Below are positions 1 to 64,000 of a stretch of 64,000 nt of DNA, in pieces. Source of the stretch: Solicoccozyma terricola. Lineage: Eukaryota > Basidiomycota > Tremellomycetes > Filobasidiales > Piskurozymaceae. Within the stretch, counting starts at the first letter, position 1; the number at the start of each line of letters is the position of its first letter. The notes below the pieces were generated by a model. The model was not told the origin of the DNA, did no database searches, and was given only the letters and a program-made list of their open reading frames with translations. The translations under genes were made by a program, and so were the position numbers. The stretch spans positions 130,364 to 194,363 of the forward strand of contig BCLD01000022.1 in the NCBI GenBank assembly GCA_001600875.1. The letters are read 5' to 3'.

Positions 1-1034
1 TAGCTCAAGAGGTCAAGAATATGCTCACACAGGCGCTGGAGAATATCGGACGAGGGCGGCTTGCCACGGACAGACTCAGTATGCCAGGCTACCCTGGTTT
101 GCTCGGTGCATGGGACTACGCAGCTGAAGTCCGCCGTATCATGCTGCAGAGCATCGAGCTGGCCGTCTCACAGGCTGAGAACGAGGTTCGCAAAGTTACA
201 TCAACAGGTGTGGCCAAGGTGACAAAGTTGGGAGACGTCCATCTTCCCAAGGATGTAGAACGCTCCAAACGCATCTTCAACGCAGACGCCATGTTCGCCG
301 TCAACAGGCGCTCAACAATGGGATCGTCAGACAGCAAACGTGCGCAACTAGCTCGTCGAAGGTCTTCGAACTTTGGCACAGTCGGCCTAGATCTCGGTCT
401 CACGTCACGGCAGGATCTGTTGCAGGTGGCAATCACCGACATCTTCGACTTTCAGCATCTTTTCCTCGAATTTAGACCTAGCAAGTCCAGTACGGCGTCG
501 TCTGAGGAGCACGACGGAGCAATCTCACCATGGGGCATGGCCTCCGTCGCTGCTGGTGCTGTGACCGTCTTTGGCGGACAAGCTCTCGGTCTCAAGACTC
601 TGCTACGAAATGTCGCTCAGGTTTGGGACATCCTCGGCGACGAGTCAGCACGTCGTTTCGTAGCACCCGCCGCAGGTGCCATTCTTCTAGGACTCACATT
701 GTTTGTGGTGCATGATCTCCCAGCTTCCATTCCGCGCAATGTCGGCAGGCAAATACACCTCACACTTATCTCCGCGGACGATGGGTCTGCAGACACCATT
801 GCAGCAGGAGCGTATGCGGACCGACAAACTATCCGCATGCAGCGAGAGGCGCGCAAAGTAATTCGGCTGGCGTCATGGGACCTCCGTGAACGGTTCAAGG
901 CAGCCCTTGAAGCCAGGAATCGAGCAATGGAGGAGTGCGAAGACGTGGAGAAGAGCGCGGGCAAGGCAGTGGATTGGTTCCGGGAGGTTGAGGATCGTGT
1001 AGCCTCAATCCGTCGGCAGATGAAGCAGCTTTGA
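1..1034 (+). CDS. FZO1: Mitofusin Fzo1, C-terminal part (truncated by window start)
   Basis: The frame is open from the window edge (codons from base 3) to TGA at 1032-1034, so the 5' part lies outside. About 343 residues are visible. Fzo1 is a dynamin-related GTPase of the mitochondrial outer membrane that tethers and fuses mitochondria. The GTPase domain is not in the window. Visible is the membrane region, two hydrophobic stretches (around GMASVAAGAVTVFGGQALG and APAAGAILLGLTLFVVHDLP), followed by the PRNVGRQI turn and a long charged helical tail containing RKVIRLASWDLRERFKAALE, the pattern of fungal Fzo1 heptad repeat 2. No intron is evident in this part. It converges with CSF1, leaving only about 205 bp between the stop codons. 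The product name is family recognition by eye; the order membrane pair then coiled-coil tail at the extreme C-terminus fits mitofusins and few other families. Confidence 0.82.
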   Translation, partial: AQEVKNMLTQALENIGRGRLATDRLSMPGYPGLLGAWDYAAEVRRIMLQSIELAVSQAENEVRKVTSTGVAKVTKLGDVHLPKDVERSKRIFNADAMFAVNRRSTMGSSDSKRAQLARRRSSNFGTVGLDLGLTSRQDLLQVAITDIFDFQHLFLEFRPSKSSTASSEEHDGAISPWGMASVAAGAVTVFGGQALGLKTLLRNVAQVWDILGDESARRFVAPAAGAILLGLTLFVVHDLPASIPRNVGRQIHLTLISADDGSADTIAAGAYADRQTIRMQREARKVIRLASWDLRERFKAALEARNRAMEECEDVEKSAGKAVDWFREVEDRVASIRRQMKQL

Positions 1035-1239
1035 TTTCTTATATGAGAACGTTGTAATTGAAAATACCCTTGTCATATTCACATTGCTCATCATGATCAT
1101 CAATACAACCACGTCGTCATTTCTTCGTCAGATCATCGATGAATCCTTATGTTGGCAGCATGTTCTCGTACACCCCAAGCAGCCTGAGAAGTTGAGCATT
1201 GGTTAGCTCGTCATTTCCTTGGCATCCGTTCTTTCGCAC

Positions 1240-4200
1240 TCACACATCCATCCCATTCTCCAAGAATGCCGTCACAAAGCTATGCGTGACCTCTGGCGCC
1301 AGATTTAACCATTTCTCGGTGTAACTTCCCAGCAGATCCTCTGAGAAATCGCCCAAAATGTTCATTTGCGGAGGTCGGAGTTCGACCTTGCCTGGCTTGT
1401 ACGTCAAGCGGTTGGGATCGGGCGCCGAGGACGTTTGGTCGCCAGCAGCGTCAGCCGCCTTCGCCTCCGCAATCGAACTCTCCTCTGTCCTCTTGATCGC
1501 TGCGAGAAGACTCCTATACAGATTGCGAATTTCGATGAAGACTCCAAGCTGAAAGTCAAGTTCGAGGCGTCCTTGGCTTCCGTGAGCGTATTGGACGGTA
1601 TAATCGTAACTCAATGATCGTCGAAGTGTATCTTCGAGAGAGGACATGGCAACCGTCTGACATGCAATGCCACGATGAGCTCTCTAATGTCAACGAAGGG
1701 CCTGCGACTCTCACTCACCGTATTGGGTAGAGAAACAACTCGCAATTCAGTGCCAGTGGAAGCCTTGTCCAGCCAGACGCCCACGTCCGCGCTATCCACT
1801 AGAACGCGGGACATTCCGCGAGGCGTGAATCGCCTCAAACGCACTCCCTCAAGCTTGCTAGTGAGGTTACGCAGCGGAGAGCCTCCAATCGCAAAGTCCC
1901 GCTTGAACTCGGCTGACAGTGTGAAAAGGTCTAACCGGTAGAAGCTTTCGGAAAAGTCCGACGTCTTGTATAAAGCGAATCGGATGCGATGGGTTTCAAG
2001 GTGCAAAGCTTGCACAACCTTCAACTTCTTGCCGTCTGTTTTGGCAGACTGACGCTGCTGCACCGACTCTTGCATAGCAACCGCCACCGACGCGAATGCA
2101 TTTACGGGTTTGACTTCGCGGTATTGCCGGTAGGCTTTAGATTCTGCTAGGGCGTGGACCTTCTGGTCTTGGTACGCTTTCCCAACACGATCAACACTGT
2201 CCAAAAGCCCAGGCAAACCGAGGACAGACATCACGCCGTCGATAGCACCCATTTGCACCGAGAATGCTAATTCAAGGGGTTGATCGGTGGAGCAGTCATC
2301 GAAGCTGGTCCAATCGTCTTGCAAGGCGACTCTGGTTGGCAAGACACTGTTTTGGGGAGAATCATCAGATTGAAGATCGCCCAGAAAGAAACAGAGATGA
2401 CTTACTGGAGATCTGTGATCCTCTGCCCTTCGAGATCGACCTGCACTAGTGTTGTAGCTATATCCAAGCTAATAGCTAGCAGTGTCGAATCACCTAATGC
2501 TTGCACATGACGAGCCTTGCGAACAGCCGCGAACGAGACCGCGGGGTTCTTTATCGAGCCGGCAATTGATCCTGACGCGGATAACTCCACATTTTGAACT
2601 CGGACAGAGATATCCTGAGATGCATGCAAGTCTGCGCGGAACACAACCGGCTCCATCGTCAGCTTCACACGGCTGACAACGAGGTCAGCAAAGATGTCGA
2701 CATGGCGAATACGCAAGGTGACAATCCGACGTGATGGCGTAGACGAAGGCGTCTTGCCCACTGGCCGTTCAACCTGAACGTCTGGAATAGCCATCTCTAA
2801 AACTGGCATTCGATCAACCCAAACGGCTTGCAGACATAGAAGGTCTTGAAAGCGCTGGAGTTTGACGTCGGCACCCATCGAGGAGTCAATCAGTAGCTGA
2901 AGCTGTGGCTGATCCTCCGAGACCGGATTGAGGTCCCACACCGCTGTTACAATCAAGTCTTTTATGCCCGCTGAGACCGACTCCTGGTTGGTAAGATAAG
3001 CATGCCTGGAGCGCAATGACACGCCCGTCACATGGGCAGTCAAAGCGATTTTTTGCGAAAAGCTGTCCTTTTGCAACGTGAAACTACCTCCACCCCACGC
3101 AATACCCGCAAGCACAGGAGAGTCTGGCTGGCAAGAGAGGTCGAGAGTCGAAGGATCGATCCGCAGCGAAAACGCAAATTCAGCTGAAGACATGGCCGAC
3201 TTTCGGGAAGTCGACGATGTGCCTACGGCAACCTTGCCACCAGGCAGTGCTCCATCAAGAGTATTCGTCTTCGGACCCGAAATGCTGCTTCGTTCAGACG
3301 CACCAGCGCGCAAGCGCAGGTCGATTGCATGTATAAAAGGGATGAGACTTGGCCGAAGGGTGTTCTCGCTGGTTTGAATGACCTACGAGAGACAGCAGTC
3401 AGCCTAGCGAAGACACCGCTATTATGGAACAGTAACTCACTGCGCGGATCATGTATCTCGGAGGAGCGTTGAAAGCTGTTGCCCGGGATCCACCAGACTG
3501 ATGCTCGACCCATGTGGAAATACCCGGCAGGATGATTATGTCGGCAGCGGACAACGTCCTCTTCGAATGCTCGAGTGGTCGTAACCTTGCGTGTGGACTC
3601 CCTATGCTCATCATCTCCTCGACGTCGCTCTCCATGACCTGGTAGAGACAAACGCGACCACTGTAGAAGTCCATTGAGGTGCGAAGCGAGAAGCTTTTTG
3701 TGCTCCCGAGTACCGGCGATTCGGGATTTGCAATGACGTCGGGCTGAGATTCCATGGGGTAGTCCTCGACTAGTTGCTCGATGCTATCTCGACCCTGGCG
3801 ATAGACTTCCAGGAACAACCGCGCATAGTCGACGAAGTTTGTATCCAGACGTAATTCAAATCCGCTAAAAACACCTCGAAGCCAAACTGAACGACTAGTC
3901 TCATCAGAGCGCAAGCGACTTTCGAACACGGTGCTAGGGAGATGCATGCGATTTCCGGAGGAGTGGCTTAAGCCTTGGAAATGTGAAGGATTGGTAGCAT
4001 CGAATCTGATGCGACCCCTGTCAGCTACGCGTCATTGCCGGGGATAACTCGAAGACACTCACTCTCGCACAAACTGAATCAGGAGGTCCTTCACATCTGC
4101 GCGACCGACTTGACCCCGCCTGTTGATGGCATATATGTCACCGATGGAGAATAGCAGGGCAGGTGTTGAATGAAGACCACCAGACGCGACTCCTTGTTCG

Positions 4201-7200
4201 AGCGCTGCTCCGCGCTCGAGCGACAGCGGGAAGGCCACTGCCAGCCCCGAGATCTCGAGAGAAATGGTGTGCTTCTCCAACCAGTCCTTGCGATCCGCAG
4301 GCGTGGGCTTGACGTCAGGCTTGATAAGTCTGGATGTTTCCTGCACAATGTCCGTCCATTCCTTCGCACGCCTCTCGCGGACGACCCTCATGTCTGCAGA
4401 CCAGCTATTTAGCATATCATAAACCTGTCCTAGAGCTGTGACTTGAATGACGGCATGCGCATTGGCTATACGGCCATGAACGTGCATCATAGGCGAAATG
4501 GAATGTTGAGCGCGTTGAGATAAGCCTATGTCGAACACTAGGAAGGCGGTCTCTATGACCCGAGACTTGATGTCGCGGTCTGCCTCTTGTGATTGTAAAG
4601 CAGTAGCTATGCCAGTGGAAAGCCGAAGTCCTTCAAGTCTGACGTCCCACGTAGTAAAGTCGAAAGCATTCTTTGCGGAAGTCAGTTTGGTTATTTCGAG
4701 ATCTTGGCCGCAATTTGTGATCCAACCTCGGATACTGCTGGTCTGAACAGTAAGCAGCGACGAAACTCCGGAGGCTCGAAGGCGGACCGTGATGCCCTTG
4801 CTCTCCACCTTGAAGCTGTAGAGTAGAGTCCGCTTGATATCGATAGGTGCTTCCACCGGCAAAGAGGTATCCCTCTTGCGGATTAGAGTCTCCCCGAATA
4901 AAGCCAATGCTCGCACATCTTGGCCGAGGGCCTTGTAGGTGGAGAGAATCCTTTCCAGCACTGTCGGCTTGAAAGTCCCGATGAAGGGGTCGATACTAAG
5001 AGAGCCACGGACCCGGATCGTATCGCGAGACATCGCCACTGCAATCGCCACCGTGATACAGGGAAAGCGGATCGCCTTGGCATATGCCTTGTCGTCGCCG
5101 AGACTAGCGATGGTGATATTTTGGCTGAAGCCCGAGCTTTGACTACCGATTTTTAACCCGCCGTCGATTGGGTCGCCGGATGTCAAGTCTGCCAAGCCGG
5201 ATTGACTAGCATGTGCGTATATGTCATTCAAGTGCCAGAACACCCAGGCTTTACGAGAGATGCCGATAGTGAATGATAGCCGCTTGATGACGATATCAAG
5301 GGCATAAACAGGCCTTGACCTGCTCGTGCTCTTTCGCGGAGACGAGATCGACTTCTTGCCGTTCAAATCATCTTGCAACAATGATTTGAGGGTCGCCTCG
5401 TACTCGCTACAGAGAATTGACCTTTCATTAGTATCCACTTCACTAAACAGTATTAGAGCTCGAACAACGCACGTCAAGTGTTCGCGCCTCCAAACTGTCA
5501 TTAGCTCGTACACCCTCTTCGGATCCTTCAGCGACCTGAAATTGACCTGTTGACATCGGATTACGAGATCCAGGTGATGCTGTTGTGACTGATTTTCGTT
5601 CCATTGGGCGAGGAAACCTTCGATTGTCAGACAGATAAGCTCTTCTCCGTCACCCTGTAGCATGATCATCCCAGAGCCCAGCTCGCCCGCCAGAGTCATG
5701 TTGCACCCTGATATCGTCCGCTGCCCATCGCGGCTGGCATCTAGCTCCGAGGAGTTTGAAGCGACCGTGCCAGTGAGCCTGAATTGCTGACCTTCCACCT
5801 CACATCTCAGTGTGTGCGCATTGAGACCAAATAAGGATCGATCAACGGCAACTGATATCACAACGTGGACGGGGTACGTTCTTTGCGACTTGGAAGCGTC
5901 TACCGAAGAAGGCGAAGCGCTCGAAGCCTCGTCAACACCGGCCAAAGGTGTCTCCAGAAGACCGTTGACTGTTGCAAGAACGGACGGATACGTCTCCAGC
6001 TGGATCAAGCCCAACTCGACGTTCATGTCGACGACGCGCCTGGAGCAGGGTTCCGGCTGTGCAAATTTGATGGTCGAGACGAGGTTTCTCGTGGTCAGTT
6101 CGCCCACTGGATGCGAATCCCCGTCTTCCTGAGCCTTCAAGACGAGCTGTGTATAGCCTAAGTTGAAACAGGTGCATCCGCCGGTCTCACCGACCCGGGA
6201 TGGGGAGCCTCCGTATTGATTGCTGGCCTGAAGGAATGGGAGCTTATCAAGATCTTCCTGACTGTAATCATCCCTAAAGCTGAGTAGGGCATGCGTGCTT
6301 GCTTTTCGGGTGTCTTCGAGTTGATCCTGGGGTATTGGAGTTGTCTGGTTTACAGGATCAGACCCTATTCTCTTGCGGACCAGGTGGCGCAACCTGCTCA
6401 ACACTTTCCAGCCCACGTCGTCTCGTAAACTGTTCGGCTCATCTTTTGATGTTGGAGGTCTAAGTAGGTCACATTTCCAACCCCAGTAATGGGGATCGTC
6501 ACCCAATGTGTATGTTGCGGTCAAATCAGTGAGGACGGCGTGAACAAATTGCAAGTCCCGGTGGAGAGGGGTCGGTGTGTGAAGTCTGTTGCCAGAGATC
6601 GCTTCCTTCCAAGGTGAAACAAAAGCGGTGACGACTTTGGCCTGCACCGGCTTGATTGTGAAGTTGGCCTTACCGAGGTGAAGACCACTTGAGCGCTCAG
6701 CCTGATTGGAGACATTGTAGAAGCCCTTCGATCCATTCAAGTTGCACTGCATGTACTGTATGCGGCTCAGGGGTTCCAAAGAAGACCTCCCCGTTGAACT
6801 GGCTTCGTTCGCCGAAATACTTACGCTGACCATTTGAAGGTCCAGCCGAGCGATGAGAGAACGGTCATGTTGATCTCCCGAAATGGAAGACATCCTTACC
6901 ACCAGGGACTTTGCTAATAGCTCTGTGGTAAGCAGGGTGGGAGAACCCCGCTCATCTCTTGTCGGGATGCATGACTGTTGAAAGACCTTGAAAGACACCT
7001 CGGGTAGGCACATATCCAGGCTTATCCGTGAGCTGTGGTTGAGCTGGGAAGTCACACTGGCTATACGATCTGATAGCAAGATGTCGAGATGGGTCTCGGG
7101 CGAAATGGTCATCGACTGTGGATAATTTAGACATGAACAAGCGAATTGTGAAATGGGGTCTAAGAACTTACGATATCGTTCCAAACGCTCCGAACTGCAC

Positions 7201-10200
7201 AGAGAGCTGGGAGCATGGACGGCGTGACCATGATGCGCAAAGCTTGACGACTTCGTACTCGGATGAAGGTTGTGCACTCCCCAGCGCAAGCATCTGGAGC
7301 AGCTTCCGAGAACCTGTCGGAGACGATGTTGAAGTCGTCGCAGTCCTCGAGTGAGGTTGGATTGATCTTTTCAATCATTTACATCAGGTCAGAGATAGAA
7401 GGGATCTGTTAAAGAGGACACTCACAGGCTCGAACGTGCTAGTCGTCGATGCGTCGACTTTCCGAAAGAGTTTTAAGATCTTCAGCAAATCGGCAGGAAT
7501 GCGCGCATGTTCCTGCACTTCAGCTTCGGTATCTCCGTCGGCGTCTCTGTCATGAACAGTGTTGCGCAGTGGAACCGTGCTGTCGCTTGTGGATGGTGCA
7601 CTATCCGAAAAGCCACCGGATTCACCGGAAGCCGAGTCGTCTGGACTACATTAGAGTATTGTCAACATGAGGATAGCTAGTAAAAGCCCAAGCATTGCAA
7701 CTTACCTGATGCCACTGGCGATCTGAGTGGGCCACTCTGTAGTGAAGTCGAGGGATGATGCAGAGCTTTGGTAAGCCCCATCCTCGGCACCTTCGAGGCT
7801 ACCGCTGTCATAGTCGTCATCAACACTGCTCTCAGCATCAGAAAATTCCTCTGCAATGTTTGACAAGGTTCAATATTTCTGTTTCATGGATATCTAAACG
7901 TCTTCACTCACCCTCTGGCGTGGTCGGCATGACGGGATTTGGCAGGTAAAAAGGCTGACAACGGATGCCGACCCGAAGGGGCCCTTTTCGAGTCCCTTGG
8001 AGATTCCCAACATGGACATACAGATCCTGCAGCCGCTGTGTGGCTTTGTCTTGGGTGGTTATGAAAGCCTGTTGCTTGGTGGCCTTATCTTGCCAGCCCT
8101 GTGGCGTTCCGAAGAGGTCGAGTTCCACAGCGCCAAAAACGTTGGCTACTTCGCAATAAGCTGTGGTAAGCTTGGTTATCCTCAACAAAACCTTCAGCTG
8201 TATCTCTGTGATCGTGAGGGAGACCGCAGAGTAGTATGACTGCCCTGCCAATGTGTTGAGTCCAACCGACAGCCCACGAGGCATCTCGGCAACTATGGCA
8301 GTCTGACCTTCCGTAACGGTGAGGCCAACACGTTCCACGGCCAAACGGAGAAATGTGACTGCGAGGGAAAGCCAAATGTGTCAGACGCTGAACCACATTC
8401 ACCAGAGAGACAAAATGAGAAATTACCATCAGGATCAGTAGGAGGATTGTACACAGCCGCAGGAGCATTTTCCGCATCGGCATAGGTTGTGGTGAACGCT
8501 CTTTTGACTCCGCCAAGTCGATGAAGCAGGTGTAGACCGCATTGCCCCCCGATGGACCCGAGTTCGAAGTCCCAGAGGCACAAATAGGTCGCGTTGCGAG
8601 GAGGCGGACCGAATAAACGATTGGCTGTGATTCGCAAGCCTGGGGGACCGCTTGACGTCAGCACATCACTTGCCGCTGCACTCCGTATGTTTAGACATAC
8701 CATCAACCAGCAGACTCTCCTTCGGTCCTCCAGACGGAAGGCATGAACTGGCGAAGACCTCCGCAGTGTGGTCCAGGTACTTTATGGAAAAAGGTGGAGC
8801 GTTGACAATGAGTTCTGTTTGGGACTGAAGTAGATTAGGGGCGACTCAGATGCGGTCGATGAAAGGTGAGTACTGACCCATGTAGTCGGAATTTGATCGA
8901 AGATGGACCTGCAGCTCGGGAACGGGTATGATCGCGCCGCCGTCACATGAATAGATATTTTCCGGAGCGATAATGATGCCGTTGGTGCAAGAGAACTCTA
9001 GGTTGACCTCAAAAACATCGGACTGAGAAAACACTCCACGTTGTCAGGATCGTTACGATGAACTCCAAGCAAAGACCGTCTCACTTTTCCCGGTCGATAT
9101 TTTTCCTCCACGCGATCACCGAAAACTTTCGGCACCTTGTCCCAGTCGTCAACGAGCTCGCCAAACGTCCGAAAGTGAGTGAATGACCCAAAGTAATTGT
9201 CTTTGATTAGAATCATGCGTCGGATTGCCCAGCCTAACATACGGAATGAGACATTTTCGATCTGCAAGCAAGATGTAGAGGTCAAGGCACCAATCGTGGC
9301 GGGTAGCGAACCGCATGACTCACATGTACTACGAGGCTCAGCGTTTCAACGTGGTCCTTTGAGACTGCGGTGTAGTAGAGATAGGTCCCTCGGACATCCA
9401 GAATACCAATTTTGCCGACTTGCCGAGTGTCTGGCGTGCCGAAGCTATTCTGCGTGTGCCATCCAGGCAAAGTCATATCCAGATGGATATCGGATCCTCG
9501 GACAGAGAACGGTATGGTCGTAGATTCTGGCCGGAATCTGATCGCAGGAACTTCTATCTCTGAGGACAAGTCGTCGCCATACAAGATTAGAAAGGCTGCG
9601 CGGAGTCAGCAGGGTCAGCTTGATTCGCCGGGCTGTGGGATGGAACACTTTGCTATTGTGGATGCAGGACATACCATTTTCGTCGTCCCTGTTAGGATAA
9701 TCGACCACATTAAAGTCGTTGACGTACAGCTTTATTTGATAATGAGACAGCGTGACTGTGAATTGATAGTCGTAAGGCGTGAAGTGGAAAAAGTCGCCTT
9801 GTGGACCCGAACTCCAATCCTTGGCGAGATCCGAGATGAGAGTGACATGATCACGAAGCAGAGTTATCACTGGTCGCGACATGGTGATATCGAACTGCCA
9901 GTCGCGACGGGCGTTCCAAAGCAGTGGCGTCGGCATTCTGGCCGTGACCTGAGGGGCCGATTGTAAGTGATGAATAGATTGCATCGCCAGAGCAAAATAC
10001 TTACCCGGCAGGTATCGGCGTAGAGGAATGTGTCGTAGTTGACATGGGACGATACGCTCAGACCATGAAGACCTAGCTCTAGAGTGGTGCTGTAGCCTTC
10101 AGCGGTAGCAACGATGGGCAATGTATATTGGACGAAAGACCGGGATCCGATCTTGAGATCAAGCCAGCCAAATTTCCTCTGGACGGGAGGTCCGTTGTGG

Positions 10201-12416
10201 CGGGGATATTCCCAGTCCTGCGCGGTAGGTTGGTGAATGTCAAGCGGATACGAAACCAACAATTCTTGAACCTACCTTGGACGTTTCTCTAGTCGGCATA
10301 CGCAGTACTGTCTCGTCCATCAGCTCGACGCAAACCTTCAGCTCGGAATGTATCCTCTTATCACCCGCACAAAGACGTGGTGTCGGATCAGAGTGAAAAA
10401 AGATCGATGGCGCGAAAGCTCGCATGATTGCGTCTCTGATTCAAAGTCGGTCTTAGCAACCCTCAACTCAGAGTCAAGACGGGTAAACTCACCTCTGTCG
10501 ATCGGCCCATGGGCCGTAGGTCAAGGAACCTCCATGCGTGACCACGTCTACGCCCCACTCGGGTGGAAGATCCCCATTCCCAATACAGTCGTTCAGGAGC
10601 GCACCACCCGATTTGCATCCAGGAGGTACGACACCTGAGGGAAAAACGTTAGCCCAGTCCTCTCTCTAGCAATCTCAGGTGGCCCCATGTCGTACCTGGT
10701 ACATCCACGTAGTATTCCAGATCCAGCGCAGGTATGTCAAGCAGGGTAGCTACCTTCGCATAGTCAGTCTCCTGTAACGTTTGCGGTCGCATCTCGCGAC
10801 CATCGACATTCCGATATCTCGCCAGGCCCTTCCACTCGTTGTCGGGACCGTAATAAGCCGAAGCGTAACTAGGAGGTTTGGTGAAAGATCCATCATGCAT
10901 CCATGCAAAGCGTTTGGAGAGGTTATGGAATGCTGCTCGTGCGGTGAATTCCGCTGGAGGTTTATGAAGGAGGGAGTGCCTTGCAATAGGAACATGGTGG
11001 TCAGCAAGTCAGCTAGCTGCGCAGGCTTTTGTTAGTCTCAACGACTCACTCGTCCTTGACCAACTCCTCGTACGCCCTCTTTCCATGCTCTAGCAGTACC
11101 CCTGTATAATCCGGATTCGTTCGGACGAGCACTTTGACTTGCGTGAAGTTGAACCTCGCCAGCTGCTTGTACAAATCCAATTTGCTGCGGCTCTGTTAAA
11201 CGACGGTCCGACGTTAGCTCGGCGACCGAATTCTTCTCTCCTTCTCCATACAACACCTACCTCCGTCGCTTCATACGTTCCAATTCCATTCTTAAACTCG
11301 GCAATCGTAACTGTCGGCGTCGAATCACTTCCAATAACCACCGCACCGGTATCCACGATGATCTCCAGCGGTAACAAATCCCTCGCCCAATTCCATTCCG
11401 CTTTTTGTTCTTCTGGACGACGGGATTTCCGAAGACGTTCTCGCAGTCTAGCAGAGGGCGGAATGGGAGGTGAGAGGGGACGAGGGCGATTCAGGTGATC
11501 TACTGGTTTCTCTTCATCGTGACCTTCAGGTGATGGAGATTTCCGTCCTCCCCACCATCTACGACGTGGACGACGAGGCTCGGATTGGTTCTTGATGTCT
11601 CTGGTGGGAGTTGCTCGCGATTCTTCCGTCGCTTTCATCCGCTCCACGATGGCGTCGTACGCTGGTGTTCGATTGTAAAGGAACCATTCGAGACCTTCCA
11701 TGTATATGGAGCAACGGCACGGGAGTTTGACTGCAGGGTTGTACATCGGAGGGTCAGATATAGCAGTGGACATCCTTTTCACGACACGTACGATTATCTA
11801 ACGGTCCCTCCGTCCTCACATTCCACTTCCAGAACCGCCATGTGACATGTCCCTTTAATATCCGCAAAGACATGTTGGATGAGTGATATCGTAGGTTTTT
11901 GAAGAGGATACGGCCGGAGAGTGGGGAGAATTGGAGGGATTCTGAGAAGTGCCATGCAAGAGGTTTTAGTTTGTCGGCTTGCAATTGAACGTGATGAACG
12001 GCTCCTCACCGAACGAGATCCAAACATGCTGAGATCGCCATAGCGCAAGTCGGAGGATGAATCCAACGATAACGCCGACCAGTCTATTCCACCAGAAGAA
12101 GATCTGTAAGGGATGAAGGAGATCGCCCGAGCACATATGTCAGTGTCAGACTGTATGTCATAAGAACCTGGTAGTTCTTCCACTTACGCCGATGACGACT
12201 ACCCAGATCGCGACAGCTTCCACGAGGAACAGCTACGGTAAACAACGTGATCAGACTTTTAAAGCTACCTAAAACGACCTTCACCCCACTCACGACGTTC
12301 AGCTGGGACTGACCATCCCCGATGGACTGAGCGCTAGCAGTCGACGGTCCCAGCAGTAAGCTGACCCATAACCAGATCGCGGGAAGCGCGCTCGCCGCGG
12401 TGTTGTTTAGTTTCAT
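1240..12416 (-). CDS. CSF1: Csf1, bridge-like lipid transfer protein (BLTP1 family)
   Basis: One gene of about 11 kb read from ATG at 12416 to TGA at 1240-1242, split by many short GT-AG introns. Exon 1 begins MKLNNTAASALPAIWLWVSL, a probable signal or anchor helix. The next two exons join into the membrane segment LFLVEAVAIWVVVIG plus IFFWWNRLVGVIVGFILRLA, then follow SGRILFKNLRYHSSN and HVTWRFWKWNVR, and PCRCSIYMEGLEWFLYNRT. This succession is the N-terminal signature of Csf1. The C-terminal exons (GKVELRPPQMNILGDFSEDL) match the end of the family. Yeast Csf1 is about 2,950 residues; here about 3,300 are possible after introns. Csf1 and its animal relatives form rod-like lipid channels at ER contact sites and are tied to phosphatidylethanolamine supply for GPI anchors and to cold growth. 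The last intron (donor near 1717, acceptor near 1656) joins VVSLPNT to VAMSSLEDTL. The largest single exon frame runs from about 7.1 to 4.1 kb. Exact borders of every middle exon were not fixed. Confidence 0.85.
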
Positions 12417-12937
12417 TTGGCGGAAGCCGTGATCGGATTAGAAGGGGGCGTGGTCAGCAGGCCTCAGCATCACCTTCATGCTAGCTGTCCCTGTCAGGAT
12501 CGACTGATATCTGTGGATGGGGTGTGATTGTGAAGAATCTGAATATTACTCGGTAGGGGGATGTATCGAGGCACGACGATCACGTGGATTGTAAACAAAT
12601 CAACTTGTCATCGCATCAGACAAGACCATGGCAAACACCCTCCCTCCCACCGCTCCCCGAGTAGGCATGCAGATTACATATATCCATGTGGATTATCCAT
12701 CGTCGAGTTGGCACTTGGATATTTTCACCGACACACCTTTGATGATGAGTCTTGTTTACTAACCTTGATTGTTCAGGATCACGCAGAACTTGTCCACGCG
12801 GGAATATTGTACCGGGACTTGGGTGAGATATGTAGATTTCCCAAGCAACACTGAATATCGTTACCGGAATCTAACAAACCCAAAAAATAGGGAACGAGCT
12901 AGGCAGATACAAGTTGACATCTACAATCGGTTATTTC
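12417..12937. other. Spacer between the micro-exon gene and CSF1
   Basis: About 520 bp with no convincing coding sequence. It must hold the 3' end of the upstream minus-strand gene and the promoter of CSF1. Short open stretches on the plus strand have no family resemblance. Confidence 0.6.
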
Positions 12938-15900
12938 TCATTGACATTGCATACTCTCTGATAATTGTGCAGAGTCGGTGGTTACACCGTTTTGACCACC
13001 TGCCCCCGACTCCGTGCTTGCGTTTGACACTACGCAACAAGGTCAGGATATCAACGTCCTTGCACGGTGTTGAAAGCAAAAGTGACTTACCTGATGGTTC
13101 ATAGGTATTGTAACTTAAACGGTCTGCACCGGGCAAGAATGAACCAGCTTTCGTTGACTCACTTCGACGTTGGATAGGTTCAGCAGCCTCTGGTGTTCCA
13201 GCACCGGTGGAGTTGAGCAGGTCAGATAAGACAACTTGAGAGCTATGGGATTGTGCTGTCACACTCACCAGAAGCAGCAGATGATATCTCGGATATGATA
13301 CCCTCATTATCTGAGATTGGTTATAGGATCAGACAAAACAACTTGAATCGGCCCCCTGTTCCTCCGGTTGACAAATATGCAACAACGCCCTTGCACGGTG
13401 AAAGCAAAGCGACTTACCTGGTCCGACATGATGCACGGATTTTCGGAATATTACCCTCTGCCTTTCACGTTCCTTCACTGGGGAAGACATGTGGTTAGCA
13501 GAGCAATGAGCACGTGTGAATCTGGTTACAAATCACGCACTTAATATCCCGAATTCTTTGAGAGGGTCCTCTTTATTGTTCACCCTCCAGCCTGATATTT
13601 CAGATAAGCACGAGAGCCAACTTGCAATTCAATGAACCAGCTTTAGTCCCAACTCACTCAGTTGTCGGGCACGACGTCGGGTAGTCTCTTCTGCAGTCTC
13701 TGGGTTTCGAACTGTTCCAGCACCGGTGGAGTTGAGCAGGTCAGATAAGACAACTTGAGAGCTAGGGGATCGTGCTATCACACTCACGAGGAGGAGGAGG
13801 AGGAGGAGGAGGAGATAGCCCGCTGACATCCTCAGCTGAGAATGGTTATAGGGTCAGACAAAACGACTTGAATCAGCCCTACCGTTCCATCAAGTTGACG
13901 ATATGCAACACCGTCCTTGCACGGTGTTGAAAGCAAAGCAGCTTACCTGTTTTCGGGTGATAACCACCGCGAGGAGGAGGACCGGGAACAGGTATAGGCA
14001 TTTCTGAGAATAGTTCTAGGGTCACCCTAACCTTTGAGAGCTGTAGGATATCACTCACTAGGACGATCAGGAGCTACAGTATGGGGAGAATTTTGGTCAG
14101 CCAATCATCCCCCCATCCGTCCAGTTGACAACATGTAACCACGTTCTTGCACGTGACTTACCTGTTGAGCGAGATGTGTGGGACTCTTCTACTGCGCCAT
14201 GTGTCGTGGAGGTTCCCGTGGCTGAACAGGGGAAGACACGTACGTGGTTAACAGAGCTATGGGATTGAGTTGTCACACTCACTTGAACCAACAGATGACC
14301 TCTCAGATTCGATATCCACAGTATCTGAGATTGGTTATAGGGTCAGATAAAACAACTTGAATCAGGCCCCCATTCCTCCTGGTTGACAATATTGAACAAC
14401 GTCCTTGCACGGTGTTGAAAGCGAAGTGACTTACCTGCTGAGATCGTAGGTCCATAATTGCATACGGAGACGCTATCCCCTGCTGAAAAGGGGAAGGACA
14501 TGCGGTTAACAGAGCCATCGGCACGTCACGCATGAATCTAGTTTTAAATCACACACCCTCCCACCTCTTATCATTACCTGCATCCCAATGACTTGGGAGA
14601 TCGGTTGGGACAGGTACTGCTATTTCAACACGAGCAAGCACAGGGGAAGACACGTGTTAGCGGAGCACATGACAATTTGGTTAGATATCACACACCGGAA
14701 AATTCGCCCGGAGGCGGGATCCAGTCAAAGTGCTTTTCTGTAATCTCAAATTAGCACGTGAAGCCAGATGAGACATCCAGAGAGCTAGGGGATAGTGCTG
14801 TCACACTCACTCCTCTTAGGATAAGAAGCATCAGGATATAAAGCATCAGGATAAGTTTCTGCACCGGGGAAGACATGTGGTTAACGGAGCAATCACACTT
14901 ATGAATCTGGTTACAATTGACACACTCGGTTCTGCGGTTTCTAGAGTTGTTCTCGTAATCTTGCCTGTATTCTCAAATGAGCACATGATGCCCAACAGCT
15001 TTATCCCACTCACTTGGTCTACGGATGTTTTGCCTTCTTTGTGAAGCTATTCCCGGTGGAATTGAGCAGGTCAGATAAGACAACTTGACAGCTGTGGGAT
15101 CGTGCTGTCGCACTCACGACGAGGAGGAGATTCCTGGCTGACATCCTCATCATCTGAGATTGGTTCTAAGGTCAAAGGCAACAACTTGAGAGCTGCGGGA
15201 TTGTGCTGTCACTCACGATACGATCCATACTCGGATGAGAAATAACCTAGGTTTCCACCAAACAACTTGAATCAGCCCCACCGTTCCATCACGTTGACAA
15301 TATGCAACACTGTCCTTGCATGGTGTTGAAAGCAAAGTGACTTACTTGATGCGGTATATTTGCCAGGGGACTGGGCCGGGCCACTAGTGTCCTGGAGCGT
15401 CCCGTTGCTGAACAGGGGAGCAATCGACATGCCAACACATCAATCGGGTTTTCAATCACACACCGGAAGTATCTACGTACTATCTCCCCCGCGCTGTAAT
15501 CTCAAATGAGCACGTGATGCCCAACAGCTTTATCCGACTCACCAGTACGGGAGACTCGCCTTCTTTCTGGCCCTATTCATGGTGAAATTGAGCAGGTCAG
15601 ATAAGACAACTTGAGAGCTAGGGGATCGTGCTGTCGCACTCACGAGGAGAACGAGGAGGAGGAGGATATGGCTCCCCGTCATCCTCATCATCTGAGAATG
15701 GGTATATGGTCAGAGGAAACAACTCGAGAACTATGGGATTGTGCTGTCACACTCACCAGAAGCAACAGATAGTGTCTCAGATGCATCTGAGACTGGTTAT
15801 AGGGAAACAAACTTGAATCGTCCCTCCGTTCCTCCTAGTTGACAATATGTAACGTCCCACGTCCTCGCACGTGACTTACCTGTTGCTCGAGATGTGAGGG

Positions 15901-16837
15901 ACCCTGCGGAGGTTCCCCTGGCTGAACAGGGGAAGACACGTGGTTAACAGAGCTATAATCATCTGTATGCTACAACGTCCTTTCATGGTGTCGGAAAGCA
16001 AAGCGGCTTACTTGTCATTTGAACAACCACGATAGGCGACTCCCTAAGCGATGATGAGCCGGATCTGGTTGACTTACTTTGAGCTGTTTCCACACGGGCA
16101 GAAATTGAGCAGGTCAGACATAACAACTTGAGACCTACAGAATATCCTGGTCACTCACTACCTTCATTATTCCTTTTCGCAGGTGAGGACCGCCACTTCC
16201 GGACACCCGCAAAAGCTAGCTTCTTTCCTTTACGGAACAATCCTTCTCGTGGCGTTCTGCGTTCTCTTGTCCCACTTCCCAATCCGGTCTCATCGACCGT
16301 GCTTTCCGTTGCGCTTCCGTTTGTAGATCCGATCGTCTCAGTTTCCGAAGGGAAAGTTCCTTCGACTACTGCTTCAAATTCCTTTCGGTCTCTGTTCCGG
16401 TCTCTGGTGGCTTCCAGATTACTGATTGTCTCGTGGTAGCGAAGCCAATAATTAATCGTGAATTTTACGTCCTTGGTCCAACTGATCATTTTTTGCCACC
16501 TGCGTCCATGCCCGAATGATTGCTTCTCAATCGCCTCTGCCTGGGATCTGATGTCATCGCACTTATCTGGGCCTTCAGACAAAAAGCAGATTAACGTTAT
16601 CCGCCTCCTCGCAAGTCTTTTGATGTCTCCGCGCTTCTGAAAATTGCGCATGTCCCTGCTTTGTTCGGTAATTGATCGCAAATGCCATTTTAACCTCCGG
16701 TAGCCGTTAAGTTCGAGCTTCACTCTGCGCATTTTCTCGTATTGGGGGAAGTGAATAACTACAACTTCGCTGTTGATTATTTTTTGGGATTCCCTCGTTT
16801 CTGTGTTCCCTATGGAGGAGGATGACACCGACGACAT
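12938..16837 (-). CDS. Unknown protein encoded by a 28-exon micro-exon gene
   Basis: Not a recognised family. Exon 1 (16837-16159) encodes 226 residues from ATG (MSSVSSSSIG), rich in R/K/E with one short aromatic stretch and no evident signal peptide. Then come 27 small exons (upper-lower): 16083-16012, 15921-15880, 15786-15757, 15691-15644, 15572-15543, 15479-15464, 15407-15346, 15246-15217, 15153-15118, 15046-15014, 14964-14926, 14858-14811, 14737-14696, 14619-14557, 14482-14435, 14324-14283, 14221-14162, 14073-14059, 14003-13947, 13835-13788, 13711-13658, 13591-13541, 13477-13418, 13310-13269, 13189-13163, 13123-13091, 13029-12938 (TGA). Internal exons are 15 to 72 nt and all multiples of three except the 16- and 62-nt pair, which compensate each other. 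Every intron is GT-AG, mean about 74 nt, usually with a CTGAC- or CTAAC-like branch site. All introns but one are phase 1. The spliced frame is open for 632 codons. The tail is low-complexity, rich in S/T/P/E/R with a proline run. The least certain acceptor is that of the 16-nt exon, since the acceptor homologous to its repeat sister would give a stop. Confidence 0.75.
13030..16158 (-). repeat. Tandem array of repeated intron-exon modules
   Basis: Four intron types recur, mostly in the order A-B-C-D on the minus strand. A starts GTGAGTGTGACAGCACGATC and ends after CTGACCTGCTCAA (15573-15643, 15047-15117, 13712-13787, 13190-13268). B starts GTGAGT and carries ATAAAGCTG or TAAAGCTGG (15480-15542, 14965-15013, 13592-13657). 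C starts GTGTGTGAT or similar and ends with TAACCACGTGTCTTCCCC plus an AG (15408-15463, 14859-14925, 14620-14695, 14483-14556, 13478-13540). D starts GTAAGTCACTTTGCTTTCAA and ends ATAACCAATCTCAG (15787-15879, 15247-15345, 14325-14434, 13836-13946, 13311-13417). Chimeric introns occur: A start with B end at 14738-14810, A start with C end at 14222-14282, D start with C end at 15922-16011. The pattern fits repeated unequal crossing-over of a unit of roughly 500 bp. Confidence 0.85.
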
Positions 16838-18354
16838 CCTTGAATTGCTCTTGTAGTAGGAGCTGAGGGAGGTTTATTGAATGAACACTAATAGGGCACG
16901 AATATTGCTGGGCTAGTGTGGAAGAGCTCGAGGTAGCCTAATGAAATGTTATTGCAGGAGGATAGTGACGGGTGAGTTGGTGGGGACAGGTGAAAGATTC
17001 CTACTGACAGAGATCGGTTGACACTGACTGCGATGATGGTGACCAAGTGAAGAGAGTAGATCGTTCCTGATGTGAGAGAAAGCAATGACTTCAGATTGAG
17101 TTTCTGTCTTTGAGGAGTCGAGGGTTATGTTGAGTGATGTGCTGTGGGTGGCAAAAAGGGAAGGGAACAACAGCTCCCCCCTATAAAGACCCGGTATCTT
17201 ATAAGGCCAAGATAGAGTGGCAAATATATTGCAAAGGAGTGAAGTTTTGATAACGAGAACCCAAAACCCAAAACCCAAAACCCAAGGATAAGCCGGGTAA
17301 CTCCTTTCATTAGCCAAACCACAAGGGGGCCCTTCAAAGTCACAAGGGGCTTAAACATGTTCGAGTTGACATCCCAACCTCTCAAATCACTCTTTCCCTT
17401 GTTGATTCTGTAACCGTTTCAAACCAGCTGCAAACCCCCTTTCGGTACAGCATGTGGGTGTATCAAGAGAGGTCGCATGGCCCGGGTGTTGTGTCGTGGG
17501 TTTGTATGATGCTGGCGGGATACCTTGTTACCTGCGAGACGGCACATGACGGCGCCTATCACCGAACAGTCGGCACTTGTGTCTTGCCGACTATCCGCAT
17601 GTCCTACCTGAATGACACCCCTAATCGTGCCTTGACCTCGACCAGTAGAGAGATGTGATCGGATAGCCGATTTGGGAAAAAACACGACGTCGCCGGACCA
17701 TTACTATAATATAAATGGAATTCAGGCACAGGTCGATTTGTGGCAACTGGTCTTTCTGTCCTGCCCCTGCCCAACCAATCGACGGAGTGGGAGTCGTAGC
17801 ACGCACCATCCACTCTGCCAGCTCCAACATATCTGAAAGGACCGGCAGAACATCCGAGACACGATCACCCGCAGTACTTCGTCACGTGCAGTTCCGGATG
17901 AACGGTAAGCTACAGCTGGGGAGTAGTGGAGGGTTGCCTGTCGTAAACAAACAGACATACTTTGAGAGGGTGAGTCGTCAAGTTTTAATGCAGCCGAGGT
18001 GGAAGCTGACTGTCACCGGCCGGTCATTTCCTCTCAGATCCGCCGAATACACCACCTCATGACAGCTCCAACGGACTCCGAATCATCTTCTTCCTAGTTC
18101 ATGGTCTGGTCTCGGTGATATATTGATGACTCCCAGACGGTGGTAGTCGTTAGATACACCTCGGAGACATATATGAGGATCTAGGAACTTTCAAGAGCCA
18201 GGCGATATTGTAGGAAACTTGAAGTTCCCATTTGGTGATAGGCACAGAAAGCAAGTTGGGAAGGCTTACGAACTCGGTACGGTTTTGGCGCACACCGCCA
18301 TCCTTTCCACTCCTCGCTTTCAAAGTCCTCGTCCACAACAACCCAAATTTCAAA
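16838..18354. promoter_or_regulatory. Divergent intergenic region, micro-exon gene / site-2 protease
   Basis: About 1.5 kb with no supported gene. It should contain both promoters. On the minus strand a TATA-like TTTATAG lies near 17178-17184, with TTATAAGAT just upstream, roughly 340 bp before the micro-exon gene's ATG. A short direct repeat of the unit CCAAAAC occurs about three times at 17260-17283. Open stretches on both strands here have no family resemblance and no good splice continuation. Confidence 0.4.
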
Positions 18355-21024
18355 ATGGACCTCGAAGAAATCTTCCTGATCTCCACCCTCCTCCTCCTCA
18401 TCATCTTCCTCATACGTTCATCCCGGCGCAAAATCAGACGAGCAGGTAAACGTGGTACCACGAACTGGGTCAAGAATGTGCAGAAAGTGTGGCTATTGGT
18501 GGTTGGAAGTGGGAGACGCAGATCGAAGGGCAAACAACGGAGAGTTTCGTCAAGAGAGGAGAGAAGAAGGGCAAGACAGAAGAAGAGGGATCAGAAGCGG
18601 TTGACGAGGACTGCAATACCGATGGATCAAGACGTGGACAATGACGAACCAACGAATCCGATCAAGGTTCCAGGGCCATCCTTAGAAGAGATGGCGGCTC
18701 TTACATCTGAATCCAGTTTGGCTTCATTGCAATCGGATGAATCGTTGGATGACGACGAAGATAGCGAGATTTATGACTCACATGAATCGGATGAATCGGA
18801 TGATCATGAAGATGAAGAGATCGGGGTGGAGAAGTCTTGGTTTGGTATTACGATTTGGACGAGGGTGTATAATTCGATGGCGTACGATTGGGTACACGGG
18901 ATTGACAACAGGAAACTACCTTTATCAGGCGGTTACATCCTACCTTCCTCGACGCCTGGCGGAATACCTGTCCTGCCAAGAAGGATGGAGAAGAACACCT
19001 CTAGACTGGAAACAAGGAAGAGGGTTTGGAGGGGTTTGTACGATGTGGGATGGGTATGGGCAGTTATGGCGATGATCATCATTACCATCTTGGTCGCATG
19101 GAGTGCAACTACTAGTTGGATGACGATTTGGAGGACGGTCAAGAAGATTAGAAGAAGGGATTCGGCTGCACCAGTACAAGAGACGACAAGGTTGATGAAG
19201 CGATTATTCGACGAGGAAGTCCAGTCGCTATCGGGTTCTACATCTGCAACAACGTCCGCGGGCATCGCGTCAAGTTGGATGGAAAGCGATGACGTTTCCG
19301 TCGTTAAGCCATTAGTAAGTCCGCGTTGTCATCACAGTCCAGTCCGCGTTGTCATCACAGTCCCTGTGAATCCTGTTCTGACAAGCACTTGCCACAGATA
19401 CCTGGCATAACAACCCCCCTTTCTCACCTCTTTCCTCTGTTGTTCGCCCTCTTTATCTGCCAGGTTATCCACGAAACCGGACATCTCGTCGCTGCAGCCA
19501 TCGAAGGAATCAAACCGCTACGGGTTGGCGTAAGCTTTTGGTGGGGGTTGGTCAGTGCGGGTGTCGCGTTTGGTGGGGATGTGGAGAGGAGTGGAATGTG
19601 AGTTTGCTCAGCGGTCTGATCGGATCCTCCTATGCGCCGTGTACACGAGGAGTTGGAAATGGAAAACCTTCGTTGGCTTCACAGTTGAGGAGGTGTCCTC
19701 ATTACGTCGGAGCTCTGGCTTTCCTTTACTATGACATAGCTGACACTCGTACATCATTCTCAGCCGGCCACGCCTAAGAATATCGTCCTCTGGACCATTC
19801 CATAACTTCCTGACCTACCTGCTCCTGCTCTTGGTAGCAGTCACAGGCGTCTTCAATCTCCCGTACCGAGACTACACCGAGCACGGCAGAATCATCCTCT
19901 CTTTCTCGCCGGTGCGTTCTTCTGCGCTTCTTTGCCCTGTGAGGTAGGTCGTGGCTGACCGACCGGCTGCCAACAGAACACTCCCGTTCAAGATCACATG
20001 CCCAGATCAGCGATCATACAATACGTCGATGACATTTACGTTGGTGGAAAGGAGGAAATCTGGGAAGATTACATGACGAGCTCGAGAGTCGGTAAAGGCC
20101 CCGGAGAACAGAGAGGTTGGTGCGTGGATAGAAAAAGATATGAAGGTGAGTCGAGTATCCCTCACATGGCTGTAACGTTTATCTGATACCTTTCACCTAT
20201 ACTAGCCAGCACAAAATCGCCCTGTCATGTGGATGCACCAGTTGCATTCGAGGCCTATCCGTTCTCCAGCGCGCCACTGGGTCGCTCAGAGGACGACGCC
20301 GACACACACTGTCTTACCCCATATCCTCTCCTGACGACCCGCACATGGCCTTGCCCATGCAGTCAAGCGTCTCAGGTCTGCGTGCAACCTCATCCGAGTG
20401 AATCGATCACACGCATCCAATGGCTTCTACCTGGAGAAGAGGACTTGCCGGAAAGGGCAAGAAATGAGAGGAGTAGAGTGATGCTGTGGAAGGGCGATCG
20501 AAAGGAGTTTCTTGAGGGAGTCAAGACAGGACGATTCGGACCGAGAGGCGGTGCGACGGGCCACTGGCTTTTGGGGATGCTTGAGATCATGTTTGGGTGA
20601 GTTGGAGGCAGTAACAACGATTTCTCTGGGGTTTCTCAATGAAAGGGTGTTATACAGGTATATATCAACGCTGTCTCTCACACTTGCACTGCTTAACCTC
20701 CTACCACTACCGAAGCTGGATGGGGGGCATGTGCTGACCGCGCTTCTTGACTGGATATACCCTGGCACAAATGAGCCGATAGAGGACCTCGAGGACGGCG
20801 CCGGTGAACAATTTTTCGGATTTGGCGAGCACTCACTCTCTCCGCGGAGAGGACAGCTGTACGAAGGGGCACAAGAAGTATCCACCTTTACTGCGACCGT
20901 CGAGAACAAACGCCGTCGCCATCTCATCGAACGGAGCATCAGTTGGGGGTGTGGCGCAATTGTCGTCTCGGGTCTAGGAGGAATGGTGATGGGTATGGCT
21001 GTAGAGCATTTTGGGCTAAAATGA
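18355..21024 (+). CDS. STP1: Membrane-bound site-2 protease (S2P, M50 family)
   Basis: Six exons give one open frame of 744 codons: 18355-19314, 19398-19597, 19764-19911, 19977-20145, 20206-20596, 20658-21024 (TGA). The N-terminus has an anchor helix (FLISTLLLLIIFLI), a basic then a long acidic cytosolic stretch, and another helix. Exon 2 carries the zinc motif in QVIHETGHLVAAA (HExxH). Exon 3 gives RLRISSSGPFHNFLTYLLL, the S2P segment after the active site. Exon 6 has LNLLPLPKLDGGHVLTALLD, the LDG motif with the third zinc ligand. S2P cuts transcription factors inside the membrane. In Cryptococcus the S2P Stp1 releases the sterol regulator Sre1 in low oxygen, and the same role is inferred here. 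Family assignment is strong; the symbol assumes orthology. Start ATG 18355 is chosen because the upstream in-frame ATG gives a weak leader. Intron 1 contains a short tandem duplication. Confidence 0.88.
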
Positions 21025-21658
21025 TGGCCAGTGAAGCTGGCAAGACAGATTGGGGACGATTTCTTCCGCGGGGTGATTGACGACTACCCATGGTTGTGCT
21101 TTGTAGATGGGTTTGGGGAGATGTAAGGCTCATGAAATGCATATGTTTGGCTTGCCACGTGAACCGCTAGCACGCGACAATTCCATCCCATCGAAGCCTG
21201 AGCCCGAGCATACCTGAAGGTAGACCACTTTTCTGAGCTAAACACAACACTACCTGGACATCATAGAAACGTCTCAGGTGCATACAGGGAGCGGCCGGCA
21301 AGAGTCCATCACATATAGACCTCAAAACAAGCAACCTGAAAGATTCCGACGGGCTCAAGGGCTCAAGAGAAGTGTCACCAACACGACGTCCGCCCGATTT
21401 GTCCATCTTTGCAGTCACTGGTTGACTCTCGGACAGACAGGACCCCCGAAAGGAATTCATCAGTGCCTCCAAGCGTACTTGTCCCGTCCGTGGGACTGGT
21501 CCAGCTGAGATCTACCTCGTTTCTTAACGGCGTTCTGCTGTTGCATAGAGTGACACAAAGCGCAGGCTCCCAGCTGCTCCCGCTCGTCAACTCTTGTGGA
21601 CGTCTCACCGAGAACCCGTGGATATCCTTCAGAGTAGTTGAATGCCATTACAGACCGA
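21025..21658. other. Intergenic region between site-2 protease and DCAF7
   Basis: About 630 bp holding the 3' end of the protease gene and the promoter of the WD40 gene. No convincing coding sequence, RNA gene or repeat was seen. Confidence 0.55.
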
Positions 21659-23160
21659 ATGGCAGATCCAAACTCGGTGCTCTGCTATGATGCACCTTGT
21701 GAGTCGTCGGCAGCTATTCATATCCGTATCCACATTCGACTGACATCTACTCCTCTTCCCTTCTCTCAGTCCCTCTCTACGGTGTCGCTTTCTCCCACTC
21801 GCCATCCCATCCCACCCGAATCGCGTTGACCTCTTTTCTCTCGTCGTCATCTAACAAAATCCAAATCATCGAATCTCCCTCGTCCACAACCTCCAGTTCT
21901 TCTTCTACTTCATATTCCCCATTTGGCGCAGCTCCCGCAGGCGCACAAGACTTTCGCGTACTAGCAACAACATCTCACGCCTACCCAGCTACCAAAGTTG
22001 CGTTCTCGCCGGCTCCGACCACGTTGCACAAGAACGGAGAGTTGCTGGCGACGACCGGCGACGTTTTGAGGATTTGGAGTTTGGAGGAGGATGATGGAGA
22101 GGGAGAGTACGGAATGGGAGATACTGGAGGTTGGCGAGGTGGAGAGTTAGGGTGGCGGCTAGGGGAGAGGAACAAGTTGACAAATGTGAAGGTGTAATGG
22201 CATTTTGGGCATGTGTACGGAGGTGCTCATAAGTATCATAAACCCCACACAGTCCAAATCCCCGACTTCCAACCTACCACCGCTCACTTCCTTCTCTTGG
22301 AACCCACAAAATCCGACATCGATCGTGACGGCGAGTGTGGACACTACCGCCACGATATGGGATATAGAAACGGGCCAGGCGGTGACCCAACTGATAGCTC
22401 ATGATTCGGCGGTAAGTTGGGCGTTTTCAGAATGGTTGCTCTCTGACCGGCACTGACGGACGAAACGTCCTTCTTTCCTCGCATCTAGGTCAACGACATT
22501 TCATGGCTGCCGCAATCAAATGATGTCTTTGTCTCCGTCGGCGCCGACGGGTCCCTCCGCGCATTCGATCTTCGTTCCCTCGAACACTCTACCATTCTCT
22601 ATGAATCAGCGGGATCGAGACCATTGGCGAGAATATCATTTTCTCCCATTGCTCAGCATTATCTAACGACATTTGGGTTGGACGACGAGAATGCAATCGT
22701 GCTGGATATGCGGAGTCCTGGAGCTCCTGTAGCGGAGCTGCGAGGACATGGTGGGGCATTGGGAGCTGTTGGCTGGGGATTGGGAAGTCGAGCTGGTACT
22801 GGAGGTGGAGGATGGATTGCAACGTGTGGTAAGTTTGCGGTATTGTCTTTCTTTTCCAATCTGCGAGATCCGAATACTTACTCTGGGTTGCTCATTCTTT
22901 CAGGCGATGACGCTCAACTTCTTCTATACGACCTCACATCGCCGCTCCCTTTCCCGGCATCCACTTCAACACCGTCTCTCAAACCGGCCTCCAACCAACC
23001 ATCCCGCTCACCGACACCAGCTCCGACGCGAACACCGAGCATTCAACCGAGCATGGCGTGGAATGCCAGTGCTGAGATAAACAATCTTGCATGGGGAAGC
23101 GAAGGTAGTGGATTGATCGGATCAGTCAGTGGCAGGAGAGTGACTTGTCTGAGAGTCTGA
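21659..23160 (+). CDS. DCAF7/WDR68 (AN11)-type WD40 scaffold protein
   Basis: ATG at 21659 ([13 protein letters not shown]) and donor at 21699 join to [20 protein letters not shown], the conserved start of DCAF7/AN11 proteins. Later exons give [76 protein letters not shown] and [10 protein letters not shown], ending [17 protein letters not shown] and VTCLRV with TGA at 23158-23160. These track the DCAF7 repeats in order, including the hallmark RxFDLRxLEHSTIxYE. Introns lie near 21699-21769, 22192-22250, 22410-22489 and 22828-22903. A low-complexity S/P/T insert precedes the last repeat. In animals and plants the protein is a beta-propeller scaffold for DYRK/HIPK kinases and a CUL4-DDB1 substrate adaptor; in this fungus the role is inferred from family only. 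The spliced length of roughly 380-390 residues is slightly above the usual 340. Confidence 0.85.
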
Positions 23161-23422
23161 TGCGGGGAGAGGGCGCTGGAAATTGTATAGATGTGGTTGA
23201 CCATGGAGCATTCGAGGCGGTGGATTGACACGTGACCAGAGGAGAGGAGAGCAGTGGAGAGCACAGGAGAAGTGCATCAACCAACATCCTCAACATCTGG
23301 TCTGCATCGATCACCCCTTCAACAGCTGCTATATTCATCCATACCGCCTTGCCAGATGACTCCCAGGTAGCGGCTCCATATCCTCTGGCTGAGCAGCGAA
23401 CAGCCATACCCCACCCCCCGTC

Positions 23423-26400
23423 ATGTCAACGGCTCAACCTGTGACCGCTCAAGTCAAGGACGACTATGCCGCCAGGCTACGTGCTCGTAGAGCAACGAGA
23501 GAGAAGATCGAGCAGTATCGAGACGATGATCCCTTCAGTGCGTACAATAAACAGCGTAATCACCCCGGAAGCTCATCGGCTCTGACTGACATCTGTGACT
23601 ACTAGAACCGAAAGGACCGCTCGACTCTTCACTGAAGAAACACACTACACTCCTCAACAAACTTCGTTCAGCCCTACTGACCACCCCACCGGCCACGCTG
23701 ATCAAGGAAATAGATGGGCTGACACTGGGAAAGTATATGGAGGAGATTGCGGTGGCCGTGGTAGAAGGGATCGGAGCCAGTAAAGGCGGGAAAGTGGATA
23801 TTGATGGAGCTGAAGAGGTGAGAAGCGATCCGCCTTTGATCTCTCGTTCCCAGCTTATCAAGACTTCTCTCGTCTCTGTCACCTAGGTTATCATTCATCT
23901 ACACTCCCGACTTACTCCTACATTCCTCCCGTCCCTCTTACCATCTCTCATATCCCTCCTCACCACCCCACCACTACCAGCTAGCGTTACACCAGAGAAG
24001 GAAGACAAAGACCGTATAACACGATTACGACCTGTCCTCAAGATCGTAGCAGAGCTCGCGCTTGTTGGAGCGTGGGAGGATGTCGCTAAGAAGGGTGTTA
24101 AAGTCGAGCAAGGTTCAGCTTGTGCTGAAGAAGTGTTGAAAGTCATACAGAGCTTGGTGAGAACTTGTCCGAGGGCCATAAAGTTGATCACATGCTGACC
24201 GTTATCCGTGGATCCCGATTTGAAAAAAAGATGTCCAACGACCCTCAATATAGTAACATCCCTCTCCTCACGACTTTCCTCAAGTCATTTCAACGTCCAT
24301 ACCTCGGAGCCGAATCACTATCACTTGAAATGGCGATGACGAATGAGGAGGATGAGCTCGTACCCGCTAGCTACCGAGAAAAGTTCAGGAAGGTGTTTAC
24401 AGACTATTTCAAGGCAGCAAGCAAGGTGCTAGTGAAGGGTCATACTGTATGTGTGGTAGATTTTTTCTGTTCTCGCAAGGAGGGGCAGCTGATAACATTT
24501 AGGTGTCGCTTCGGTGTAGAGATTACTTGAGCAAGATAAGAGGAATCATGAGGCGTACATCAAGTCGGGAGAGATCTTTGAGGATAGGCAGCAGGCGTAT
24601 GAGAAGATGACCAAGGCGGTGGAAAGATTGCAGGGAGGTGTGCAAAGGTGAGGAAATTATTGAAGAAAGCACTATTCCAGTGGGATGCTCACCATTAAAT
24701 CTCAGTCTCGCGGACCTCCTCGGACTCTCGCCTCCTCTTCTACCGACTGCGGCATCCTTGTCCAAATCTTCACTCCAGATCGTAGACGGTAGTTCGTCAT
24801 TCCTCCGCTCCGGCGAAGAAATGGAGATCACCGGCGGCATTTGGGACGAGGAGGATGATAAGAAATTCTACGAGGATATTATCGATCTGGCGGATGAGGT
24901 ACCCGCTGCATTGTTAGGCTTGGGTAATGATGGACAGAAGACAGAACTCGCCAAACTCGAGACGAACGGTCAGATAGAGAACCTGCAGGTGGCAACGCCA
25001 CCTACTGCGACGGCTGAGTCTTCACCGTTGACCCGAACGGCATCATCCTTTTCCGACAACACGGTCGTGGAAACCCTTCCCAGTGGCGAAGCAGATGAAG
25101 GTCGACTAGCTGAGCTGGACACCAAGGCAGACGAAGACGCAGAACCGATCCAGTCCGGTCCGGCCGCCCGTTTGAACGCCATCTTCGCTGCCCTACCTGA
25201 AGCTAGCAATCGGACTTTGATCGATAAACTCGCTGTGGAGTTTGCCTTCTTGAACTCGAAGGGTGCTAGAAAGAGAATGTGGAAAGTGGGTTGTCCTGAC
25301 GCGTGGGTTCCTGGCGATCTGCTGATCGATTCTACTCTTATAGTTTCTCGGTGCGGTGCCCAAGAACCGAACGGATCTTCTTCCACATTACGCGAGGTTC
25401 GCCGCTACACTTAATCGGTACATGCCAGATATTGGTGCAGGGTTGATCTCGGTTGTGAGTGGGAGAGAAGAAGAAGGGGGGGAAGGGGGGGATTCGATGA
25501 AGAGAAACAGCGAAAGAATTACTGACGTTGTGCTCCATCCCAGCTGGACGAAGAGTTCAAATACCTTCAGAGGAAGAAACTGGTCAAGGAACTCGATTCC
25601 GTGAGGAGCAAGGTAAGTAGCCTCCTCGCTCACCTTGCTTCCTGGAGAGCTCAAAGGTCCTTGCAATCACAGAACGTCCGTTACTTTGGGGAACTCGCCA
25701 AATTCAAGGTCGCACAAACGCATACCATCATGCATTGCCTCAAGGTATTCCTCGAAGATCTGACAGGGCCGAACATTGACATGGCTGCGATGCTGCTCGA
25801 CTCATGCGGAAGATTTCTACTACGTAATGAAGCGACTAGTGAGAGGATGAAGTCGATGGTGAGTGTCTCCCGATCGGGGAAGAGAAAGTGCTGCGCTCAT
25901 AAATTCATAACAACTCTAGTTGGATCTTCTGCGTAGGAAGCAAGCGGCGCAGCACTTCGATGCTAGACAACAGCTTCTTCTCGAGAACGCATTTTACCAG
26001 GTTAGCAGTGTGGTCCGTTCGCGCAGTGCAGTTACTCAAACGATCGTTTGCAGTGTAATCCACCAATTCGTCAAGCTAAGGAGGAGGTGCAACTTTCCCC
26101 CCCGGAGGCGTTCATCCAGCACCTCATCCACGACGTCTTGGCGAAGAAGACTATTGACAAGGTCTTGCGTTTATTGCGCAAACTTCATTGGGAGGAACCA
26201 ACTGTAAGTAAGAAACTTGGTGTGACGTGCACAAGGCGCTGATATATCTTACCATTGACAGGTATATGACTACCTTTTCCGGACCTTTACCGAGGTCTGG
26301 GAGATCAAGTACGGGAGCATCTCCCTCCTTGCCATGATCGTCTACGACCTCCAGCGGTACCATCCCGAATTCGCTATTTCGGTACTGGATCAGGTGCTCG

Positions 26401-27856
26401 AGGATCTCAAGGTCGGCATGGAGGTGAGACCGTTCGCGAGCCTGAAATTTTGGGCATAGCTGACGATGTGTATCCTTTGAAAGGCCAACATTTTTGAGTA
26501 TCATCAACGCCGCATTTCCAACATCAAGTATCTCGGCGAGCTCTATATGTATCGAGTGATCAGCACGCCGATTATCTACGAGACGCTATGGCTGCTCATA
26601 TCATATGGACACAGTGAGCCAATTTGTTGCACTATCCCGCTCAAGTCTAATCTGTTGCACCGCTCAGACGATGGACTTCCCGTCCCTGGACGATCTTCGC
26701 CCGTCGACGCAGCAGACGACTTCTTCCGTGTCCGTTTGGTGTGCACGCTCTTGGATAGTTGCGGTACCTGTTTCGACAAGGGTTCCAACAGGAAGAAATT
26801 AGACCATTTCCTGACTGTGTTTCAGGTGCGTGACGTTGACCAAACGGCATGTCACGGTTTACTAATGAAGTGGGAGTATGCTGTCCTAGCTTTACGTTCT
26901 GTGCAAGACGGAACTGCCAACTGACATTCACTTCATGATATCGGATACGTTCGAGGTGGGTACGAGCGTTCTATGAATGAGAGAGCGATCAACTGACGGA
27001 TTTGTTCCTTAGACCATTCGCCCTAAGATGACGCCCTTCAAGACGTTACAAGAGGCAGTTGTGGCCATCGACGAGCTTATGCAGGCGAACGCCCAATCAG
27101 GAGCAGATGACGAAGACGTCGAATCGGAGGACGGCAGTGAGGCTGGTGGACGCGGTGTTGCCGACGTTGAAGAGGATGAGGATGTGGAGATTGATGGGCC
27201 GGTGGGCTTCTCTGGGTCAATCAACCTCTGTGACGAAGCTGATGATAATCTTCATTCCAGGCTACCGGTCGGATCGATGACGATGATGACGAGGTCGTAG
27301 TATTGCTGGACGACGCGAGGCACTCCGAGTACGATCAAGAGGCCGAGGATGCCTTTAACAAGGAATTTGCAAAGATGCTCGCCGATACGACCGATACGCG
27401 TCGCATCGATCGCAAGACTGCCCCGCCAGTCTTCGACACGGCCGTGCCATTGATCAAGCGTGCACATCTGCAGGATGACAACCAGCCTTCGGATGGTAAG
27501 CATATGCAGTTCTCGCTGCTTTCGAAGAAGGGCAATAAGCAGCAGGTGAGACTAAGTGTGCAAAATCGTTAGCTTGACCACCCTTGACCCAGCTTGACGC
27601 CCCAGATCCGTACGCTTGAAGTTCCAATCGATTCCGCGCTGGCAATCAACACTCGCACGCATCAAATGCATAACAAGCAAGAGCAAGAGCAGCTGAAGAA
27701 GCTGGTGAGTACAATGTCGCTCGCGCCTAGGCTGCTCTGACTGTCCACTATCGCCAGGTTCTCGCAAATGAGCGCCGACAGGAGCAGACTGAAAAGGCTG
27801 CTTTCGAACAGACTATGCGCAATCGCGGTATCAGGCTCAGATTTGCCCCCGATTAG
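23423..27856 (+). CDS. UPF2: Nonsense-mediated mRNA decay factor Upf2
   Basis: ATG at 23423 (MSTAQPVTAQVKDDYAAR) and TAG at 27854-27856. Spliced pieces in order: LDSSLKKHTTLLNKLRSALL and LGKYMEEIAVAVVEGI (first MIF4G region), the RLRPVLKIVAELALVG helices, then YVEDIIDLADEVP-like and RLNAIFAALPEASNRTLIDK segments (second MIF4G), YFGELAKFKVAQTHTIMHCL (third MIF4G), LDSCGTCFDKGSNRKKLDHF, an acidic stretch near 27100-27200, and the UPF1-binding tail with HMQFSLLSKKGNKQQ. This order of three MIF4G domains, acidic linker and KGNKQQ tail is that of Upf2. Upf2 bridges Upf1 and Upf3 on terminating ribosomes and drives decay of transcripts with premature stops. It sits alone between DCAF7 and TLG2, with about 260 bp upstream. 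At least ten short introns are present; not every border was fixed. Confidence 0.88.
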
Positions 27857-28153
27857 ATTCGGCACGGTAACCCACTGTGTTGTCTTAATGTTGTGCGGTC
27901 TCTTCTAGGCGCTGAGTAGCCTAAGAGGCTTGTCGAGGCTGCTTTACGGCATGCCACATATTCTCCTGCGCTTCAGTAGCTTGCTGAATCGAGCTGATCG
28001 GTGGTTATCAGTAAGAATGTAGCCCAAGACGATGGATGGATGATGATTGAGGGGATGGTTTGCAAGTCGGGACAAAGAAGCTGTGGAGACATCCGATGTA
28101 TACCCTAGTTACAAGTCTGTCGACCTATACATCCAGGTTTATGCAGGTGGTGT

Positions 28154-30464
28154 CTATAAGACTATTCGCCGTCTGCCTCTTGGCCGCCTCCATCTCATCT
28201 CCGTGGCTTCGGCCATCCGTTCATCTACCGTCGGGGTGGGTCTAGTCTTCTTGGGTCGACCCGTTGGGAGGGATGGTGGTCGGATCACTGTTCTCGATCG
28301 ATGGTGGCTGTGACTCGGTGTGATAATGGATGTAACGTCTTCGTTGGTAAGCGGTGGAGGTGGAGGCGGCTGCGTTCGCTTCGAACTATGCGGTTTGTAG
28401 ATCAAGACGATGATGAGACCGAAAATGACGAGAATCAAGAGAAAGATGCACCGTCGGCGACCAGCATTCTTTTGATACCTATAATCGATAACCGAAGATG
28501 AGTAGACCGAAAATCTCGATGCGGTCCAACAAGACACACCTCGTTGCAACTTTCAATTCCTCCACTGCTCCCTTCACATCCCTCGCTGTCTCTGTCACGT
28601 TGTACTCTACGCAATCGAGCACCGTGCCTTGCTCCACGACCAAGTTGCCGATATCGCGAAACAGATCAGCCAACTCCGAAATGGATTTAGCAATCTCTGT
28701 GAGCTCGTGATCTCGTTGTCGGATCGTGGTTGATATAGATGGAGAGGCCGCGTACGCGTCCGTTTGAGATTGTGATATTTGTTTAGCGGACTGTAGTATG
28801 ATGGATGTGAGATCCACGTTACTGTCTGTAAATGAACATTCGGACGCACCGCTTGAACGTCCTCCTCTAACTCGTCGAGACTTTCTGGTCCCTTGAGTGT
28901 AATCGCTCCACTGGCCGCTAACAAATCCTTATTCTTGATTGCATGTCCTTGCAGTTCTGGTGGAGGCGATCAGGTAGGTCAATATCTCCCGCAACTTTTC
29001 AAGTCATCGCTTGGCGAGTATGGGGTTTGCTATCTGCCAGTTCCCGTTCCCATCACCATACCACTCCACCAACACTCACTCTGCATATAAACCCTTTGTT
29101 TCTTCCTAAACGTCCCACTTAAATCCTGCACTTTCGCCGCCAGTCCTCTTTGTACATTCTGAGCTGTGATGATTTCATTCCGCTCATTGGAAGAAGGTCG
29201 GATTTGTGTCAATAACGTGTGAAGACGACGAAGGTTCTGTTTGAGGGTTGATTATGTGAGTATATCGATGTCGATGTCTCTCGGACTGCCTCCAATCACT
29301 GATGAGACGTGTGTATCATCTTTTCATTCTCGCCAAACGCGAGACCGAGATAGCGCCCCAGCCATTAACCCAATCTACAGGGCTTGTAGAATCAAGCATC
29401 ACCCTCCTGCGGTCCTACGAGCATCAGATGATTCAAGTTCGCCAACCTCTGACCGAAGCTGATTCTCTCTATCCACTGTACTGCGAATATACCCCATCCT
29501 CTTGCAATCTTTCATCGCCACATTCTGTCATGCTTTCTCCCAAATCGATTCTTTCATGATATCATTTCGCTGCCGTCCCCATCCCTCCGTCATCTCACTC
29601 GCTCCATCAGCACTCCCACTACCCCTCGCTCCTACTTCTTTAACCCTGCAGCCAATTACCACTCCACCTCCAACCAATGATTTCCTTGAAAACTTACTCT
29701 CGTAATTTCAGCAGTCATTCTCTCAATCTCCCTCTCTTCTTTAGATCGATCGTTGAATCCTGGTAGGACATGTTTCGCATGGAGTTTTTCAAGTGTATTA
29801 ACTGTAGGGATGTTAGAGGTTGGTGAAGGTGTGAGGAGGGTGTGGTATGATTGGGTGATGGCGGCGGTGTTATAACCAGAGGGTGTCGGGTGGAATAGAA
29901 GGAGAAATGAAGGGGTTTGGATCATGTGCAGAGGGTAAACGCCGTCAGTACCGGTCAAAACCAACATGATCTCAAGTCTCTCCCGAAAACAAAAACCTAC
30001 TCTTCTGTCTTGCACTCTCCATCACATCATGAATCTCATCCGTTATATCGACCCTGAATCCATCCCCGGTTCCCCCACAAATCAGTACCTAGGCTTTCAT
30101 TCCGCCAGCATCTATTTAACGCTCACCATTTCGGAGGTAATGCTTTCCCTCTATCACCACCAAGACCGCCTCTCCCTTCCTCTGCATTAATCAATCCATC
30201 CCTCTCTTCTCCATCCTCCAATTCACTATACCCACCCCTCTGTCTATATTTCCCCTCTAAAGATCCCGAAACACTGGTGTCCCTTACAGAGAGATAATAA
30301 AGTGTTCTACTCCTAGTTATCGGTGGGCCTTGTGGTTCCTTGGGTTGCGTGTAGGATGATGATGGTGGGGTAGATGAGGAAGGGAAGTACGAGGACGAGG
30401 TGGTACTGTGAGGTGGTCGAGATGGGGTGGGAGGAGTGGGATAGTGTGGGACGTATGGCTGCAT
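28154..30464 (-). CDS. TLG2: t-SNARE Tlg2 (syntaxin-16 family)
   Basis: Read on the minus strand: a proline- and serine-rich N-terminus, then TRSRTLYYLSVRD, PPKW joined across an intron to VDITDEIHDVMESARQK, then NTLEKLHAKHVLPGFNDRSK and EREIERMTAEITR, then helices containing NVQRGLAAKVQDLSGTFRKK, then the SNARE motif RDHELTEIAKSISELADLF with VVEQGTVLDCVEYNV, and the tail anchor CIFLLILVIFGLIIVLIY. KLHAKHVLPGF is typical of the Tlg2/syntaxin-16 subfamily. It is a Qa-SNARE for endosome to trans-Golgi transport. After the anchor there are about 75 extra residues, partly proline-rich and basic, which would lie in the lumen. Start ATG 30464 (MQPYVPHYPTPP) is the first in-frame ATG after an upstream stop; a further 5' exon cannot be excluded. 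It converges with UPF2 across about 300 bp. Confidence 0.85.
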
Positions 30465-31063
30465 TGGATGCGGCGCGTGGAAGTGGTTGTGGTGAGATGG
30501 CAAGAGGGATTATTGCATGGTGTGAGCGGGGTGGTAGATGTGAATGAGGTGATGAGATGTAGGCTGGTCTTGGTTGGTGCAGTTGGCGGCAGGCAGTTGT
30601 GCTAATCTAATCCCCATCGATGTACGTTGTGGTTGAGGTCGCGGCTGAGTTGATTCTTGGATATTCGTCATCACAGATTCAGATTCGCCACCAGGACAAG
30701 CACCGCACTGGCGACGTAGTAGACGGCTGGTGGTCAGGAGAGTGTGAAGCCCCGTAACGCACATCATTGGCAATCTCTTCAAAGATACAAAATCCCCCAT
30801 CTTTTGGTCTTCCGTATGAACAATCAATCCTCATATCTTCACCGCAAGCTGACTCCATTTCTCAACTTGTTGGAACGAGAAACTGATTGAGGGACATTTG
30901 CTTGGGTTCGATCCTGATAACCTTTCCGAAGCAGTCATGAATCATTGGAACCATTTCTCTCCTGTAACCCCCATAGTACTTGATAGGTAGGTAAAGTCCA
31001 ATAGGACTTTCCGCTTCCATGATCTTGAATTCAGCGTTCACTGTTTGAGTATGTGCTTGTCAG
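30465..31063. other. Intergenic region upstream of TLG2
   Basis: About 600 bp between the 3' end of the F-box-like gene and TLG2, both on the minus strand. It should hold the TLG2 promoter. Open stretches on the minus strand here have no recognisable domain and could only matter as an extra 5' exon. Confidence 0.45.
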
Positions 31064-32152
31064 TTAAAAAATCGTTTGGTACAGCTCGACCGAGCGCAGC
31101 CAAAACCTACAAAGTGTATCGATGACATTTCTCTGAACATGGCATGCGCCACTACACGTCTTGAAGAGGAGTTTCGGATGCCTCGATTCGGCGTCGGTGT
31201 GAGTGCAAAATGCGTGAGGATTTTTGGAACAGACGATCTTGATACTGATGCCAAGTTTTTCAGCAAAACCAAGTGTGTTTTCAACATCAGACCACCTTGG
31301 AGCGTATTGATAGTTGAAGATGAAATCGTCAATGGATGGAATAGCAGAAATCGAGACGAATTGCGGGATACTACAGGCGGTATATTTATCGACATTGATG
31401 ATGAATGTCGACAAATCGCGTATAGGTGATCGGATTGGGTAGAAAGCCTTAGTCGATGAGTGAATCTCGATGGAACACACAGGAAAGCTGGAGAAATGAG
31501 GTTCTTATGTCAAAACGGGGAAGCCTTCCAAAAAAAATCGTGCTCCTGTGCGTACCATTGCGACAGCTCACGAAGGGCGCTATAAGTGTCGTTCTCAAAC
31601 TCAACATACACTCCCTTCTTCATCCATGTCGTGTACGCATGTTTGAGCCTAATATAATCCCTTCCATGATCCGCTGACGACTTTATTCCTTTCGCTCGCT
31701 TGCCTTCTCTTGCAGCACTCATCCCTGAATCCATTCTGAATTTAACCGAATGTATCGATATTAGAATTTCCTCCGAGCTCCAATGACCTTTGATAGTAAG
31801 CTTCTTCATGTAGACATAAGAAGCGAAATCAGGTCGACGCATGAAAGAGTGGAAGGGCTTGATCTTTTTCAAGGAAACATGGCGATAGAGCTTCGGGATA
31901 GCGAGGTCGCGAACGAGAGTCGATGTGCACAGGAGGGGAAGGATTTTCATTCTGATCATGCGAATTGTCAATCTCACGAAATAAGGGTGGTCCAACCTCT
32001 TAACGTATCACTTACTTGGTATCAGAACGAAACTCATCAACCGCCGCCTCAATGATCATGTCCATAATCTCCACGCTGAATATCATCTTCTCCTGACGCG
32101 AGTTAAGACGTAGAGCGATCATATGGGCGGTACTTCGCAGTGGCATCGACAT
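31064..32152 (-). CDS. F-box-like protein of unknown target
   Basis: Three exons can be joined. Exon 1 from ATG 32152 (MSMPLRSTAHMIALRLNS) includes KMIFSVEIMDMIIEAAVDEF, an F-box-like helix. An intron beginning GTAAGTGATACG ends at ATCAG, and AA plus A restores a lysine before MKILPLLCTSTLVRDLAIPK and LYRHVSLKKIKPF. A second intron (GTACGCACAG to TTCTCCAG) joins LRELSQ to CFPVCSIEIHSSTK and the last exon ends ELYQTIF with a stop near 31064. The pattern (VEIMDMII, LLCTS, PKLYRHV) is the start of many fungal F-box-like proteins whose remaining part is variable and sometimes leucine-rich. Such proteins usually bring targets to SCF ubiquitin ligases; no target can be inferred. A decayed relative lies about 1.3 kb upstream. 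Confidence 0.6.
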
Positions 32153-33412
32153 ACTTGCAGATGTGGAGTCGTATTGTGGATCTGAATGGGTTGCCGTTGT
32201 AGTGGTATGTGTTCGTCTAATCAACAAACGATCCAAGTGATCAATGAAGCAGGCGAAACACGTGATCCGGTTCCTGGGAAGTACTTGCTTTGTCGCTAGC
32301 AGCAGAGTGATAAGTGGCAACGCATGAATGAACAGCTGGTTTAAAGGGAAGAAGACAGAGTAAAAGACAGAGATCATTGGACTAGCTTCCTGTCAATTCA
32401 CAGCCTGAGAATATCCAAGAACCAGCGGAGTAAACCTGCCTTGACCGTAACACGTAGGCAATCAATCGACTTGGCTCAGCAAGTCGTCCCCGATATCTTG
32501 GACCAGAGTATCACACAGATGAGAAGAGAGCTCGGTTGAGAAACTATAGATTGAAGGGTGGGCTTTGAAATAGGGGAATTTAAAGTCAGAGAAACAGCTG
32601 GAAGCTACCTGGAACGTGAGATGGGACTTTTCGCCACCGCCACTTGAGCTGCGACTTGCCCCAACTCCTACTTTCGAGTGTCCGAACCGCTTTTCCTATA
32701 TCTCTCATGGCGAAATTGGAAACTGAGGTCCTCGGGACATTTGACGAAATACAAAGTTGACTGATCGAGAATTCTTGGGCTTTGATGACCGTTTAGCGTT
32801 GATCCCTCAGAATGCGAACACTTACTGAGCATGTCCGTAGCGGCTCTTGTGAGCCAGGCATGTCGCAATGCAGGAATGGAAGCAAAGTCGTAGGGTGTAA
32901 AAAAAAAAAGCCCAGGTTCCATCTGGTGGTTAGGGTTGTACAAGCTCGAGGATGCGATTTGACCTCAAGATTGAGGCGCCGTTCGTAACCTATTAATCCG
33001 GTCAAGTGGTTCTTTTGAGTCTAATCCAGTGGGTTGTCGAAAATTGAAATGAGTGGTGTGTTGTGGGTACCTCGATGACAGTCACACGCCTAAGAGTCGT
33101 ACAGATACAAAGAAAGACCGTATAGGGAAGATCCTATCGGGCAGTCCGCACTGTCCTGAAAGTGATAACAACTGTGGATTCAAGTCACACATTGCCCCAT
33201 GTCCTGAATGTCAACATTTGTCCCTTGCATTTTGAGCGCAAAGCTTTCCTCTCTATCGCTTGAACATTGTCCCCCCAATCGGTTTCATCAGTATTTCATA
33301 AAAATGAATCTGTGGTGAACCTTTGAATCCTACGCTCGAGGTCACATGGAGGCCGAGGTGCCTGATCATTGTCAGCAGCTGCTCCGCCAAACTCGAAGTC
33401 ACTCAGAGCTCT
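32153..33412. other. Region without a supported gene
   Basis: Upstream of the F-box-like gene. A minus-strand open stretch at 32668-33005, in two overlapping frames, codes for PYDFASIPALRHAWL-type sequence with no recognisable family and interrupted by a run of A at 32900-32909. It may be a remnant related to the F-box cluster, or chance. Confidence 0.35.
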
Positions 33413-33652
33413 TCAAAATGGACAAGAGCCGCTGCGATTGCATTCGGAACAAAAGAGCCAAGCAAGATCCTGTTTTGATATGAAAACATGACGATAGAGC
33501 TTGGGAGTGGTATGGTAAGATATGAGTAAAGCCAGGAGATGACTTTGGACCAGGGAAAGGGACAGGTATACCCTTCCTTCATCCCACGGGTTGCTCTTCC
33601 GACCTACTCCTCGATCACCATGTCCAAGACGTCTGTGCTGAGGACAGCGTTG
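33413..33652 (-). pseudogene. Decayed F-box-like gene copy
   Basis: On the minus strand STDVLDMVIEE at about 33647-33613 is followed at once by a stop, and further on LALLISYHTTPKLYRHVFIS (about 33532-33473) leads to a stop at 33413-33415. These match SVEIMDMIIEA and LPLLCTSTLVRDLAIPKLYR plus HVSL of the intact neighbour in the same order. At DNA level the stretch coding PKLYRHV is nearly the same in both. The stop in the first block might be an intron border, but no good donor was found and the frame ends early after the second block, so I call it a pseudogene. An open minus-strand stretch at 33676-33957 just upstream could be part of the same remnant. Confidence 0.55.
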
Positions 33653-34298
33653 TGACCTCAGAAGTCTATCTAGTTTCAGGAATCGAATCCACTATAGAGA
33701 CAATGCTGGGAATTCTCGGGCAGCTTCGATTGGAGGGAACGCGGATGTTCAGCTGCGTCAGGCGTCAGCTGGGCAGTTGACGTCGTTGTTGCACCTAAAC
33801 TCCTCATCCATGGTAACAATCTAGCGACATGATCTGCTACATACGATCCAACGACGAACGCGAGAATATCGGTGTACGATGATCCCATTCTGACCTGGAT
33901 CCGACATTCCGGGTAGTCAATGGGATGGAATGTAACGAGGTTCGCCGAATTAACCACGTGGCGGAACTTATAGGGATCAGGGAGGGCAAGTCCTCTCTCT
34001 CGACCGAATCATGCAATACACCAGAGAGCCCAAGGGTGCTGGGAACATCGAAATGAGTACGTGATACCCTACACTGCCCACCCCATCAACCAGATCCACT
34101 CCGAGCGACTGAACTTATGCTGGCGGTGGGTGTTGATGTAGCCAACCACCAACTAGTCGATTCACACCTTGGTGGCGAAATGCATCACGTGACTTCACCG
34201 ACCGAACGGGAAACGCACGGCTTGGGTATGGTCTTCAACACCACCAACCCACACCTCCTCAGTCACCACCAGCTACGCAACCCATTAGCACCTTCAGC

Positions 34299-36416
34299 AT
34301 GGTTTACCAGACTCGCTCAGGGACCAGCTTCATGTTCTTCCAAGAAACAGAGCTTGATGTCCCATTGACTGACTTGACAGGGAGGACTGTGATAGTCACT
34401 GGTTCCAACTGGCACGTCCTCATTCCCCTCCTCCTTTGCTAATACCAAACAATGATCTCACCCTTTGGCGAAACCAACTTCATGACACAGCGGTATCGGT
34501 CTCTCAACCGCTCATCTTCTCGCATCGTACAACCCATCCCTTCTCATCCTCGCAGTTCGGAACATTCCAGCAGGTGATCAAGAAGCAAAAAGTATATCTG
34601 ATGTTTATCCAGACGTCAAGGTGGAAGTTTGGAAGTTGGATATGGCGAAATTTAATAGTGTAACCCAATTTGCTGAGCGGTGTGATAAGTTGGAGAGGTT
34701 GGATGTTTTTGTGAGTTGGGCGCGGTGACGGTTAGTGAGCTGGCAGCTGGTGTGGTGCTGGGATTGTTAGCGAGGGTAGGAGAGCTGGGAATGCTTGAAA
34801 GAAGGAAAGTATAAAGAGAGAATTAAGCTGGACGTGGAGGATTTTGGAGGATTTAAGTCGGTCGGTTTAGTCCATTCTGCAAGTTGGAATGATAATTTGG
34901 TTTGACCGCGTCACAAGTGGCTGTTTTTGGCAGGTAGCTCTGGGTTTCGTCTTACGGTCCAAGTGTAGCTAAGACTTCTGGGTTATGAGCTTTCTCATCT
35001 CACGGGTACGAGGTAGAGCGGACGATCATATTGCAGAACGAAAGGAAATCATGTGGCAGGATATGTCAAGCTAGCCGACGCCGATACAATACGTGTCGAT
35101 ATTCGTTTCTCGTATTCATGAGATAAGGCCGTGAGGTCCGATCGGTCACCATCTATTTAGACGGGGAAGTATAATGGTCTGAAATATTAATGCGATTCTA
35201 CGCATCCAGGTCGCAAACGCCGGTATCTTGCAATTCAAATACATCGAGACAGTTGATGGTCTTGAATCCACGTAAGTAATCAATCTTTGAACTTTTCACC
35301 CGTTTAGTATAGACCCGTTTGACCGATCGACTAACTTTCTCGGTGTCATCTCCGTCAGTCTCCAAGTCAACACCATCGCCACCACCCTCCTCTCCACCCT
35401 CGTCCTTCCAACCATGAAGCGCACAGCTTCCCTTCCTCCTTTATCAACCAATTCCCCATCGTTTAAACCCCACTTGACGATCGTCTCGTCGTTTGTTCAT
35501 TACGCGGTTGCAGGTCTTCCAGGGTTGGAGGAAGGGAAAGTGTTGGAGTATGCGAATGAGAAAGCTAGGTTTTCCACTTCAACGTATAATCAATCAAAGG
35601 GTGAGCGAATTACAAGGAATCGATCAGTGGGAGACAAATACCGAGTTGAAGTCTGAACGCGAATCATTGGTCCCATCCTCTTGATTTCTTTTTCTGTTCA
35701 TCTCAGCTATACTGCAGCTCATCATCCCTCTAATCGCTGAGAAAGCAGGACCAGACGTCTATGTGACAGGTGTTGATCCAGGCTACGTCAAGACCAACGC
35801 GATGCGAGGCGCTCCTTTTCTTCTCAAACCCCTCTTCAAGTGAGCAGCAATCCTTTCCCTCAATACACGAATGAACCCTGCTATCTAATGTTCTGATCGT
35901 CTATTCCCACAGGTTACTCGCCAGCATGGGAGCTAGAACAACCGAGCAGAGCGCAAAGACAGTCGTTTGGGCTTCTGTCGCTGATATGCCGGGTTCAGGG
36001 TTGTACAGCAGTAATTGTCAGATCACTGTGTGAGTAGACGCGGTGTTGAGAATGAGATCCCATCAGCAATTGGCCACCGGGGTTTTTTTTTTTCACTGAG
36101 GGAAGGAGGAGCGTACTGGTGCTCTGCCGGTGATCAGGGCGATGTATGTTAACCCCGATGGGATGACTACACTCGAGATGATCAAAGAGCTCAATCTTGT
36201 CTCCCTTGAATTCGCCTAAAAGCAACGAATGTGATCTGTTACTGGCTCTTGGGATTGTTTCTTTTTTCTAAGGCGCACTGACCTCACCTCATCCTCCCTC
36301 CGCACAGTCCATCCGAGTTCCTCCAATCCGACATGGAGACGCACAGCAAGGCCAGAATGGTCTGGCCGGAGATGGAAGCCGTCTGGAAGGACAAGGCAGG
36401 TGTGGCCCTGCCTTGA
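34299..36416 (+). CDS. Short-chain dehydrogenase/reductase (retinol dehydrogenase-like)
   Basis: Start ATG 34299 (MVYQTRSGTSFMFF). Exon 1 ends RTVIVTGSN plus TG, then a GC-AG intron, then CGIGLSTAHLLASYNPSLLI, completing the glycine-rich cofactor loop TGSNCGIG. Next VEVWKLDMAKFNSV gives the acidic residue region, ANAGILQFKYIETVDG the NAG motif, LQVNTIATTLL the N, LTIVSSFVHY the catalytic serine, STYNQSK the YxxxK pair, and DVYVTGVDPGYVKTNAM the following strand. The last exon (about 36306-36416) ends HSKARMVWPEMEAVWKDKAG and TGA. All catalytic elements are present, so the enzyme looks functional. It should be an NAD(P)(H)-dependent oxidoreductase of unknown substrate. Oddities are an unusually long second intron of about 500 bp and the non-canonical donor of the first. 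It converges with the DUF6534 gene. Confidence 0.75.
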
Positions 36417-36721
36417 AGGACGGCGGACGTGTCCGCCCAATCGCTTTGGACGGAGTACAAATGATGTACTCGTGTGGATAACACGGCTTCTCGCGACCAT
36501 GCCCTGTCCAGCCGCCTGCATTGTCATACTTGACACGGACGAGCTCCAAGCTCCGATTCATATGCCAACGAATGCAGCACATATATACATTAGTCCACGG
36601 TAGAGAAATAGCCTTGAAGCGGTACTATATATCATCCCTATTCGGCTGCAAAAACATATGCTATGCGTGTGGCGAACACAACGGCAAGCGTTGTGCAGAT
36701 AGGATAGCTCCTCCTCCGATT
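36417..36721. other. Convergent 3' spacer
   Basis: About 305 bp between the stop codons of the dehydrogenase (+) and the DUF6534 gene (-), presumably both 3' UTRs. Nothing else was seen. Confidence 0.5.
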
Positions 36722-38825
36722 TCAGAAATCCGGCTTATGCAACCTGGTATCACTCGAGTATCTATTCATCTCATTAAGAGTGACGGAAGCCATCGAGGTG
36801 CTATCATCAAAGTCTTCGTCCATGTCCTCCTCTTCCTTGTTGGTGTGGGTGGACTTGAAATCTTGAAAATGAGGTGTACGAGCGGTGGCTTTCTGGGACT
36901 GGGAAAGAAAAGGTGCGTCGTTCTCCGACTAGTTGATCGGGAGAAAATGTCAGTGCGCCAAGTACGCTGGCGGCAAGCCACTGGAGACAGATCGCAGAAA
37001 CTTACGTAGACGTAGGTATCGACTTGAATGTGAACCTTGTCCGGTTCAGGCTCAAAGACCGGCAAGGTCTCCATGGGGACCAGTTCTTTCTGCCAATGGT
37101 TTTGAGAACGAACGGCCATCAGAGGGGGGGGGGGGGGGGGTTGGTTGCACCATGGAAACCCACCTTCGTTTCCAACCTAGGCACGGTCGTCAGAGCATTC
37201 ACATCTCTCCTGATCACGGTTCTCGAATTGAGTGTGTACATCAACCCGATGGCATATATCTTGGCTTGACAGCATAGAAAAGGAATGTGATAGAAAGCGT
37301 CTCTCCTGAGGGGAGTTTGGGGAGGGGAATCAGGTCTGGCTGGCGGGTCCTCGAGATTGTTTCCAACACTTACTTTGCACTGTACAGTACGGCGAGCCCA
37401 AGAGCAAGGACTAAGTGACATCAAGGAGTTCATTCAGATTCATAGACACAAAACCCCCCAATAACTGCAAACTCACCGGCAGGTAGCAGCTGAGCTTCAA
37501 AGACCACTCTGATCAATTTTGCGGTGATTTTATCCGTTCGACTCCTAACCTCCGGGGATGCGGTCAAGTTATGGTATCGTTCCCCTATGCCGAGGAAACA
37601 CGAGTTCACTACTCACCATCCTGTTCTAGCGTTGAAAAGAAAGATAGTCAATACTCCAGTAATGGCGGCGTTGCCCAAGAAGGTCGAAACCATCCAGATA
37701 TATTGTGTCTGAGATCAAATGGAAAAGTCAGGTGGCGATGATGGGGGAATAGCCACCATGAAACTCGTGATGGGGATGACTTACGTTTATCACCAAACTG
37801 CTATCAGCGTGCAGGAGATTGATGATCTCGTTGTATTCGACTGTAATCCCATGGAAGCATATTAGGATCCCCCTGGCTGTTCGACTTGAAGGAGGTTGAT
37901 CGATCGATCAATCGATCGAAAACGAACTCACTCGTTAAAGCTATTCCACTACCTAGTTCTATCAAGATGAGTGACGAGACGATGACTACCACCCATATCT
38001 TTCTCTGTGAGATGATGTAGGCCTGTTCGTCACAGGATGTAAGCCTCCCGTTGCTGTAAGGGGATGATTTTACCGACGTACCTTGTGCATATAGAAACCT
38101 TGTATAGCGGAAATGCACAAGCTATCAAGCGTGTACATCCACGATTGATATCGTTGAGTAAAAACCCTCGTGAAAATTGCAAAGTTCTGGTCGGCAAGTT
38201 CCTCTGGTCAGTAAGCCTACGCAACCCAAGTCCTCCTCCCTACCTCTACTGAACACTGTATCTACAACTCACAATGACAAACATGTCGAAATTCCACTTC
38301 CAAATCACAAAGGTGATCACAATATTGATACCCAACGCCCAAGCAACCACACATTTCGTCACCCAACCATCATTATTCCTTCCATTCGCACCGTGTGGTT
38401 CTGATCTGGGTGGTGGAATATTCTCAGACTCGTTATTGAGAAATTCTTGGGGAGTTTGGGGATTGAATCGACGAGATCGTTTTGATTTAAAGAGTGGAGG
38501 AGATTTTTGGTAGTAGTGTATGACGAGAGGGATGAGGAGACCGAGAAAGAGAGAATCAAGGACGAGTGCGATTATGAACGGACCAAAGTTTCTGTTTGAA
38601 GGGGTCGCGGGGGGGGGGGGGATGATCGGTCAGTTGTGTTGGCATGAAATAATTATCTGGGAAGATTCGGAGGACTTGCGCTTCTCGTTGATCTTGGGAG
38701 GATATTAATGCCTCTGCTATAGCGGCTAGTGGGGTAAACAGGATTCAGCCAGGTGTCTATTATAAGTTTGATCGTCCGGAGGACGGATAGAACGTACTCA
38801 GGTTGGACTCGGAGTCAGTCGGCAT
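36722..38825 (-). CDS. DUF6534-type multi-pass membrane protein
   Basis: Read from ATG 38825 (MPTDSESNLS) with a donor directly after, through exons giving NFGPFIIALVLDSLFLGLLI (first helix), CVVAWALGINIVITFVIWKW, further hydrophobic exons around 38.0 kb and 37.7 kb, and QAKIYAIGLMYTLNSR, which is the signature end of the DUF6534 membrane domain in basidiomycetes. Then follow a cytosolic tail (VPMETLPVFEPEPDKVHIQV) and a last exon ending TRLHKPDF with TGA at 36722-36724. DUF6534 proteins are abundant seven-helix-like proteins of agaricomycetes and relatives with no proven function. Introns are many and short. A run of about 15 G on the plus strand (37126-37140) falls inside the intron between the LNSR exon and the tail exon. 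Middle exon borders are approximate. Confidence 0.65.
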
Positions 38826-39840
38826 GGTGAGAACCGACGAGGGAATCACGATCTTTTTTCTTTTTCTTTTTTAGGTTTTGGTCGATTTTGGTTGTAGCTG
38901 TGAGCGCAAGAAGTGTTATGCCGTTCGAGGCTAATGAATGAGCGTGTTGGTTGTCGAGATGCACGGAAAATGACGAGAAGCGATTAGGTCGGTCGGATCG
39001 ACGATGTGGGGGAGGGGGGGGGGGGGGGGTTTCTTTTTGAAAAAACGAGCGAGAGAGAAATGATCATCCCCCGTATATGTTCCTCCTTCCGAGAGAGAGA
39101 GCCGGATTGAACTGCGGATAAAAGCAGGGGTGAAACGGGGTTGACATTCTTGCATTCCTATAGGTCCTGTCTCGTTTCATCCCATCGGGTGAGAGGATTT
39201 ATTTCTACCGCCAAGGTTCTTTCTCCCAAGTTCTCCTATCCAAGTTCCAACTTATGCACCGGCGATCACCCCGACCCGAATCAAGCTCGTTTCATCCTAG
39301 CGAGAGTTGTCACAAGTGCCGGCGGTAACGTGGCTCTCAGGTCCGGTGGATGGTTCGAGAATAGTGAAGTGTATGATGCATGGTAGTAGTAGTGGTACAC
39401 CCTCCCCACCCCCACCCCCACCCCCACCACCCACCTCTGATGGTGTTGAATGGGCGCCGAGTAGCGGGTTGGCCGACCGACCGACCGATTTGGTTAGTCA
39501 CCCTCACAGGCACAGACCATTTTTGCAAGGTAAACGACCTCCGTATCTGTACTGGAGGCCGGGCATCAAGGGAAGGGCAGCGATTACAGAGTTTCATGTT
39601 GTTCATGTNNNGGNGNNNGNGGNGGGGGGGGGGGGGGGTGATGAGAAAGGAAGTCATTGCGGAACTCGAAAAGGTGGGAATTTGAAAAGAGTCGTAGAAT
39701 CGGGGTGTCAGTCATTGATAGTCTATTCTACATACACCACACCCTTCACATCACATCCAGCATCTACTCCGTCTTCAAGGTATTCCATCATTACCCCCAG
39801 CTACTTTGCGCGCTAAACCCCTCCAAACCAGTCACCTACC
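38826..39840. promoter_or_regulatory. Upstream region of DUF6534 gene, low complexity
   Basis: Holds the promoter of the minus-strand gene. It contains poly-G runs (about 39009-39030 and 39625-39638), a repeated CCACCCCCA block near 39410-39440 and isolated unread bases at 39609-39624. No supported gene. Confidence 0.4.
39609..39624. other. Unread bases in the assembly
   Basis: Several N interspersed with G directly before a poly-G run. This is a sequencing or assembly failure in a homopolymer; length and content here are uncertain. Confidence 0.95.
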
Positions 39841-40177
39841 ATGTCTTCCCCCGACGTAGAGACCGATGAAAAACCGAATGTCTTTTGAGTTCCTCACCCA
39901 TGATGTCAGTAAGGAGGACCTGAAACGTCAGGCTGACAAGTACGACTTCAAGAAATCTCCCATACCTCCCTCGGAGAACACAGAGGGGGAGACAGTCGAC
40001 GACAATCTAGCCTCTGTATTACAATGCGAAACGGAGGATGGCCACATTTCAATGTCGAGTTCTAATATGACTGGAGAAGATCAGACTGGCAATAACGTCT
40101 ACGTAGATGACGCCCCAGCTGAGACTGAAGTCTCGTCTCTCAGATGCCTCTCGTCGTCGCTGTTTAGGATAATATGA
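39841..40177 (+). CDS. Small hypothetical ORF, possibly frameshifted
   Basis: An ATG at 39841 (MSSPDVETDEKPNVF) meets a stop after 15 codons, while a second frame from 39866 runs 103 codons with acidic, hydrophilic content (VSKEDLKRQADKYDFKKS, GETVDDNLASVLQC). A single base change in the A-run at 39869-39873 would join the two. I recognise no family. It may be a small acidic protein, a decayed gene or chance. Confidence 0.3.
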
Positions 40178-42664
40178 CGAGTAGGATAGGTCTGTTAGCG
40201 TCTTCTGTTCAAGAGAACTGCAATGACTTCATTCGGGAGCAGCGCTTATAGTTGTAAGGATACCTTACCGCATACGGACTCAACTCACGGACACGTAATC
40301 GTTCGGGCCTGGCTCCGACGTTTACTCGCAATACGCTCAGTCAACCCCTTGCACCTACATTGGAACGGTGTTCCTGCATCGGCTTGACGTACCTACATAG
40401 GAACTCTACATCACCTCAATACAGAGCATTTCTCTTCGCACGCCTCCTCTGCTCCCTAGCCGAGTTTTTCCCGCTCTCTTAGAAGAGAGACTTGTTCATG
40501 TTTCGCTCATTTGACTACTACAAAACGGAGCCCCTATGGCCGTCGGTAACCCGCCTGTTTTTGTGTATTCATTTTTTTTGTCACACCCACACCCACCCAC
40601 CCACACACACCAAAAAAGGGAAGTAAGTCCGGCGAAACCATAAGAGAGAATCACCGAGATCTCTCCGGCGCGGGTGGTGGTGGTGGTGGTGGTGGTGGTA
40701 AGGGGTGGATGGGAATGGGATGGGAATGATGGAATGGAATGGATGGATGGTGAGGTGGTGGATGGTGGGGGAGGGGGGGGGGGAGGACGATGAGGGTATC
40801 GGATGGTGGGTGTGGACTGAAGTGGGATGCGGGTGGGTGGTAATGACCGCTGGACATCCCCTCCCCCCCCTCCCCCCATCCATCGGGAATATCGGATCTG
40901 ACGCGGTGATCCCCCCCCCCGCCCTACGCCGCGGAACCCCGACCTCCGACGCTCCTCTCCCGGCTGAGTCCGAACTAGCGATGTTTCGCCGGGGCCGGTT
41001 GGGGGCGTGGAGCGGGGGGCGGCGGGGGGATGGGGGGGGGGGGAGGGGGTGGTTGGTTGGGAATCAGGGTGGAGAACAGCTGATGGGTCAGGGTTGTCCA
41101 CATGGGCAACGGGGCAATGGGGGTAACGGGGTGACGGGGTGACGGAGCATGTGGTCTGGTGGTCTGGTGGTGTGGTGTGCGGGTGTGCGGGTCTAGTTGT
41201 TATGGGGCCCACTTTGTACCCCTTTCATCGTTTACCTGCATACGTCTTACCTGTGTGTGTGTGTTTGATTGTTGTCTGTCTGTGTCTGTGTGTCTCCCTG
41301 TCCACCTGTCCTTGTCCACCCATCCCCCTCCCCATCCCCACCCCCACCCCCACCCCCACCCCACCCATCCCCCGCTTGGCTCATTGATCGGCCCGATACT
41401 CAACTTATTACCCCGAGCCCCCCCCCTCTCCCCCCGCCGGGGGTCCCAATTTAACCTTTTCCCGCAATTCCAAGCCCAAAAACGAGAGACAAAGCCGGGA
41501 TTCTTCCGATTGTTCAGCTGGACAGCCGACCGGGGGAGGGGGGGGGAGGGGGGGGGGAGTTGGAGTTGGAAATGAAATCAGCTGTTACCTGTCATCGTCA
41601 ATCATCATCATCATCATCATCACCACCACGTACCACGTACCACCCCCCCCACGCACCACTCGTCGCCGGCTCAAAGTGTAGAGAAACCAGAAACCAACTG
41701 GGAAAAAAATATATACGACACATCTTTGTGGAAAAACGCAGGGGGTTCTTCCGTTCAACTAAATTACCGGAGCTCCGGACCGTTTTAGAAATAGAGAGAG
41801 AGAGAGAGAAAGGGAAAAGGGAAAGGGGTATAGCGGACTCTTCGAGACGACTTGGGTTTTGTGGTGAAACGGTATAGGTGAGTCTTTTTAACTCGGTCGG
41901 GGGTTTTTCCTTTCGGTTGTGGATGGATATGGAGAAAAGGAGAGGGGGGGAGATGGAGAAGGAGTTATTGACTTTTTTTTGGGTCGTGGTTTTCATTTGA
42001 AAGTCGGATACAGCGTACAGCCGTAGATTTAGATCAGAGAACCTGGGTTTTTTTTGGATTTTGGATTTGGGTTTAGGTTTTTGAGAGAGAAGCGAAACGA
42101 GGGATTTGGAGTGGAGGGGGTTTTTTGTTCTAGGAAAGAACAAGAACGTAGAGGAAACGCCCAGGGGATATTATTTCTTTTTTTTTTCTCTTTACGATCG
42201 GAAACGAGTAGATATCTCTCTACGTCTTTTTTCCTTGGTGAACGGACGCTCTGTGGGATTTAACCTATTTTTCGTGAGTTTATCTTTTTCTTACATTTCT
42301 CCCTTTCAACAAAAAATCAAACTACTTACTACTCTTTCGGTGTTCAAACAAAAACCTTCCTTCGGTCTCTCGCTGTACCCTTTCTCGTGCTTCAACACAT
42401 CCAACATCCACTCACTCTTTCTTCTTCTTCCAACGTCGTATACCTCTCCGCAATTCGTTTGAATACGTTTAACCCCCTCCCTTTTTCTTTTCCTAACGTC
42501 ATACAACCGACTGTGTCAAAGACCAGGACCCGTTTTCCCCCACCCTCGGTTTTAATACTTCGGTCTCGTTATATCCCCAAAACCTCCTCATTCAAAAAAT
42601 CCACAACCAAAAGCCAAACAGAGGTAAAAAAGGGACGTTTCAAGAAAACATCGACTATACATAA

Positions 42665-42701
<37 letters not shown>

Positions 42702-42714
42702 CCGCCCCCAAAAG
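40178..42714. promoter_or_regulatory. Long low-complexity upstream region of the bHLH gene
   Basis: About 2.5 kb without a supported gene. It is packed with simple sequence: GGT and GGAT repeats (40670-40800), G and C runs (40770-41050), CCCCAC repeats (41330-41370), a CAT repeat near 41605, a GA tract near 41795 and T-rich stretches (41960-42240). Just before the ATG lies a run of about 35 C (42666-42700) followed by AAAAG directly at the start codon, which could be a polypyrimidine tract and acceptor of a 5' UTR intron. Confidence 0.45.
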
Positions 42715-45488
42715 ATGAATTCAATAACAACCATTCAACCTGCACAACCTGTGCAACCACCACACCCTCCATCGTCTAATCCCTTTTCTAGAGCGGCGGG
42801 ATTAAGTATGGGCGAGAATCGGGCGGTAGGGTTGTCTGTGGATGTTTATGATCGAGAACGAGAACGAGAACGAGAACGGGAACGGGAGCGCGAACGAGAA
42901 CGAGAGCGAGACCGCGAACGAGACCGCGAACGAGACCACGGGAGAGAGAAAGACAGGGAACGTGAACGTGAACACGATCGAGAACGAGAACGATTCACAT
43001 CTTCAACATTCAACAATGATCGAACCCAACCTCCCCTATCTGAAACAGGAGGTCGGTTCTCACATTTCTCTAGGTTATCACTTGGGACTGGACTTGGTGG
43101 TCCTGGATCGACCGGAGCTACGACGATTGGAACGGGAACGGGGACGGGGACGGGAGGGAATGAAAAAAGTAATGAATCAGTATCACCTCATTACTTTTTG
43201 CATTCACCGATAGCGGGGATTTCAGGTGTTGAGAGGTCGTCGTCAGGGCGAAGTGGTGGCGGTGGCGGTGGCGGTGGCGGTGGTATGTTGTCCGATTTGA
43301 AGTTGCCTGCGCTTGCTGGATTGGGTGGAGGTCGGAATGGTTTTGGAATGGGAAGAGGAGGAGGAGACATGGAAAGGGATGACGGCGGGAGGAGGGCTCT
43401 AGGCGGTGGCAGCAGCGGCGGCGGCGACGCAGGATGGACAGGCGACAGAGAAGACAGAGAACGAAGTCTGTTCAGGAGAGAGGATATATCATCGAAAAGT
43501 TCCTACAACCTCCCACTTTCAATGCGTCCGCCTTCTCCTCGTCGAGATACCGATACTAGGTCTCGATCACTACTATCTTCCCACTCTTCGGCAACAAGCC
43601 TCAACGGCGGCGGCGGCGGCGGAGGCCACCATCATCAATCCGCTAGTCCTTTCCAAATCCCGGCATCCTCTCATCGAACAGCATCACCCGCGATTCTCCT
43701 ACCATCACCATCAGGAATCCCAAGCCTCCGTCCATCCTTCTCATCGTACTCGCCACCACACACTCAAAGAACGCCAAACATGCCAACGCTGACTCGTACA
43801 TCATCGAGTGGCGCTCCGACAAGATCACCATTCTCACCTCGCGAAGGTTCATTTGGATCGAACGGACCAACCCATTCCTCCGCATCCCTCTACTCCCGCA
43901 GCGATATGAGCGCTTCAACATCCAGTCTAGGACACGGTCTCGGATTATCCCTCACCGCTCTCTCACCACTCGATGCACCACTACACGACCTCGTCTCTCG
44001 CGCACCCAGCTCCACAGGCAACAGATCTCGCGCTGCCAGTCTGTTATCGCTGCAAAATGGACAACAGACGGCCTCTTTATCTGGAGGAGTATCCAACACA
44101 TCGTCCAATCGAATGTCTCCAATCACCACCACCGCATCCGTCCGACGGAAGCGCAGCTTGAGTGGTGCAGGAACGGGGAACAGCACGAGGAGGAATTCGA
44201 TAAAGTCAGTGGCTGGCGGCGAGGGAGTCGAGACGATGGCCGTGGAGTCTACGCCAGGGCCGATGAAGGAGGGTAGTGGGACATGGACAGTGGCTGCGAG
44301 TGCAACGAGACGACTGGCTCATTTACAATGCGAACAGAGGCGAAGAGAGTGAGTGGCGCGGGTTGCGGGTCGGGCCTCGGGGGTCATGGTGTGGTTTGGA
44401 CACTGATATCTCGATCCTATGTCAATTCATTTCACCTAGGAGCATCAACGGCGGCTTTGCTACACTTCGAGAGATCCTCCCAGAAACGAGCGCAACCGAT
44501 TCCAAGGCGGCGATTCTACAAAAAGGTGAGTCGCACCCACACCGGGGGATTCGGTCTATCACCTTTATGCTGAATATGCTCACCCCCGCTCTCCCTTTCC
44601 GGCTCTCCTACTCCCTCTTTCCCATCCCTCGCTCCCATCCCTCGCTCCCTCTCCCCCGCCCCCTGCCCCCGCCCCCGCCTCCCCCCAGCCATCAACTACA
44701 TCAAACACCTCGAGCAGGCCGTCCGCATATCTACCGGCAATCCTGTCATCACATACGAGGACCCAATGTCAGCTCTCTACTCTGCTAGTGAATCCGGCGC
44801 TCGAAAACCAGGTCAACGACGTGGCCATGGATTCGCAAAGAACCCACATGTCAAGACGTCGTTCTCTCGACCTACATCGCCTCCGCCGTCCGACTACATC
44901 AACAACAACTTGGACAGAAAGACATTGGACGATGACGGCGGCGGAGTTCTCACTCCTACCTCGATCCGATTCAAACGCGAGGAGGACGAGCTTATGCAGA
45001 TGGATCAGGATCAGGATGATCAAACTACGTCGTGGGATCATTCACAGAGGGCTCAAGCTGAGAGCATCGACGTGTCCATGTCTGACGAAGACGATCGCTC
45101 GGAAGATAGGAGGATGATGACGAGGTTCAGCTTGGAGTCTCAGTTCTCCCCGCCCGTCAGCCAGACGACATCCACGAACGATCTCACGCTAAGTGGTGGG
45201 TCCGCTGTTACCCACGCACAACCAAACGTCGTAGAGGCAGCTCCTGCACGGCATGTCTCGGCGTTGGATCTGCTCGTTGGCGTGGCGGAACAGGCGAGGA
45301 GAAGCGTGTTACCTGGTCATGGTAAGATGTCGATCCCGTTCTTTGGACATGACAAGAAGGAGAAGAAGGCAGCTGCTGCAGCTGCTGCGGCTGCTGCTGC
45401 GGCGGCGGCGGACTCAACGATGGAGAAAACGGATAAAACGGAGAAAAAGGCGAGCTGGACACATGTTGAAGTGAATGAAACTCGATAG
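42715..45488 (+). CDS. bHLH transcription factor
   Basis: Three exons: 42715-44348, 44440-44525, 44689-45488, phases consistent, stop TAG at 45486-45488. Spliced length is 839 residues. The bHLH domain is split by both introns: RRLAHLQCEQRRRE, then SINGGFATLREILPETSATD and SKAAILQK, then AINYIKHLEQAVR. H, E and R at the usual basic-region sites (H-x3-E-x-R-R) predict E-box binding. No clear leucine zipper follows. Before the domain there is a striking RE/RD repeat (about residues 43-90), glycine runs and long S/P-rich stretches; after it an alanine run of 12-13 near residue 805. The rest is disordered in appearance. It most likely acts as a nuclear regulator; which of the fungal bHLH factors it corresponds to cannot be told from the domain alone. 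Confidence 0.82.
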
Positions 45489-45784
45489 CGAGATAGTGGA
45501 CAATGGACACGAGATAACTTGTAGTTGGGCTGCACCGTTGCAGCGTGTATGAATTGTATGAACGATGATCATGGTTTCAGGGTGGTGCAGGACATTCATC
45601 GTATGCTTCTAATCCGACACAAGCGGGGGAATGGGGGAACAAGGATAACCAAGAACAGACAACGACGTCGACAACAGGGACAACGACGACAACGACGACC
45701 CACTAACTCGAAGGACTACATAATGGTGGTCTTCACCCTCACCATCCCCCCTCTCCCACTTCCAACATCATCATCAACTCTACC

Positions 45785-46894
45785 ATGAGTTCCCAACTAC
45801 CTCTCACTCCCGACAACTCTCCGACCAACAAGCGGGCCAGGTCGACGTCGCAGGCGAGCGAAGACTTCGAAATCGTACGTCTCGTAGCTCGTATCGCGTT
45901 GGTAAATGAGTTCCAGCTGACCACCGTTGTTGTACTCACCACCAGTTGCCACGAGTGAAGAGAACGCAGACGGTGAGTGTATAGATAGTCATCTGGATGC
46001 GGTTCACAGTCCTGATAGAATCAAATCTTTTGAATCTGCAAGATTGCTCCATACGACGGGTCGTCGTCGGTGAGTGGCAATTCATGTCCACCCCCCTGGA
46101 TAGTAGCTAATCATCATCCCGTCCCGCCTCCCCCTCCTCACCCCCCCCCCCCCCCACCTCCCCTCCTTCATCCAAAGTCACCGTCTACCCCCACCAGGAG
46201 TTCGTCGATGGCTCAGAGTGTTGTTTTCGATGTCGATAATTATCATCAAACTACCACGACCGACGTCAAACCATTCATTATAAAAAGCGAACCGGAAATG
46301 CGAGCTGCGTCCGAGGATTTCGACAGGACATCAAGCACTCTCTCAAGGTCCAGCGTTCTTGGGACACCGTCTCCCTCGCCTCGCAGCAGAAACCAAGGGT
46401 TGATGTTACCTCCTGGTTCTGTTACACCGCTTGCAGATCTTCGTTACCACTCCGTGGCACGCACCACCACACCAAGGCCGCCGCCATGGGGACGACATGG
46501 GCATGCCGAAAGAGATTTACAGGGGTTTGCTTCGCGTCGAGGTACTGGGGCTCGAAATGCGGCAGCTGGTCCTTCTCGTGCTCCGCGATTTCTCACACCC
46601 GTTCCGGACGATGCCAACTCCGTCGAGCAAGCGACATCGCCAATGGCTTCCACAGCCGCAAGGAGGATCTCTCATGAGGTTTTTAAAATATTGGACCTCG
46701 ATTCCAACCAGACGCTATTGAAGCGTGCTTTGGGAACGAATGATCCAACCGCGTTTCTCATCGATCTTAAAGGAAGGGTGGATGGAACTTTCCAAAATCA
46801 TCCTCTAAACGATTGGAGGGTCGGTACAGAGTCGAACGCGATCGCCAGCTCAAACAACCAAGTGGTTGATGTCGATGATCAGACGGATCTTTGA
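45785..46894 (+). CDS. Unknown S/P/T-rich protein with two 27-nt exons
   Basis: ATG 45785 (MSSQLPLTPDNSPTNKRARS). Exon 1 ends DFEI at a GTACGT donor near 45874. Exon 2 is 27 nt (LPRVKRTQT), exon 3 is 27 nt (IAPYDGSSS), both phase 0, and exon 4 starts after TCATCCAAAG with SPSTPTRSSS and runs to TGA at 46892-46894. The C-terminal part contains ISHEVFKILDLDSNQTLLKR and LGTNDPTAFLIDLKGRVDGT, possibly a small helical domain; the remainder is disordered. KRAR and VKRT suggest a nuclear location. Family not recognised. It follows the bHLH gene in the same direction after about 300 bp. Confidence 0.6.
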
Positions 46895-47127
46895 TCATTA
46901 ACTTCCCATTCCCAAATTCCTCCTCTATTTCCTCGCAATTTCTCCTCTTTTTCATCGATATCTTGTCCGGTCTTACGCTCTCTATCTTGTTAAACTGCTC
47001 TATTCCAATAATATGTCATCTTCATCTCATCCGATACATTGAACGGATCCCTCTCGCATCTCCGAATCTCGCACTACCCCGTCCCCCGTCCCCCGTCCCC
47101 GGCCAACATCCCTCCGTCCCTCCTCCC

Positions 47128-47893
47128 TTACTCTTCTGATTCTCTCGTTGCTGATGCCGGTGGGTGTGTCAACAGTGACTCTCCACGACGCTTTCCAGCC
47201 CAATCGTACTTGTTCTTTTGATGGATCGATCAAGTTGGTGATAATGAGGAAAAGACAGTAACATCGGTCCAAAGAAAAGAAAAAAAAGGAAAAAAAAACC
47301 ATTCAGTCATTTGTATATAACATAAAACGGGGATACCATACCGTAACACTCACATCTTGCATCCACAAAGCACCTGCGATAGCAGCTGGTACTGCAGCAC
47401 ATAGAATGAAAACTTGTCTTGATGCACGAGGAGTGAATCTGAATGTTTTGTATACGTTTTCACGCTGTTGTCGGTTGAACCGGTGGAAAGTTATGTGAAT
47501 GGACATTGTAATGGAGAGGCGGGGAGTGGGGAGGGGAATGTTTGATGAGAGGGAAGATGGTAGTCGCCGTTTTAAGAGGATGAACGGTTAGAGTCGTATA
47601 AACATCAGCATCAGCCTTTGGGGATTCTCATCAAAGCATGTGAATGGAAGATATCGACGAACCATCAAGTTCCATTTTTCGATGGCTGGATCGATCTGTG
47701 ATATATTGAGTCATTCCAGGTACAAGTGTCAGTGTCCACGATTCGGACTCGTGGTCGGAGATGAGAGCGAGTAGTGAACGTACCCGGACTGGATCTGCAT
47801 GAGCGAGAGAGTGAGGAATGTGAGTGGGATGAATTACGACCAAAGATGGTGGATGTGCGAATACGTACGATGAGCTCCCTCTCCACCTGCCAT
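47128..47893 (-). CDS. Complex I accessory subunit, B15/NDUFB4-like
   Basis: Five exons: 47893-47869, an 11-nt exon starting just after the acceptor near 47800, 47695-47663, 47464-47354 and 47214-47128 (TAA). Joined they code for 88 residues: MAGGEGAHHPVR, IDPAIEKWNLM, RENVYKTFRFTPRASRQVFI with hydrophobic LCAAVPAAIAGALWMQ, then NKYDWAGKRRGESLLTHPP. The pattern DPAIEKWxxMRExxYKxFRxT, one membrane helix, and KRRGESL at the end is that of the B15/NDUFB4 type of NADH:ubiquinone oxidoreductase subunit of the mitochondrial inner membrane. Exon phases agree throughout, which supports the 11-nt exon. The intron between exons 3 and 4 has a GTTCGT donor. The gene diverges from the RBM5-like gene with about 210 bp between the start codons. 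Confidence 0.72.
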
Positions 47894-48102
47894 GCTGTAT
47901 GATGTATATTGTTGCTGCTAGAAGAGTGCTGATGATACAGATGACGGTTGGAGATGGATGGATGGATGGCTGGAATATAATTTTAATGATTAATTCCCGA
48001 TGAATGCCCACATTTACGCGCCCCTGCTTCGACCAGTCAGTCCTATGCTCAACATCCTCTCATCCCCCTTCATGAGGTAGGTCGTACAAGCAACAACCAA
48101 GC

Positions 48103-51100
48103 ATGGCTGGTCGACCTCCTCCTCCTTCTCGGATAGGACTACCCTCCCGACCCCCACGTCCATACGAACCCTCGCACGCTTCCGCATCAAGACCGCATCG
48201 TGATCCCCGAGACAGATCCCGTTCGCCCGACTACTCGCGAGGCGGTGATTCATATCGAGGAAGGAGGCCATCGCCGAGCTATGAGAGAGGTGGAAGAGAA
48301 GAATGGGATGAAAGACGAGATTATGAGAGAGGTTATCCAGAATCAAGAAGAGAAGATTACGGGAGGTCATATGATATACATCGGCATCCAATCGCTTCCT
48401 CCTCCTCAGCCTCTCACGCCCCATACCAGGAATACCCTCAACGTGGTCAGGGTGCTCAACATCCCAACTCATCGGAACATACACACGGTCAATATGGTCA
48501 ACATATGACACAGGACCAGCTTCCATACGACGGAATAACCGATTCATCTTCAACGGCGAAATGGGAAAGAGGACAAGAGGTGGAGGTAAGTCTTTACACC
48601 CCTTTCCACTTTCTGAACAATTTAATGACCTTCCCGCCACCCCTCCCCCCCCAACCCAATTAGCCCTCGACATATGGTCAAAGATACGGACATCACCAAG
48701 CTGATCAATATACCGGTGGTGGACCCGGTACGGATTGGAATGGATCAAATCCTCGAGGAGGAGGTGGAGGTGGTGGTGGAAGAGGACATGGTCAGGAGGT
48801 TTCAAGAGATGTCATTTTCTTGGGATTAGATCCTAATATGACTGACACGGACGTGAGTTCCCTCCACGACGTATTCTACGTTGTTCCACGAATTTGTGGC
48901 TGATTAAAGGATTCCGGCTGCCGTTTTTTTCTTTTTTCTTTTTTCCCTCTATAAAGCTTCTGCTATATCTGAGGGTGAACCACGCAGCTGCGATTGATAC
49001 CACTACGATTATCAAAGATAAACAAACGGGATTATCGAAAGGGTTTGGATTTGCTTTGTTTAGTAGTTTGACAGGAGCGGAAGAATTCCTTTCCAAAAAG
49101 TAAGCCTCGCTGTTTATTCCCTCGCTTATTTACTGGGTTTTTAAGATGAAAAAAAAGGACTGATGGGTTTTTCGGGGGGTTTGGTTGGTTGGTGATAAAC
49201 ACAGTTGGCCGAATGTCCATCTCCCGCCACTAGGGACTGGAGAAGCTAGAACGGTAAAGGTCGATTATTCATCCAGTAGTTCTGGTAATGTGGAGAGAGG
49301 TGGTGGGAAATGGGAAGGAGGAAGAGGGGGGAATGATGGAATGAGGGATATAGGTGAGTCTGACTCGCATTCGCCGGCCGCCCCCCCTCCCCGGGGGGGG
49401 GGGGGGGAGGGGTTCATACGGTGTATTGAACCTAACATAATTAATTCCTTTTTCCTTACAGGTCCTCCCGGAAACGGCAATCGAAGTCTTCTTATACGAG
49501 GACTTGACGGATCTACTCAACCAGAAGCGATACGAGATCGACTCGGTGCAGAAATAGTCCGACTGGCCGCGATGGATAAAGTACATCCAGCCACGATTTC
49601 AGATGGAAGAGCGGGTATCAAACGAATCGTTTTAATACGGGATAAACATAACAAGAATCTTGCTGGATTTGGATTCGTAGAACTCGCTACAACGGAACTT
49701 GCATCGAGTTTGCTGGCTCATTTACTTTCTAGGGATGCGCAACCAGTCGGATTCGTTATCGATGGTCGACCGATCGCTTCCTCGTTTGCCAATACCAAAG
49801 CGTTCGTTTCTGCTGGGGAAGAGGGTGGATCGATCGCATGGACGATTGGTGGTGGAGTTGAGGGTGGATTGGGAGGGGAAGAAGGATGGGTGAGATACTG
49901 GGATACCGCATATGGTGCGAGCGAGCTAGTGGTACATCCCGGATTCCGAGGGGTGTTGCCAGATCCGATGTTGTTTGGATACATCGAATGTATCAAGGCT
50001 TCGGTGGAGGTGGCGGCGGGGGAAAAGAAAAAGGACGTGGTCAAAGAGGGTCTGTTAGGTGGCAAGATGGTACCAGTAAAGATCGGACTGGGAACAAAGA
50101 AGGAGACGGGGATGGTGCCGTTGGCGATAGGCAACAAGATGGAGAATACGGGTGAGTGTTGAGACGCGGTCGTGGTGACCGTAGCGATTCAGCACCAATT
50201 CGAATGGCGCAATGGGTACAGGTAACAATATCCTTGGCGGAGAGGATGAAGAGATGGAGCAACCAGAGACAACGTTGGCTTCGCGGAGTGAGTCCCCCCC
50301 CCCCCCCCCCCCCCCCGGTTTTCCTGTATTCCCGTCCCGTCTGCACGTTATAGACATCCTGATATTCGGTAATGGACGGTACAGCGGTGGGCAAATATAT
50401 CGTACCATCCATGACTGGAAGTCGGAAGGTAAACTCGCACACTTTGTCGACCGCGATCCAGCGATGTCACTGTGCAACAGCTGCTCACGTCTTTTCTCGC
50501 ATTGTCGGTGGTCCACTTGGATGATCGCCCTCCCTCTAGACGCTGAAAAATATCAACAAGTGGAATGTCAAGCAAGAAGAGCTGAAGGCGGCAGTGCCGT
50601 CGAATCGTAGCGGCCCTCCCGCCGGTGTTTCGCCGGCAAACCTCACGAGCGCGAGTCAACCAGTGAAGGCCAAGACTGTTGTGGCAGCGACCACCATAAT
50701 ACCTGTACATCTTTTGCCTTTCATTCTTCCGATCGCTCCGCCTTCTCATCACGGTGGAGTAATCTTGATCGTCGATTGGAGCCGATTGTTGACTCTCTCC
50801 TCTGCCACTGGATCTTAGCCTACGACTGCCGCCGCTCCGGACGTTTCAGCAGCGGCCTCGGATACGGACTTTGACTACACCGACCCTGTCAAGATGGCCT
50901 GTTTGCTGTGCCAGCGGCAATTCAAGTCGATGGATGTGCTTGGCCAGCACACGATGAAGTCGGATTTGCACAAGGTGGGCATACGGAGTTCGCCTAATGG
51001 TGGAAGTCGTGCACAGTATCTGACATCTCCTCGCCCGCAGCGCAATCTCGCAGACCCATCCGTCTGCGAAGCCGGCATCAAACGGAAAGAAGCGCTCCCA

Positions 51101-51601
51101 CCTGCAGACACACCGGCGGAAGCCGGCCCCGTCTATCGTGATCGCGCTGCTGAACGACGAACTGTATTCAACCAACCGTCTATTCCACTCCCTGAGGCAC
51201 CACGGGCCGGCACCAAGCGCAAGTTCGCTGAAGGACCACCCCCACCCCCACCTCGTCCTGAACCTGGCCTCGAGCCAGGTAAAGACGAGAAGAATGTTGG
51301 TAATCAGTTGTTGAAGAAGATGGGATGGACAGAGGGGACAGGTCTTGGAGCGGAAGGAAGCGGACGAGTGGATCCTGTTCAGGCATTGTTGTTTGCTGAG
51401 CGTGCGGGAATCGGAGCAGGTAAAGGAAGAGATCCTGTCAAATATCAAGGTGCAGATGGGTATTCTTCGTTGGTCAAGGATGGGGTGAGCGTGAAGAGAG
51501 AGGTCGATCGAGTCTCCTAGGTGATGATCGCACTGCTGACCAAGTCTTTCCCCTGATCGTAGGCCCGAGATCGTTACGACCGAAGTGGAGGACAGAATTG
51601 A
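48103..51601 (+). CDS. RBM5/RBM10-like splicing factor (RRMs, zinc finger, G-patch)
   Basis: ATG 48103 (MAGRPPPPSRIGLPSRPP) opens an arginine/serine/tyrosine-rich N-terminus. RRM1 has RDVIFLGLDPNMTDTD and SKGFGFALFSSL across introns. RRM2 has RSLLIRGLDGSTQPEAIRDR and NLAGFGFVELATTELASSLL. A C2H2 finger, ACLLCQRQFKSMDVLGQH with SDLHK, matches the RBM5/10 finger near the C-terminus, and the G-patch GNQLLKKMGWTEGTGLGAEG with SGRVDPVQA follows at once. The last exon ends DRYDRSGGQN with TGA at 51599-51601. The order RRM, RRM, C2H2, G-patch is that of RBM5/RBM10, U2-snRNP-associated regulators of exon choice. The RanBP2-type finger of the animal proteins was not seen. Introns contain a long G-run (49390-49410) and a C-run (50287-50317). 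Such a factor could matter for the many tiny exons in this genome; that link is only inference. Confidence 0.8.
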
Positions 51602-51724
51602 TCGTTGGAACGACTGTATCACTAGTATCTATACCATCCACATGATAGCGTTCTGATTATGTGGTTCGCCTTCCGTCCACACCGAAACCAGACACTTTAC
51701 CTTTTGTTTTGACCTGTCTTGATC

Positions 51725-53840
51725 TCACATCAATGGATCCTTGATCTCCATCGTCCACCAAATGGGTTTATCAGTCGTTAATCGAACAACAGGTTCTTCA
51801 GGTAACAGATGATTAGAGGTTGAGATATCCGCGGAGAATGATGTTGGCCAATCTGATATAATAACCGACAGGGAAGATCGTCAAGGGGGTGGGATGGCCA
51901 TTAAGATAAATTGTTACTTGCCTAGATTCCACTTCAACCCCAAAGTCTTGACATACGCAACATCAATTCCAAGTGGTAAAATCCCACAAGTCTGACCAAA
52001 AACCTGATGATCTACATGAATGATATGGTGACCCTGATCCCATCCTCAAAGACATCAGTCCAAGACAAACGAAAAAGGACTATCCCACGACACTTACAGC
52101 ACCCAACACCCATGCCACTGAACTCTCCGAAACGACTCTAACATCCCTTTCCTTCCTCCTTCCTTCCACCACTTCTTGATCCGCATTGCTCGTGCTCGTG
52201 CTACTTCCGAATGTGGTTGTAAGACCTGTTGATAATTTCTGAATGTATGATAGCGTATGTATGGTTTGATCTAAACGACCAGATAGGCCACCTAGAATGA
52301 TGATTCGATGTGAGTGCTAGGTGTAGGGGAAAATACCATTTTCCTTTCGTCAGTGCGTGCGTGGTAGGTTGTAGATCGGGAGATTGGGAGTAAAAAAGGA
52401 ACAAAGAGGAAAATTCCCTCACTTCTAACCCGTTGATATCTTCTTTCGGTAAATCCGATTGAAGATTATCAACCTCTTGAACGCATTTCATTAAATCCGT
52501 TGAATATTCATCTTGATCTTGTTCAATCCGAACTCCCTGTTTTCGAATAAATATTTAACAAATATTCCAGATTCAGTTTTTCCCTACAAATCGATAACGA
52601 GTACCACCAGGTCATAAGGAGAAAGAGAGGAAGAGGAGGAGGAATAGGAGGAGGAGGAGGAGGAGGAGGAGGAGGAGGAAACCCTCCAGGAGTGCTCGCT
52701 ACATCCGCGGAGAGGAGTGCGGAAATGCTCACTACACTAGCGGAAGAGAGTGTTGCTCGTCGCACTTGCAGAAGACGCAGTCTTTGGCTTCGCGAAGAAA
52801 TGAGCACTCGCTTTGCTCTCAAGGCAGTATTCACTGCTCCGAGAAGAAATGAGCACTCGCTTCGCTCGCAAAAAAAATGAATGCTCGCTGCGTTCGCTGA
52901 AGGATGGCCCTAGGAGGAGCCTGGTTTTCGCTTCGCGATGAAGGAAGAGACGAATACTCGCTTGGTTCGCTGCGGTCGCTTGGCTCGAGAGACTCACCAT
53001 AGATTCATAATACGCCCTCACGTCATCCCTCAAACTATCTAAATCTCCCATTATCAAATCAGGTAACCATTTCAATTCTTCTACCGATTCCTTTTCAATA
53101 TAATAAGAAGATTGACGTTCTAATTCATCCGTTTTCAAAGTAGATTGATCTTCAGATCGGTTTTGATCTTGAAGGGAGTTTGACTGAGGATTGGGTATCG
53201 AGTCGTGAAAGGTTGGATCTGAAGTTGGGATGGGTCGATTCTTTGTTCGATTAAATGGGAATTGACGAATCAATGACCGTCCCAAAAGATGATCATGGAG
53301 TCGATTTGCACCTCCATCTGCACATAATTTGATGTCACCTGTTCAACAACATAAAACGGGGAAAGTGGGGGTGTTTGGATTGTTAGCATTGCCCGCGGTA
53401 TACTCCCAGAAGAGGAAGAGAGTATCGCGAGAGAACAGTATTGCAAGCGATACTCGCGGAAGAGAGTAGTAATTGCTCACTACGTTCGCGAAGAGAGAAG
53501 AAATGAATGCGAGCATAGTCTTCGCGGAGCAAAGACATATGAATGCTCACTACGTTCGCGAAGACTGCTCGTTGCGCTCGCGGAAGAAGAGCTCCCTGAC
53601 GGGAGCCTGGTCTTCGCTTCGCTCGCGACGAATTCCCACTACGTTCACTCGCAATAACGTACAAGCCTCCCAAATCCTTTCCAACGTATCATGTCTCGTA
53701 ATCGGTTGATTCAGAATGATCAACGCCTGTTTCCTCTCCTTGCCCCGTGTGGAATGTGATGTTGTGCCTGGACGACCCTTTGATAAAAAGTCTGTCGTTG
53801 TCCATGAGCAAGTGTGTAGTGGGAGAGTCGATGAATCCAT
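51725..53840 (-). CDS. THI80: Thiamine pyrophosphokinase
   Basis: From ATG 53840 (MDSSTLPLHTCSWTTTDFLS) with KQALIILNQPITR, then across a long intron DIKLCADGGANRLHDHLLG, then LPDLIMGDLDSLRDDVRAYY, then across another long intron VRIEQDQDEYSTDLMKCVQE, then ILGGLSGRLDQTIHTLSYIQ, then later exons ending VVRLTTDKPIWWTMEIKDPL and TGA at 51725-51727. CADGGANR, PDLIxGDLDS, DQDxxSTD and GGLxGRxDQT are the conserved blocks of thiamine pyrophosphokinase, which moves pyrophosphate from ATP to thiamine to make the cofactor ThDP in the cytosol. Two introns (about 53643-53341 and 52999-52541) are several times longer than usual here because they carry repeated sequence. The gene diverges from SPG1 with about 210 bp between. 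Confidence 0.85.
52620..53000 (+). repeat. Repeat block in THI80 intron
   Basis: The plus strand shows a GGA tandem repeat (about 52631-52680) followed by diverged copies of a short motif of the form GAAATGAATGCTCGCT or GAAATGAGCACTCGCTT joined to CGTTCGC or CTTCGCT, ending near 53000. A phrase AGGAGCCTGGTTTTCGCTTC (about 52914-52933) recurs in the second block as GGGAGCCTGGTCTTCGCTTC. The host gene lies on the opposite strand. Confidence 0.7.
53390..53650 (+). repeat. Second repeat block in another THI80 intron
   Basis: It shares with the block at 52620-53000 the motifs GAATGCTCACTACGTTCGCG (twice or more, near 53475 and 53550), GAAGAAATGAATGC and the GAGCCTGGTCTTCGCTTCGC phrase, in the same orientation. 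Copies are imperfect and alternate with AAGAGAGTA-type spacers. Confidence 0.7.
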
Positions 53841-54050
53841 GTGAGAGACGGGATCCCTGTGCGTGGAGTGGTGTGGTCGATGTGGTCGATGTGGTCGATG
53901 TTGAACCTACTTGGGGTCGTTGAACTTGCTATTTTGGTTTCTGTGTGATGACGTAATCGATGGGATGGGACAACAACAATAGCAAACAACAGCGGACAGC
54001 TATATACATCACTCACACCCCCCCTCCTCCTCCTTCCCAACACCCACACC

Positions 54051-56155
54051 ATGCCTTCTCAGCCACACACACAACCCCACTCCACCCAACACACCCATCC
54101 CAATTCACACCCCAACAAAGAAAACACACAGTCAAGTAACATCACAAGTAAACAATCTAGTAATCGAGAAAGAACGAAGAGTGTAGATACCACAATGGGG
54201 AATGGAGCGGGATATGGAAGTGAAGGAAATGGGAATGGAGGGTCAGTGATCTCTGGGGAATCGAATTCAAATAATGGCAGTGGTAGTGGTGGTGCAGAAG
54301 ATAATCCGTGAGTTGTTTCGCGTACTTTTTGCCAGTTTATGTATGTATGTTATAGGGGGGAGGTTTTGGATGGCTGATGTTCGACCCACTCTCGCGCTCC
54401 CTCCCTCCCTCTCTCTTTCTTTCTCACTCTTTCGCTCTCGCTCTCGGTCGGCATACCGACGGCTTAATTCCCCTTCTAGCAACTCTGTCGTTCTCAAAGT
54501 AGGAATGGTTGGAGATTCTCAAATTGGGAAAACAAGTTTAATGGTGAAATATGTAGAAGGGAGTTTTGAGTACGTTTAGGGGCACACTTTCTCTCTCTCC
54601 TTTTTCTTTTTCTTTTCCTCTTTCTCTTTCTTTCCGTCACTGACTTTCCCAAATCCCTTTTTTAATACCTGTTTCACTACTATGTTCTACATCAAACGAC
54701 TTGAAATTCGACGTAACACCTCTTTTCTTATTCTCTCACCCCCCCCCCCCCCCCCCTCCTTCATTCCTTCCATCACAAACCAATCATCCATTCTCTCGGA
54801 AACGCCTCATCCCCCATTATTCGAAAACCTTTTCACACCCGGGAAACCCCCTACCACACACACACACACACACAGTGAAGATTACATTCAAACTCTTGGT
54901 GTTAATTTCATGGAAAAGACAATTAGTATTAGGAATACGGAGATTACATTCTCAGTGAGTTTGTTCGTTTGTTTGTTTGTTTGTTGTTTGTTATATCCTC
55001 GAAAAGGAGTCGAAAAGTATGATGGTGAAGAGAGCCTTGGGGGGGGGGGGGGCCTATGCTAACGGAGAATGAAATCCTTGAGTGATTTCATTTGGGGAAT
55101 TCAATGTTGTTTTCTCCCGACGTTTGAACGATTATAGGACAAAATGAGATATTGATTCCGATTTGGGTTTTTTTTAATGTTTCTGTTCATCATGTTTTTC
55201 GTTATAGATCTGGGATCTAGGAGGTAAATTATCGATTCAGTCGTTTGTTCTACCCAAAAAATGGCGGTGTGTGTGGAGGTTGACGTTTACTGTTTTTTTT
55301 TTTCCCTTGTTTTTTTTTTCGTTTTGTTCGGATTCGCCTCCACCACCACCCAGGTCAACGAGAATTCGTATCAATGCTTCCACTCGTCTCAAATGACGCG
55401 GTCGCCATTCTGTTCATGTTCGATCTTACGAGGAAATCAACATTGAATAGTATAAAGGAATGGTATAGACAAGCGAGAGGATTTAACAAGGTCAGTGTTT
55501 CTTTTCTTTTGGTGGTTTTGGTATATATTCCTGACTACTCGTTTTGATATCCTCGGGGGCGGCGGCGTTTTTTTTTGGGGGGGTGGGGGGGTTTCGTTTT
55601 GGTTGGTTTTGTAGACGGCAATCCCTGTCCTGATCGGTACGAAATACGACTCATTTGCTCAATTCCCAAGAGAAGAGCAAGAGGAAATCACGAAACAGGC
55701 CAAGAGGTTTTCCAAAGCCATGCATGCGCCATTGGTGAGAGAGTCGAGGCTATCAACACAACCTATTTTGTTTCAAGGTTGCGGAGGGGCGGGAACACTG
55801 ATGATGGAGGATGGGAATCAAATGAACAGATATTTTGCTCGACGTCACATGCTATCAATGTTCAGAAGATCTTCAAGGTGAGGGTAGGCGGGTTAGGGGG
55901 ATAAACATCACCAGTCGTTAACTGTTATCACCCCGTCCGCTCTTTATTCTCACAGATCGTATTAGCTAAAGCTTTCGACCTGAAAGTGAGCAGGCGTTTT
56001 CTTTGGTCTTCCCTTACGACGGACGGCTCTCTCGATCCCCCGTCCAACCAACCAGCCACTGATACTGACGCACGGCAACTTTTTATCACTCGCAGTGCGT
56101 CTTACCAGAGATTGACGGCGTGGGAGAACCTATTCTCTTATACGTAGATGTATGA
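54051..56155 (+). CDS. SPG1: Septation-initiation GTPase Spg1/Tem1
   Basis: ATG 54051 opens a long N-terminal extension of about 86 residues rich in H, T, N, G and S, then VVLKVGMVGDSQIGKTSLMV (P-loop), YIQTLGVNFMEKTISIRNTE (switch I), IWDLGGQREFVSMLPLVSND (switch II), FMFDLTRKSTLNSIKEWYRQ, AIPVLIGTKYDSFAQFPREE (a TKYD guanine-binding motif), IFCSTSHAINVQKIFK, and a final exon ending GEPILLYVDV with TGA at 56153-56155. This is the Spg1/Tem1 type of Ras-like GTPase, which at spindle pole bodies triggers the septation or mitotic exit kinase cascade. There is no C-terminal prenyl cysteine, as usual for this group. One exon of only 16 nt, near 55208-55223, codes for IWDLG and precedes a GTAAAT donor. 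C- and G-runs sit in introns (54730, 55028). Confidence 0.88.
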
Positions 56156-56569
56156 CGATGTTTTCCCTTCCACGTTTTTTTTCTTCTTCTTCCACAACTC
56201 TGCTCTTTCTTCTCTTTACGTCGACGTGAATTTTACGACGGATATAGAACATGTTGTAACGCTCTGCTATTACGAAATGTTTCGTCTGTTCCCGACCGAC
56301 CGACCGACCAACCGACTGATTTCTCTGACAGACACAAGAGCAAGGAGATGGCGTATATCAGGAATTGCATGCGAACGAGCACTAACTCGCTGCGTAATAC
56401 ATCCATAGATCCGGGGCGTTTCGATAACTAATATTACCGCTAATCCCTGCGTCATAACAATGTGCGAAACATCGCTTTGAGCTTTTGTTTTTTTTTCAGA
56501 TACCCCATTTCCCCCCCTCTCCTCTACACCTCATTCCCCGCCTAACCGGCCTAACCGCTTTTTTTTTTT
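56156..56569. other. Convergent 3' spacer SPG1/EGD1
   Basis: About 414 bp holding both 3' ends. It contains T-rich stretches and a short CGAC repeat near 56292-56315. No gene was seen. Confidence 0.5.
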
Positions 56570-57576
56570 TTAGTTCAACTCTTCCAACTTGTTATCTTCC
56601 TTCTTCTCCTCGACATCATCAAAGTTCTCCACGAGTTGAGGAATCTCATCATCCTCATCAGCTTCCTTTTCACCTTCTTCACCAGCAACAGCGGCTTGTT
56701 GACGGGCAGACAAGGACGAGTAGGACTCGGCGAGCTTGCGTAGGGAAGCAAGCGAATCGGGACCGAGTTGGTTGAGGATTCCAGGAACAAGCTCGGTTAA
56801 ATCCTTTGTGGCGCCTGAACCGTAGATTGCGAGGGTGTTGGAACCGGGAGCGGAGTGGACTGATGAGGATAGAAGATGATGATGTGTTAGTGACGGGGGG
56901 GTTCGTGTATGCCGGTGTATGTCCCGCGTCTGCCGACTTTGAATGGGAAGACAGGTTGTTGGCGATGCGAGCGAGGTTTGCTCGTAGGAACAGCCATGGG
57001 ATTCTGTATACCTCAGCATGGCTTGGGAGGATATCCTCTCAAGGTTCCCCCTCGTCCAAGTGGATACAATCCTCCCTCGTCATGTCTTCCCTTTTTGTCT
57101 TGTCCCGCTTCCCAGCCTGCCATGACACGACACAAACAAAACGCTCACCTTTTGGTCCAGCAAAATGCAACACGTTACCATCGTCCTTGAACATGTTGAC
57201 CTCTTCAACACCAGCAACAGGTTGAACGTTCAATTTCTTCAAGGCAGTTTGAAGTTTACGGTCATCACCCTGGATAGAGGTGGTTGACTTTTTGACGACC
57301 TTACGACGAGGAGTACCCTTGCCGCCTGTGGGGGGTAGGAGGAGGGAGGAAGGGAGGGAGGGAGTACATTTCGCGTGGTGGGCGTGCGACAGATAGCGAG
57401 GACGACAGGAAAGGGATGGTGAATGGATAGTCGGATGGACGGACAGACAACGCATCAGTAAAAACCCCACGACCGGCGATCCCGGTGTTCTCCCACGACG
57501 TGCGACGAGCTGCCACAACGCCCGACTCACCGATCCTGACCTGCTGCTGCAGCTTTGCCAACTTCTCCTTGTCCAT
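56570..57576 (-). CDS. EGD1: Nascent polypeptide-associated complex, beta subunit
   Basis: ATG 57576 ([16 protein letters not shown]) followed by an intron with a donor just after GGT, then [20 protein letters not shown] (the basic ribosome-binding motif RRKxxKK), [20 protein letters not shown] and VLHFAGPK (NAC domain strands), then an intron, [40 protein letters not shown] and an acidic tail ending EDNKLEELN with a stop at 56570-56572. The partner motifs and the spliced length near 170-180 residues fit NAC beta (Egd1/BTF3). It binds nascent chains at the ribosome exit together with the alpha subunit and guards targeting of non-secretory proteins. The gene has at least two introns, the first of about 210 bp. 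Confidence 0.9.
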
Positions 57577-57936
57577 GATGAGGGGATGTGTGGGGGTGGG
57601 GGGAAATGGGGGGATGGAGGTGGGGTTGGTGATGGTTGAGGTGATGATAGCGACCTGACGGTCGAGGTGATTGCTCGAACAGCGAAACTCATTAAATCAT
57701 TTCTCACGGGGGGCGGTCACTCATCCACCCCGACACAGCTGGTACAGTCAGTCACAGCCATGTGAGATCGATATAGAGTGACACAGACACAAGCTCAGGA
57801 AGGCAGTACGGGTACAAATGCCCCGTCGAATAGATGTATACTGTCATCGAATAAGAAGAATGAATAAATGTTCTCTTCCGCCGTGTATCCCTCCCGCACA
57901 CCCGTCTTCCAGTCAACTTCAAATCCGAACTTTCGC
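57577..57936. other. Spacer upstream of EGD1
   Basis: About 360 bp between the 3' end of the zinc-finger gene and EGD1, both minus strand. It should carry the EGD1 promoter. No other feature was seen. Confidence 0.45.
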
Positions 57937-60807
57937 TCAACCATCATATTGCCCCAGTAACGCCTTTGCTTTCGCAGCCATCGAATGCTGATGTTCATGC
58001 TGATGCTCATTCTGATGACCGCGCTGCTGCTGATGTGGATGTGGATGATGTTGATGATTCTGTCCTTCCCCTACATTCGCCACTTCATACGCGTATTCAT
58101 CGGCGGCTCCAGACCAGACCTCTTCTTGTCCTTGACCTGGACCGTACGGATACCCATCGTTTTGTTGGGCAGCAGGACCGGCGGTAGGACCGGTGGAGAT
58201 GAGTGAAGCGATAGCGACGGATGAACGTCGTTCAGCTCTAGGTGGGAACCATTGTTCGTCCGTCCCAACTGGCTGCGGTGGCGGAACATGAGAAAAGTGA
58301 CCGCCCGCGCCCGCGCCACTGGACATTTCCATCCCGGATGAAGATGGAGTCAACCCCATCAGCTCTTGTTGATCGAACCGTTGAATCTTCAATGGAGGAT
58401 GGTGGCTAGCGTACCCCTCCCTTGACGACATCGATCGTTTCCTCGGAATCGAGCCAGACGAACCGGGTGAGACAGGGTAGCCTTTTGTTCCGTGTCCGTG
58501 TCCGTGTCCGTGTCCGTGTCCGACCATTGGAAAGCCAGGCGCCGAAGGAGGTTGTACAGCAGTTGTTGGTGGTGGTGGATGGTAAGAGAAAGGCGATTCT
58601 GACGTTGAAGATGGGTTTCCGTAAATATCGCGAAGTGCGGACGAAGTAGCGTTCATCCCACCGCTAGATATTTGCGCAACAGGAATAGGTTGACCACTTG
58701 ATACCGTACCACGAGACGATTGTCCACCGGATCCGGATGAACCAGAGAGACCTGTGTATTGTTGTTGTCCGCTTGTCCCTGGACCTGGACCTCGACCTGC
58801 ACCTGCACCTGCACCTGCACCTGCAGAATACGTTTGCTGTTGTGATATCTGTCCTTCGTATCGTAGAGCAGCGTCATCCGAGGAGCCTCCAAAGTGAAAT
58901 ACGGAAGGAGGAGCGGTTGCGGGCGGGGGTGGACCATACGAGTCGGTGTATGGTGTAGAGTCATACGACGAATTCACGTCGTTGAATTCGACCGCAGACA
59001 TTGGTTGAATTGAGTGTCCTGGAGGTGGGTACGACGACCATGATGATGCGATGACTTGTTGATTGAAGCCCGTTGAGTTGTCAGAAGATGATGGTGCGTA
59101 ACCTGTTTCTGCAACGACGTTGTTGTTGTTCCCACCTGGCGCTTCGGATGACGCACGAGGAGTGAACGCGGCAGGACGAGAATTTGACTGTTGTCCACTA
59201 GCAGGTCGAAGACCGTAGGGGAACGGATTATGAGTGAATGAAGAGTCGGGTCGAGAAGGTTGATGATGTAATTTTCCAAATCGTGCAGACGGAGTAGCGT
59301 GAGATGTTGATGGACGAGGTGGAATGGTAGCGTGAGGTAATCGATTATGAGGAGGAGGATTACCTTGTGGAGCAGCCATTAATCCTTGACCTCCACGATC
59401 AGAGTATTGAATTGATGCAGCTGTAGATGGACGTTCGTAATGTGGAACCTGAGGTGACGTTTGTGGATCCCAATGTGATGCGACGCTATTAGCTCTTGCT
59501 TTCCCATGGTTTGTCGTTGTCGTCGTCGTAGTTGTCGTCGTCGTCGTCTGAGGGGAGGGTGGAACCATGGATCCAGCAGGTTGAGACCAATTGTACGCTT
59601 GACCATTGTAAACGACTCCGGACGAAGGTGGACCTGCCGATGAAGTCGAACGACTTTCATGCATTTCCTGCTTCATCATCGATCCACCACCAACCTGAGG
59701 TGGTTGTGGTGGTTGTGGTGGTGGTGGTGGAGGTGGAGGTGGCGGCAACGATCTCCCTCCTGGACTCCAATTTTCCGTCGTTGGTGATTTTTTCACTTGT
59801 TTCGGTAACTCCAACACTTCTCCTCTTTTCTTTTGTTCCTTTCCTGCTCTTTGACTAAGTGCAGCGTGAACTGGTGCTAGAGCTCTAAGCATTCTTTCGT
59901 TCAAATCAGCTTGATCGGAATGAACAGTAGCTGCGTGTTGACGTAGGTTGTCTAGACGGGAAAATGATTTATGGCAATGACATGGGAACGGTCGTTCACC
60001 GGTGTGTTTTCTGTAGAAGGTATCGAAGAAAAAAGAACACGTATTAGGTCGGACTGAAATTCATTCCCTCGCCATCACCGCGTCATGATAATCTCCCCAC
60101 GAAAACACTCACCTAACATGTCTTGCCAAATGCTCACTCCTCGTAAACGTCATATCACAACCTTCAAACCCTTTACATCTAAAAACTTTCCCTCCACTCA
60201 TCTGCGTAGCATGTTTAACCGATTGATCAGGTAACATTACTGGCATACCATGTGGAATAGATGATGATGATGATGATGATGGTCGTTGTCGTTGTGTTGT
60301 GCCGGTGCCGGTGCCGGTTGTTGTCGTCGTTGTTGTTGTACCGCCGCCGCCGCCGTTTCCGGTAGGTGGATTTAAAAGTTGTTGTTGTGATGAAGATTGA
60401 TTAGTACCGTTTAATGGGATTTGATAAATCGGTTGATATTGAGTTGATATTCCTACGCCGTGACTACCACCACCTCCGTTATTACTACCACCTACTTGTT
60501 GAGAACCACCGGATCCAGATGAATAAACGGCGTATACTGGATTATTGGATGACGTTGATGATGAAGAAGGATACGAATGAGATTCTTGTTGTTGTTGTTG
60601 TTGTTGTTGTTGGGGTTGGGGTTGAGAATGATGAGTTGATGAATAAGGACCAGTTATAAGTCCATTATGTGAATTATTATTCAACATTGATGGTGAAGCT
60701 TGAATTGCCGAATAAGACATATCAATTCCGGAACGATGAGGACGTGGATGTGGATGTGAATCCGAATTCGAATACGAATGATTAAAACGTTGAGAATCGT
60801 TGTTCAT
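57937..60807 (-). CDS. C2H2 zinc-finger transcription factor, Usv1/Rgm1-like
   Basis: Two exons from ATG 60807 ([20 protein letters not shown]). Exon 1 is about 232 residues of low-complexity sequence (Q, S, G and T runs) ending with finger 1, [20 protein letters not shown] plus RHV. An intron at about 60013-60113 is followed by [20 protein letters not shown] and [10 protein letters not shown] (finger 2), then a conserved-looking basic stretch ([20 protein letters not shown]) and about 630 residues rich in P, G, S, H and T, ending at TGA 57937-57939. The arrangement of two adjacent fingers with [14 protein letters not shown] is that of fungal stress/carbon regulators such as Usv1, Rgm1 and S. 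pombe Rsv1. In Cryptococcus the related Usv101 controls capsule and cell wall; orthology is plausible but not shown here. Repeats encode [11 protein letters not shown] and (AG)n. Confidence 0.82.
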
Positions 60808-62452
60808 TCCCCCAATTCCTCTCCGCGAAAAAAAAAAGTCGATTCCAAATTGACGTTCTCCGTACCACGAAAGTTTCCTATTCGCCCGATTGAATTCGTA
60901 CGGATGACCACTATTCCCTATGATTCCTTTTCACCCGTCGTCGTCTTCGTCTTCGTTCACCCGTCGTTCACCGTCTTTCTCCAGTTACTTGATGATGATG
61001 AATGTTATCCCACTAGAACCCAACCGATTAGAAACCAAAATCCTAGGGGAAATCTCGGGCCCCCCAAAGATTGAGAAATTTGCTCCGCTTCCTTCGTCTT
61101 CCTTCGTCTTCCTTCTTCCTTCGTCTTCCTTCCTTCCTTCTTCTTTCTTTCCTCTGAGAAAACCAAAAGAGGAGGGGGATTAATATATCGATCCTCCGTC
61201 TCCTTCTCCGTTCTCCGTCTTTCGTCCTAACTCTTCGTCTTTCGTCCTACTTGTCGTCGTCTTGATTCGACCTTGATCCTATCCAAAGTGAACGAAGAAG
61301 CGACAAATCGATGGATGGAAAGGCCGATTGGGAGAAAGCCGGGGGGGAGTGACACGTACTGCGGATGCTCTTTCTTGATTTGTATTCGATGTGATTGTCG
61401 ATCCGTCCTCACGCACTGGACGGTTGTTGTCGTCGTTGTTGTTGTTGTTGTGGTGGTGGTGGTTGTTGTGGTGGTGGTGGAGGGGTGGTGGTGATTGTGC
61501 TACCGCTGCTACTGTTTGTTCCTCGTAACGAATACCCAGATCCCAACCTTCCCAATTTCCTAATCCCTATCCCCCGTTTTTCTTTGTTGTTATCAATTAT
61601 CTCCAACTCGTTCCTCTTTTTCGAATATTTCCCAAATAACGAAAAAGAAAAAGGGACCGCGGGGGGAGGGGAATTCCAACACACACACCCAAATAAAACG
61701 GCGGGACTCCTCGGTTAATATCTTTTTCGGACGATATCCAGTCCGTTCGTCGTCGTCGTCGTCGTTTGTGCCCTTGTCGTATGAACACACACCCGGACGG
61801 TGTATCTTGATTGATCGTAGAAAAGAACCCATTCGTTCCTCCCTCGTCGGCGTCGGGCGGCAGCGGCAGCGATGAGTTGGGCTGTGTCTACTCCCCTTGG
61901 GCTTTCATAACAGGCACGGAGGGGGGCGGGGGGGCGGGGGGGAGGGGGAGGGGGGCCGGGTACAATGGCTGTCCTCTGTCTTTGCCCACTCTCTACCTGC
62001 TTACTCTTACTCTCCCAGCCCAGAGAACACAAAGAGAGTCAGCAAAAGACCGGGGACATCGCTTCCCTCCACCTCCCCCCGCCTCCTCCCTCCACCCTCT
62101 CCCTCTCCTCCCTCCCCCCCCCTCCCCTCCCTCTCCCCCCACGCGTCGGCACGAAAGGGACGTGAAGCCCAGACCCCTGAAACCAGCACGCGGCTGTACG
62201 CTGTTAGCGTCTCTTTCTTATTTTACTTTGTTGGTCTTGGGCCTTTTGCTTGGGTCTTGGGCGTTGGGCTGGGGGCTGGGTAAACCCGGGAACCCCCCGC
62301 CGGGTCGTTGTTACGTTGTATGCCCCCTGTTTTACCCACCCCACCGTGGAGGAAGAGAGAGGGGGGGACAATATCGTACCTGGCGCTAGAACAAATGGTT
62401 TGTTCTGTATCGAAGATGGCAGGATTAGGAAGCGGGGGTGGAGGGGGCGGGG
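60808..62452. promoter_or_regulatory. Upstream region of the zinc-finger gene, low complexity
   Basis: No supported gene. It contains CTTCCTT repeats (61085-61150), GTTGTTGTT/GGTGGT repeats (61425-61490), GTCGTC repeats near 61750 and G- and C-rich blocks up to the gap. It likely holds the promoter and a 5' UTR for the minus-strand factor. Open frames here are products of simple repeats. Confidence 0.4.
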
Positions 62453-62660
62453 NNNNNNNNNNNNNNNNNNNNNNNNNNNNNNNNNNNNNNNNNNNNNNNN
62501 NNNNNNNNNNNNNNNNNNNNNNNNNNNNNNNNNNNNNNNNNNNNNNNNNNNNNNNNNNNNNNNNNNNNNNNNNNNNNNNNNNNNNNNNNNNNNNNNNNNN
62601 NNNNNNNNNNNNNNNNNNNNNNNNNNNNNNNNNNNNNNNNNNNNNNNNNNNNNNNNNNNN
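62453..62660. other. Assembly gap (N)
   Basis: About 208 unread bases flanked on both sides by G-rich sequence, so probably a poly-G or other hard-to-sequence tract; the real length may differ. Confidence 0.98.
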
Positions 62661-63720
62661 GGGGGGTCGGGGGGTGGTTGCCGTTCGGGTATGGGCGAGT
62701 TTCAGATTCGGGGTAATGAAATAGTTTTGGAAGAGTTCCTTGTAGTAGACATTTCGTAAGGTAGGGGGTAGGGGTAAGGGTATCTACTGGTTTTGGAAGA
62801 AAAAAGTAGTAGCTGACCTATTCAACGTCTCGTTTTAGAATTGGAATTGGATCTTTGGAAGATGACGGACGGACGGACGGACAGACTTTGAGCGTAGCGA
62901 GCCACTTGTATATACATGTACCTGTACATAGTACACAGTACGCAGTACGCAGTACAACACGCGCACACACACTCTCTCGTGGTTTCTCTATCTCTCTTTC
63001 TCTCCGTTTCGATCTCCATTTTCATACACCTCCCTTTTTTTTTTTTGGCTATTTATCGATCCTATCACTGAGAAAAGTCGGGGGGGAAGGGTCCTGGGGA
63101 TGTTGTGTCATCAAAGATAATAACAGAAAAGAGGTAGAGAAAGAGAGAGGGAGAAAAAGAGAGAGAGAGAGAGGGAGAGGATGAACGTTCAGAACCGGAA
63201 GAATGTATAGATTGAACACTATAGATTGGTTTCCTCGTTGATCCGAATCGATCAGTGGGACGGTGGTTCACCTCCCCCTCCCCCCCACAACGACGTCAAA
63301 TACGAGACCTCGGGAAAAAATCCAACCTTCTTCGCCACCAGAGAAACAGCATGATAATTCAGGGGGCCGCCGGGGGGGGGGGGGGGGGGAGGGGGGATGG
63401 TTGGAAATATTTGGGGAAATGGAAAGGGGTCATGTTTTTTTTTTTGGCATCGTATTTGATGGGGGTCGTTTGTACATGGTATAAAAAATGGAACAGGTGG
63501 GTGTTGTATGACAGTGCAACACTGCCACGCTGCCCACGCCGCCACGCCGCCACGCTGTATCCTCCTCCGCCTCCTCATCCTCGCCCCTCCTCATCCTCGC
63601 TTCTTCATCGGCCTTTCCCTGATTTTCGCATCTCTATTTATACCGAATCACACACCTGGGTCAGCGTTGAATACTAGAGAACATCCCCGCCCCCCCCCCC
63701 ACCCCCACTCCCCACTCTAC
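62661..63720. other. Region without a supported gene next to the gap
   Basis: It shows GGAC repeats (62868-62882), a GTACACAGTACGCAGTACGC repeat near 62930-62955, GA repeats (63140-63180) and G/C runs (63371-63389, 63688-63700). The part next to 63720 should be the 3' UTR of the last gene. No coding sequence was supported. Confidence 0.45.
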
Positions 63721-64000
63721 TCACGCATAACTCTTATTCTTCCTCTTCTTATTATCCCTCTTCATCTCCCCCCTCTTCTCTTTCCTCTTCGCATACGCTT
63801 GTGGATCTTGAACAGCTAAATCATCAAGACCTTTTCGTCTTCCACCTCGTTTAGATTGAGTCTTTTTTCGTAAAGTTTCCCAAACAGTTGAAAAGGATGT
63901 CATCCCTGCTCGAGATTGGAGATGAGATCGAAGTTCAGTGCAAAGAGCGTGAAGCGATTCTGTAGACGACCGGAAGAGGAAAAAGAGTTGGATAAAAAAA
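63721..64000 (-). CDS. 3' end of a probable UTP20-like ribosome biogenesis gene
   Basis: The last exon runs from an acceptor near 63961 (CTACAG) to the stop at 63721 and codes for SLHALCTELRSHLQSRAGMT, TVWETLRKKTQSKRGGRRKG and a very basic end with DPQAYAKRKEKRGEMKRDNK and KRKNKSYA. Upstream sequence to the window edge appears to be intron. The lysine/arginine-rich end of the form A-x-x-x-P-x-x-x-AKRK followed by RKRKN resembles the C-terminus of Utp20, the large HEAT-repeat protein of the small-subunit processome. This rests on about 80 residues only; other basic nucleolar proteins remain possible. Confidence 0.45.
   Translation of the reverse strand, partial: FFIQLFFLFRSSTESLHALCTELRSHLQSRAGMTSFSTVWETLRKKTQSKRGGRRKGLDDLAVQDPQAYAKRKEKRGEMKRDNKKRKNKSYA

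Follow-up and report, generated by a model that had tools for sequence, protein, structure and literature searches.

Here we report a gene that appears to be divided into 28 exons, on the minus strand of Solicoccozyma terricola contig BCLD01000022.1, at positions 12938..16837 of the window, by which we mean the whole 64,000-nucleotide stretch of DNA that was analysed. Twenty-seven GT-AG introns join these exons into a single open frame, which runs from an ATG at 16837 to a TGA ending at 12938. We think it probable that this is a single-copy, narrowly distributed fungal gene for a two-part protein, whose tail of phase-1 micro-exons has grown by module duplication, has been rearranged by recombination between introns and is able to change quickly.

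The gene model was rebuilt from the sequence and agrees with the original prediction in its 27 minus-strand GT-AG introns and single open frame, its first (679 nt) and last (92 nt) exons, the divisibility by three of all but two internal exons (24 of 26, compared with nine of the 27 introns) and the phase-1 position of 26 of the 27 introns, intron 7 being in phase 2. It departs from that prediction in total length, with 631 codons including the stop (630 aa) where 632 had been given, and in the size range of the internal exons, which is 13-72 nt and not 15-72 nt. The two exons that break the rule of three had been described as 16 and 62 nt long and as cancelling each other out; exon 8 (62 nt) does restore phase 1, but exon 7 measures 13 nt. 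Half of the 26 internal exons are at least 42 nt long, the introns range from 39 to 111 nt, and short symmetric exons make up the bulk of the gene, which is the architecture of a micro-exon gene. The neighbouring genes encode Csf1_N and M50 domains.

Exon 1 (16159..16837; 226 complete codons) accounts for about 36% of the coding sequence. The array behind it (12938..16158) comprises 2007 nt of intron and, in exons 2-28, 1214 nt of exon sequence, which would encode a tail of about 400 residues rich in Ser, Pro, Arg and Thr. Alpha-type exons, all on the minus strand like the rest of the gene, are exons 4 (15757..15786; 30 nt), 5 (15644..15691; 48 nt), 10 (15118..15153; 36 nt), 17 (14283..14324; 42 nt), 21 (13788..13835; 48 nt, with a proline run) and 25 (13269..13310; 42 nt). 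The beta type comprises exons 3 (15880..15921; 42 nt), 8 (15346..15407), 16 (14435..14482; 48 nt), 18 (14162..14221; 60 nt) and 24 (13418..13477; 60 nt), the gamma type exons 6 (15543..15572; 30 nt), 11 (15014..15046; 33 nt), 22 (13658..13711; 54 nt) and 26 (13163..13189; 27 nt), and the delta type exons 12 (14926..14964; 39 nt), 14 (14696..14737; 42 nt) and 23 (13541..13591; 51 nt). The others are exons 2 (16012..16083; 72 nt), 7 (15481..15493), 9 (15217..15246; 30 nt), 13 (14811..14858; 48 nt), 15 (14557..14616; 60 nt), 19 (14059..14073; 15 nt), 20 (13947..14003; 57 nt), 27 (13091..13123; 33 nt, downstream of the shortest intron, of 39 nt) and 28 (12938..13029, including the TGA stop).

When introns were penalised heavily and acceptors defined strictly, as in an initial splice search, the best-scoring models had just three exons; the 28-exon path emerged once the scoring was relaxed. 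Exons 12, 22, 27 and 28 of the final model were placed by hand; the automatic path has a 6-nt form of exon 12 with a different acceptor and a 42-nt form of exon 22, both leaving the frame unchanged, and a 23-nt form of exon 27. Exons 7 and 8 join the model solely through an odd donor, GTACGT, at exon 7. An alternative donor 17 nt downstream, GTGTGT, resembles that of exon 12, and its use would include an in-frame TAG.

The original prediction argued that a frame like this would soon be broken by chance, which is valid for fixed splice sites alone, because shuffled sequences with freely chosen sites still give long open chains. With the sites fixed there are no in-frame stops (none in the 373 codons of exons 2-27), compared with a shuffle mean of 16.0, and not one of 20,000 exon shuffles reached zero. 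For 18 of the 26 internal exons the borders are set by intron grouping (both adjoin intron halves that similarity had placed in groups, the exons being hand-picked from the grouping table), and here the phase-1 frame again has no stops, the other frames have 6 and 19, and the null mean is 10.7, with none of 20,000 shuffles at zero. When sites were chosen freely, in contrast, arrays with their exon letters shuffled averaged 26.8 exons and 6 of 300 reached the real score; the free splice-path search is thus weak under this control, and we dropped it as proof of coding. Other features set the locus apart from its genomic background. GTRAGT donors number 21 in the 3.2-kb array, whereas 20 sampled 10-kb stretches of this genome never hold more than nine per 3.2 kb (40 strand maxima, averaging 4.3). 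Counting only exons no longer than 80 nt, the automatic path has a same-phase run of up to 19, and 1,913 sampled ATGs gave none longer than four. Across exons 2-27, codon usage scored with a training set of six long open reading frames of the window, whose status is mostly unproven, prefers the spliced frame to either alternative (p = 2e-5, rank test).

The introns of the array fall into families. A sister intron was detected at z > 7 for 24 of the 27, the listed pairs being 70-96% identical, and the similarity starts and ends at the splice sites. Exons 2-28 are far less alike: at the laxer threshold of z > 4.5, ten of the 27 match another exon and 17 have no detectable partner. Copies were detected among exons 3 and 18 (90% identity over aligned bases), exons 5, 10 and 21, and exons 17 and 25 (71%). 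In four module alignments, selected by us from ten possible, exon identity was 57, 56, 45 and 58% and intron identity 78, 71, 78 and 78%. Within families, identity at donor borders was 0.43 on the exon side and 0.69 on the intron side, and at acceptor borders 0.42 and 0.68, respectively.

In some cases a single intron appears to be a hybrid, with parts from two families. The cleanest switch is in intron 17 (14222..14282), the first 30 nt of which resemble intron 25 and the remainder introns 2 and 12. Intron 2 (15922..16011) groups by its donor half with introns 8, 16, 20, 24 and 27 and by its acceptor half with 7, 12, 15, 17 and 23, and intron 13 (14738..14810) by its donor half with introns 5, 10, 21 and 25 and by its acceptor half with 6 and 11. 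Introns 4 (15692..15756) and 9 (15154..15216) are hybrid by grouping, with donor halves like those of introns 1, 5, 10, 21 and 25 and acceptor halves like those of 3, 16, 20 and 24, although neither switch is sharp. A single donor-half family is combined with four acceptor-half families. Such hybrids, which were probably made by recombination, and the better preservation of introns than of exons, neither of them noted in the original prediction, point to rearrangement at the DNA level.

Similarity that is bounded by splice sites, with 17 of 27 exons lacking a partner, would also be expected if the introns were mobile introner-like elements that had cut up an older reading frame, the exons never having been copies of one another. 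This is very unlikely, since phase 1 in 26 of 27 introns is hardly expected from insertions, the same order of intron types is repeated in introns 3-7 and 8-12, and some exons are copies. Nor were similar introns found in many unrelated genes: three probes covering two intron families matched this locus alone in the 23.9 Mb in which masked stretches are invisible, bar one three-mismatch match of a 21-letter pattern that we do not find convincing as a copy, and a search of the genome with the DNA of the whole array matched only itself.

Among the exon copies, pooled pN was 0.27 and pS 0.20 in the seven clearest pairs, which overlap; ten further pairs were excluded because their alignment was too poor. 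With nonsynonymous and synonymous differences so alike, these counts demonstrate neither positive selection on the exons nor constraint on the protein. The same counts, together with the Ser, Pro, Arg and Thr richness of the tail, would suit a constitutively spliced, low-complexity tail that drifts neutrally and has no role in diversity. The fate of retained introns fits this as well, in that 24 of the 27 introns, if retained, would bring in a stop in frame, located inside the intron or at its edge, so that mis-spliced products would be lost and not used. Drift alone, however, fails to explain why exons diverge more than introns unless the introns are constrained or homogenised, and the one family that was folded, the eight GTAAGTCAC introns, gave three consensus pairs and no compensatory change, and thus no supported RNA hairpin. 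Part of the contrast between exons and introns could nevertheless come from intron constraint or homogenisation. We regard a purely drifting tail as unlikely.

The original prediction held that symmetric exons could be skipped in any combination. This stands for most of the array, as 325 of the 351 possible joints bypassing one or more exons are phase-compatible and all 325 of these are stop-free, but not for exons 7 and 8, which keep the frame only if they are skipped together. None of the 27 exons that precede an intron ends in T. One comparative study, in the excerpts available, describes comparatively low exon skipping in fungi (PMC6142364). Splice variants may add to changes in the tail.

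Searching with exon 1 alone, as the original prediction had suggested, returned two metagenome proteins, P0001 and P0002, which match it at 57% and 54% and whose longest contigs measure 6213 and 2054 nt, respectively; a profile of the three sequences recovered the same two relatives and no further ones. The spliced product, likewise proposed as a query, had no relative in the protein collection among the 7,985 most word-sharing candidates, a comparison outside whose length range the short relatives of exon 1 fall. Exon 1 matched no Pfam family, the 630-aa product likewise gave none at E <= 0.1, and a PDB sequence search with exon 1 gave no relative at E <= 1. Its predicted structure has three long helices at low confidence (mean pLDDT 50, pTM 0.32); a Foldseek comparison of this model with the PDB had a best E of 0.72 and none of 118 matches at E <= 0.001, and was not used. 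Exon 1 is presumably helical and the tail disordered. Two pattern matches in virus contigs were not relatives, and no signal peptide is visible by eye at the N-terminus (MSSVSSSSIG...). Exon 1, P0002 and the array DNA each matched one place in the genome, and these copy counts are lower bounds.

Read through without splicing, exon 1 meets a TGA at nucleotides 6-8 of intron 1 and ends after 228 aa (..EGSE). Both metagenome relatives, of 232 and 204 aa, end in SE at this very place, which raises the alternative that exon 1 forms an entire gene by itself and that the array is decayed, non-coding or mostly unspliced. The irregularity of exons 7 and 8 and the similar nonsynonymous and synonymous differences of the exon copies are in keeping with it. 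Against this, an SE followed by a stop is spelled by any phase-1 A|GTGAGTGA donor, and the gene callers applied to metagenomes probably do not model splicing. A decayed array also sits poorly with 373 stop-free codons at fixed sites, the excess of multiples of three among exons over introns and the preference of codon usage for the spliced frame, and we consider this alternative improbable.

In the spliced two-part gene that we favour, exon 1 would encode an N-terminal region and exons 2-28 a Ser/Pro/Arg/Thr-rich tail of small symmetric phase-1 exons, the whole being transcribed and completely spliced. The array would have grown by duplication of a module with four exon types, each bringing its own half-introns, and recombination within similar introns would then have added, removed and reordered whole exons with the frame intact. 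The outcome would be a fast-changing tail behind exon 1, serving for instance as a binding surface. A bolder extension, which we hold to be doubtful though conceivable, is that the conserved introns are recombination handles through which symmetric micro-exons are continually swapped, gained and lost, with splicing as a second layer. Tails would then differ between individuals of one species, and the N-terminal region in front of them would diverge fast, a pattern that would suit a protein for nonself recognition or for binding an antagonist. In this view the N-terminal part may be swapped too, as hinted by P0002, which shares 39 of 40 residues with exon 1 at its end and 80 of 164 before that.

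Micro-exon genes that produce protein diversity are best known from animals, blood flukes and aphids among them. The likeness to schistosome micro-exon genes and aphid bicycle genes in the original prediction is borne out for architecture. Excerpts on the schistosome genes describe numerous short exons, the majority divisible by three, as a proposed source of variants via splicing (PMC10526429, PMC5825161), and three isoforms as disordered (PMC10399815); unlike the single gene found here, with its introns of at most 111 nt, they carry signal peptides, their introns reach from 100 to almost 5000 bp, and 35 of them are listed for S. mansoni (PMC10526429). Bicycle genes, in the parts of PMC9168663 available, have many unusually small internal exons starting at codon position 2, that is, phase-1 introns, with a conserved structure and highly divergent coding sequence. 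The gene described here shares their many small internal exons in one phase, but bicycle genes form a multigene family of putative insect effectors, many strongly expressed in salivary glands, whereas our search matched a single fungal locus, as a lower bound.

Micro-exon diversity already has a fungal precedent in the nank (NACHT-ANK) genes of Tuber melanosporum, which available extracts describe as diversifying via alternative splicing of micro-exons (PMC4986451, PMC10197012). There the micro-exons are the size of a codon (3 bp) and the genes form a family of receptors, in contrast to exons of 13-72 nt here, and neither NACHT nor ankyrin domains were among the Pfam results for our product. 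Exon shuffling is likewise a source of diversity in brown-algal NB-ARC-TPR genes, as extracts of PMC10197012 present them, although these are repeat-domain receptors and the segments here are short and lack known domains. Trichoderma virens Xlr2 has a functional micro-exon, but in the extracts seen it is a single regulated one in a transcription factor gene, with no array (PMC11121469). SP7 effectors of mycorrhizal fungi were considered and set aside as a parallel; the text available mentions tandem repeats and a conserved intron, and the word "microexon" is absent from it. Among the matches listed from open PMC papers, including PMC11333574, the available portions describe no fungal array in which symmetric micro-exons alternate with conserved introns.

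On a practical level, the locus may mark an annotation blind spot, because the only listed form of each of the two metagenome relatives is a protein that stops where exon 1 does. More broadly, it presents a single-copy gene apparently split into 28 pieces, whose introns resemble one another more than the exons do, as though recombination within the introns let it gain, lose and reorder short protein segments. As a fungal case it would offer a small, testable example of exon shuffling inside one locus, in which exon count and order can be read across strains.

An automatic splice-path search without a phase rule traced 28 exons from position 16837 to 12938 on the minus strand, and 25 of the 27 introns on this path have phase 1. 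This path came from the second search setting, the first, with a heavy intron penalty, having ended at three exons. Hand adjustment, in which borders were fitted to sister introns (similar introns within the array) and to the end point of the original prediction, gave a refined model that departs from the automatic path at exons 12, 22, 27 and 28 and ends at 12938; it recovers the 28 exons and 26 of 27 phase-1 introns first predicted, with 631 codons including the stop in place of 632. The genome searched comprises 23.9 Mb in 33 contigs, the window lying within contig C22 (BCLD01000022.1). Flanking the gene are a Csf1-type gene, with two minus-strand Csf1_N pieces (9445-10098, E 1e-16; 11090-11797, E 1.1e-9; both under the curated cut-off), and a plus-strand M50-type protease (20482-21024, E 2.7e-8), in agreement with the CSF1 and site-2 protease neighbours originally named. 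Three direct copies of TTTTGGG occur upstream of the gene on the minus strand (17260-17280), and a thiamin pyrophosphokinase catalytic domain lies at 52737-53342, minus strand (E 2e-10).

Introns are more alike than exons. All but introns 7, 14 and 26 (24/27) match at least one other at z > 7, the listed identities spanning 70-96% (introns 21/25, 96%; 5/10 and 16/24, 92% each), whereas at the laxer z > 4.5 only exons 3, 4, 5, 8, 10, 16, 17, 18, 21 and 25 (10 of exons 2-28) match another; 17 of the 27 had no partner at this threshold, shortness hampering the detection of exon matches. Four module alignments, selected out of ten possible and with figures that take in misaligned parts of exon and intron alike, gave exon identities of 57, 56, 45 and 58% against 78, 71, 78 and 78% for introns. 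Part of this contrast could stem from intron constraint or homogenisation. Similarity between array copies falls off at the splice sites, which supports the exon borders independently of the frame. Pooled differences in the seven clearest exon pairs were alike at nonsynonymous and synonymous sites (0.27 and 0.20 per site), and we therefore do not claim positive selection.

Two controls on chance disagree, and both count. With sites fixed, the real frame had no stops against a mean of 16.0 in 20,000 shuffles, none of which was stop-free, as expected from the original argument that chance would quickly break the frame. With sites chosen freely that argument weakens: arrays with shuffled exon letters averaged 26.8 exons and 6 of 300 scored as high as the real array, since tiny exons seldom contain a stop and the intron sites stay in place. 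Shuffling the whole array (n=100) gave a mean of 4.0 exons and a top score of 23.8, compared with 154.7 for the real array, and 267 further ATGs tried as starts in the window scored at most 67.3. To limit sites selected for frame, we hand-picked from the grouping table the 18 of 26 internal exons with both borders beside intron halves (donor or acceptor) grouped by similarity alone (z > 5), splice consensus omitted; 17 of these 18 have lengths that are multiples of three, and their phase-1 frame has no stops, against 6 and 19 in the other two. The automatic path contains a run of 19 same-phase introns across exons of up to 80 nt, while 1,913 starts in 20 stretches of 10 kb, about 0.8% of the same genome, yielded at most four. 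Elsewhere in the genome, one exon-rich splice path (L014, about 5224-9180) has 21 exons, a score of 75.5 and no more than 4 same-phase introns in a row; it is probably an ordinary intron-rich gene.

The intron halves fall into recurring groups, and a common order of exon types, which we name beta, alpha, gamma and delta, runs through exons 3-7 and again through exons 8-12; it recurs with losses in exons 20-23 and 24-26. Some introns are hybrid, joining a donor half from one group to an acceptor half from another, and a single donor group is combined with four acceptor groups. Intron 17 resembles intron 25 over its first 30 nt and introns 2 and 12 thereafter; introns 2 and 13 also switch in similarity, and introns 4 and 9 are hybrid by grouping, their switch not being sharp. 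Such hybrids are the trace expected of recombination between introns, from which we infer that they may have originated in this way. Every such event would gain or lose whole exons, with the frame kept because the introns have phase 1 in common.

Exon 1 (679 nt) had no Pfam relative and no PDB sequence relative, and its low-confidence structure model contains three long helices. The spliced product had no Pfam match; its 403-residue tail (13.9% S, 11.7% P, 9.2% R, 8.4% T) is, judging by this composition, likely to be disordered. Two metagenome proteins, P0001 and P0002, are related to exon 1 (matches at 57% and 54%), and a profile search from exon 1 found no relatives beyond them. Both terminate in SE, as does the unspliced reading of exon 1 in the window. 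Against that reading, P0002 is identical at 39 of the last 40 residues (16154-16273) and 80 of the 164 before, and P0001 at 21 of 40 and 111 of 187, a mosaic pattern that suggests exchange. Exon 1, P0002 and the array each match a single place in the genome.

Frame-safe skipping, first proposed for any combination of symmetric exons, holds for the 325 of 351 skip joints that are phase-compatible, all 325 of them stop-free; exons 7 and 8 are safe only together. No exon preceding an intron ends in T (0/27), and a retained intron brings an in-frame stop inside it or at its edge in 24 of 27 cases (exceptions 12, 26 and 27). Exon skipping would thus be tolerated and intron retention mostly not; comparatively low exon skipping is described for fungi in one account (PMC6142364). 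Exons 7 and 8 (15346-15493), which depart from the symmetric pattern, are the weak point of the gene model: their frame is kept only when they are paired, via the donor GTACGT, and a sister-like exon 7 donor would take in an in-frame stop. The irregularity reflects either early decay or two exons that compensate for each other.

The predicted exons, the first of them large, make this locus a micro-exon gene by architecture. In this respect it resembles schistosome micro-exon genes (MEGs), a likeness that does not establish membership; aphid bicycle genes form a large family, a size of which this locus, matched at one place in the genome, falls short, and Tuber nank genes carry NACHT and ankyrin domains, neither of which the Pfam search showed in its product. 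The use of micro-exons for diversity in a fungus is described in work on Tuber (PMC4986451, PMC10197012), so that this kind of system is already known; what is new here is an array that combines symmetric exons with introns that are conserved and in part hybrid.
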